IMG/VR virus record: IMGVR_UViG_3300021962_000628
Location: 1 to 24,503 of that record
DNA from: a virus
Direction: 5' to 3' (one strand)
Length of the DNA stretch: 24,503 nt
Shown: positions 1 to 24,503 of the stretch, in pieces
Layout of the letters: each line of letters opens with the position of its first letter
Position numbering within the stretch: the stretch's first letter is position 1
Notes under the pieces: model-generated
Databases searched by the model: none
Told to the model about the DNA's origin: nothing
What the model saw: only the letters and a program-made list of their open reading frames with translations
Program-made: the position numbers and the translations under genes

Positions 1-1595
1 TTGACGTGGAACTTGTTGACCGTCTTGAGGATAAACTGAAACTGATTGACTTGTGTTTCACTCGTGCATTTGACGCAAAGGTGAACTTTAATGATATTGC
101 CTATCAGGTAAGAACCTGGGATGCGATTATTTACAACTATCTTCTGAACAAGAACATTGTGATCCCTCAGAAGGAACGCAATAGTAAGAGTGAGAAGTAT
201 GCTGGTGCCTATGTGAAGGAACCGATTCCTGGTTCTTATGAGTGGGTTGTAAACTTTGACCTTAACTCTCTATATCCACACCTCATCATGCAATACAACA
301 TCTCTCCAGAGACTTTGTTGGAACAACGACATCCCAGTGTCACTGTGGATAAGGTTCTGAAGAAAGAACTGACTTTTGAGATGTATAAGGATAATGCTGT
401 GTGTGCCAATGGTGCAATGTATCGCAAAGATGTTCGTGGATTCCTTCCTGAGTTGATGGAAAAGATGTATAACGAACGAGTTATCTTCAAAAAGAAGATG
501 ATTGAAGCGAAGAAAGCCTACGAGAAAACCAAGACTAAGGAATTGGAGAAAGAGATTTCTCGTTGCGATAATATTCAGATGGCTAAAAAGATTGCACTTA
601 ACTCTGCTTATGGTGCCATCGGTAATGAGTATTTCCGTTATTATAAACTTGCAAATGCGGAAGCGATCACTCTTTCTGGACAGGTAGCCATTCAGTGGAT
701 TGAGGAGAAGATGAACTCCTACATGAACAATGTTCTTAAAACTAAAGAGGTTGATTATGTCATTGCTATGGATACTGACTCCATTTATCTTAATATGGGG
801 CCTTTTGTTGACGCTGTATTCAAAGGGAGAGAGAAAACTACTGATGAAGTTGTCAATTTCCTTGATAAGGTGTGTAGTCTGGAACTTGAAAAGTATATTG
901 AGGGTTCTTACCAAGAACTGGCCGACTACTTGAATGCATACGATCAGAAGATGTACATGAAACGCGAGAACATCGCAGAACGTGGCATCTGGACTGGTAA
1001 GAAACGTTATATCCTTCGTGTGTGGGACTCTGAGGGTGTTCGTTATGAGAAACCCAAACTCAAGATGATGGGTATTGAAGCGATCAAAACTTCTACTCCT
1101 GCACCTTGTCGTAAGATGATTAAAGATGCAATTGATCTTATCATGACAAAAGGTGAGGATGATGTGATTGATTTTATTGAGAATGCTCGTAAGGAATTCA
1201 AGAAACTAAAACCAGAAGAGATTGCATTCCCTCGTAGTGTTTCTGAAGTTAATAAGTGGATGTCTCGTACAGAAATGTATAATAAGGGTTGTCCGATTCA
1301 TGTTCGGGGAGCGATTCTATACAACCACTACACCAAAAAATCTGGACTGGATAAAAAGTATCCTGCAATTCAGAGTGGTGAAAAGATCAAGTTCTTATAT
1401 TTGAAAGTTCCGAATCCTATTCAAGAGAATGTCTTTTCATTCATTCAGGACTTCCCGAGGGAACTTGGATATGAACAATATGTTGATTATGATACTCAAT
1501 TTGACAAGTCATTTGTAGAACCAATGAAGATTATTCTTGATTCTATTGGATGGTCTGTGGAAAAAACTATCAGTTTGGAGTCTTTCTTCGGATGA
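1..1595 (+). CDS. 43: DNA polymerase gp43, family B (5'-truncated by window edge)
   Basis: Replicative family B DNA polymerase of the T4 type. The window opens inside the gene. The codon at 3-5 (Asp) followed by VELVDRLEDK matches the Exo III position (YNxxDV) of the 3'-5' exonuclease, so the N-terminal and most exonuclease sequence, roughly 320 residues by comparison with T4, lies upstream. The GTG at 6 is an internal Val codon, not a start. Polymerase motif A (FDLNSLYPH, Asp at 258-260), motif B (KIALNSAYG, about 586-612) and motif C (AMDTDSIYL, DTD at 771-779) are intact, so the palm and fingers should be active. The extreme C terminus, SLESFFG, looks like the sliding-clamp-binding peptide found at this place in T4-type polymerases. 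The stop overlaps the next start (ATGA, 1592-1595). No intron or intein interrupts the visible part. Confidence 0.97.
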   Translation, partial: DVELVDRLEDKLKLIDLCFTRAFDAKVNFNDIAYQVRTWDAIIYNYLLNKNIVIPQKERNSKSEKYAGAYVKEPIPGSYEWVVNFDLNSLYPHLIMQYNISPETLLEQRHPSVTVDKVLKKELTFEMYKDNAVCANGAMYRKDVRGFLPELMEKMYNERVIFKKKMIEAKKAYEKTKTKELEKEISRCDNIQMAKKIALNSAYGAIGNEYFRYYKLANAEAITLSGQVAIQWIEEKMNSYMNNVLKTKEVDYVIAMDTDSIYLNMGPFVDAVFKGREKTTDEVVNFLDKVCSLELEKYIEGSYQELADYLNAYDQKMYMKRENIAERGIWTGKKRYILRVWDSEGVRYEKPKLKMMGIEAIKTSTPAPCRKMIKDAIDLIMTKGEDDVIDFIENARKEFKKLKPEEIAFPRSVSEVNKWMSRTEMYNKGCPIHVRGAILYNHYTKKSGLDKKYPAIQSGEKIKFLYLKVPNPIQENVFSFIQDFPRELGYEQYVDYDTQFDKSFVEPMKIILDSIGWSVEKTISLESFFG

Positions 1596-1753
1596 GTAAA
1601 TATGTTGTCTGTTGGGCTGAGCGCGGAGAACTCTCTCCTTCCCAACATCGTAGATATTTTGATGATGAAATCACTGCAAAATGGTTTGCAAAAGAGATGA
1701 AAAACCTGTATAATTGGGTTATATGCACAGAGTCAAAAAATTTGGAGGAATGA
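1592..1753 (+). CDS. small hypothetical protein, 53 aa
   Basis: Short ORF whose ATG overlaps the gene 43 stop as ATGA, a sign of translational coupling. The product starts MSKYVVCWAERG and contains a run like DDEITAKWFAKEMKNLYNWV, so it is a small acidic/aromatic protein without a membrane segment. An upstream in-frame ATG at 1550 lies inside gene 43 and is less likely than 1592. I do not recognise a family. Its place between 43 and uvsX suggests an early/middle accessory protein, but the sequence shows no function. Confidence 0.72.
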   Translation: MSKYVVCWAERGELSPSQHRRYFDDEITAKWFAKEMKNLYNWVICTESKNLEE

Positions 1754-1918
1754 ATGGATCTGCCTATTAATGATGACGAACTGAATACTATTATTAAGTC
1801 TTTGACTCTTGGTGGAGATACTGCACTGTATCAAAAATTAAAACTTGTGAAGGAACTTCGTGATCAAGATCTTCCTTATAAAAAAATTCTTCGTGAACAA
1901 TATGGGATGGTAGCTTAA
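1754..1918 (+). CDS. small hypothetical protein, 54 aa
   Basis: ORF starting MDLPINDDELNTIIKSL and ending GMVA, directly after the stop of the preceding gene. A strong Shine-Dalgarno GGAGGA at 1744-1749 lies 4 bases upstream of the ATG. The ATG at 1750 is out of frame and stops after six codons. The stop overlaps the uvsX start (TAATG, 1916-1920). The product is a small helical, charged protein with no membrane segment. I do not recognise the family. Codon choice and coupling to both neighbours make it a real gene. Confidence 0.72.
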   Translation: MDLPINDDELNTIIKSLTLGGDTALYQKLKLVKELRDQDLPYKKILREQYGMVA

Positions 1919-2919
1919 TGGATTTTCTTAAAGATATTGTAAAAGAAATTGGTGGTGAGTATACACAACTTGCTGCTGATATTGACGAAACAGAGACTTA
2001 TGTTGACACAGGTTCGTACATTTTTAACGCACTGGTTTCAGGTAGCATATTTGGTGGTGTATCTGGGAATAAGATTACTGCTATTGCTGGAGAGTCTTCT
2101 ACTGGAAAGACTTTCTTCTCTCTCGCTGTGGTCAAGAATTTTCTTGATTCCAATCCTGATGGTTACTGCCTCTATTTTGACACTGAGGCTGCTATTAACA
2201 AGTCACTTCTAGAGTCTCGTGGCATTGATCTGACTCGTTTGGTAGTCGTCAATGTTGTCACCATTGAAGATTTTCGTGGTAAAGCGTTAAAGGCTGTTGA
2301 CCTATACTTAAAAAAACCTTTAGAAGAACGCAAACCCTGCATGTTTGTGTTAGACTCTCTAGGTATGCTTTCCACTGAGAAGGAAATTACTGACGCACTC
2401 AACGACAAACAAGTTCGTGACATGACCAAATCTCAACTGGTCAAAGGTGCATTCCGTATGATCACTCTCAAGTTGGGTCAAGCGAACATCCCTATGATCG
2501 TTACCAATCACACTTATGATGTCATCGGAGCTTATGTACCAACTAAAGAAATGGGAGGAGGTAGTGGACTCAAGTACGCTGCTTCTACAATCATTCATCT
2601 CTCAAAGAAAAAAGAGAAGGATGGAACAGAAATCGTCGGAAACATTATCAAAGCTAAGACTGCTAAATCTCGTTTAAGTAAGGAGAATAAAGATGTGGAA
2701 GTACGCCTTTATTACGACGAGCGTGGCCTTGATCGTTATTATGGTCTTCTTGAACTCGGTGAGATTGGCGGTCTATGGAAAAATGTGGCTGGTAGATATG
2801 AAATTGATGGAAAGAAAATCTACGGAAAACAAATCCTCGCAAATCCAGAGGAATATTTCACTCCAGAAGTAATGCAGGCCTTAGATGAGATTGCACAGAA
2901 AGAGTTTTGTTATGGATGA
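1918..2919 (+). CDS. uvsX: UvsX, RecA-like recombinase
   Basis: T4-type RecA homologue of 333 residues that forms the presynaptic filament on single-stranded DNA for recombination-dependent replication and repair. Walker A is GESSTGKT at residues 58-65 and Walker B is the hydrophobic run MFVLDSLG near residue 145. The NIPMIVTNHTYD segment and the GGGSGLKYAAS loop match the ssDNA-contacting loop region of the family. Length is a little shorter than T4 UvsX (about 390 residues). The start overlaps the preceding stop as TAATG, and its 3' end overlaps the next ORF by 8 bases. It lies in a replication/recombination cluster with 43 and 41. Confidence 0.96.
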   Translation: MDFLKDIVKEIGGEYTQLAADIDETETYVDTGSYIFNALVSGSIFGGVSGNKITAIAGESSTGKTFFSLAVVKNFLDSNPDGYCLYFDTEAAINKSLLESRGIDLTRLVVVNVVTIEDFRGKALKAVDLYLKKPLEERKPCMFVLDSLGMLSTEKEITDALNDKQVRDMTKSQLVKGAFRMITLKLGQANIPMIVTNHTYDVIGAYVPTKEMGGGSGLKYAASTIIHLSKKKEKDGTEIVGNIIKAKTAKSRLSKENKDVEVRLYYDERGLDRYYGLLELGEIGGLWKNVAGRYEIDGKKIYGKQILANPEEYFTPEVMQALDEIAQKEFCYG

Positions 2920-3451
2920 TTTCATCAAGGTCTATGAAAATGTCCTTGATGAAAAAACATGTGAGATTTTGATTCACATGTTTGATGTTAGTGGGTACAA
3001 AGAAATTGTTAATAACAAAGGTACTCCTAACTTCACACAACTGAATATCAATCAGAAACACCCAGAGAGTGTTCAACAACTTTCTCTGGTTACAAAAAAC
3101 ATATTAGATCTTTACAAAAAAGAGTTTTCGGATTACACTAGATGGTATCCGCAGAGACTTTTCTTGGAAGAGTTTCGTATCAAGAAATATCATTCCAGAA
3201 GTCATGATCGTTTTGACATTCATGTTGATGTTGAAGATCACCCATCTGCAAGAAGGTATCTAGCTTTCTTGTATTATCTGAATGATGATTTCACTGGTGG
3301 AGAGACTGAGTTTCCTCATCACAATAAAAAGATTGTCCCTAAGAGAGGGTCAGTCATGGTGTTTCCTCCAACTTGGCAGTATCCTCATGCGGGATTGCGA
3401 GTTCACAAAGGAGTTAAGTATATTATGTCCACTTATTGTCACTACTACTAA
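2912..3451 (+). CDS. 2-oxoglutarate/Fe(II)-dependent oxygenase (prolyl-4-hydroxylase-like)
   Basis: Protein of 179 residues with the double-stranded beta-helix motifs of 2OG/Fe(II) dioxygenases: iron ligands H104-x-D106 (IHVDVEDH) and H159 (QYPHAGLRVHKG), and K169 ten residues after the distal His to bind 2-oxoglutarate. The stretch YYLNDDFTGGETEFP is typical of the P4H-like group. The substrate cannot be read from sequence. Such enzymes are common in marine T4-like phages. The start chosen is ATG 2912, overlapping the uvsX stop by 8 bases; an in-frame start at 2885 lies deeper in uvsX and adds nine residues before the conserved MDDFIKVYEN start. The stop overlaps the gene 41 ATG (TAATG). Confidence 0.92.
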   Translation: MDDFIKVYENVLDEKTCEILIHMFDVSGYKEIVNNKGTPNFTQLNINQKHPESVQQLSLVTKNILDLYKKEFSDYTRWYPQRLFLEEFRIKKYHSRSHDRFDIHVDVEDHPSARRYLAFLYYLNDDFTGGETEFPHHNKKIVPKRGSVMVFPPTWQYPHAGLRVHKGVKYIMSTYCHYY

Positions 3452-4833
3452 TGGAAAGGGTTGAAACTACTATTCTCAGGAGTCTCGCATTTAATGAAGA
3501 ATATTCCAGAAAGGTTCTGCCTTTTATCCGAACCGAATACTTTACAGACTATAGTGAGAGAGTAGTTTTTGAGGAGATCTGTAAGTTTATCTTCAATTAT
3601 AACAAACTTCCTACACAGGAGATTCTCCGTGTGGAAGTGGATACTCGTACAGATCTGAATGAGAACTCTTACAAAGAAGTAACTGAATATGTTGCTCAAC
3701 TAGATGATTCTCGTCTAGATACTCAATGGTTGATTGATACCACTGAAAAGTGGTGTCGTGATAAAGCCATTTACCTTGCATTGATGGAGTCCATCTCTAT
3801 CGTTGATGGTAAAGACTCTAAGAAGACTAAGGATGCGATTCCATCTATTCTTTCGGATGCACTCGCAGTTAGTTTTGATAGTAATGTAGGACACGATTAC
3901 CTCCATGACTACGAAGAACGATTCAACTTCTACCATCAGGTTGAGGACAAAATTCCTTTTGACTTGGAATTCTTCAACAAGGTTACAAAGGGCGGACTTC
4001 CTAATAAAACTCTCAACATTGCTCTTGCAGGCACTGGTGTTGGTAAGTCTCTATTCATGTGTCATGTTGCTGCTGCTTGCTTACTCCAAGGTAAGAATGT
4101 TTTGTACATTACGATGGAGATGGCTGAAGAAAGAATTGCGGAACGCATTGACGCAAATCTTCTGAATGTAAATATCCAAGAGATTCAAAATCTTCCTAAA
4201 CAGATGTTTGAGTCCAAGGTTACTAAACTTGCTGCAAAAACCCAAGGAACTCTTATAATTAAAGAGTATCCCACTGCGAGTGCTCATAGTGGACACTTTA
4301 AGTCACTTCTTAATGAACTTGCACTTAAGAAGTCATTTAAGCCTGATATTATTTTCATTGATTATCTTAATATATGTGCTTCCTCTCGGTATCGCGGAAA
4401 CCTTTCTGTCAATTCATATTCTTATATTAAAGCGATTGCAGAAGAACTTCGGGGGTTGGCTGTTGAGTCCAATGTCCCTATCGTATCAGCCACCCAGACT
4501 ACTCGATCTGGTTATGGTAGCTCTGATGTTGACCTCACTGATACTAGTGAATCCTTTGGTCTTCCTGCTACTGCTGATCTTATGTTTGCCCTTATTTCTA
4601 CAGAAGAACTTGAAGGACTTGGACAAATTATGGTAAAACAACTGAAGAATCGTTATAATGATCCTACAGTAAACAAGAGGTTTGTTCTTGGGATTGATCG
4701 TGCAAAGATGCGTTTGTATGATTGCGAACAATCTGCTCAGGGTGACATCCTTGACAGTGGACAGGATGAGGAGTATACTTATGAAGAAAAGAAAACCGGC
4801 CCTAAAAAATCATTTGAAGGATTTAAATTCTAG
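3451..4833 (+). CDS. 41: Replicative DNA helicase gp41 (DnaB/T4 family)
   Basis: Hexameric 5'-3' replicative helicase of 460 residues that unwinds the fork and works with primase gp61. Walker A is GTGVGKS at residues 194-200, with VLYITMEMAEERIAERID following as in gp41/DnaB. Walker B is IIFIDYLN with D304. An N-terminal helical domain fills residues 1-150. The start ATG 3451 overlaps the oxygenase stop; an in-frame ATG at 3436 lies inside the oxygenase gene. The C-terminal tail is acidic/basic and ends KKSFEGFKF. The last 63 bases (4771-4833) recur at 6668-6724 before mazG, and a sigma70-like promoter (4751-4779) is encoded inside the tail. The gene is complete. Confidence 0.96.
   Translation: MERVETTILRSLAFNEEYSRKVLPFIRTEYFTDYSERVVFEEICKFIFNYNKLPTQEILRVEVDTRTDLNENSYKEVTEYVAQLDDSRLDTQWLIDTTEKWCRDKAIYLALMESISIVDGKDSKKTKDAIPSILSDALAVSFDSNVGHDYLHDYEERFNFYHQVEDKIPFDLEFFNKVTKGGLPNKTLNIALAGTGVGKSLFMCHVAAACLLQGKNVLYITMEMAEERIAERIDANLLNVNIQEIQNLPKQMFESKVTKLAAKTQGTLIIKEYPTASAHSGHFKSLLNELALKKSFKPDIIFIDYLNICASSRYRGNLSVNSYSYIKAIAEELRGLAVESNVPIVSATQTTRSGYGSSDVDLTDTSESFGLPATADLMFALISTEELEGLGQIMVKQLKNRYNDPTVNKRFVLGIDRAKMRLYDCEQSAQGDILDSGQDEEYTYEEKKTGPKKSFEGFKF
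4751..4779 (+). promoter_or_regulatory. Sigma70-like promoter inside the 3' end of gene 41
   Basis: TTGACA at 4751-4756, a 17-base spacer, then TATACT at 4774-4779 preceded by GAG. This is close to the bacterial sigma70 consensus at ideal spacing. It lies in the coding sequence of the gp41 C-terminal tail and would start transcription near 4786, giving the radical SAM gene (ATG 4843) its own early-type promoter. A similar element precedes mazG (6648-6676) and gp61 (17322-17350). Confidence 0.68.
4771..4833 (+). repeat. Direct repeat, copy 1: gene 41 3' tail
   Basis: Copy 1 of a direct repeat whose copy 2 is 6668-6724. Aligned in codons, 50 of 57 bases agree, and copy 1 has two extra codons (ACC GGC). 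Of five coding differences, four are synonymous and one is Glu/Asp; the stop codons differ (TAG against TGA). Both copies include the -10 hexamer TATACT and the SFEGFKF codons. Confidence 0.9.
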
Positions 4834-4842
4834 AGTTTGGTT

Positions 4843-6651
4843 ATGAAAAATATTTACATGTTTCAACCTCAATATTCTGTTGAAGTTAGAAATGAGGATA
4901 ACTATTGGTTGCCATATAGTGTGGGGTGTTTATGGTCTTATTGTTCTCAATTTGAAGACATTACTCAAAACTTCAGGTTAGAAGATTTGATCTTTAGAAG
5001 AGAAAATCCTAAAAATATACTTGATCGATTGAAAGATCCTGCAGTATGTGTGTTTAGTTGCTACGTATGGAATGAAAAATATAATTTACATGTTGCAAAA
5101 TTAATTAAAGAAAAATATCCAAATTGCATAATTGAATTTGGTGGACCTCAAGCAACAGAAAAACTTTTACAATATAATTTTATTGATTGTATAATTGTTT
5201 CCGAAGGTGAAATTAATTTTTTAAACTTTTTGAGATCAATAATTACTGGAAATGAAATAAAAAAGATATATGAAAAGGAGAGAATATATAATTTAGATTT
5301 TCCTAGTCCATATACAACTGGAGTTTTTGATAAAATAATTGAAAATAATCCTGATGTTCTTTGGTCTATGACTATAGAGACAAACAGGGGATGTCCACAT
5401 AAATGCACATTCTGCGATTGGGGAACTTTAACTTACACTAAAGTACGTCACTTTGACCTTAAAAGAGTTGAGGATGATATTGATTGGGCTACAAAAAATA
5501 ATGTTGCGTTTATTTTTAATGCCGATGCAAATTTCGGCATGTTTAAAGATAGAGATTTAGAAATTGCTAAATTGTTTAGAACTGCTGCTAATAAAAGTCA
5601 AAAATTAGAGGCAGTGAGCATACAATACTCTAAAAATTCTACTGAAGTTATTTTTGAAATAGCAAAAATTCTTGGTGATATAAGTCGTGGAGTAACTTTA
5701 AGTGTTCAAAGTATGAATGAACCAACACTTAAAGCAATTAAAAGAAAAAATATGAGTATCAATAAGATCTCTGAACAAATTGAAAAAAGTAAAAAATATG
5801 GTGTAAAAACTTATACTGAACTAATTCTTGGTCTCCCTGACGAAACTTTAGATAGTTGGAAAGATGGATTTTCCAAAATACTAGAATGTGGTCAGCATGA
5901 ATCAATTGATGTTTGGTTTTGCCAAATGTTTGGAGATACTGAATTGAATAGTATATCATCTAGAGAAATTTTTGGAATTAAAACTATTAAAGCTGAAAAT
6001 TTTCTTACTTTTAGTAATGATAAAGATTATGATGGTGTAAGTGAAATAGTGGAGTTAGTTTCTGAAACTAACACAATGACAAGTGATGAACTTGTTGAAG
6101 CTTATATGTATAGTTGGATGATAATACAATTTCATATTTCTGGATATTCTCAGTTAATTTCAAAATATTTTAATAATATTTTGAAAATATCTTATAGAGT
6201 ATTTTATGACAATCTATTTGAATATATTAAAAATAATTCTGGATCGTTAGGTAATCATTATAGAGATACTTACAACTTAGTAAACAATTATGTAAAGAAT
6301 GGAAAGATATCCAATAAAACAAAACACGGACACAATCTTCATTTACATTCTGGAAGTTCCGCTTTTCTTTTTAATAATAAGGAATATGTTTTTGAGGAAA
6401 TACAAAAATGTTCTGAAGTGTTGCATTCTATAGACATTAATATAATAGATATTCAAAAATCATTTATCTTTGATGAGAATAAAAATTATCCTTTTATAAT
6501 TCAGTCCAACTACAATTTAGATACTTGGGAATCGAAACCATATACTTATATTGTTGATACTAAATTTAAATCATACGATAAAAATAATCCTCATGAAAAT
6601 TTTGTTTTACGCCGTAAGGGAGTATTAAAAAATATTTTTAAAGTAACTTGA
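4843..6651 (+). CDS. B12-binding-type radical SAM protein
   Basis: Protein of 602 residues. The N-terminal ~160 residues look like a cobalamin-binding Rossmann domain of the radical SAM partner type: VFSCYVWN at 70-77, FGGPQAT near 99-105 and IIVSEGE at 117-123, but no DxHxxG motif. The radical SAM cluster ligands are C184, C188 and C191 (CPHKCTFCDWG). NADANFG and ELILGLPDETLDSW follow, as in this superfamily. It presumably reductively cleaves SAM for a methylation, cyclisation or rearrangement; the substrate is unknown. The start chosen is ATG 4843, with a TTG at 4837 as alternative. Base composition is much more AT-rich than its neighbours: 12 of 60 bases are G/C at 6421-6480 and 17 of 60 at 5101-5160, against 30 of 60 at 4021-4080 in gene 41. 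It sits between two copies of the gene 41 tail, which points to recent acquisition. Confidence 0.88.
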   Translation: MKNIYMFQPQYSVEVRNEDNYWLPYSVGCLWSYCSQFEDITQNFRLEDLIFRRENPKNILDRLKDPAVCVFSCYVWNEKYNLHVAKLIKEKYPNCIIEFGGPQATEKLLQYNFIDCIIVSEGEINFLNFLRSIITGNEIKKIYEKERIYNLDFPSPYTTGVFDKIIENNPDVLWSMTIETNRGCPHKCTFCDWGTLTYTKVRHFDLKRVEDDIDWATKNNVAFIFNADANFGMFKDRDLEIAKLFRTAANKSQKLEAVSIQYSKNSTEVIFEIAKILGDISRGVTLSVQSMNEPTLKAIKRKNMSINKISEQIEKSKKYGVKTYTELILGLPDETLDSWKDGFSKILECGQHESIDVWFCQMFGDTELNSISSREIFGIKTIKAENFLTFSNDKDYDGVSEIVELVSETNTMTSDELVEAYMYSWMIIQFHISGYSQLISKYFNNILKISYRVFYDNLFEYIKNNSGSLGNHYRDTYNLVNNYVKNGKISNKTKHGHNLHLHSGSSAFLFNNKEYVFEEIQKCSEVLHSIDINIIDIQKSFIFDENKNYPFIIQSNYNLDTWESKPYTYIVDTKFKSYDKNNPHENFVLRRKGVLKNIFKVT

Positions 6652-6676
6652 CTTTTCTTTTTATAAAGAGTATACT
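6648..6676 (+). promoter_or_regulatory. Sigma70-like promoter upstream of mazG, overlapping the radical SAM stop
   Basis: TTGACT at 6648-6653, a 17-base spacer, and TATACT at 6671-6676 preceded by GAG. The -35 spans the stop codon of the radical SAM gene (TGA 6649-6651), while the -10 lies in the leftover copy of the gene 41 tail. Transcription would start near 6683 and read mazG. Its geometry is identical to the promoter in the true gene 41 tail. Confidence 0.65.
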
Positions 6677-6724
6677 TACGAAGACAAGAAACCTAAAAAG
6701 TCGTTTGAAGGATTTAAATTTTGA
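6665..6724 (+). pseudogene. Vestigial gene 41 C-terminal tail (repeat copy 2)
   Basis: In frame from 6665 the bases read KEYTYEDKKPKKSFEGFKF then TGA, nearly the same as the real gp41 ending (EEYTYEEKKTGPKKSFEGFKF). Nothing upstream can translate it as part of gp41, because the radical SAM stop and a T-rich spacer precede it. Its TGA overlaps the mazG ATG (TGATG, 6722-6726), the same kind of junction seen elsewhere in this cluster. It therefore looks like the original 41/mazG junction left behind after the radical SAM gene was inserted. It still carries the mazG promoter -10 and a GAAGGA ribosome-binding region at 6707-6712. Confidence 0.85.
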
Positions 6725-7146
6725 TGACTGAAACTATGACTAAATCTGTTGATTTTAAAAAATATACTCAATTCGTTGATGCAGTAACTTCCGAAGCATC
6801 TACTGATTTTCTTGCACTTTCCGATCGACTTGTTCAACTGGATGAGAAAGGTGCAAATATTGAGCGTCTTCTAACCGCTGGTGTGGGTATCAATGCAGAA
6901 GGTGGTGAGTTCCTTGAGATCATTAAGAAAATGATCTTCCAAGGTAAACCATGGAATGCTGATAATAAAGAACATCTTCTAATCGAACTCGGTGACATTA
7001 TGTGGTATGTTGCACAAGCTTGCATGGCACTTGAAGTTACTATTGATGAAGTAGTTGCTCGTAATGTGACTAAACTTGAGAAGCGTTATCCTGGTGGTTC
7101 TTTTGATGTTTACTATTCCGAAAATCGGGCGGAAGGTGATCTGTGA
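6724..7146 (+). CDS. mazG: MazG-like nucleotide pyrophosphohydrolase
   Basis: Protein of 140 residues with the metal-binding arrangement of MazG-type all-alpha NTP pyrophosphohydrolases: E59-x-x-E62 (and E65) in INAEGGEFLE, and E88-x-x-D91 in IELGDIMWYVAQ. The family hydrolyses (d)NTPs to monophosphates; in cyanophages it has been discussed in relation to (p)ppGpp or to recycling of host nucleotides. The ATG at 6724 overlaps the TGA of the vestigial gene 41 tail; the upstream TTG at 6721 is not needed. The probable Shine-Dalgarno GAAGGA at 6707-6712 is provided by that vestige. The GTG of the next gene overlaps the stop. Confidence 0.9.
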   Translation: MTETMTKSVDFKKYTQFVDAVTSEASTDFLALSDRLVQLDEKGANIERLLTAGVGINAEGGEFLEIIKKMIFQGKPWNADNKEHLLIELGDIMWYVAQACMALEVTIDEVVARNVTKLEKRYPGGSFDVYYSENRAEGDL

Positions 7147-7322
7147 AGAAAAAAGTAGTTCTTGAAATGACATTTGAAGAATCAAGTGAAGTTCTTATGG
7201 CTTTGATTGAGTCTCAAAAGGGTTATGCAGAAGGCCCTACAGAACCAAAACGAATCTCTAATATTCGTGAAGTTCTGTTGAATCTTGATGAAGCAATGGA
7301 AACTTATATTTCCAACAAATAA
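7143..7322 (+). CDS. small hypothetical protein, 59 aa
   Basis: The GTG start at 7143 overlaps the mazG stop (GTGA), with GGAAGG a few bases upstream as ribosome-binding site. The product starts MKKKVVLEMTFEESSEV and contains KRISNIREVLLNLDEAME; it is a small, probably helical soluble protein. ATG 7167 is a possible shorter start. I do not recognise a family. It is the last gene of the early/middle block before the terminator at 7329. Confidence 0.7.
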   Translation: MKKKVVLEMTFEESSEVLMALIESQKGYAEGPTEPKRISNIREVLLNLDEAMETYISNK

Positions 7323-7328
7323 TTTAAC

Positions 7329-7358
7329 ACCCTTCCATAAATATTTGGAAGGGTTTTT
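7329..7358 (+). terminator. Intrinsic terminator with a late-promoter element in its loop
   Basis: A perfect 9-base-pair stem pairs 7329-7337 (ACCCTTCCA) with 7346-7354 (TGGAAGGGT), with an 8-base loop and five T residues at 7354-7358. It ends the mazG operon. The loop and adjoining base read ATAAATAT, the phage late-promoter core, so termination of one block and initiation of the next occupy the same 30 bases. Confidence 0.85.
7337..7344 (+). promoter_or_regulatory. Late promoter element ATAAATAT
   Basis: T4-like late promoters are recognised by a gp55-type sigma factor through a TATAAATA-like -10 box. This copy starts 30 bases ahead of the ATG at 7367 and lies in the loop of the terminator hairpin. 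Seven further copies in the window have the same offset from a start codon. Confidence 0.65.
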
Positions 7359-7366
7359 GAGTGTTT

Positions 7367-8449
7367 ATGGCAAAGTTAAATGAGGGGGATGTGATGGAAG
7401 GCGTTTTTGCCATCTGTCTTGCTGAGTTATTTGCTTATGGTAATATTAATAAGTCAAATGTAAATAGACGGAGACGAGAAATAGATCCTGGTATTTTTAG
7501 AAATGGTAGATCGGAAGTAGTAGTAAGAGAATTTAGAGATGGAAGACCTCAAGATCAAATTAAAGTTACTCTTATTATTAGATTGAAGTACGAATCTACT
7601 AATATGGCTTTTGGTGATAACTATGCCCCTTTATATGAAAGAAGTAATGATATTGGAAATATTGATAGGAAAATTGATAACCTAATTACATTTACAAAAA
7701 CTCATTACAGAGCTCTCATTCAAAAAACTAAAGATAGTTATCTGAAAAATAAGAAATCCGATCAAGTTGAAATTGTTATTAATGCTGATGGCATTGCTGG
7801 GGAGTCTTCTGGTGGATCTGTAAAAGGAGACTTGGAAGTTGATGTTAGGATGAATGGTTCTATTGTAATGGATAGAAGACTTAGTTTTTCATTGAAGTCT
7901 GGTAGTAAAACTCTTGCCAATTTAAGTCCCTTCAATGGTATGATGGATATCTTGGGGAGATTTGGAGTGTCTTTGGAAAAGGAAGTAGAATATAGAACTG
8001 TTTTGGGTGAACAGTTGGCATCAGCAAGAACTCCCGCTGAAAAAAGATTAAAGGTTAATACTATTAATAATCTATACAATGATACTTTATCCTCTTTAGC
8101 TGATAAATCATCCTCTACATCATTTAAAGGTGCTGCTTTTCAACTTTTTAGAGATGTCACTTTTGGTTCAGATCTAGCAAACGTAGTTGATATTGATAAA
8201 ACTAAAATCAAAGAGATCACTGTAGAACATATAAATGAATTGGAACAGAACACAACATCAATACGTGTTGATGAGTCTGGTAGAGGGTCTAATAAAACGT
8301 TGAAATTTATGTTACAACCCTTGAATAAAGAATTATTTCAATTGAGATTTAAGAAAAGAACTTCTGGTTCTGGTGAAAATTTTCAGATTAAAGAATTGAA
8401 ATTCTATGTGGAAGCGGGTAAAGCTGCATATGCACCACAACTGAAATGA
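7367..8449 (+). CDS. Hypothetical late protein, 360 aa (possible PD-(D/E)XK fold)
   Basis: Starts MAKLNEGDVMEGVFAICLAELFAYG; a GTG at 7361 would add two residues. No family is recognised with certainty. The order of an N-terminal helix with E11 and E20, the segment KGDLEVDV (D155, E157, D159) and then LSFSLKSGS (S175-x-K177) resembles the E...D...(D/E/S)xK pattern of restriction-endonuclease-like nucleases. The Glu of the ExK pair is replaced by Ser, so this is only a suggestion. The C-terminal part is hydrophilic with RLKYES- and FQLRFKKRTSG-type strands. It is preceded by a late promoter, so it is made late and may be a virion or DNA-processing protein. Confidence 0.85.
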   Translation: MAKLNEGDVMEGVFAICLAELFAYGNINKSNVNRRRREIDPGIFRNGRSEVVVREFRDGRPQDQIKVTLIIRLKYESTNMAFGDNYAPLYERSNDIGNIDRKIDNLITFTKTHYRALIQKTKDSYLKNKKSDQVEIVINADGIAGESSGGSVKGDLEVDVRMNGSIVMDRRLSFSLKSGSKTLANLSPFNGMMDILGRFGVSLEKEVEYRTVLGEQLASARTPAEKRLKVNTINNLYNDTLSSLADKSSSTSFKGAAFQLFRDVTFGSDLANVVDIDKTKIKEITVEHINELEQNTTSIRVDESGRGSNKTLKFMLQPLNKELFQLRFKKRTSGSGENFQIKELKFYVEAGKAAYAPQLK

Positions 8450-8457
8450 ATAAATAC
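8450..8457 (+). promoter_or_regulatory. Late promoter element ATAAATAC
   Basis: ATAAATAC directly after the stop of the preceding gene, 41 bases ahead of the ATG at 8491. It matches the other late elements in sequence and offset. Confidence 0.65.
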
Positions 8458-8490
8458 TTAAAGGTTAAGGAATCCTAACTCAAATTAATA

Positions 8491-9750
8491 ATGAAAAAGT
8501 TTACACAGTTCTTCACCGAAGCTAGAGAAACCTCTGCATCTGCCGAAGCCAAAAGACTTGGTTTAACCGGAGATGGTCATGGTGGTTGGTATGATAAGAA
8601 CGGTGAGTTCGTTGCAAAAACTGTAAAAGGAAAACTACAATTTTTCGGTAATAATGATGTTTCTGGAGGAAAGGATTCCCCAAGACAACCAACTGAGAGA
8701 ACAGTTGAACCACCTGTTGCACAAGAACCACAAGTTGTTGCACAGGAACCAGTACAACAAACTCCTATACAACAACAAGTTCCACCAGAACAACAAGCTG
8801 CACCAGAACAGGTTCCTGCACAAATGCCAGTTCCAGAGGCACCTGGAGTTGTTGTAGTATTCGGTAGATTTAATCCACCAACAATTGGACACCAAAAACT
8901 TTTTGATAAGGCCGCAAAGGAAGCCGATAAGAGAGGTTATGAACTAAGAATTTATCCATCTCGTTCACAAGACGCCGAAAAGAATCCTCTTACTCCACAA
9001 ATGAAGATTTCTTACATGCGTCAGATGTTCCCTGATTATGCAGACAATATTATTGATGATAAGGGATCTAGGACAATCTTTAATGTACTGACTGGCGCAA
9101 ATGGAGAGGGTCATACTAATATGATTATTATGGTTGGTAAAGACCGCCTTGGAGAATTTCAAAGTCTTGCACATAAGTACAATGGAGAACTCTATAATTT
9201 CAACGAACTTGAAGTACTTTCTGCAGGAGATCGTGATCCAGATTCTGATGATGTAACTGGAATGTCTGCATCCAAACTAAGACTTGCAGCTGCAGAAGGA
9301 GATTTTGTTAAGTTTGCAAAGGGAGTTCCAAATACTCTCGGTAACATGGAGAAACTGGAACTCTTCAATGTTCTTCGTAGATCTATGAATATTAGTGAAG
9401 AAACTGAGGTATGGGAAATTGCTCCTAAACTTGATGAAGAAGGTATGAGAGATGCATATCTTGTAGATCGCATTTATGGGATTGGTAATATTGTTGAAAA
9501 TATGAATACTGGATTGACTGGAGAAGTCATCCGCAGAGGAACAAATTATGTCATTTGTGTAACCGAAGATGGCGTAATGTTCAAGTCATGGTTGAAGGAT
9601 CTTGTTGAGAATCCTCATGAGATTGGTACTGATGAGTATAGAGAATATGTTCAATCATTAACTCCTGGACAAGAGGTTACAAGTTACACCGGAGTTAAGA
9701 TCGCTTCCATTTACGACAGATTTAGACAGGGTAAGAAAAAGAATAAATAA
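8491..9750 (+). CDS. Nucleotidyltransferase (cytidylyltransferase-like) with capsid-targeting-like N terminus
   Basis: Protein of 419 residues with four parts. (1) Residues 1-11, MKKFTQFFTEA, resemble the T4 internal-protein capsid-targeting peptide, with FTE|A fitting a prohead-protease site; a small KRLGLTGDGHGGWYD module follows. (2) Residues 65-118 are a Pro/Gln-rich linker. (3) Residues 119-300 are a Rossmann-type nucleotidyltransferase: FGRFNPPTIGH carries the HxGH-like TIGH (131-134), and GMSASKLR (257-264) matches the ISxTxxR-like motif. (4) Residues 340-376 are an SH3-like strand module (TGEVIRRGTNYVI...FKSWLKDL). The fold transfers AMP or CMP to phosphorylated substrates (NadM/TagD-like); the substrate here is unknown. 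It is transcribed from a late promoter. Confidence 0.87.
   Translation: MKKFTQFFTEARETSASAEAKRLGLTGDGHGGWYDKNGEFVAKTVKGKLQFFGNNDVSGGKDSPRQPTERTVEPPVAQEPQVVAQEPVQQTPIQQQVPPEQQAAPEQVPAQMPVPEAPGVVVVFGRFNPPTIGHQKLFDKAAKEADKRGYELRIYPSRSQDAEKNPLTPQMKISYMRQMFPDYADNIIDDKGSRTIFNVLTGANGEGHTNMIIMVGKDRLGEFQSLAHKYNGELYNFNELEVLSAGDRDPDSDDVTGMSASKLRLAAAEGDFVKFAKGVPNTLGNMEKLELFNVLRRSMNISEETEVWEIAPKLDEEGMRDAYLVDRIYGIGNIVENMNTGLTGEVIRRGTNYVICVTEDGVMFKSWLKDLVENPHEIGTDEYREYVQSLTPGQEVTSYTGVKIASIYDRFRQGKKKNK
9743..9750 (+). promoter_or_regulatory. Late promoter element ATAAATAA
   Basis: ATAAATAA overlaps the stop codon of the nucleotidyltransferase gene and lies 33 bases ahead of the ATG at 9776. No convincing Shine-Dalgarno is visible before that ATG. 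Confidence 0.6.
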
Positions 9751-9775
9751 ATCTAGCAGTATTTCTACAAAATAA

Positions 9776-12700
9776 ATGGCTAGTTGGGAAGAATTTTCGC
9801 GTATTGTTGCAGAAGCTAAAGCATCTAAAAAATTAGATCCAGTCGGTCAGGAAGATGACGATGTGGATAATGATGGTGATTCGGATTCTTCAGATAGTTA
9901 TTTGAAGAAGAGGAGAGCTACTGTAGGTGCTGCAATTGCTGCAGACAAAAAGAAGAAAGTTTCAGAAGCACTAGATCCAGTAGGGCAGGAAGATAAAGAT
10001 ATTGACAACGACGGAGACCACGATAAGTCTGATAAGTATCTTTTAAATCGTAGAAAAGTTAGAGCCAAAGTCATTCCCCCTCAGGAAAGACTAAAAACGG
10101 ATCGTAATATGTTCAATATTCCTAAGTCTGAACAGGAAGCTGCTCGTGAGAGAACTCTTGCGAAGGCAAAGGCAAAGAGAATGAAAGAGGAAGTAGAACA
10201 GATTGACGAGATTGCTCCACTTGCGGTTGGCGCTTTAGCAGCAGGCGCTCTTGCTGCCCCAGCTCTTGCAAAAAAATTCTTAAAACCAGCAGCAGATAAA
10301 GCACTTGATAATGCATCAAAAAATCCAAATCGCCGTCTTGTGACTGGTGGAACCGTTGGAGATCTCAACAAGGCTAGAGGTATTTCTAATTCTTACCAAC
10401 CAGAAGGTGAAATGGTTGAAGAAGATAAAGAGTATCGTCGTGAGATGAGAAAGGCTGCTGCAAGAGAAAGAGCGGAAGAGAAGTCTGGTAGAAAAGAAGA
10501 AGGTAAGAGATCTGCAAAAGCTCCAGGAAGACTCGGTAAGTCTGCAGGAACTTCCTATGCAGATAAAGAACAACTTTCTATTAAAGGTCATGATGAAGTA
10601 ACCAAGAAAGCAAAACATACTGTCGGAAACCCATTCCCAGAACATGTTGAACTAACTTATGAGGCGAAAAAGTCTGATTATCTCAATGACAAACTTCCAA
10701 GTGATGAAAAACTTGGATATGGATTTAGTGATAATAAGAAGAGAGTCAAGGATCTCAAGAAACTAAAGAGATTGGTAAAACATTATGATGGTATGAAGAA
10801 AGGTGATCCAATGTATAATTCATACCAACCAGAAGGTGAACAACTTGAAGAAAAGGCTCTAAGTAGAGCACAACAGAGATTTATGGGTATGGTTTATGCT
10901 GCCAAGAAGGGAGAGACTCCTGCATCTCCTGAGGTTGCAAAGGCTGCATCTGGTATGTCTAAGAAGGCTGCAAGAGATTTTGCAAAGACCAAACACGAAG
11001 GACTTCCTGAGAAAAAGGAAGAAACTAAGGAAGAACTTTCTTTAGTTGATAAAATCATTGAGGAAGTTCTCAACGAAGCACCAAAGGGAACTATTTCTGG
11101 AGGAAAGAGCAAAGCAAAAAAGTACAAAGCAGTTGCTAAACAAGCTAAGTTGGCAGCTGCTGTCAACCAAGTAATGAAAGGTGAATCCGAACCAGAGTCG
11201 GAACCAGCTCCAAAAAAATCTGAAGAAGAAAGAAAAGAAACTGCAAAAAAACAAGTAAAAAGGGGTAAGTCAGATCCATCTGCTCTGACTCGTCGCGCTG
11301 CGGTTGCTGGTGCTGCTAAATTGAAAGCTGAAAAAGAAAAGACCAAGAGACAACGTGAGAGACAAAAGTATGAAACTCAGAAAAGAAAAGAAAAGAGTCA
11401 AGAAAAAAGAGCTGAAAAGGCTAAAGAATCAAAAGAGAGACAACAGAAATTAGAAGCCTCTATGAAAGAAAAGAGGATAAAATCTGCCCAATCCGAAAGT
11501 GATAGAGAAGAAGCGAGAAAAGAAAAAACAAAGGGAGAAGTGAAAGGAGCTATTAAAAGTGCTATTAAAGGTATAAAAACTGGACCGGTAGTTAGTGATA
11601 AAGCGAAAGGAAGTACTGGAGCTACTATAGATTCTGCTATCGAAACTGCAACTAGTGTTGGTAGTGCAGTTGGAAAAGCTGCAAGAGGAATTATTTCCGC
11701 AAAAATGAAAGAAAGGAAAAGAAAGAAACAGGAAGAAAAAAGAGTTGAAAGACATGAAAAAATTAGACAAGAAATGAGTAAAGAGGATTTTTCTAATTGG
11801 AGAGAAGAGTTTATCTTTGAGGTAGACGATCAATCCATCAAAGAACCACAACAAAAGGTTATTGATGTCTCTAAAAAGAAAAACAAAATTGAGATCAATC
11901 CAAACATGAGTGAAGGTTGTGGATGTGATGAAAAAGAAAAGGAAGAAACTCCTAAAAAGGATATGAGAGATTTCTCAACTAAAGTTAATCTTCTCAAAAC
12001 AAAAGCCAGAGTAATGGGAGCTAAAAATCCTATAGTGATGGTTGCTTCCGAAGAAACTGATAATATTCAGGAGATCGCTCCACTTGTAGGAATTCTTGCA
12101 AGAGTTGCTGGTGGTGCTGCCACAAGAGGTATCGCCGCTAGAGGTGCTGGTTTTGCAGCTAGAGGTGCTTTGGAAAGGAAAGCAGTTGATATCGCCGCAC
12201 AAAAGGGTGGTGAGATGACTGCTGATATGGTTCAGAAAAGACTTGAGAAGAAGTTTAAAAATGAGGATGAAGAACTTGAAGAAGGCATGACTATGGATGA
12301 CTTCAAAAAACAAAGAAGGCGTCAAAAGGAAGAACCACCAATTAGAAAGCGTGGTGGAATAAGTGCTCCAGAAGATGAACGCAGTATTGGTGGTGAAGCA
12401 AATAGAAAAAATAAAGATTACTGGGCAAGTGTTGTAGGTAAAAATAGAGATAGAGGTGCTGGAAACAAAGCAAAAAGAAGAGCATCAGAACTCAATAAAG
12501 AGGAGTTTGAAATTGAAGAGGGAATGACCCTCAAAGACTTCAAGAAGAAGCGTAGTGCTCAGAAGCAAAAGGAAAAGCGTGCTGCTGAGAAAACTTCTCC
12601 TCTCCGCAGAGCAGGCATCCATGATGATAAGGCATCTCCAGAAAGAGATGCAAGACATCGTGCGAATGTAGACCCCGATTTTGATGGGGATGATTCAGTA

Positions 12701-13018
12701 AATTATCCTGGTGGTAAGTTGAAGAATCCTAAGAAGATTCGTAAAGCAAAGGCACTTGGAGAACTTGGTGAGTCTGCTGCATGGACAAAGAAAGAGGGAA
12801 AGTCTGAGAGCGGTGGTCTAAACGAGAAAGGTCGCCGCTCATACGAACGCGAGAATCCTGGTTCTGATCTGAAAGCACCTTCTAAGAAAGTTGGTAACCC
12901 TCGTCGTGCATCATTTTGCTCAAGAATGAAAGGCATGAAGGAGAAACTTACCTCCGCTAAAACTGCTAACGATCCTGATTCCAGAATCAATAAGTCCCTT
13001 AGAGCTTGGAATTGCTGA
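9776..13018 (+). CDS. Large Lys/Glu-rich late protein with repeats and prohead-protease-like sites, 1080 aa
   Basis: The product is strongly charged (Lys/Glu/Arg/Ala), mostly predicted helical and repetitive. The N terminus MASWEEFSRIVAEA is like a capsid-targeting peptide. Two Asp-rich modules, residues 20-46 and 66-92, share DPVGQED, DNDGD and a terminal YL-RR. SYQPEGE is repeated at 206-212 and 349-355, IDEIAPL (143-149) recurs as IQEIAPL (764-770), and EEGMT-DFKK is repeated near 835-845 and 914-924. Glu-ending sites such as VLNE|A (431-435), MSE|G and LGE|S (997-1001) recur. Residues ~999-1080, with GGLNEKGRRSYERENPG, RRASFCSRM and a final LRAWNC, resemble a small conserved phage domain (DUF6321-like, from memory). 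Role inferred: head-internal, scaffold or core protein that is proteolysed. Confidence 0.85.
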   Translation: MASWEEFSRIVAEAKASKKLDPVGQEDDDVDNDGDSDSSDSYLKKRRATVGAAIAADKKKKVSEALDPVGQEDKDIDNDGDHDKSDKYLLNRRKVRAKVIPPQERLKTDRNMFNIPKSEQEAARERTLAKAKAKRMKEEVEQIDEIAPLAVGALAAGALAAPALAKKFLKPAADKALDNASKNPNRRLVTGGTVGDLNKARGISNSYQPEGEMVEEDKEYRREMRKAAARERAEEKSGRKEEGKRSAKAPGRLGKSAGTSYADKEQLSIKGHDEVTKKAKHTVGNPFPEHVELTYEAKKSDYLNDKLPSDEKLGYGFSDNKKRVKDLKKLKRLVKHYDGMKKGDPMYNSYQPEGEQLEEKALSRAQQRFMGMVYAAKKGETPASPEVAKAASGMSKKAARDFAKTKHEGLPEKKEETKEELSLVDKIIEEVLNEAPKGTISGGKSKAKKYKAVAKQAKLAAAVNQVMKGESEPESEPAPKKSEEERKETAKKQVKRGKSDPSALTRRAAVAGAAKLKAEKEKTKRQRERQKYETQKRKEKSQEKRAEKAKESKERQQKLEASMKEKRIKSAQSESDREEARKEKTKGEVKGAIKSAIKGIKTGPVVSDKAKGSTGATIDSAIETATSVGSAVGKAARGIISAKMKERKRKKQEEKRVERHEKIRQEMSKEDFSNWREEFIFEVDDQSIKEPQQKVIDVSKKKNKIEINPNMSEGCGCDEKEKEETPKKDMRDFSTKVNLLKTKARVMGAKNPIVMVASEETDNIQEIAPLVGILARVAGGAATRGIAARGAGFAARGALERKAVDIAAQKGGEMTADMVQKRLEKKFKNEDEELEEGMTMDDFKKQRRRQKEEPPIRKRGGISAPEDERSIGGEANRKNKDYWASVVGKNRDRGAGNKAKRRASELNKEEFEIEEGMTLKDFKKKRSAQKQKEKRAAEKTSPLRRAGIHDDKASPERDARHRANVDPDFDGDDSVNYPGGKLKNPKKIRKAKALGELGESAAWTKKEGKSESGGLNEKGRRSYERENPGSDLKAPSKKVGNPRRASFCSRMKGMKEKLTSAKTANDPDSRINKSLRAWNC
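9833..9913 (+). repeat. Asp-rich module, copy 1 (residues 20-46)
   Basis: Encodes LDPVGQED, then VDNDGDSDSSDSYLKKR. The spacing of Asp/Asn/Gly resembles dockerin or EF-hand-type calcium loops (D-x-D-G-D). Copy 2 is at 9971-10051; the two share DPVGQED, DNDGD, SD and YL at equal spacing. Confidence 0.8.
9971..10051 (+). repeat. Asp-rich module, copy 2 (residues 66-92)
   Basis: Encodes LDPVGQED, then IDNDGDHDKSDKYLLNR, parallel to copy 1 at 9833-9913. Confidence 0.8.
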
Positions 13019-13019
13019 T

Positions 13020-13334
13020 ATGAAATCCTTCAAACAATTTTTATCCGAAAGTATCACCATCAACGGTGACTTCAATGGAACCCTCAACATTGGGAGTTCC
13101 CAACCAGAACCAGAACAACCACAAGAATCTTTCTTTGCTGATGTTGTCTGGGAAGGAAAGATTTACCGTCTAGAAGTAGAAGGTGCAATGCTTTCCAAGA
13201 ATGAACTCGCAGAACAAATCCAAGATGAATATCCTGGAGCCATCGTTCATAATGTTTATCCTGGTCAGGTAAATACTTCTAGAATCAAAAACGCACAAAG
13301 ATATCAACCAGAAAGATTAAGTTGGAGTGATTAA
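13020..13334 (+). CDS. Hypothetical late protein with capsid-targeting-like N terminus, 104 aa
   Basis: Starts MKSFKQFLSESITING one base after the preceding stop. The first eleven residues parallel MKKFTQFFTEA of the nucleotidyltransferase, and LSE|S fits a T4 prohead-protease-type cut. The rest has a Pro/Gln/Glu-rich linker (SSQPEPEQPQE) and a compact C-terminal domain with VVWEGKIYRLEVEGAMLSKNELAE. The family is not recognised. The stop overlaps the next start (TAATG). Most likely a small head-associated protein transcribed with the large upstream gene. Confidence 0.8.
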   Translation: MKSFKQFLSESITINGDFNGTLNIGSSQPEPEQPQESFFADVVWEGKIYRLEVEGAMLSKNELAEQIQDEYPGAIVHNVYPGQVNTSRIKNAQRYQPERLSWSD

Positions 13335-14608
13335 TGGCTCAGTGGAATAAGAACACACAGGATTTTCTAAACCAAGAAAGATCCTTATTTGAGGTTTTCC
13401 AGATTGCTGACCACTGGGGTGAGCAGACAGATTGGAGACCAAACTTTTCCAATAACAACAGACTAAAGACTGCACCTTTCCAAACAGTTTTCTTTAATAC
13501 TTTCCAGTATGGTAAAGAGACTGATGTTTGGGATGAGAGAGTAGTTGGAGTTGGAACCGCAACTTGGAACCAATATGCAAGTAATGTGATTATGCAAGTT
13601 GGTTCTACTGCTGGTAGTAAAGTGACCAGACAAACCAAGAATGTAATGAGATACATTCCTGGAAGACCATCAACTCTTGCATTTGCAATTCGTCTAGAAG
13701 CACCACAAGTAGGTATTCGCAGAAGATTTGGATTATTTAATGACACTGATGGTATTTTCTTTGAGGATGATGGTGGCACATATTCTTGTGTAATTCGTAG
13801 CACTACATCTGGAATTACTACAGAAAGAAGAGTAACCAGAGATGATTGGAATGGTGAAAAGTTTGATGGTAATGGATGGACTGGTGTAACTGCAGATCCA
13901 ACCAAACAACAGATGATTTCTATTTCATATGAATGGTATGGTGCGGGAACTGTAGATTTTAATTGGTTGATGAAAGGTGAAACCGTTAGATGTCATAGAT
14001 TTGATAACTCAAATACTCAAGATAGAGTTTGGTGTTCTACTCCTTTTCTCCCAATCCGTTGTGAGATTGAGAATGTAACTGGTGTTGCAGGAACTCATTA
14101 TCTTTATCAAGGTTCTAATTCTCTTATCCAAGAGGGTAATGCAGATAAACTTGGATCACTTATAAGTCAATCCAATGGCATTACTGGAACCACAATGTCA
14201 GTTGCAAATACATTTTATCCAATTGTAAGTTTGCGTCTTAAGTCAACTGCACTTCAAGCAGTGATGTTATTGAGATCTCTACAAGCAGTAACGAATGATA
14301 ATACGAATATCTACTGGAAACTTTTAGAGAATGCAACATTAACCAATCCAAACTGGACAAATCACGCAGACCCAGATTCATTCGTTCAGTATGATACTTC
14401 TGCAACTGCACTTTCTGGTGGTAGAGATATTCTTTCTGGATTTGTGGTTTCTGGTGGTTCTACTTTGGTTGAGATTGATAGACTTGCAGACTTACAACTT
14501 GGAAGGTCTGGTATTGGAACAATCAGTGATACCTTTACTCTTGCTTGTGCATCTCCAAATACCAACAAATCAGCACTTGCGGTACTTAACTGGATTGAAC
14601 AACGATGA
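13334..14608 (+). CDS. Probable virion structural protein, 424 aa
   Basis: Starts MAQWNKNTQDFLNQERSLFEV. The protein is rich in Thr, Asn, Gly and aromatic residues, has many short beta-type stretches and few Lys, and lacks a signal peptide or membrane segment. This composition is typical of phage virion or fibre/baseplate proteins. Recurrent features include GRPSTLAFAIRLEAPQVG, FGLFNDTDGIFFEDDGGTY and GTHYLYQGSNSL. No catalytic motif is evident. I recognise it only as the kind of conserved structural protein found in marine T4-like phages; no T4 gene number can be given. It is translationally coupled to both neighbours (TAATG and ATGA). Confidence 0.8.
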   Translation: MAQWNKNTQDFLNQERSLFEVFQIADHWGEQTDWRPNFSNNNRLKTAPFQTVFFNTFQYGKETDVWDERVVGVGTATWNQYASNVIMQVGSTAGSKVTRQTKNVMRYIPGRPSTLAFAIRLEAPQVGIRRRFGLFNDTDGIFFEDDGGTYSCVIRSTTSGITTERRVTRDDWNGEKFDGNGWTGVTADPTKQQMISISYEWYGAGTVDFNWLMKGETVRCHRFDNSNTQDRVWCSTPFLPIRCEIENVTGVAGTHYLYQGSNSLIQEGNADKLGSLISQSNGITGTTMSVANTFYPIVSLRLKSTALQAVMLLRSLQAVTNDNTNIYWKLLENATLTNPNWTNHADPDSFVQYDTSATALSGGRDILSGFVVSGGSTLVEIDRLADLQLGRSGIGTISDTFTLACASPNTNKSALAVLNWIEQR

Positions 14609-14757
14609 GTGAGTTTCCTTGGGGCGTTGTTATCATTCTTTCTTGTGGATTAGTTTTCACTGCATGGACGATTTACTATATACTTCGGTTAGCATACGAG
14701 GAGATGAAAGATGAAACACCTAAGTCTGATCCTATCAATCACGAGCCTAAGCATTAG
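14605..14757 (+). CDS. Small membrane protein, 50 aa
   Basis: ATG overlaps the preceding stop (ATGA). The product starts MSEFPWGVVIILSCGLVF and has one transmembrane helix at about residues 6-29, followed by a short charged tail ending NHEPKH. Its last 47 bases overlap the next gene in another reading frame. The family is not recognised. A role in lysis (holin or antiholin) or membrane anchoring is possible but unproven. Confidence 0.68.
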   Translation: MSEFPWGVVIILSCGLVFTAWTIYYILRLAYEEMKDETPKSDPINHEPKH

Positions 14758-14923
14758 TGCTGCGATTGGTGTAGGAGCATACATCACTTATCAAAAGGCA
14801 CAGAAGATTCTAGACAATCCAGAAGAGTTTGTCGGGAAAGTCGTTGATAGACAAGTTGAAAAGGCTTTGGAAAAACTGCCTATCCCAAAGATAAATACAG
14901 AGAAGTTTAAATTACCATTCTAA
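14711..14923 (+). CDS. Small N-terminally anchored membrane protein, 70 aa
   Basis: Starts MKHLSLILSITSLSISAA. One hydrophobic helix at about residues 3-27 is followed by an amphipathic, charged region (NPEEFVGKVVDRQVEKALEK). A GAGGAG Shine-Dalgarno lies a few bases upstream of the ATG, inside the overlapping gene 14605-14757. There is no Cys, hence no lipoprotein box. The stop overlaps the start of the nuclease gene (TAATG). The family is not recognised. Confidence 0.72.
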   Translation: MKHLSLILSITSLSISAAIGVGAYITYQKAQKILDNPEEFVGKVVDRQVEKALEKLPIPKINTEKFKLPF

Positions 14924-15354
14924 TGTCTGATAAAGATCCTTATATCTACAGAATTAAATCAGTTGGGAGAGTTGTAGATGGCGACACTATTGACGCTGAC
15001 ATTGATTTGGGGTTTGATATTAGTCTCACTAAGCGAATTCGTTTGGCGGGTATTGACACGCCCGAAAGCAGAACCACCGACAAAGCAGAAAAAGCACTAG
15101 GTATTGATGCTAAGAACTGGTTAAAGCATCGTCTAGAAGAAGCAAAAGATATTATCATCCGCACTCAACTTCCAGACTCTACTGAGAAGTATGGAAGAAT
15201 TATTGGTAACCTTTATATTAATGGTGATGATGTTCCTCTCAATCAGCAAATGATTACTGAGGGTTATGCTCTTGAGTATGATGGTGGAACAAAGGATAAG
15301 AACTGGGAACCACTTAAAGAAATCAGAAGGAAAAACGGAACTCTTGTAGAGTAA
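14923..15354 (+). CDS. Staphylococcal-nuclease-like (thermonuclease) protein
   Basis: Protein of 143 residues matching the SNase OB-fold: VVDGDTIDADI (D21), RIRLAGIDTPES with R40, D45 and E48, and EKYGRIIGN with R92. These correspond to the catalytic Arg/Glu/Arg triad and calcium-binding Asp residues of staphylococcal nuclease, all conserved. It should be a calcium-dependent endonuclease acting on DNA or RNA. There is no signal peptide, so it acts in the host cytoplasm or is packaged. Several marine T4-like phages carry such a gene. It is the last gene before a late promoter at 15363. Confidence 0.93.
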   Translation: MSDKDPYIYRIKSVGRVVDGDTIDADIDLGFDISLTKRIRLAGIDTPESRTTDKAEKALGIDAKNWLKHRLEEAKDIIIRTQLPDSTEKYGRIIGNLYINGDDVPLNQQMITEGYALEYDGGTKDKNWEPLKEIRRKNGTLVE

Positions 15355-15362
15355 ATCAAATG

Positions 15363-15370
15363 ATAAATAC
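15363..15370 (+). promoter_or_regulatory. Late promoter element ATAAATAC
   Basis: ATAAATAC in the gap after the nuclease gene, 31 bases ahead of the ATG at 15394. Confidence 0.65.
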
Positions 15371-15393
15371 GGCTGCCTATACAAGAGGTAATT

Positions 15394-15576
15394 ATGGGAG
15401 CAGTTGTCGCTGTAGTAAAACCAATTCTTCTTCAGATTGCTACACATCCAGCAGTCAAGAATCTTGTTATTTCTCTTCTTGAGAAGTATGTAGATTCTAC
15501 AGATAACAGTATTGATAATGAAATTCTTAAGGTTGTTAAGGAACTTCTCTTTAAACCACAAGAGCCAGCAGCATGA
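15394..15576 (+). CDS. Small hypothetical late protein, 60 aa
   Basis: Starts MGAVVAVVKPILLQIATHP with an AGAGG ribosome-binding site before the ATG. The N-terminal half is hydrophobic to amphipathic (AVVAVVKPILLQIA, VKNLVISLLEKYV), and the C-terminal half is acidic then basic (NEILKVVKELLFK). It may be a membrane-associated helix pair. The family is not recognised. The stop overlaps the next ATG (ATGA). Confidence 0.75.
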   Translation: MGAVVAVVKPILLQIATHPAVKNLVISLLEKYVDSTDNSIDNEILKVVKELLFKPQEPAA

Positions 15577-15737
15577 TCACTTGTTTCGTAACCAACTGGG
15601 GAGTAACCATTCTTCTGGGGTTGCTCCTCTCTCTTTCCGAGTGGTTAGCAAAAACTAAAAAGACAGAAGCAAACGGTATTCTTGATTTTGTAACCTTGTT
15701 TCTGAGAACCGTTTTGAACAAGGGCCCTAAGAAGTAG
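15573..15737 (+). CDS. Small membrane protein, 54 aa
   Basis: Starts MITCFVTNWGVTILLGLLL. One transmembrane segment at about residues 10-26 is followed by a charged Lys/Glu stretch and a second, weaker hydrophobic run (ILDFVTLFLRTVL). Its stop codon lies in the stem of the terminator at 15722. It is coupled to the preceding gene. The family is not recognised; a two-helix holin-like protein is one possibility. Confidence 0.68.
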   Translation: MITCFVTNWGVTILLGLLLSLSEWLAKTKKTEANGILDFVTLFLRTVLNKGPKK

Positions 15738-15751
15738 GGTCTCTTTTTTTA
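15722..15751 (+). terminator. Intrinsic terminator
   Basis: The stem pairs 15722-15729 (GGGCCCTA) with 15735-15742 (TAGGGTCT), including two G-U pairs, around a 5-base loop, followed by eight T at 15744-15751. The stop TAG of the preceding gene is in the stem. A late-promoter box begins where the T run ends. Confidence 0.75.
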
Positions 15752-15758
15752 TAAATAA
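15751..15758 (+). promoter_or_regulatory. Late promoter element (T)ATAAATAA
   Basis: TATAAATA at 15750-15757 matches the T4 late consensus exactly. It directly follows the terminator T run and lies 41 bases ahead of the ATG at 15792, which has a GGAG ribosome-binding site at 15781-15784. Confidence 0.75.
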
Positions 15759-15791
15759 GATTTAGATAAGAACATAATTTGGAGAAAACCA

Positions 15792-16355
15792 ATGCCTCTT
15801 TGGGGAAATTCTACTTCAGACGAATCAAGACCTAAGTGGTTACGCGAGGGTGATAAGCCAGCTAACGATCTCAATGAGTGCTTTGCTGATGAGAGAGGTT
15901 GGGTAATTAGACATGCTGATGGCAACGAAGAGGTTATCGTTGCAATCGGCGGACTTTCTGGTGCAGGATCCACAACCGCCGGTCTTGGCAACGCAACCAT
16001 CGTTCGTGTATACTTTGGTGCAACTGGATACTCTACATCTTCTACTGGAACAGTATATGTTCAGTGGAATGAAGAGGTGGATGTACAAAACCTTGCTGCA
16101 ACTCTTAATGTAACTGGTTCTGTTTCTGGAACTCTAGTTGCTTATGCAACTACAACAACTGCTAATAAGAGAGTTGGATTCGCATTCACCACTGGTGCAG
16201 TTGCAGAGACTCTAGTAATTCCTGGTCAAACAATCGTTGGTGTTATTACCGATACTTCAACATCTGTTGCTTCCGATAAGATCTTTGTTTCTACTGAAGT
16301 AACTGGTGCTGGTGGTAGTGGAATTACAACTACTGTTGGCGTTACAACCACTTGA
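15792..16355 (+). CDS. Probable virion structural protein, 187 aa
   Basis: Starts MPLWGNSTSDESRPKWL. The N-terminal ~50 residues are polar (DLNECFADERGWVIRHADG). The rest is a Thr/Gly/Val/Ala-rich, low-lysine beta sequence (TTAGLGNATIVRVYFG, NVTGSVSGTLVAYATTTT) like an Ig-type decoration or fibre domain. Its own consensus late promoter suggests a high-copy virion protein. No T4 counterpart can be named from the sequence. No membrane segment or catalytic motif is seen. Confidence 0.8.
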   Translation: MPLWGNSTSDESRPKWLREGDKPANDLNECFADERGWVIRHADGNEEVIVAIGGLSGAGSTTAGLGNATIVRVYFGATGYSTSSTGTVYVQWNEEVDVQNLAATLNVTGSVSGTLVAYATTTTANKRVGFAFTTGAVAETLVIPGQTIVGVITDTSTSVASDKIFVSTEVTGAGGSGITTTVGVTTT

Positions 16356-16370
16356 TATCTTTAGTACATT

Positions 16371-16742
16371 ATGAGATTTGATGAGTTGAACGAAAATAAT
16401 TATATAATGTTTGCTATAAAACATTATGACAATCCTCATGCAGTAACGCAAGAAGATTTTTATGAAGATATGAAGAGATTTAAATGGATAAAGAGACTTC
16501 TTAAGAGGTATAGAACTACTGGTATTTTGAAGTCTCATCTACTTATGAATCATTTTATAATTTTGTATAATGTTTTTGGTGAGGCAGCAACTCCATTGTT
16601 GTTTTATAAAATTGATAGAGATTTATGGCCAGTAATTAAAAGTTTTGTCATCTATCTTGGTAGACTGCCAGAATATCCAAGATCATCTTTACATGATATA
16701 AAAGTAGACGAAGATTGTTTAAGAGATCTCAATAAAATATGA
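16371..16742 (+). CDS. Conserved phage hypothetical protein, 123 aa
   Basis: Starts MRFDELNENNYIMFAIKHYDNP. Basic helical segment EDMKRFKWIKRLLKRYR, then HLLMNHFIILYNVFGEAATPLLFYKIDRDLW. I recognise this as a type of small ORF common in marine T4-like phages, without known function. The hydrophobic stretch FIILYNVFG is too short for a clear membrane helix. No strong Shine-Dalgarno is visible. The stop overlaps the next ATG (ATGA). Confidence 0.82.
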   Translation: MRFDELNENNYIMFAIKHYDNPHAVTQEDFYEDMKRFKWIKRLLKRYRTTGILKSHLLMNHFIILYNVFGEAATPLLFYKIDRDLWPVIKSFVIYLGRLPEYPRSSLHDIKVDEDCLRDLNKI

Positions 16743-16951
16743 AAGACCATATTCTCGAAAATGCAATTAATATTATTCGCAACCTTATGGAAGATGGCAT
16801 GGTTGTTGGAACTGGCGGATTTACGGGATCTGCAGATCCAAAAGGTCCAGTCGCTGGTTTTGATCCTGTGATGGATGGAAGATCGAAAGTAATGAGAAGG
16901 TTACCTCCACAATATAAAAAATCATTAACTTCAAAGAAAAAGGAAAAATAA
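16739..16951 (+). CDS. Small conserved phage hypothetical protein, 70 aa
   Basis: Starts MKDHILENAINIIRNLMEDG. A Gly-rich middle (VVGTGGFTGSADPKGPVAGF) precedes a basic tail with VMRRLPPQYKKSLTSKKKEK. Similar short proteins occur in other marine T4-like phages beside structural genes. No catalytic motif is seen; the basic tail could bind nucleic acid. It is coupled to the preceding gene. Confidence 0.78.
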   Translation: MKDHILENAINIIRNLMEDGMVVGTGGFTGSADPKGPVAGFDPVMDGRSKVMRRLPPQYKKSLTSKKKEK

Positions 16952-16952
16952 G

Positions 16953-17381
16953 ATGGCCTTCGGTCTTCAAAAATTAGCGGTTTTAGAATCAAAACTTGGA
17001 ATTTATGAGGACTTGTCCAAAGAAATGTTGGACAAACTTGAAAGAGCTGTAGATAAGATTTCTGAAGGAAATAGCCAGATCGCTCAAGTACTTGCCAGAC
17101 ACGAAGAGAAGTTGGATCAGTCTGAACGTGCTGATCAACTTATTTTAAAAATGTTGGATGAAGTAAAAACTTCTAATACTAAAGAACACTCTGCAGTTAT
17201 AAAAAGAATTGAAACTGTAGAAGGAAGAGTTAATGATCTTGCAACATTTCGATGGATAACTGTTGGTATCGCTACAACTGCCGCAGTCATCATTAGTTCT
17301 GCAGGATTCTTTGGAAATCTCTTGACAACAGGGAATAACGGGAGTACACTAAGGGGAGCTAATACGACCCTTTCTAAATGA
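16953..17381 (+). CDS. Coiled-coil protein with C-terminal membrane helix, 142 aa
   Basis: Residues ~20-95 are a charged heptad-like coiled coil (DKLERAVDKISEGNSQ, EEKLDQSERADQLILK, VIKRIETVEGRVNDL). A single transmembrane helix follows at about 101-121 (WITVGIATTAAVIISSAG), then a short polar tail. The layout resembles XhlA-type membrane proteins associated with holins, but no holin function can be claimed. AAGGA at 16940-16944 is the ribosome-binding site. Its 3' end encodes the promoter at 17322-17350, and its stop overlaps the gp61 ATG (ATGA). Confidence 0.8.
   Translation: MAFGLQKLAVLESKLGIYEDLSKEMLDKLERAVDKISEGNSQIAQVLARHEEKLDQSERADQLILKMLDEVKTSNTKEHSAVIKRIETVEGRVNDLATFRWITVGIATTAAVIISSAGFFGNLLTTGNNGSTLRGANTTLSK
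17322..17350 (+). promoter_or_regulatory. Sigma70-like promoter ahead of gp61-nrdA-nrdB
   Basis: TTGACA at 17322-17327, a 17-base spacer, then TACACT at 17345-17350 preceded by GAG. It lies inside the 3' end of the coiled-coil gene, and transcription would start near 17357, 21 bases before the gp61 ATG. It is the same design as the promoters at 4751 and 6648, and marks the change from late genes to an early/middle block. Confidence 0.65.
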
Positions 17382-18382
17382 GCCTGATTGATTCCAAGTA
17401 TATTCGACTTGTTTCGGTAAAACTACACAAATTTGCAAAGAAGAAAGAGGGTCTTTACAACTTTCGTTGCCCTTATTGTGGGGACTCTCAGAGACACAAA
17501 AACAAGGCTAGGGGATATCTTTATAAGTTAAAGAATGACCACAATTTCAAATGTCACAACTGTGGCGTCTCCAGAACCTTCACAAACTTTCTTAAGGACA
17601 CTGACCCCGCTCTACACGATCAGTACGTCTTTGAGAGGTATAAGGCTGGTGCCACGGGTAAGGGATCTAATACCCCCGAACCACAAGAATTTAAATTTGA
17701 GAAACCCACTTTTTCAAAAAAAGATTTTGACCTGTTAAAAATTTCAGAACTAAATACAACACACCCCGCAAGGAAATTTTTAGACAATCGAAGAATCCCG
17801 AGTAAGTATCTGGGCGAACTTTACTTCGCCGAAAAGTTCAAAGAATGGACTAACACTCAAAAATATACTTTTGAAAATCTAGAAAATGACGAACCAAGGA
17901 TCATTATTCCCTTAAAAAATCAAGGAAAGATTTTCGGGTTTCAGGGGAGATCGCTCAATCCAAAATCAAAACTCAAGTACATCACGATTATTTTGGATGA
18001 CCACCACCCCAAGATCTATGGTTTGGATAAGGTTGATTGGGATAAGACAGTTTATATCGTAGAAGGCCCTTTTGATAGTATGTTTATTGACAATGCTATT
18101 GCCATGGTCGGTGCAGATATAGACAAAATGTTTTTCGTTACAAACTTTGAAACAGAATTTGTGATGGTTTATGATAACGAAAAACGAAATAAACAGATCG
18201 TTGATAGGATGGAAAAGGCAATTAATATGCAGTTTCCTATAGTAATCTGGCCTGATACGATAAAAGAAAAAGACATTAACGATATGGTCTTAACTGGACT
18301 TAATGTTCAGGATGTGATAAAATCTAATGTCTATAGTGGATTACACGCAAAAACAAAACTTACTAGTTGGAAGAAAACATGA
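17378..18382 (+). CDS. 61: DNA primase gp61
   Basis: T4-type primase of 334 residues that makes RNA primers with helicase gp41. The N-terminal zinc ribbon has C31-P-Y-C34 and C59-H-N-C62. The TOPRIM domain has the catalytic Glu E229 in VYIVEGPFDS (D233 nearby) and the acidic motif VYDNE at 265-269. Length is close to T4 gp61 (342 residues). The ATG at 17378 overlaps the preceding stop, and the stop overlaps the nrdA start (ATGA, 18379-18382). It lies about 13 kb from its partner gene 41, here grouped with nucleotide reduction. Confidence 0.95.
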   Translation: MSLIDSKYIRLVSVKLHKFAKKKEGLYNFRCPYCGDSQRHKNKARGYLYKLKNDHNFKCHNCGVSRTFTNFLKDTDPALHDQYVFERYKAGATGKGSNTPEPQEFKFEKPTFSKKDFDLLKISELNTTHPARKFLDNRRIPSKYLGELYFAEKFKEWTNTQKYTFENLENDEPRIIIPLKNQGKIFGFQGRSLNPKSKLKYITIILDDHHPKIYGLDKVDWDKTVYIVEGPFDSMFIDNAIAMVGADIDKMFFVTNFETEFVMVYDNEKRNKQIVDRMEKAINMQFPIVIWPDTIKEKDINDMVLTGLNVQDVIKSNVYSGLHAKTKLTSWKKT

Positions 18383-20688
18383 GTAACGGGACTAAAGTTG
18401 TAAAGAGGAATGGAAATACTGAACACCTGAACCTAGACAAGATTCATAAAATGGTTGAGAGTGCTTGTGAAGGACTCGCAGGTGTTTCTGCGTCTCAAGT
18501 AGAAATGCAGTCTGGTATCCAGTTCTATGATGGAATCACCACTCCTGAGATTCAGGAGATTCTAATTCGTTCTGCTTCAGATCTTATTGATCTTGAGAAT
18601 CCTAATTATCAGTTTGTTGCTGCAAGACTTCTTCTGTTTGGACTCTACAAACAAGTCTTTGGCCCTTCTTGGAATCAAGGATTTCCTCACATTTTGAGTC
18701 ACCTTGTTGCAGGATCTTTAAAGGGAATCTATGATAAAAAACTTCCTTCCCGATATTCTGAGGAAGAATGGGACAAAATTAATAGTTGGATTGATCATGA
18801 TCGTGACTTCCTATTCACTTATGCAGGTCTACGTCAGGTCGTTGATAAGTACCTCGTGCAGGATAGAAGTAGTGGTGAACTATATGAAACTCCACAATAT
18901 ATGTACATGTTAATCTCTGCAACTATTTTTGCAGAGTATCCAAAAGAGACTAGACTGGACTACGTTCGTAGGTACTACAATGCAATCTCCAAACACAGAA
19001 TCAACATTCCTACGCCAATCATGGCAGGTGTTAGAACCGCACTTCGTCAATTTGCAAGTTGCGTTCTTGTTGATGTTGATGACACCCTTGATAGTATCTT
19101 CAGCTCTGATATGGCAATTGGTCGGTATGTTGCACAAAGAGCAGGAATTGGTATCAACGCAGGTAGAATCAGGGGTATCAACAGTAAAATCAGAGGCGGA
19201 GAAGTTCAGCACACAGGTGTTGTTCCATTCCTCAAGAAGTTTGAAGCGACTGTCCGATGCTGTACTCAAAATGGCATTAGAGGTGGATCAGCTACGGTTC
19301 ACTTCCCCATTTGGCACAAAGAAATAGAAGATATTATTGTACTGAAGAACAATAAAGGAACTGAAGATAACCGTGTTCGTAAATTAGATTATTCAATTCA
19401 ATTCTCAAAACTTTTTTATGAAAGATTTATCAATGACGAAGAGATGTCCCTCTTCTCACCTCATGATGTTCAAGAGGTATCTGATGCTTTTGGGCTTCCT
19501 GAGTTTGATGATCTCTATGTGGCTGCAGAACGAGATCAGTCTATTCCAAGAAAAACTGTCAGGGCTCAAGAACTTATTCTAGATATTCTGAAAGAACGAG
19601 CTGAAACTGGTCGTATTTACATTATGAATATCGATCATTGCAATTCTCACAGTTCTTTTATTGATAAAGTGTGGATGAGTAATCTCTGTCAGGAAATCAC
19701 TCTTCCTACAGAACCACTTCAACACATTGATGATATTGCTGGCGAGATTGCACTTTGTATTCTTTCTGCAATTAATGTGGGTAAGATTCGTGAGTTAGAT
19801 GATTTGGAAGAACTTTGTGATCTTTCAGTTCGTTCTCTTGAAGAACTGATTGACTACCAGGATTACCCAGTAAATGCTGCAGAACTTGCAACAAAATCTC
19901 GTCGTTCTCTTGGTATTGGTTACATCGGACTTGCACATTATCTTGCAAAACACGGTGTAAAGTATGACTCTCAGGAGTCTTGGAACTTGGTTCATGATTT
20001 GACTGAAGCATTCCAATATTACCTATTGAAATCTTCAAATCAAATCGCAAAAGAGAAGGGTGCATGTACAGATTTCAATCGTACAAAGTATTATCAAGGA
20101 CTTCTCCCTATTGATACTTACAAGAAAGATGTAGACGAAATCGTACCTAATACACTCAACTATGATTGGGAAACTCTACGTACCGAGATTCAAACATTTG
20201 GATTACGACATTCAACACTGTCAGCACAAATGCCATCGGAGAGCAGTTCCGTTGTGTCAAATGCCACCAATGGCATTGAGCCTCCTCGGGGATACTTGTC
20301 CATTAAGAAATCAAAGAAAGGGCCTCTTAAACAGATTGTTCCACAATATGGTTCCCTCAAGAACAATTATACTCTCTTGTGGGATATGCCTGATAACACT
20401 GGTTATATTAATATTGTCTCTGTAATGCAGAAGTTCTTTGATCAGGCTATCAGTGGCAACTGGTCTTATAACCCAGAGAACTACCCAGACAATGAGGTTC
20501 CCACTTCAGTCATGGCACAAGACCTTCTAAGGACTTATAAGTATGGTTGGAAGACATCGTATTATCAGAATACATATGATCATAAGACTGATGAAGTTAA
20601 GGAGGAAACTACTAAGGATCAACTAAACAAATTACTTGAACAAATTATGGAGTCCAGTGAGGAAGATTGTGAAAGCTGCAAAATCTAG
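18379..20688 (+). CDS. nrdA: Ribonucleotide reductase class Ia, alpha subunit
   Basis: Large subunit of 769 residues that reduces ribonucleotides to deoxyribonucleotides with NrdB. An ATP-cone-like region fills residues ~6-70 (TKVVKRNGNTEH onward). Redox-active C228 is in FASCVLVDV. The active-site N435-x-C437-x-E439 is in MSNLCQEI, and C460 is in IALCILSAINVG. The radical-transfer tyrosines Y728-Y729 are in KTSYYQNT, and the C-terminal C764-E-S-C767 pair accepts electrons from thioredoxin or glutaredoxin. All catalytic residues are present, and no intron or intein interrupts the gene. The ATG at 18379 overlaps the gp61 stop; a TTG at 18367 in the same frame is less likely. Confidence 0.97.
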   Translation: MSNGTKVVKRNGNTEHLNLDKIHKMVESACEGLAGVSASQVEMQSGIQFYDGITTPEIQEILIRSASDLIDLENPNYQFVAARLLLFGLYKQVFGPSWNQGFPHILSHLVAGSLKGIYDKKLPSRYSEEEWDKINSWIDHDRDFLFTYAGLRQVVDKYLVQDRSSGELYETPQYMYMLISATIFAEYPKETRLDYVRRYYNAISKHRINIPTPIMAGVRTALRQFASCVLVDVDDTLDSIFSSDMAIGRYVAQRAGIGINAGRIRGINSKIRGGEVQHTGVVPFLKKFEATVRCCTQNGIRGGSATVHFPIWHKEIEDIIVLKNNKGTEDNRVRKLDYSIQFSKLFYERFINDEEMSLFSPHDVQEVSDAFGLPEFDDLYVAAERDQSIPRKTVRAQELILDILKERAETGRIYIMNIDHCNSHSSFIDKVWMSNLCQEITLPTEPLQHIDDIAGEIALCILSAINVGKIRELDDLEELCDLSVRSLEELIDYQDYPVNAAELATKSRRSLGIGYIGLAHYLAKHGVKYDSQESWNLVHDLTEAFQYYLLKSSNQIAKEKGACTDFNRTKYYQGLLPIDTYKKDVDEIVPNTLNYDWETLRTEIQTFGLRHSTLSAQMPSESSSVVSNATNGIEPPRGYLSIKKSKKGPLKQIVPQYGSLKNNYTLLWDMPDNTGYINIVSVMQKFFDQAISGNWSYNPENYPDNEVPTSVMAQDLLRTYKYGWKTSYYQNTYDHKTDEVKEETTKDQLNKLLEQIMESSEEDCESCKI

Positions 20689-20707
20689 TATACAAAAGGA
20701 GTTTCAA

Positions 20708-21853
20708 ATGGTAGAAGGAATGACCGTATTCAACACCAGTACAGATGTTGATACCCGCAAACAACCAATGTTTTTTGGTCAACCACTAGGTTTGCAGCGT
20801 TATGATCACTACAAGTACCCAGTATTTGATAAACTGACTCAACAACAACTCGGATACTTCTGGAGGCCTGAAGAGGTATCCCTCCAGAAGGATCGTAGTG
20901 ATTATCAACTACTTCGTCCAGAACAAAAACATATTTTTACTTCCAACTTGAAGTATCAGATCATGCTTGACTCCGTTCAAGGTCGTGGCCCTGGTATGGC
21001 ATTCATCCCTTACTGTTCTCTTCCTGAACTGGAAGCGTGCATGGAGGTTTGGGGATTTATGGAGATGATTCATAGTCGTTCTTATACATACATTATTAAG
21101 AATGTTTATCCTGATGCTGCAGAAGTCTTTGACCATATTCTAGATGATGAGAAGATTGTGAGTCGTGCAACCTCTGTTACTGAGGCATACAACGACTTTA
21201 TTAATGCTGCACAACAATATGGGACTTCTAATGAGTGGATTCATGCACAAGAAGGTGCGGGATATTCCAAAGATAATCGTAAGGAACTCAAACGTAAACT
21301 CTATCGTGCTGTTGCAAATGTCAATATTCTTGAAGGTATCAGGTTCTATGTCTCGTTCGCTTGCAGCTTTGCGTTTGGTGAACTCAAGCTTATGGAAGGA
21401 TCCGCTAAAATTATCTCTCTCATCGCAAGAGACGAAAATCAGCACCTTGTCATTACTCAAAACATCCTCAATAAGTGGCGCGAAGGAGATGATCCAGAGA
21501 TGCAAGAAATTGCTCAAGAAGAAGAATCTTGGGTAACGGAGTGCTTCCGCAATTGTGTGAATGAGGAAAAAGAATGGGCTAAGTACCTGTTCAGAGATGG
21601 ATCCATGATTGGACTAAATGACAAACTTCTCAATAACTATGTTGAGTGGATTGCAAATCGTCGTATGAAGGCGATTGGGTTGAAACCACTTTATGATGTT
21701 CCCGCAAAGAACAATCCATTGCCTTGGACTGAACACTGGATCTCTTCTAAGGGTCTTCAGGTAGCCCCACAAGAAACAGAAGTAGAATCTTATGTTGTTG
21801 GTGGTATCAAACAGGACGTAAAGAAAGATACGTTTGCTGGATTCAAACTCTGA
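20708..21853 (+). CDS. nrdB: Ribonucleotide reductase class Ia, beta subunit
   Basis: Small subunit of 381 residues carrying the diferric-tyrosyl radical. Iron ligands by comparison with E. coli NrdB: D88, E119, H122 (MEMIHSRSY), E209 (LEGIRF), and E243 and H246 (RDENQH). The radical Tyr is Y126 in HSRSYTY. The start is fixed by AAAGGAG at 20695-20701, six bases before ATG 20708; an in-frame ATG at 20636 lies inside nrdA. The C-terminal peptide, ending DTFAGFKL, should dock onto NrdA. Its last residues resemble the gp41 ending SFEGFKF. A late promoter follows directly after the stop. Confidence 0.97.
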   Translation: MVEGMTVFNTSTDVDTRKQPMFFGQPLGLQRYDHYKYPVFDKLTQQQLGYFWRPEEVSLQKDRSDYQLLRPEQKHIFTSNLKYQIMLDSVQGRGPGMAFIPYCSLPELEACMEVWGFMEMIHSRSYTYIIKNVYPDAAEVFDHILDDEKIVSRATSVTEAYNDFINAAQQYGTSNEWIHAQEGAGYSKDNRKELKRKLYRAVANVNILEGIRFYVSFACSFAFGELKLMEGSAKIISLIARDENQHLVITQNILNKWREGDDPEMQEIAQEEESWVTECFRNCVNEEKEWAKYLFRDGSMIGLNDKLLNNYVEWIANRRMKAIGLKPLYDVPAKNNPLPWTEHWISSKGLQVAPQETEVESYVVGGIKQDVKKDTFAGFKL

Positions 21854-21854
21854 T

Positions 21855-21862
21855 CTAAATAT
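21855..21862 (+). promoter_or_regulatory. Late promoter element CTAAATAT
   Basis: CTAAATAT immediately after the nrdB stop, 36 bases ahead of the ATG at 21891. No terminator hairpin is visible between nrdB and this gene. Confidence 0.55.
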
Positions 21863-21890
21863 TAATAACAACTGAATTGAACTAAGTCTT

Positions 21891-22457
21891 ATGGCTACTC
21901 AAACTAAAATTCCGAGGGTAGTTTCGGAAGATCTACCCTCCAATCCTTTTGCTTTCGAAGTTCTTGCACTTGTCGCAAAACAAAAATCAAATGCAAAAAA
22001 GGCAGAGATTCTTAAAAAATACGCCCATCCATCATTAACTACAATTCTTATTTGGAATTTTGATGAAACTATTGTTTCTGAATTACCAGAGGGTCTTGTC
22101 CCATATGGTAGTGTTTCTCAACAAAATGTTTCTTCTGGTAACCTCAGCGACAATATTAATAGGGCTGTAGAGATGATGGATGAATTGCATTCCAATTCTA
22201 TTGGATCTCAAGATCAAGGTAGAACTTCTATTCGTCAAGAGTACACTTATTTTTATAATTTTGTAAAAGGTGGTAATGATCGTCTTTCTAACAGAAAGAG
22301 GGAGATGATGTTTATTAATATTCTTGAAGGATTGCACCCACTCGAAGCGGAAATCCTTATTCTTGTTAAAGATAAAAAACTTCAAACTAAGTATAATATT
22401 ACTAAACAAAATGTATCTGATGCTTATCCTGATATCCAATGGGGTGGTAGATCATAA
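21891..22457 (+). CDS. Conserved T4-like phage protein of unknown function (DUF6433-like), 188 aa
   Basis: Starts MATQTKIPRVVSEDLPSNPFAFEVL. Helical, charged sequence with AKQKSNAKKAEILKKY in the first third and a C-terminal LEGLHPLEAEILILVKDKK, then a final PDIQWGGRS. I recognise this C-terminal signature from cyanophage proteins grouped, from memory, as DUF6433. No enzymatic motif is seen. The late promoter upstream indicates late expression; a virion or assembly role is inference only. Confidence 0.82.
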   Translation: MATQTKIPRVVSEDLPSNPFAFEVLALVAKQKSNAKKAEILKKYAHPSLTTILIWNFDETIVSELPEGLVPYGSVSQQNVSSGNLSDNINRAVEMMDELHSNSIGSQDQGRTSIRQEYTYFYNFVKGGNDRLSNRKREMMFINILEGLHPLEAEILILVKDKKLQTKYNITKQNVSDAYPDIQWGGRS

Positions 22458-22461
22458 ATAC
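22454..22461 (+). promoter_or_regulatory. Late promoter element ATAAATAC
   Basis: ATAAATAC overlaps the stop codon of the preceding gene and lies 35 bases ahead of the ATG at 22489. Confidence 0.65.
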
Positions 22462-22488
22462 CTATTAGAAATATAGTATCTAAAGAAT

Positions 22489-23133
22489 ATGGCAAGGCAG
22501 GGGATTAGTACAGGAACATCGCCTAATGATGGTTTAGGCGACTCTCTGTTAGCTGGTGCTGTAAAAATTAATCAAAATTTTCTGGAAATTTATAATACTT
22601 TTGGAAACGGAAATACATTAACGAGTTATGTTAATACTGCTGGTATAGCAACTTATGCAACCACATCTGGTGTTGCAACTATATCTGGATATGCAACAAC
22701 AGCGGGTGTTGCAACTTATTCATCATCATCTGGAGTTTCGACAACAGTAAGTGGAGGATTTGGTTCACTTATAGGATTAACAGTTGTTGGACTTACCACA
22801 TTATCAGTCAATAGTTCTATTGATGCATTAAGAATTACTCAAACTGGTGGCGGAAATGCCCTAGTTGTTGAAGATGAAACAAATCCTGATGCTACTCCCG
22901 TTATAGTAACTGGTATTGGATCTGTTGGCATAGGAACAAATTCTCCAGTATGTTTATTTCATGTCCAAGGTGATACATTAATAACTGGAATTGCCACAGT
23001 TGGACTTGCAAATACTTCTACTCCAGTAAATAATTCTCAAATGAGTTTTGAACTCACATCAGACACAAATTTGAGAATTAAAGTTCGCGGAACTGATGGT
23101 GTGTTGAGATCTGCAGACATTACACTTGCATAA
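22489..23133 (+). CDS. Tail-fibre-like structural protein, 214 aa
   Basis: The N-terminal ~40 residues (GISTGTSPNDGLGDSL, KINQNFLEIYNTFG) are the attachment-type module found on many cyanophage fibre and virion proteins. Residues ~50-86 are a short Ala/Thr/Ser/Gly repeat (TAGIATYATTSGVATISGYA, then TAGVATYSSSSGVST). The C-terminal part contains VGIGTNSPVCLFHVQGD and LITGIATVG, a beta-strand pattern seen in trimeric fibre shafts. It is much shorter than a full receptor-binding fibre, so it may be a small fibre, a collar/whisker or decoration protein. It has its own late promoter. Confidence 0.8.
   Translation: MARQGISTGTSPNDGLGDSLLAGAVKINQNFLEIYNTFGNGNTLTSYVNTAGIATYATTSGVATISGYATTAGVATYSSSSGVSTTVSGGFGSLIGLTVVGLTTLSVNSSIDALRITQTGGGNALVVEDETNPDATPVIVTGIGSVGIGTNSPVCLFHVQGDTLITGIATVGLANTSTPVNNSQMSFELTSDTNLRIKVRGTDGVLRSADITLA
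22637..22746 (+). repeat. Imperfect tandem repeat in the fibre-like gene
   Basis: Repeats of a unit encoding T-(T/A)-(A/S)-G-(V/I)-A-T-(Y/I), with DNA such as GGTGTTGCAACT recurring at 22671-22682 and 22706-22717. Low-complexity repeats of this sort commonly expand and contract in fibre genes. Confidence 0.6.
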
Positions 23134-23135
23134 TA

Positions 23136-23143
23136 CTAAATAC
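23136..23143 (+). promoter_or_regulatory. Late promoter element CTAAATAC
   Basis: CTAAATAC three bases after the stop of the fibre-like gene, 32 bases ahead of the ATG at 23168. Confidence 0.6.
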
Positions 23144-23167
23144 CTCAGTGTCGCAAAAAGAATATCT

Positions 23168-23839
23168 ATGACTTTAGATCTTCATAACTTCTTCAAGTAT
23201 TATGATGATAATAACGCGAATCATGTAGCTGCAGTTCAATGGTTAGAGGATAACCTTCCTGCACAATTCATGGATGATTCTGAATCCGAATGGATTGGAA
23301 TTTTTAGAACAAAACCCCCTACTCCAGAAGTTCTCGCAGTCCCTTACTACAATCAAGTAGACAACTATAGAGATGCACATAGAACTTGCAACTCTTCATC
23401 GTGTGCTATGTGTCTGTCTTTCCTCAAGCCAGGCAGCATCAAGGGCGATGATGAGTATGTCAAGAAAGTATTTGAGATTGGTGATACGACTGACCATGCC
23501 GTACAGACGAAAGTTCTGGCAGCTTATGGTGTTAAGTCACACTTTAGTTACAATCTATCTTTTGCTGATATTGATAAAAGTCTGGACGCTGGGAAGCCCG
23601 TTGTTATTGGCATACTCCATAGGGGTTCTCTTTCTGCACCTACTGGTGGGCACATGTGTGTTGTTATAGGAAAGACCCCAGATGGAAAGGGTTACTATAT
23701 CAACGATCCATATGGTTCTCTAAACGATAACTATACCGGTCCAGTAACAAATGGTAAGAAAACCATTTACACCAAAGCAGTTCTTAAGCATCGTTGGTGC
23801 CCAGGTGGCAACGATGGTTGGGGTAGAATTTTTGACTGA
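23168..23839 (+). CDS. C39-like cysteine peptidase with shared N-terminal module
   Basis: Protein of 223 residues. Residues 1-47 (LDLHNFFKYYD, AVQWLEDNLP, IGIFR) form a module also found at the N terminus of the adjacent lysozyme. Residues ~55-200 match a papain-like C39-type peptidase: Q63 in VPYYNQVDN for the oxyanion hole, candidate nucleophile C74 in RTCNSSSCAM (C79 is an alternative), H162 in TGGHMCVVIG and D180 in YYINDPYG. It may cut peptides, possibly murein cross-links, given its neighbour. The start chosen is ATG 23168; an in-frame TTG at 23126 lies in the previous gene. No signal peptide is seen. A late promoter is present at 23136. Confidence 0.85.
   Translation: MTLDLHNFFKYYDDNNANHVAAVQWLEDNLPAQFMDDSESEWIGIFRTKPPTPEVLAVPYYNQVDNYRDAHRTCNSSSCAMCLSFLKPGSIKGDDEYVKKVFEIGDTTDHAVQTKVLAAYGVKSHFSYNLSFADIDKSLDAGKPVVIGILHRGSLSAPTGGHMCVVIGKTPDGKGYYINDPYGSLNDNYTGPVTNGKKTIYTKAVLKHRWCPGGNDGWGRIFD
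23174..23308 (+). repeat. Shared N-terminal module, copy 1 (in peptidase gene)
   Basis: Encodes residues 3-47 of the C39-like peptidase. By eye about 28 of 43 aligned residues equal those in the lysozyme copy at 23860-23991, and DNA runs such as GCAGTTCAATGGTTAGA are identical in both. Confidence 0.85.
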
Positions 23840-23850
23840 GGAGAACAACA

Positions 23851-24503
23851 ATGGCTAGAATAGATTTACACAACTTTTTCAAGTTTTACGACGAAAGAAA
23901 TCCTAACCATGTCAAGGCAGTTCAATGGTTAGAAGATAATCTCCCCGTCAAGTTCTTAGAGGATAACATTGACTGGGCTGAGATTTATAGAGGAAAAAAG
24001 ACTAGTGCTGCACCAGCCTCAGCCGCTGCTGCAGCTCCTGTAACAAGTGGTGATGATATGCCTATGATGGGTCTCAAACTTATCAAAGAGTTTGAAGGAT
24101 GTCATCTATCTGCATATCCTGATCCCTTGACTGGTGGACTTCCAATTACTATTGGTTGGGGTTCCACTCGCAAGAAGGATGGATCGCCATTCAAACTGGG
24201 TGATACTATCACTCAACAGGAGGCAGACGATCTACTCATCAGTCAGTGTAAGAGTCAGTTCTTACCTGCACTTCGCAAGATTCCTCATTGGAATGAGATG
24301 ACTGATGGTAAAAGAGGAGCACTCCTCTCATTTGCTTATAATCTAGGTGCTGGTTTCTATGGTGGAGATAATTTCAATACCATTACAAAGCGTCTGAAGA
24401 ATAAGGAGTGGGACTTGGTTCCTGATGCTCTTTATCTCTATCGTAACCCTGGTTCAAATGTAGAAGCAGGTCTTGCTCGCCGCCGTAAGGCAGAAGGCGA
24501 AGC
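23851..24503 (+). CDS. GH24 lysozyme/endolysin with shared N-terminal module (3'-truncated by window edge)
   Basis: The ORF is open to the window end, with 217 codons visible. Residues 4-47 repeat the peptidase N-terminal module (IDLHNFFKFYDE, AVQWLEDNLP). Residues 51-67 are an Ala-rich linker. From ~70 the sequence matches phage T4/P22-type lysozyme (glycoside hydrolase 24): catalytic E82 in IKEFEGCHLSAY, D91 in PDPLTGG and T100 in ITIGWGST, the E-D-T arrangement of the family, followed by ALLSFAYNLGAG and LYLYRNPGS. It should cleave the glycan strands of peptidoglycan. GAGGAG at 23838-23843 lies seven bases before the ATG, and the gap after the peptidase is 11 bases, so the two are made together. 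Confidence 0.92.
   Translation, partial: MARIDLHNFFKFYDERNPNHVKAVQWLEDNLPVKFLEDNIDWAEIYRGKKTSAAPASAAAAAPVTSGDDMPMMGLKLIKEFEGCHLSAYPDPLTGGLPITIGWGSTRKKDGSPFKLGDTITQQEADDLLISQCKSQFLPALRKIPHWNEMTDGKRGALLSFAYNLGAGFYGGDNFNTITKRLKNKEWDLVPDALYLYRNPGSNVEAGLARRRKAEGE
23860..23991 (+). repeat. Shared N-terminal module, copy 2 (in lysozyme gene)
   Basis: Encodes residues 4-47 of the lysozyme and parallels 23174-23308 in the peptidase gene. Codon differences are spread along the copy, so the duplication is not very recent. Confidence 0.85.

Follow-up and report, generated by a model that had tools for sequence, protein, structure and literature searches.

The gene 41/mazG junction in the window (the 24,503 nt of IMG/VR virus record IMGVR_UViG_3300021962_000628, positions 1–24,503) contains two versions of the gene 41 3' end: the first continues the gene in frame, and the second is stranded beyond an inserted radical SAM gene. 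The stranded end (copy 2) is probably the mazG promoter and leader, retained from the gene 41 end of another phage lineage through nonallelic recombination. Table 1 gives the features.

Table 1 Features of the gene 41/mazG junction in the window
Feature	Position	Strand	Evidence or detail
Gene 41, DnaB-like replicative helicase, 460 aa	3451..4833	+	Pfam DnaB_C 2.2e-18; PHROG 19 9.8e-134
Copy 1, gene 41 3' end	4751..4833	+	Comparative promoter score, synonymous constraint
Copy 1 signals: -35 TTGACA; -10 TATACT; Shine-Dalgarno-like GAAGGA	4751-4756; 4774-4779; 4816-4821	+	
Inserted TokK/KedN5-like radical SAM gene, 602 aa	4843..6651	+	CPHKCTFC motif, GC 27.3%
-35 box TTGACT before stranded copy	6648..6653	+	Contains radical SAM stop codon
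Copy 2, stranded gene 41 3' tail, putative mazG promoter and leader	6648..6724	+	
Copy 2 signals: -10 TATACT; GAAGGA	6671-6676; 6707-6712	+	
mazG, MazG-like pyrophosphatase, 140 aa	6724..7146	+	Pfam MazG 1.2e-8; PHROG 229 2.5e-56

Two gene 41 ends in the window

Copy 2 was recognised as a gene 41 tail by nhmmer (E = 1.8e-12 and 5.5e-12), and its best match elsewhere in the window (40.5) exceeded the maximum from 200 single-base shuffles (24.5). A preliminary description had reported tail copies at 4771–4833 and 6668–6724, and both were found there, as was the reported overlap of the copy 2 TGA (6722–6724) with the mazG ATG (6724–6726). It overlooked the longer extent of the repeat, the putative promoter, and the ribosome-binding site (RBS). 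TTGAC[A/T]-17 nt-TATACT heads both copies (4751–4779 and 6648–6676), and the second TTGACT also contains the radical SAM stop codon, TGA (6649–6651). Codon by codon, four of the five substitutions between the copies are synonymous, as reported (TAT/TAC, AAA/AAG, TCA/TCG, and TTC/TTT, with GAA/GAC the exception); the copies also have different stop codons and are offset by a 6-nt gap that keeps the frame. The spacer of copy 2 is changed and its leader is not, and the -35, 17-nt spacing, -10, and RBS are kept. The radical SAM start lies 21 nt beyond the Shine-Dalgarno of copy 1, too wide a gap for that signal to serve the gene.

A putative promoter and ribosome-binding site inside gene 41

We compared gene 41/mazG junction loci, designated by L numbers. 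The set was deduplicated on 360 nt only and near-identical rows persist (e.g., L344 and L397); part of it came from the best 80 of at least 598 matches, and the number of tail-match loci is a minimum. The last ~83 nt of gene 41 hold a putative sigma70-like promoter, TTGAC[AT]-17-TATAAT/ACT, together with the mazG Shine-Dalgarno. Promoter scores (best match with 17-nt spacing, out of 12) reached at least 10 in 151/154 uninterrupted tails vs 22/1270 control windows from the gene 41 body.

Synonymous codon choice was held at the -35, the -10, and the RBS. Among 122 representatives <85% identical to each other, we counted the 80 with an LD-Y motif and omitted the 42 without it. Leu was CTT in 77/80 at the embedded promoter (42% in the gene body), Asp was GAC in 75/80 (25%), and Tyr was TAT in 80/80 (67%). 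Gly at the RBS was GGA in 73/82 (30% in the gene body), and the bias of the adjoining Glu codon was not significant (45/60, p = 0.06). These alignments show DNA-level constraint on the gene 41 end beyond coding, and both this end and copy 2 are putatively active as promoters. Among 80 inserts >100 nt, the upstream tail promoter was kept in 51/64 without a strong promoter just before mazG vs 6/16 with one (Fisher p = 0.0018). Promoter-like matches were in modest excess in this region alone (23 vs 15.0 in shuffles, sd 3.4) and numbered 5 over the whole + strand of the window, vs 0–4 in shuffles.

Lineages of the two tails

Exact matches to a 42-nt core of copy 2 were present in 77 contigs, 48 of them distinct in the sequence around it, and always in gene 41 end sequence: in 76 it was gene 41's own end and in one it was another stranded tail. 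The gp41 of this clade was 74.9–78.9% identical to that of the window (58 full-length matches). For copy 1, the best tails were L174, L172, and L091 and the best gene 41 bodies were L172 and L170, all belonging to gp41 88–94% identical to that of the window. On these matches the two tails are shown to be of different lineages. The earlier proposal of recombination between phages is supported in one respect: each tail evolved as a functional gene 41 end, in separate phages. Its claim that a foreign tail arrived with the radical SAM gene is not supported: copy 1 matches its own gene 41 group, and copy 2 is the odd piece.

The window's mazG was closer to the copy 1/gene 41 body group (best 85.1%) than to the best copy 2 match (80.7%), and therefore neither side of the junction is assignable as resident. 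That incoming DNA can strand a resident tail, as had been proposed, is shown in a relative, L347, by comparison with L384. The search for an empty site gave none near-identical to the window (best gene 41 body 88.7%, best mazG 85.1%). The hybrid of an A-like -10 and a B-like leader, searched as a 26-nt pattern, occurred in 0 other viral contigs in a search from which records near the window were possibly excluded.

Stranded tails at other junctions

Seven stranded-tail events were counted at E < 1e-3 among 82 inserts (the window, L302, L347, L427, L376, L366, and L332) and 75/82 inserts had no recognisable stranded tail, frequencies that are not population estimates since several loci were chosen as tail matches. 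L099 (E = 0.36) and L420 (E = 0.31) were too weak to count. L180, with gene 41 in two parts, was rejected as a duplicate and taken out of the insert count (83 to 82): judged by eye, its gene 41 is split by two intein-like halves that flank a GIY-YIG-like gene.

The six events outside the window carry other cargoes in the same architecture, one of them a GIY-YIG endonuclease encoded at 11271–11990 of L347. Two tails without the radical SAM gene ran counter to the preliminary description, and we therefore take the phenomenon as a property of the site and not of the cargo. The 17-nt spacer and hexamers scoring 10–11 were present in 7/7 events. The copy begins 1–6 nt before TTGAC in the six events outside the window, and the cargo stop is the TGA within TTGACT in the window, L376, and L332.

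Four events were set against empty sites. A stranded end matching the empty-site relative, with a diverged inserted end, was clear in L347/L384 and in L302/L285, where identity was 99.87% over 779 nt from ACTTGACT onward and 86% before the insert. It was not clear in L366/L123 or L332/L333. Copy 2 and mazG indicated the same relative or group in only 3/7 events (L302, L347, and L366) and disagreed in the window, L427, L376, and L332.

GIY-YIG endonuclease loci

All 16 close relatives found of the endonuclease (L476–L491, at least 76% identity) occupy the gene 41/mazG site, each directly after gene 41. L476 is the same contig as L347, and 12 distinct endonuclease loci show the two-tail architecture. 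In all 14 loci whose 3' end is intact, the sequence continues into ACTTGAC. Copy 1 promoter scores were 9 or less in 16/16 and copy 2 scores 10 or more in 14/14; copy 1 of the window, in contrast, retains its promoter. In L487 and L488 the copy 2 promoter persists though the remaining tail is gone. Twelve of the 16 carriers encode the same DILD peptide as GATATTTTAGAT, and residents typically have GATATACTTGAC. L476 and L477 are identical in the endonuclease (637/637) and copy 1 (88/88), with mazG at 77%.

Differences between L347 and the empty L384 number 24 over 2927 nt upstream and 116 over the final 571 nt of gene 41, after which comes the endonuclease insert. Past the insert they are identical over 903 nt, beginning about 83 nt before the L384 stop. 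This comparison shows a homing-like conversion: the insert came with a gene 41 3' end of foreign origin, and the resident tail was left stranded. The endonuclease presumably cleaves the empty site. A Mantel test did not tie copy 1 to the endonuclease and copy 2 to mazG, giving no separation because all parts correlate (r 0.66–0.83); for that link we lean instead on pairs such as L476 and L477. No endonuclease gene or remnant was seen at the window's junction, where the cargo is the radical SAM gene; homing may also have moved that gene.

Radical SAM cargo

By sequence the radical SAM protein is TokK-like, matching TokK at 3.3e-73 over residues 21–484 and CysS at 1.1e-38. It shares the CxxxCxxC motif (as CPHKCTFC) and the radical SAM domain (PF04055, 54.2 bits vs a cut-off of 29.5) with the B12-dependent radical SAM methyltransferases TokK, KedN5, and CysS. 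It differs from them in a KedN5 model match (1.1e-49; 169 bits vs 700) and a B12-binding match (PF02310, 19.9 bits vs 32.1) that are below cut-off, though the TokK alignment spans the latter, N-terminal region.

Origin of the stranded tail

In the account we favor, the last ~83 nt of gene 41 in these T4-like cyanophages would have two roles, encoding the helicase C-terminus and supplying mazG with a host-sigma70-type promoter and Shine-Dalgarno. Cargo placed between the genes would then take the mazG expression signals. An ancestral gene 41 end would have abutted mazG, and copy 2 would be inherited from such an end. Nonallelic recombination at about the -35 would have joined a gene 41-radical SAM piece to an other-lineage tail before mazG, leaving gp41 whole via copy 1, the radical SAM gene downstream of the copy 1 promoter, and mazG with copy 2. 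Copy 2 would be freed from protein constraint while promoter elements and RBS remain, and the stranded tail may persist because the mazG promoter and RBS lie in it. The joint in the window is within a few nt of the GIY-YIG insertion point in relatives, and a double-strand break at the endonuclease site would be the most likely cause here as well.

Alternatively, the radical SAM insertion could have duplicated the gene 41 tail in situ and in tandem, with the non-coding copy drifting afterwards. Such duplication seems to have happened elsewhere: L366 has near-identical copies around its cargo, with 44 nt the same after the -10. For the window it is improbable, with copy 2 matching tails of another clade better (L112, 54/58) than it matches copy 1 (49/59) and four of five substitutions synonymous, and we rejected it as the main account on the 77-contig core match. 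Slightly more improbable again, in our view, is that copy 2 serves no function and is just a passive scar. Copy 2 is untranslated as gp41 and that of L427 has a 1-nt deletion, but -35, -10, and 17-nt spacing were kept in 7/7 events and 14/14 endonuclease loci. We give very little credence to a chimeric metagenome assembly in which a gene 41 tail common to two phages linked them. All seven events come from IMG/VR contigs, tails this conserved could plausibly be misjoined, and a stranded tail was present in 0/12 phage records compared (10 with inserts >100 nt). However, a stranded tail beside cargo is needed before any chimera could form, and the architecture recurs across data sets, cargoes, and the 12 distinct endonuclease loci.

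A join between promoters is doubtful, though less so than these. Here the cargo would have brought a trailing -35 and spacer and been joined at the -10, without an endonuclease, to a gene 41-derived leader, like the cassettes that shuffle in other T4-likes. The profile match of the window begins only just before the -10 (column 42), its -35 having been identified by sequence and spacing; the window, L332, and L366 have spacers that are AT-rich or do not resemble that of gene 41; and L207, L188, and L241 have inserts with a mazG promoter and no recognised tail. Against this, the spacer in L302, L347, and L427 is gene 41's own, which places the joint at the -35 or upstream of it. In the window, the spacer's 3' half, ATAAAGAG, resembles gene 41's ATGAGGAG, and TTGAC occurred near the stop in 0/56 radical SAM relatives.

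Relation to known systems

The arrangement recalls, and by analogy is a variant of, C-terminus-replacing fungal mitochondrial endonuclease ORFs and phage intronless homing. In passages of PMC3630166, such ORFs carry a foreign C-terminus (Allomyces macrogynus atp6; Glomus sp. atp6, atp9, cox2, and nad3), with the native C-terminus stranded downstream and matching close relatives while the inserted tail is diverged. L347 is alike in its endonuclease near the 3' end, in-frame replacement C-terminus, and stranded native tail. It differs from the mitochondrial cases as described there in being in a phage and in a stranded tail carrying the next gene's putative promoter and RBS; the phage joint also carries non-endonuclease cargo, e.g., the radical SAM gene.

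T4 SegA–SegG, as described in passages of PMC2988022, are free-standing GIY-YIG endonucleases with intronless homing and flank co-conversion. Their cut sites lie hundreds to thousands of bp away from their genes, some of which contain downstream-gene promoters (gene 32 promoters within segG). The cyanophage loci are alike in a free-standing GIY-YIG gene between phage genes and in flank co-conversion, whereas the insert here divides the target gene's end and strands the tail. Promoter/stem-loop (PeSL) cassettes shuffle T4-like genes (Arbiol 2010 and Comeau 2014, as cited in a passage of PMC4503421) and likewise make early promoters points of gene exchange, but the window's putative promoter is embedded in a coding end. 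In the window, the stretch from the radical SAM gene to that promoter showed no terminator-like hairpin (fold z -0.86).

S-PM2 mazG is, as here, under a putative early promoter, for which the passage in PMC2297514 gives neither location nor conservation, and cyanophage early genes are thought to use unmodified host sigma70 polymerase (passage in PMC2984593). In the literature searched, mostly abstract openings and open-access passages, we recognised no published description of this junction. One survey, in the passage seen, counted only promoters lying between genes or no more than 10 bp from the end of an ORF (PMC3037559), and a regulatory element inside a coding end would be overlooked by searches confined to intergenic DNA.

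Tentatively, and at somewhat under even chances, the junction may be a homing-built landing site, where the endonuclease targets unusually conserved promoter/coding DNA and carries a non-matching replacement tail, the resident tail is stranded as the mazG promoter, and breaks deliver metabolic cargo in trans. Such cargo at the site would comprise radical SAM, 2OG-Fe(II) oxygenase, and FkbM methyltransferase genes. Promoter conservation would thereby be linked to the homing target. The arrangement would offer auxiliary genes a route into the conserved cyanophage replication cluster without breaking either neighbour: the helicase would keep its whole end and mazG its promoter, which would account for the retention of a non-coding gene fragment.

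Repeat and radical SAM gene in the window

The preliminary description placed two copies of the gene 41 tail on either side of a radical SAM gene, and both copies are present, with a single intact gene between them. By sequence comparison, the closest solved relative of its product is the B12-dependent methyltransferase TokK (3.3e-73). The gene is AT-rich (27.3% GC vs 39.0% in gene 41 and 39.0% in mazG). Among 75 relatives from viral contigs, with flanks of at most 4 kb and many shorter, none had gene 41 or mazG beside it, and 49/75 loci (L015-L068 and others) contained at least two radical SAM matches, mostly as tandem neighbours. On the 107-kb contig L038, the radical SAM pair lies ~25 kb from a gene whose gp41 has 75% identity to the window's. 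Elsewhere in the window, two 104-nt stretches are 72% identical and 686 nt apart; the first falls within an ORF that may have a second, diverged copy.

Coordinates of features in the window
Feature	Position	Detail
Putative promoter element of copy 1	4751-4779	TTGACA-17-TATACT; GAAGGA downstream
Gene 41 tail, copy 1	4771-4833	
Radical SAM gene	4843-6651	PF04055
Putative promoter element of copy 2	6648-6676	TTGACT-17-TATACT; GAAGGA downstream
Gene 41 tail, copy 2	6668-6724	
nrdB end	21820-21853	
ORF with first 104-nt stretch	23126-23839	
104-nt stretch, first	23175-23278	
104-nt stretch, second	23861-23964	

Lineages of the two tails

The proposal that the tails diverged in different phages held up. 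The best matches to copy 1 belonged to gp41 88–94% identical to that of the window, and so did the two gene 41 bodies that matched best. The 42-nt core of copy 2 was exact in 77 contigs, always as sequence from the end of gene 41; in 76 it stood at that gene's own stop, and in one it was stranded. The gp41 of these contigs was 74.9–78.9% identical to the window's (58 full-length matches). Copy 2 may itself be mosaic, because the window mazG is nearer to its counterparts in the group of copy 1 (85.1%) than to the one in the relative that best matches copy 2 (80.7%), and because both the TATACT -10 and the TGATG joint found in copy 2 resemble copy 1's group.

Putative promoter embedded in the gene 41 tail

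Judged on one window, the element before each copy could be chance; across relatives it is not, and the gene 41 tail is a putative promoter. Promoter matches of at least 10/12 occurred in 151/154 tails of uninterrupted 41/mazG junctions vs 22/1270 gene 41 body windows, the junctions not being phylogenetically independent. Codon constraint was measured on 122 representatives (<85% identical), leaving out 42 without the LD-Y residue motif. Synonymous sites were held in the hexamer codons CTT (77/80, 42% in the gene body), GAC (75/80, 25%), and TAT (80/80, 67%), as was the RBS codon GGA (73/82 vs 30%), again in sequences that are not phylogenetically independent; the bias in the neighbouring Glu codon was not significant in this set. 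The upstream promoter was retained in 6/16 loci whose insert carries a strong promoter of its own ahead of mazG and in 51/64 otherwise (p 0.0018; loci not phylogenetically independent).

At loci L094 and L128 and in inserts L188, L207, and L241, a TTGAC[AT]-17-TATAAT-like promoter precedes mazG and no gene 41 tail can be recognised; decay of the tail may have run to completion there. The nrdB end in the window (...TFAGFKL) resembles the gp41 end (...SFEGFKF); a promoter scan there gave no strong match.

Same architecture at other loci

A gene 41-end profile was searched against inserts from 270 distinct junctions, 259 of them with mazG (162 uninterrupted, 14 with 31–100 nt, and 83 with >100 nt). 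Stranded tails were found at E < 1e-3 in 7/82, after removal of L180, in which gene 41 is interrupted within the gene, with intein-like halves and a GIY-YIG-like gene between. Besides the window, these were L302 and L332 (2OG-Fe(II) oxygenase cargo by Pfam), L427 (the same, by eye from the translation), L347 (GIY-YIG protein), L376 (FkbM-type methyltransferase), and L366 (DUF6445, a weak match below cut-off). All seven have a 17-nt spacer and hexamer pairs scoring 10–11. The profile match starts 1–6 nt before TTGAC in the six other loci and just before the -10 in the window, where TTGACT sits 17 nt further up. The cargo stop is the TGA inside TTGACT in the window, L376, and L332, and TTGAC near the stop was found in 0/56 radical SAM relatives, so cargo ending in TTGACT is local to the junction. 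In three of the seven loci (L302, L347, and L366) copy 2 and mazG shared their best relative or group; in the other four they did not, which counts against a simple two-piece origin.

The junction was also variable in the phage records L003-L014, with inserts >100 nt in 10/12. Their annotations were 2OG oxygenases, a DNA-binding stress protein, fructose-bisphosphate aldolase, a 'redox protein', and hypotheticals; one was unannotated.

Probable homing endonuclease at the junction

When L347 was compared with the empty site L384, 24 of 2927 upstream positions differed, as did 116 positions across the final 571 nt of gene 41, where differences are dense from 10824 on. Past the endonuclease gene, 903 nt matched without a difference; identity resumes ~83 nt ahead of the stop of gene 41 in L384. 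This is the pattern of co-conversion, in which a foreign end of gene 41 comes in and the resident tail is left stranded. The comparison of L302 with L285 shows the right-hand break too, with 99.87% identity from ACTTGACT on; L366/L123 and L332/L333 gave no clear contrast with an empty site.

The endonuclease set (L476-L491; L476 is L347's contig) comprised 16 loci at ≥76% identity, 12 distinct by 500-nt key. The endonuclease directly followed gene 41 in 16/16, and all 14 loci with a complete 3' end ran on into ACTTGAC. Copy 1 of the carriers had lost the promoter (score ≤9 in 16/16), still encoding the same DILD peptide in 12/16, and the stranded copy had it (score ≥10 in 14/14). L476 and L477 have identical endonuclease and copy 1 and just 77% identical mazG, so the replacement tail and endonuclease move as one. 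Only the hexamers at 17-nt spacing remain of the stranded tail in L487 and L488; this yields a series of decay stages, with the window's copy 2 likely to stand between the extremes. The GIY-YIG endonuclease had no match at ≥60% identity among 50,697 phage records.

Gene 41 was also interrupted near codon 190 in L482 and near codon 355 in L489, the latter with a second GIY-YIG-like match. With L180, these interruptions make gene 41 a target of several mobile elements.

Origin of the window arrangement

At its right-hand end, the radical SAM insert is joined at GTA/ACTTGACT, no more than a few nt from the joint seen with the endonuclease (AARAT/ACTTGAC or AAAAA/ACTTGAC). The window arrangement would have been made by a break at this site, or by recombination with a genome that had undergone conversion there before, although the window's junction contains no endonuclease remnant, its copy 1 retains its promoter, and no near-identical empty-site relative of the window was found. 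Recombination between the promoters, without a nuclease, is a possible alternative.

Arrangements of this kind are already known. In fungal mitochondria, mobile endonuclease ORFs replace a gene's C-terminus and strand the native one (PMC3630166); in T4, intronless homing occurs and promoters of downstream genes lie within endonuclease genes (PMC2988022). For S-PM2, a putative early promoter of mazG is mentioned (PMC2297514). We recognised no description in the literature searched of the combination that distinguishes this junction from C-terminus-replacing ORFs and T4 homing: retention of a promoter-bearing tail together with cargo other than an endonuclease.

What the first reader, a model, noticed from the sequence alone, without database searches (positions are those of the whole stretch)
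4843..6651. AT-rich, B12-binding-type radical SAM enzyme as an unusual phage accessory gene
A 602-residue radical SAM protein with a cobalamin-domain-like N terminus has base composition very different from the adjacent replication genes (12/60 and 17/60 G+C in two sampled lines, against 30/60 in gene 41). It is not an obvious nucleotide or photosynthesis gene. It lies in the early/middle replication cluster with its own promoter, which suggests action early in infection, for example DNA-base or cofactor modification or alteration of a host surface or metabolite.
Basis: partly seen in the sequence, partly recalled or inferred. Interest (0 to 1): 0.6.

Follow-up and report, generated by a model that had tools for sequence, protein, structure and literature searches.

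The report
Cyanophage B12-dependent radical SAM methylase
A virus that infects marine or freshwater cyanobacteria carries a foreign-looking, AT-rich gene for a vitamin-B12-using enzyme that probably attaches methyl groups to carbon atoms of a sugar or glycan; uncultured relatives of this virus carry the same gene, usually in two copies next to a sugar-transferring enzyme, but no isolated phage checked here has it.

Summary
Observation confirmed: 4843-6651 is an intact 602-aa ORF, 27.3% G+C (GC3 17%) against 38.6% for the rest of the window, between gene 41 and mazG of a T4-like cyanophage. It is a cobalamin-dependent (class B) radical SAM methylase of TokK/CysS architecture: PDB sequence match to TokK E=3e-73, predicted fold TM 0.87-0.89 and Z 35 over 583 residues, with the Cys triad, the Trp under cobalt and the second Trp invariant in 43 homologues. 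IMG/VR holds 75 related loci, INPHARED none closer than 26%. In most of them two overlapping rSAM genes sit antisense between head genes 20 and 21, usually behind a GT25-like glycosyltransferase; other phage and bacterial relatives lie in nucleotide-sugar or polysaccharide clusters. Best reading: C-methylation of a sugar/glycan (class firm, substrate inferred). In the window the gene is a cassette inserted at the gene 41/mazG junction, flanked by two copies of the gene 41 3' end that each carry a promoter-like site; the empty site is seen in phage S-SRM01. DNA-base modification is not supported for this phage but not excluded. A new phage branch of a known enzyme kind; no recent cellular donor found.

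The parts
4843..6651 (+). B12-dependent radical SAM methylase gene (602 aa): residues 1-147 cobalamin-binding Rossmann domain with Trp76; about 170-400 radical SAM domain with Cys184-x3-Cys188-x2-Cys191 and Trp193; about 410-602 C-terminal domain
3436..4833 (+). gene 41, DnaB-like replicative helicase, directly upstream; nearest S-SCSM2R (87% aa)
4766..4829 (+). Copy 1 of the gene 41 3' end, in frame in gene 41 (...EEYTYEEKKTGPKKSFEGFKF*)
6663..6720 (+). Copy 2 of the gene 41 3' end (encodes EYTYEDKKPKKSFEGFKF*), just after the radical SAM gene and running into mazG; matches the native gene 41/mazG junction of S-SRM01
   Evidence: alignment score 71 against at most 33 in 2000 shuffles
4751..4779 (+). 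Promoter-like TTGACA-17-TATACT upstream of the radical SAM gene
   Evidence: consensus match only
6648..6676 (+). Promoter-like TTGACT-17-TATACT upstream of mazG, overlapping the radical SAM stop codon
   Evidence: consensus match only
6721..7146 (+). mazG nucleotide pyrophosphohydrolase, downstream neighbour; nearest S-SRM01 (83% aa), not S-SCSM2R (57%)
7329..7354 (+). Intrinsic-terminator-like hairpin just behind the 59-aa ORF that follows mazG
   Evidence: consensus match only

Best explanation
The gene encodes a cobalamin-dependent radical SAM C-methylase built like TokK and CysS. Inferred mechanism: cob(I)alamin, held base-off over Trp76, takes a methyl from one SAM; a second SAM bound to the [4Fe-4S] cluster (Cys184/188/191) is cleaved to a 5'-deoxyadenosyl radical, which takes a hydrogen from an unactivated carbon of the substrate; the carbon radical then takes the methyl from methylcobalamin. 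The substrate is most likely a sugar: a nucleotide sugar or a glycan that a partner glycosyltransferase assembles, giving a C-methylated sugar on the host surface or on the virion. In this phage the gene is a horizontally acquired cassette inserted exactly behind gene 41 with a duplicated gene 41 tail, so that both it and mazG keep a promoter-like site. Shown by computation: enzyme family, fold, cofactor residues, purifying selection on relatives, insertion anatomy. Inferred: catalysis, sugar substrate, destination of the product.
For: Class: phmmer to TokK 3.3e-73 and CysS 1.1e-38; model pLDDT 87.6, TM 0.87-0.89 to TokK, Z 35.1 over 583 residues; Trp76, the three Cys and Trp193 invariant in 43 homologues, Trp76 aligning with TokK Trp76, the residue under cobalt, and Trp193 with TokK Trp215 (PMC13331322, PMC9692996, PMC12667779). 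Function under selection in relatives: dN/dS about 0.05-0.07 for both copies. Sugar: glycosyltransferase cluster in 37 loci, overlapping the radical SAM gene; GT25/ColGalT1-like fold; epimerase directly upstream in group B and L052, DegT aminotransferase in L055; bacterial relatives with epimerase, aldo/keto reductase, NUDIX, TPP-enzyme pair, GHMP kinase, GDP-mannose dehydratase, SIS isomerase, nucleotidyl transferase and, in Azospirillum, GT61 and GDP-mannose dehydratase. Cassette: repeat and empty site in S-SRM01.
Against: No sugar gene lies beside it in the window itself, which is only 24.5 kb. Closest characterised enzymes (TokK, CysS) act on pantetheinyl-bound antibiotic precursors, not sugars, and a Streptomyces relative sits in an NRPS cluster. 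A pocket position (259; TokK Arg, CysS Trp271) is Ser here and variable, so the substrate cannot be read from residues. 7-deazaguanine genes lie near the more distant phage groups B and C. The sugar association is phylogenetically non-independent: perhaps four or five independent contexts.
Confidence: 0.55

Rival explanations
1. The enzyme modifies a DNA base or nucleotide (for example C-methylation of a 7-deazaguanine or of a sugar attached to a base) to protect phage DNA from host nucleases.
For: Group C loci carry GTP cyclohydrolase I, a phosphoribosyltransferase and a QueE-like gene close to the radical SAM gene, and group B a QueC-like gene. In the window it sits among replication and nucleotide genes.
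Against: No such gene was recognised beside the close relatives (group A) or in the genes of the window that were annotated; the neighbours of the radical SAM gene in groups B and C include sugar genes nearer to it; the fold is of the TokK/CysS small-molecule type, not an RNA/DNA modifier.
Confidence: 0.15
2. The enzyme C-methylates an amino-acid side chain of a virion protein, which the partner GT25-like enzyme may then glycosylate, as collagen hydroxylysine is galactosylated.
For: Group A operon lies inside the head-gene module next to portal and prohead protease; the glycosyltransferase fold is closest to mimivirus R655 and human COLGALT1; other B12 radical SAM enzymes (MgmA, Mmp10) methylate protein residues (PMC9692996).
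Against: The enzyme is far closer to TokK/CysS (Z 35/31) than to MgmA (Z 19); phage and bacterial neighbours make nucleotide sugars; antisense orientation to the head genes gives no sign of co-regulation.
Confidence: 0.15
3. The enzyme acts on a carrier-protein- or CoA-bound acyl substrate (lipid or antibiotic-like metabolite), as TokK and CysS do.
For: Closest solved structures act on pantetheinylated substrates (PMC12667779); a homologue sits in an NRPS cluster.
Against: No carrier protein, adenylation or PKS/NRPS gene was recognised among the phage neighbours that were annotated.
Confidence: 0.1
4. The arrangement in the window is an assembly chimera; the gene does not belong behind gene 41 in any real genome.
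For: Only this record shows the gene at this site; the copy-2 junction pattern was found in no other IMG/VR contig; composition and the nearest relative both change at the insertion.
Against: Longest exact match between the two gene 41 tails is short (17 bases), the left junction has no repeat, both junctions keep promoter-like sites and intact reading frames, and S-SCSM2R carries another gene (DUF6445) at the same site.
Confidence: 0.05

Closest known systems
TokK (carbapenem C-methylase, Streptomyces tokunonesis; PDB 7KDX/7KDY)
   Same: Whole-length fold, domain order, Trp under cobalt, CxxxCxxC, second Trp after the last Cys
   Different: About 27% identity; pocket position 259 Ser instead of Arg; phage genome, no antibiotic cluster; shorter overall
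CysS (cystobactamid iterative methylase; PDB 9N1B-9N1D)
   Same: Same architecture and cofactor residues (Trp75)
   Different: 21% identity; gate residue Trp271 corresponds to Ser259 here
NCBIfam NF033712 KedN5 family B12 radical SAM C-methyltransferases
   Same: Best family profile hit (E 1e-49 over residues 24-386)
   Different: 169 bits against a cut-off of 700, so outside the family as curated
Bacterial homologues in polysaccharide clusters (Azospirillum sp. TSA2s WP_136701551.1; Pelagibacteraceae L083-L085, L088)
   Same: 33-36% identity over residues 21-490; same enzyme core
   Different: Embedded in nucleotide-sugar clusters; separated from the phage family by a long branch
Radical SAM genes already reported in marine T4-like phages and pelagimyophages (PMC5332604, PMC7029224)
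   Same: Radical SAM genes as accessory cassettes in T4-like marine phages
   Different: The passages read there name radical SAM genes only in general; no B12-dependent, TokK-like subfamily is identified

Membership tests
Cobalamin-dependent (class B) radical SAM methylases, TokK/CysS type | N-terminal Rossmann cobalamin domain, radical SAM barrel, C-terminal domain in that order | tested here: met
   Model aligns over residues 1-602 with TokK (Z 35.1, 583 residues) and CysS (Z 30.9)
Cobalamin-dependent (class B) radical SAM methylases, TokK/CysS type | CxxxCxxC cluster motif | tested here: met
   Cys184, Cys188, Cys191, invariant in 43 homologues
Cobalamin-dependent (class B) radical SAM methylases, TokK/CysS type | Trp below cobalt (TokK W76, CysS W75) and Trp two residues after the last Cys (TokK W215, CysS W188) | tested here: met
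   Trp76 and Trp193, invariant (PMC9692996, PMC12667779)
Cobalamin-dependent (class B) radical SAM methylases, TokK/CysS type | Cobalamin binding and methyl transfer to an sp3 carbon | not testable with these tools
   Needs purified protein
Cobalamin-dependent (class B) radical SAM methylases, TokK/CysS type | Pantetheinylated substrate | tested here: inconclusive
   Position 259 differs from both TokK and CysS; no carrier-protein gene recognised nearby
KedN5 family (NCBIfam NF033712) | Score above the curated cut-off of 700 bits | tested here: not met
   169.3 bits
MiaB/RimO methylthiotransferases | TIGR00089 cut-off 251 bits | tested here: not met
   32 bits
BchE (anaerobic Mg-protoporphyrin cyclase) | TIGR02026 cut-off 481 bits | tested here: not met
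   41 bits
GT25 (for the partner gene in relatives, not in the window) | GT-A fold close to COLGALT1, with an acidic E/DxD-like motif | tested here: met
   Z 13.0 to mimivirus R655 and 12.6 to COLGALT1; MEDDYDLS invariant; PHROG glucosyltransferase 2.8e-33; but no Pfam match

The most novel reading that the evidence does not exclude
Uncultured T4-like cyanophages carry a phage-specific operon of a GT25-like glycosyltransferase and two B12-dependent radical SAM C-methylases that builds a C-methylated glycan on the virion or host surface during infection, running on the host's pseudo-B12; the window shows one such methylase moved as a single-gene cassette into the replication module.
Probability: 0.25. 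Interest if true: 0.8.

Novelty: new variant of a known kind. Interest (0 to 1): 0.58.

Why it matters
B12-dependent radical SAM C-methylation is best known from antibiotic biosynthesis. Finding a long-diverged, strongly selected, often tandem branch of it in phages of abundant cyanobacteria would add a B12 demand to cyanophage infection, would give the unexplained glycan gene sets of large cyanophages (suspected to be 'stuffer DNA', PMC3037559) a testable chemical product, and would offer new C-methylases for sugar chemistry. The duplicated gene 41 tail also shows concretely how an accessory gene can enter a conserved replication operon without cutting the next gene off from a promoter.

Tried and rejected
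PHROGs gave no family for the protein. INPHARED had only two gut-phage contigs at 23-26%; plasmids only homologues at 33% or less among those listed. Photosystem genes were sought in 24 related contigs to confirm a cyanobacterial host: none found, but these are fragments; the host assignment rests on portal, polymerase and gene 41 similarity to Synechococcus phages. The exact copy-2 junction found nothing in IMG/VR. Profile search of the glycosyltransferase against PDB sequences gave only chance hits; the fold comparison worked. A MiaB-like tRNA methylthiotransferase and BchE were considered and rejected on scores. A recent acquisition from a cellular donor was considered: the nearest bacterial sequences found are only 34-36% identical and fall outside a well-supported phage clade. 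No paper found described B12-dependent radical SAM enzymes in phages, but only open-licence papers were searched.

Full report
What is there. The ORF at 4843-6651 (602 aa) is intact and lies 9 bases behind the gene 41 stop codon. Its G+C is 27.3% and GC3 16.9%, against 38.9% and 32.4% in gene 41; no other stretch of the same length in the window falls below 34.1%. The window is a 24.5-kb IMG/VR record of a T4-like cyanophage: polymerase, UvsX, a 2OG-Fe(II) oxygenase, gene 41, MazG, and further on primase and ribonucleotide reductase (the last two named by reading the translations). Its nearest isolate over 1-4843 is Synechococcus phage S-SCSM2R (82% DNA identity).

Enzyme class. NCBIfam's best profile is the KedN5 B12 radical SAM C-methyltransferase family (E 1e-49) but far under its cut-off. 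Against the PDB the protein matches TokK (3.3e-73, residues 21-484) and CysS (1.1e-38). A model from 43 homologues (pLDDT 87.6) superposes on TokK over almost its whole length (TM 0.87-0.89; Z 35.1, 583 residues, 2.6 A) and then on CysS (Z 30.9), with other B12 radical SAM enzymes well behind. Trp76, which lies under cobalt in TokK, the Cys triad 184/188/191 and Trp193 are invariant. These residues are tied to cobalamin and SAM binding in PMC13331322, PMC9692996 and PMC12667779. Position 259, where TokK has Arg and CysS its gate residue Trp271, is Ser here and variable in the family, so the substrate is probably different from both (inference).

Relatives. INPHARED has no close relative, but IMG/VR returned 75 loci, most at 65-71% identity. 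Group A (about 60 loci) are T4-like phages whose portal is 76% identical to S-SM2: on the strand opposite to head genes 17-23 lies glycosyltransferase -> radical SAM copy 1 -> radical SAM copy 2, between genes 20 and 21; S-SM2 has only two small ORFs there. Copies 1 and 2 overlap by 4 bases in nearly every locus (48 pairs), and the glycosyltransferase overlaps copy 1, which suggests translational coupling. Some loci lack the glycosyltransferase (for example L005, L006, L012, L015, L017) and L003/L046 carry three radical SAM genes. The window protein is sister to the copy 2 clade (100/99 support for the joint clade). Both copies evolve under strong purifying selection (median dN/dS 0.05 and 0.07, though dS is about 1 and so approximate). 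In all group A loci the radical SAM genes are more AT-rich than their surroundings. The phage family forms one clade on a long branch from the bacterial homologues found (the tool warns of long branches meeting).

Sugar context. The group A glycosyltransferase (PHROG 'glucosyltransferase') folds like mimivirus R655 and human collagen galactosyltransferase COLGALT1 (Z 13.0 and 12.6). In group B the gene directly upstream is an NAD-dependent sugar epimerase, in L052 a member of the same cluster, and in L055 a DegT-type aminotransferase. Bacterial relatives in SAR11 and other Alphaproteobacteria are flanked by epimerases, aldo/keto reductase, NUDIX, a split TPP enzyme, GHMP kinase, GDP-mannose dehydratase, SIS isomerase and nucleotidyl transferase, and in Azospirillum sp. 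TSA2s by GT61, GDP-mannose dehydratase and the same companions. In S-SCSM2R, a homologue of the glycosyltransferase sits next to another kind of radical SAM gene in a glycan cluster. A Streptomyces relative, however, is in an NRPS cluster. I therefore favour sugar or glycan C-methylation, at moderate confidence.

Insertion anatomy. The last ~60 bases of gene 41 occur twice: in frame at 4766-4829 and again at 6663-6720, just before mazG (score 71; none of 2000 shuffles above 33). In S-SRM01 and DSL-LC02 gene 41 runs directly into mazG, and the second copy together with mazG aligns continuously with S-SRM01. The nearest relative also changes at this point: gene 41 is 87% identical to S-SCSM2R and 77% to S-SRM01, mazG 57% and 83%. 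S-SCSM2R has a different gene (DUF6445) at the same site. The gene 41 tail holds a promoter-like TTGAC(A/T)-17-TATA(A/C)T element in S-SRM01, DSL-LC02 and both copies in the window, but not in S-SCSM2R or S-CAM4. In copy 2 the spacer has changed while both hexamers remain, as expected if it still serves mazG (inference). Which copy is the newcomer, and whether recombination between different phages or a local duplication made it, cannot be told.

Cofactor supply. Marine Synechococcus makes pseudo-B12 (PMC5816740), and cobS is a cyanophage core gene (PMC3037559). Base-off binding over a Trp should tolerate pseudo-B12 (inference, untested).

Verdict. A real, functional-looking phage gene of a known enzyme kind, in a phage branch and gene context that I found described nowhere, with an informative cassette insertion. 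Reaction class likely (about 0.85); sugar substrate plausible (about 0.6); destination of the product unknown.

Noticed in passing
L003:3839-9764, L046: Three radical SAM genes of this family around one glycosyltransferase gene; a copy-number series of one, two and three exists among related phages.
   Followed up: partly
L010:9721-10380 (-), cluster c3 in 49 loci: A conserved 220-aa protein downstream of the portal gene, convergent with radical SAM copy 2, has no Pfam or PHROG match and no INPHARED homologue; it may belong to the same cassette.
   Followed up: partly
L055:4715-7879; L065:5023-5619: 7-deazaguanine-type genes (GTP cyclohydrolase I, QueE-like, QueC-like) near the radical SAM gene in the more distant phage groups.
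   Followed up: partly
L126 (S-SCSM2R 223246-244052): The nearest isolate has a glycan gene cluster with several glycosyltransferases, an AHBA-synthase-like gene, an amidinotransferase, 2OG oxygenases and a radical SAM gene annotated as SkfB/NifB/PqqE family.
   Followed up: partly
L077:14847-15479: S-SCSM2R carries a DUF6445 gene (annotated 2OG-Fe(II) oxygenase) at the same gene 41/mazG site, which suggests an insertion hot spot.
   Followed up: partly
window 9776-13018: A 1080-aa Lys/Glu-rich protein with repeated VGQEDxDxDNDGDxDxSDxYL segments and strong A over T skew on the coding strand.
   Followed up: no
window 23126-23839: A 237-aa protein that by eye resembles a C39-like cysteine peptidase; could be a lysis or processing enzyme.
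   Followed up: no
L090: A contig labelled Flavobacteriaceae MAG carries a SAR11-like homologue and neighbours; probably a binning error.
   Followed up: no
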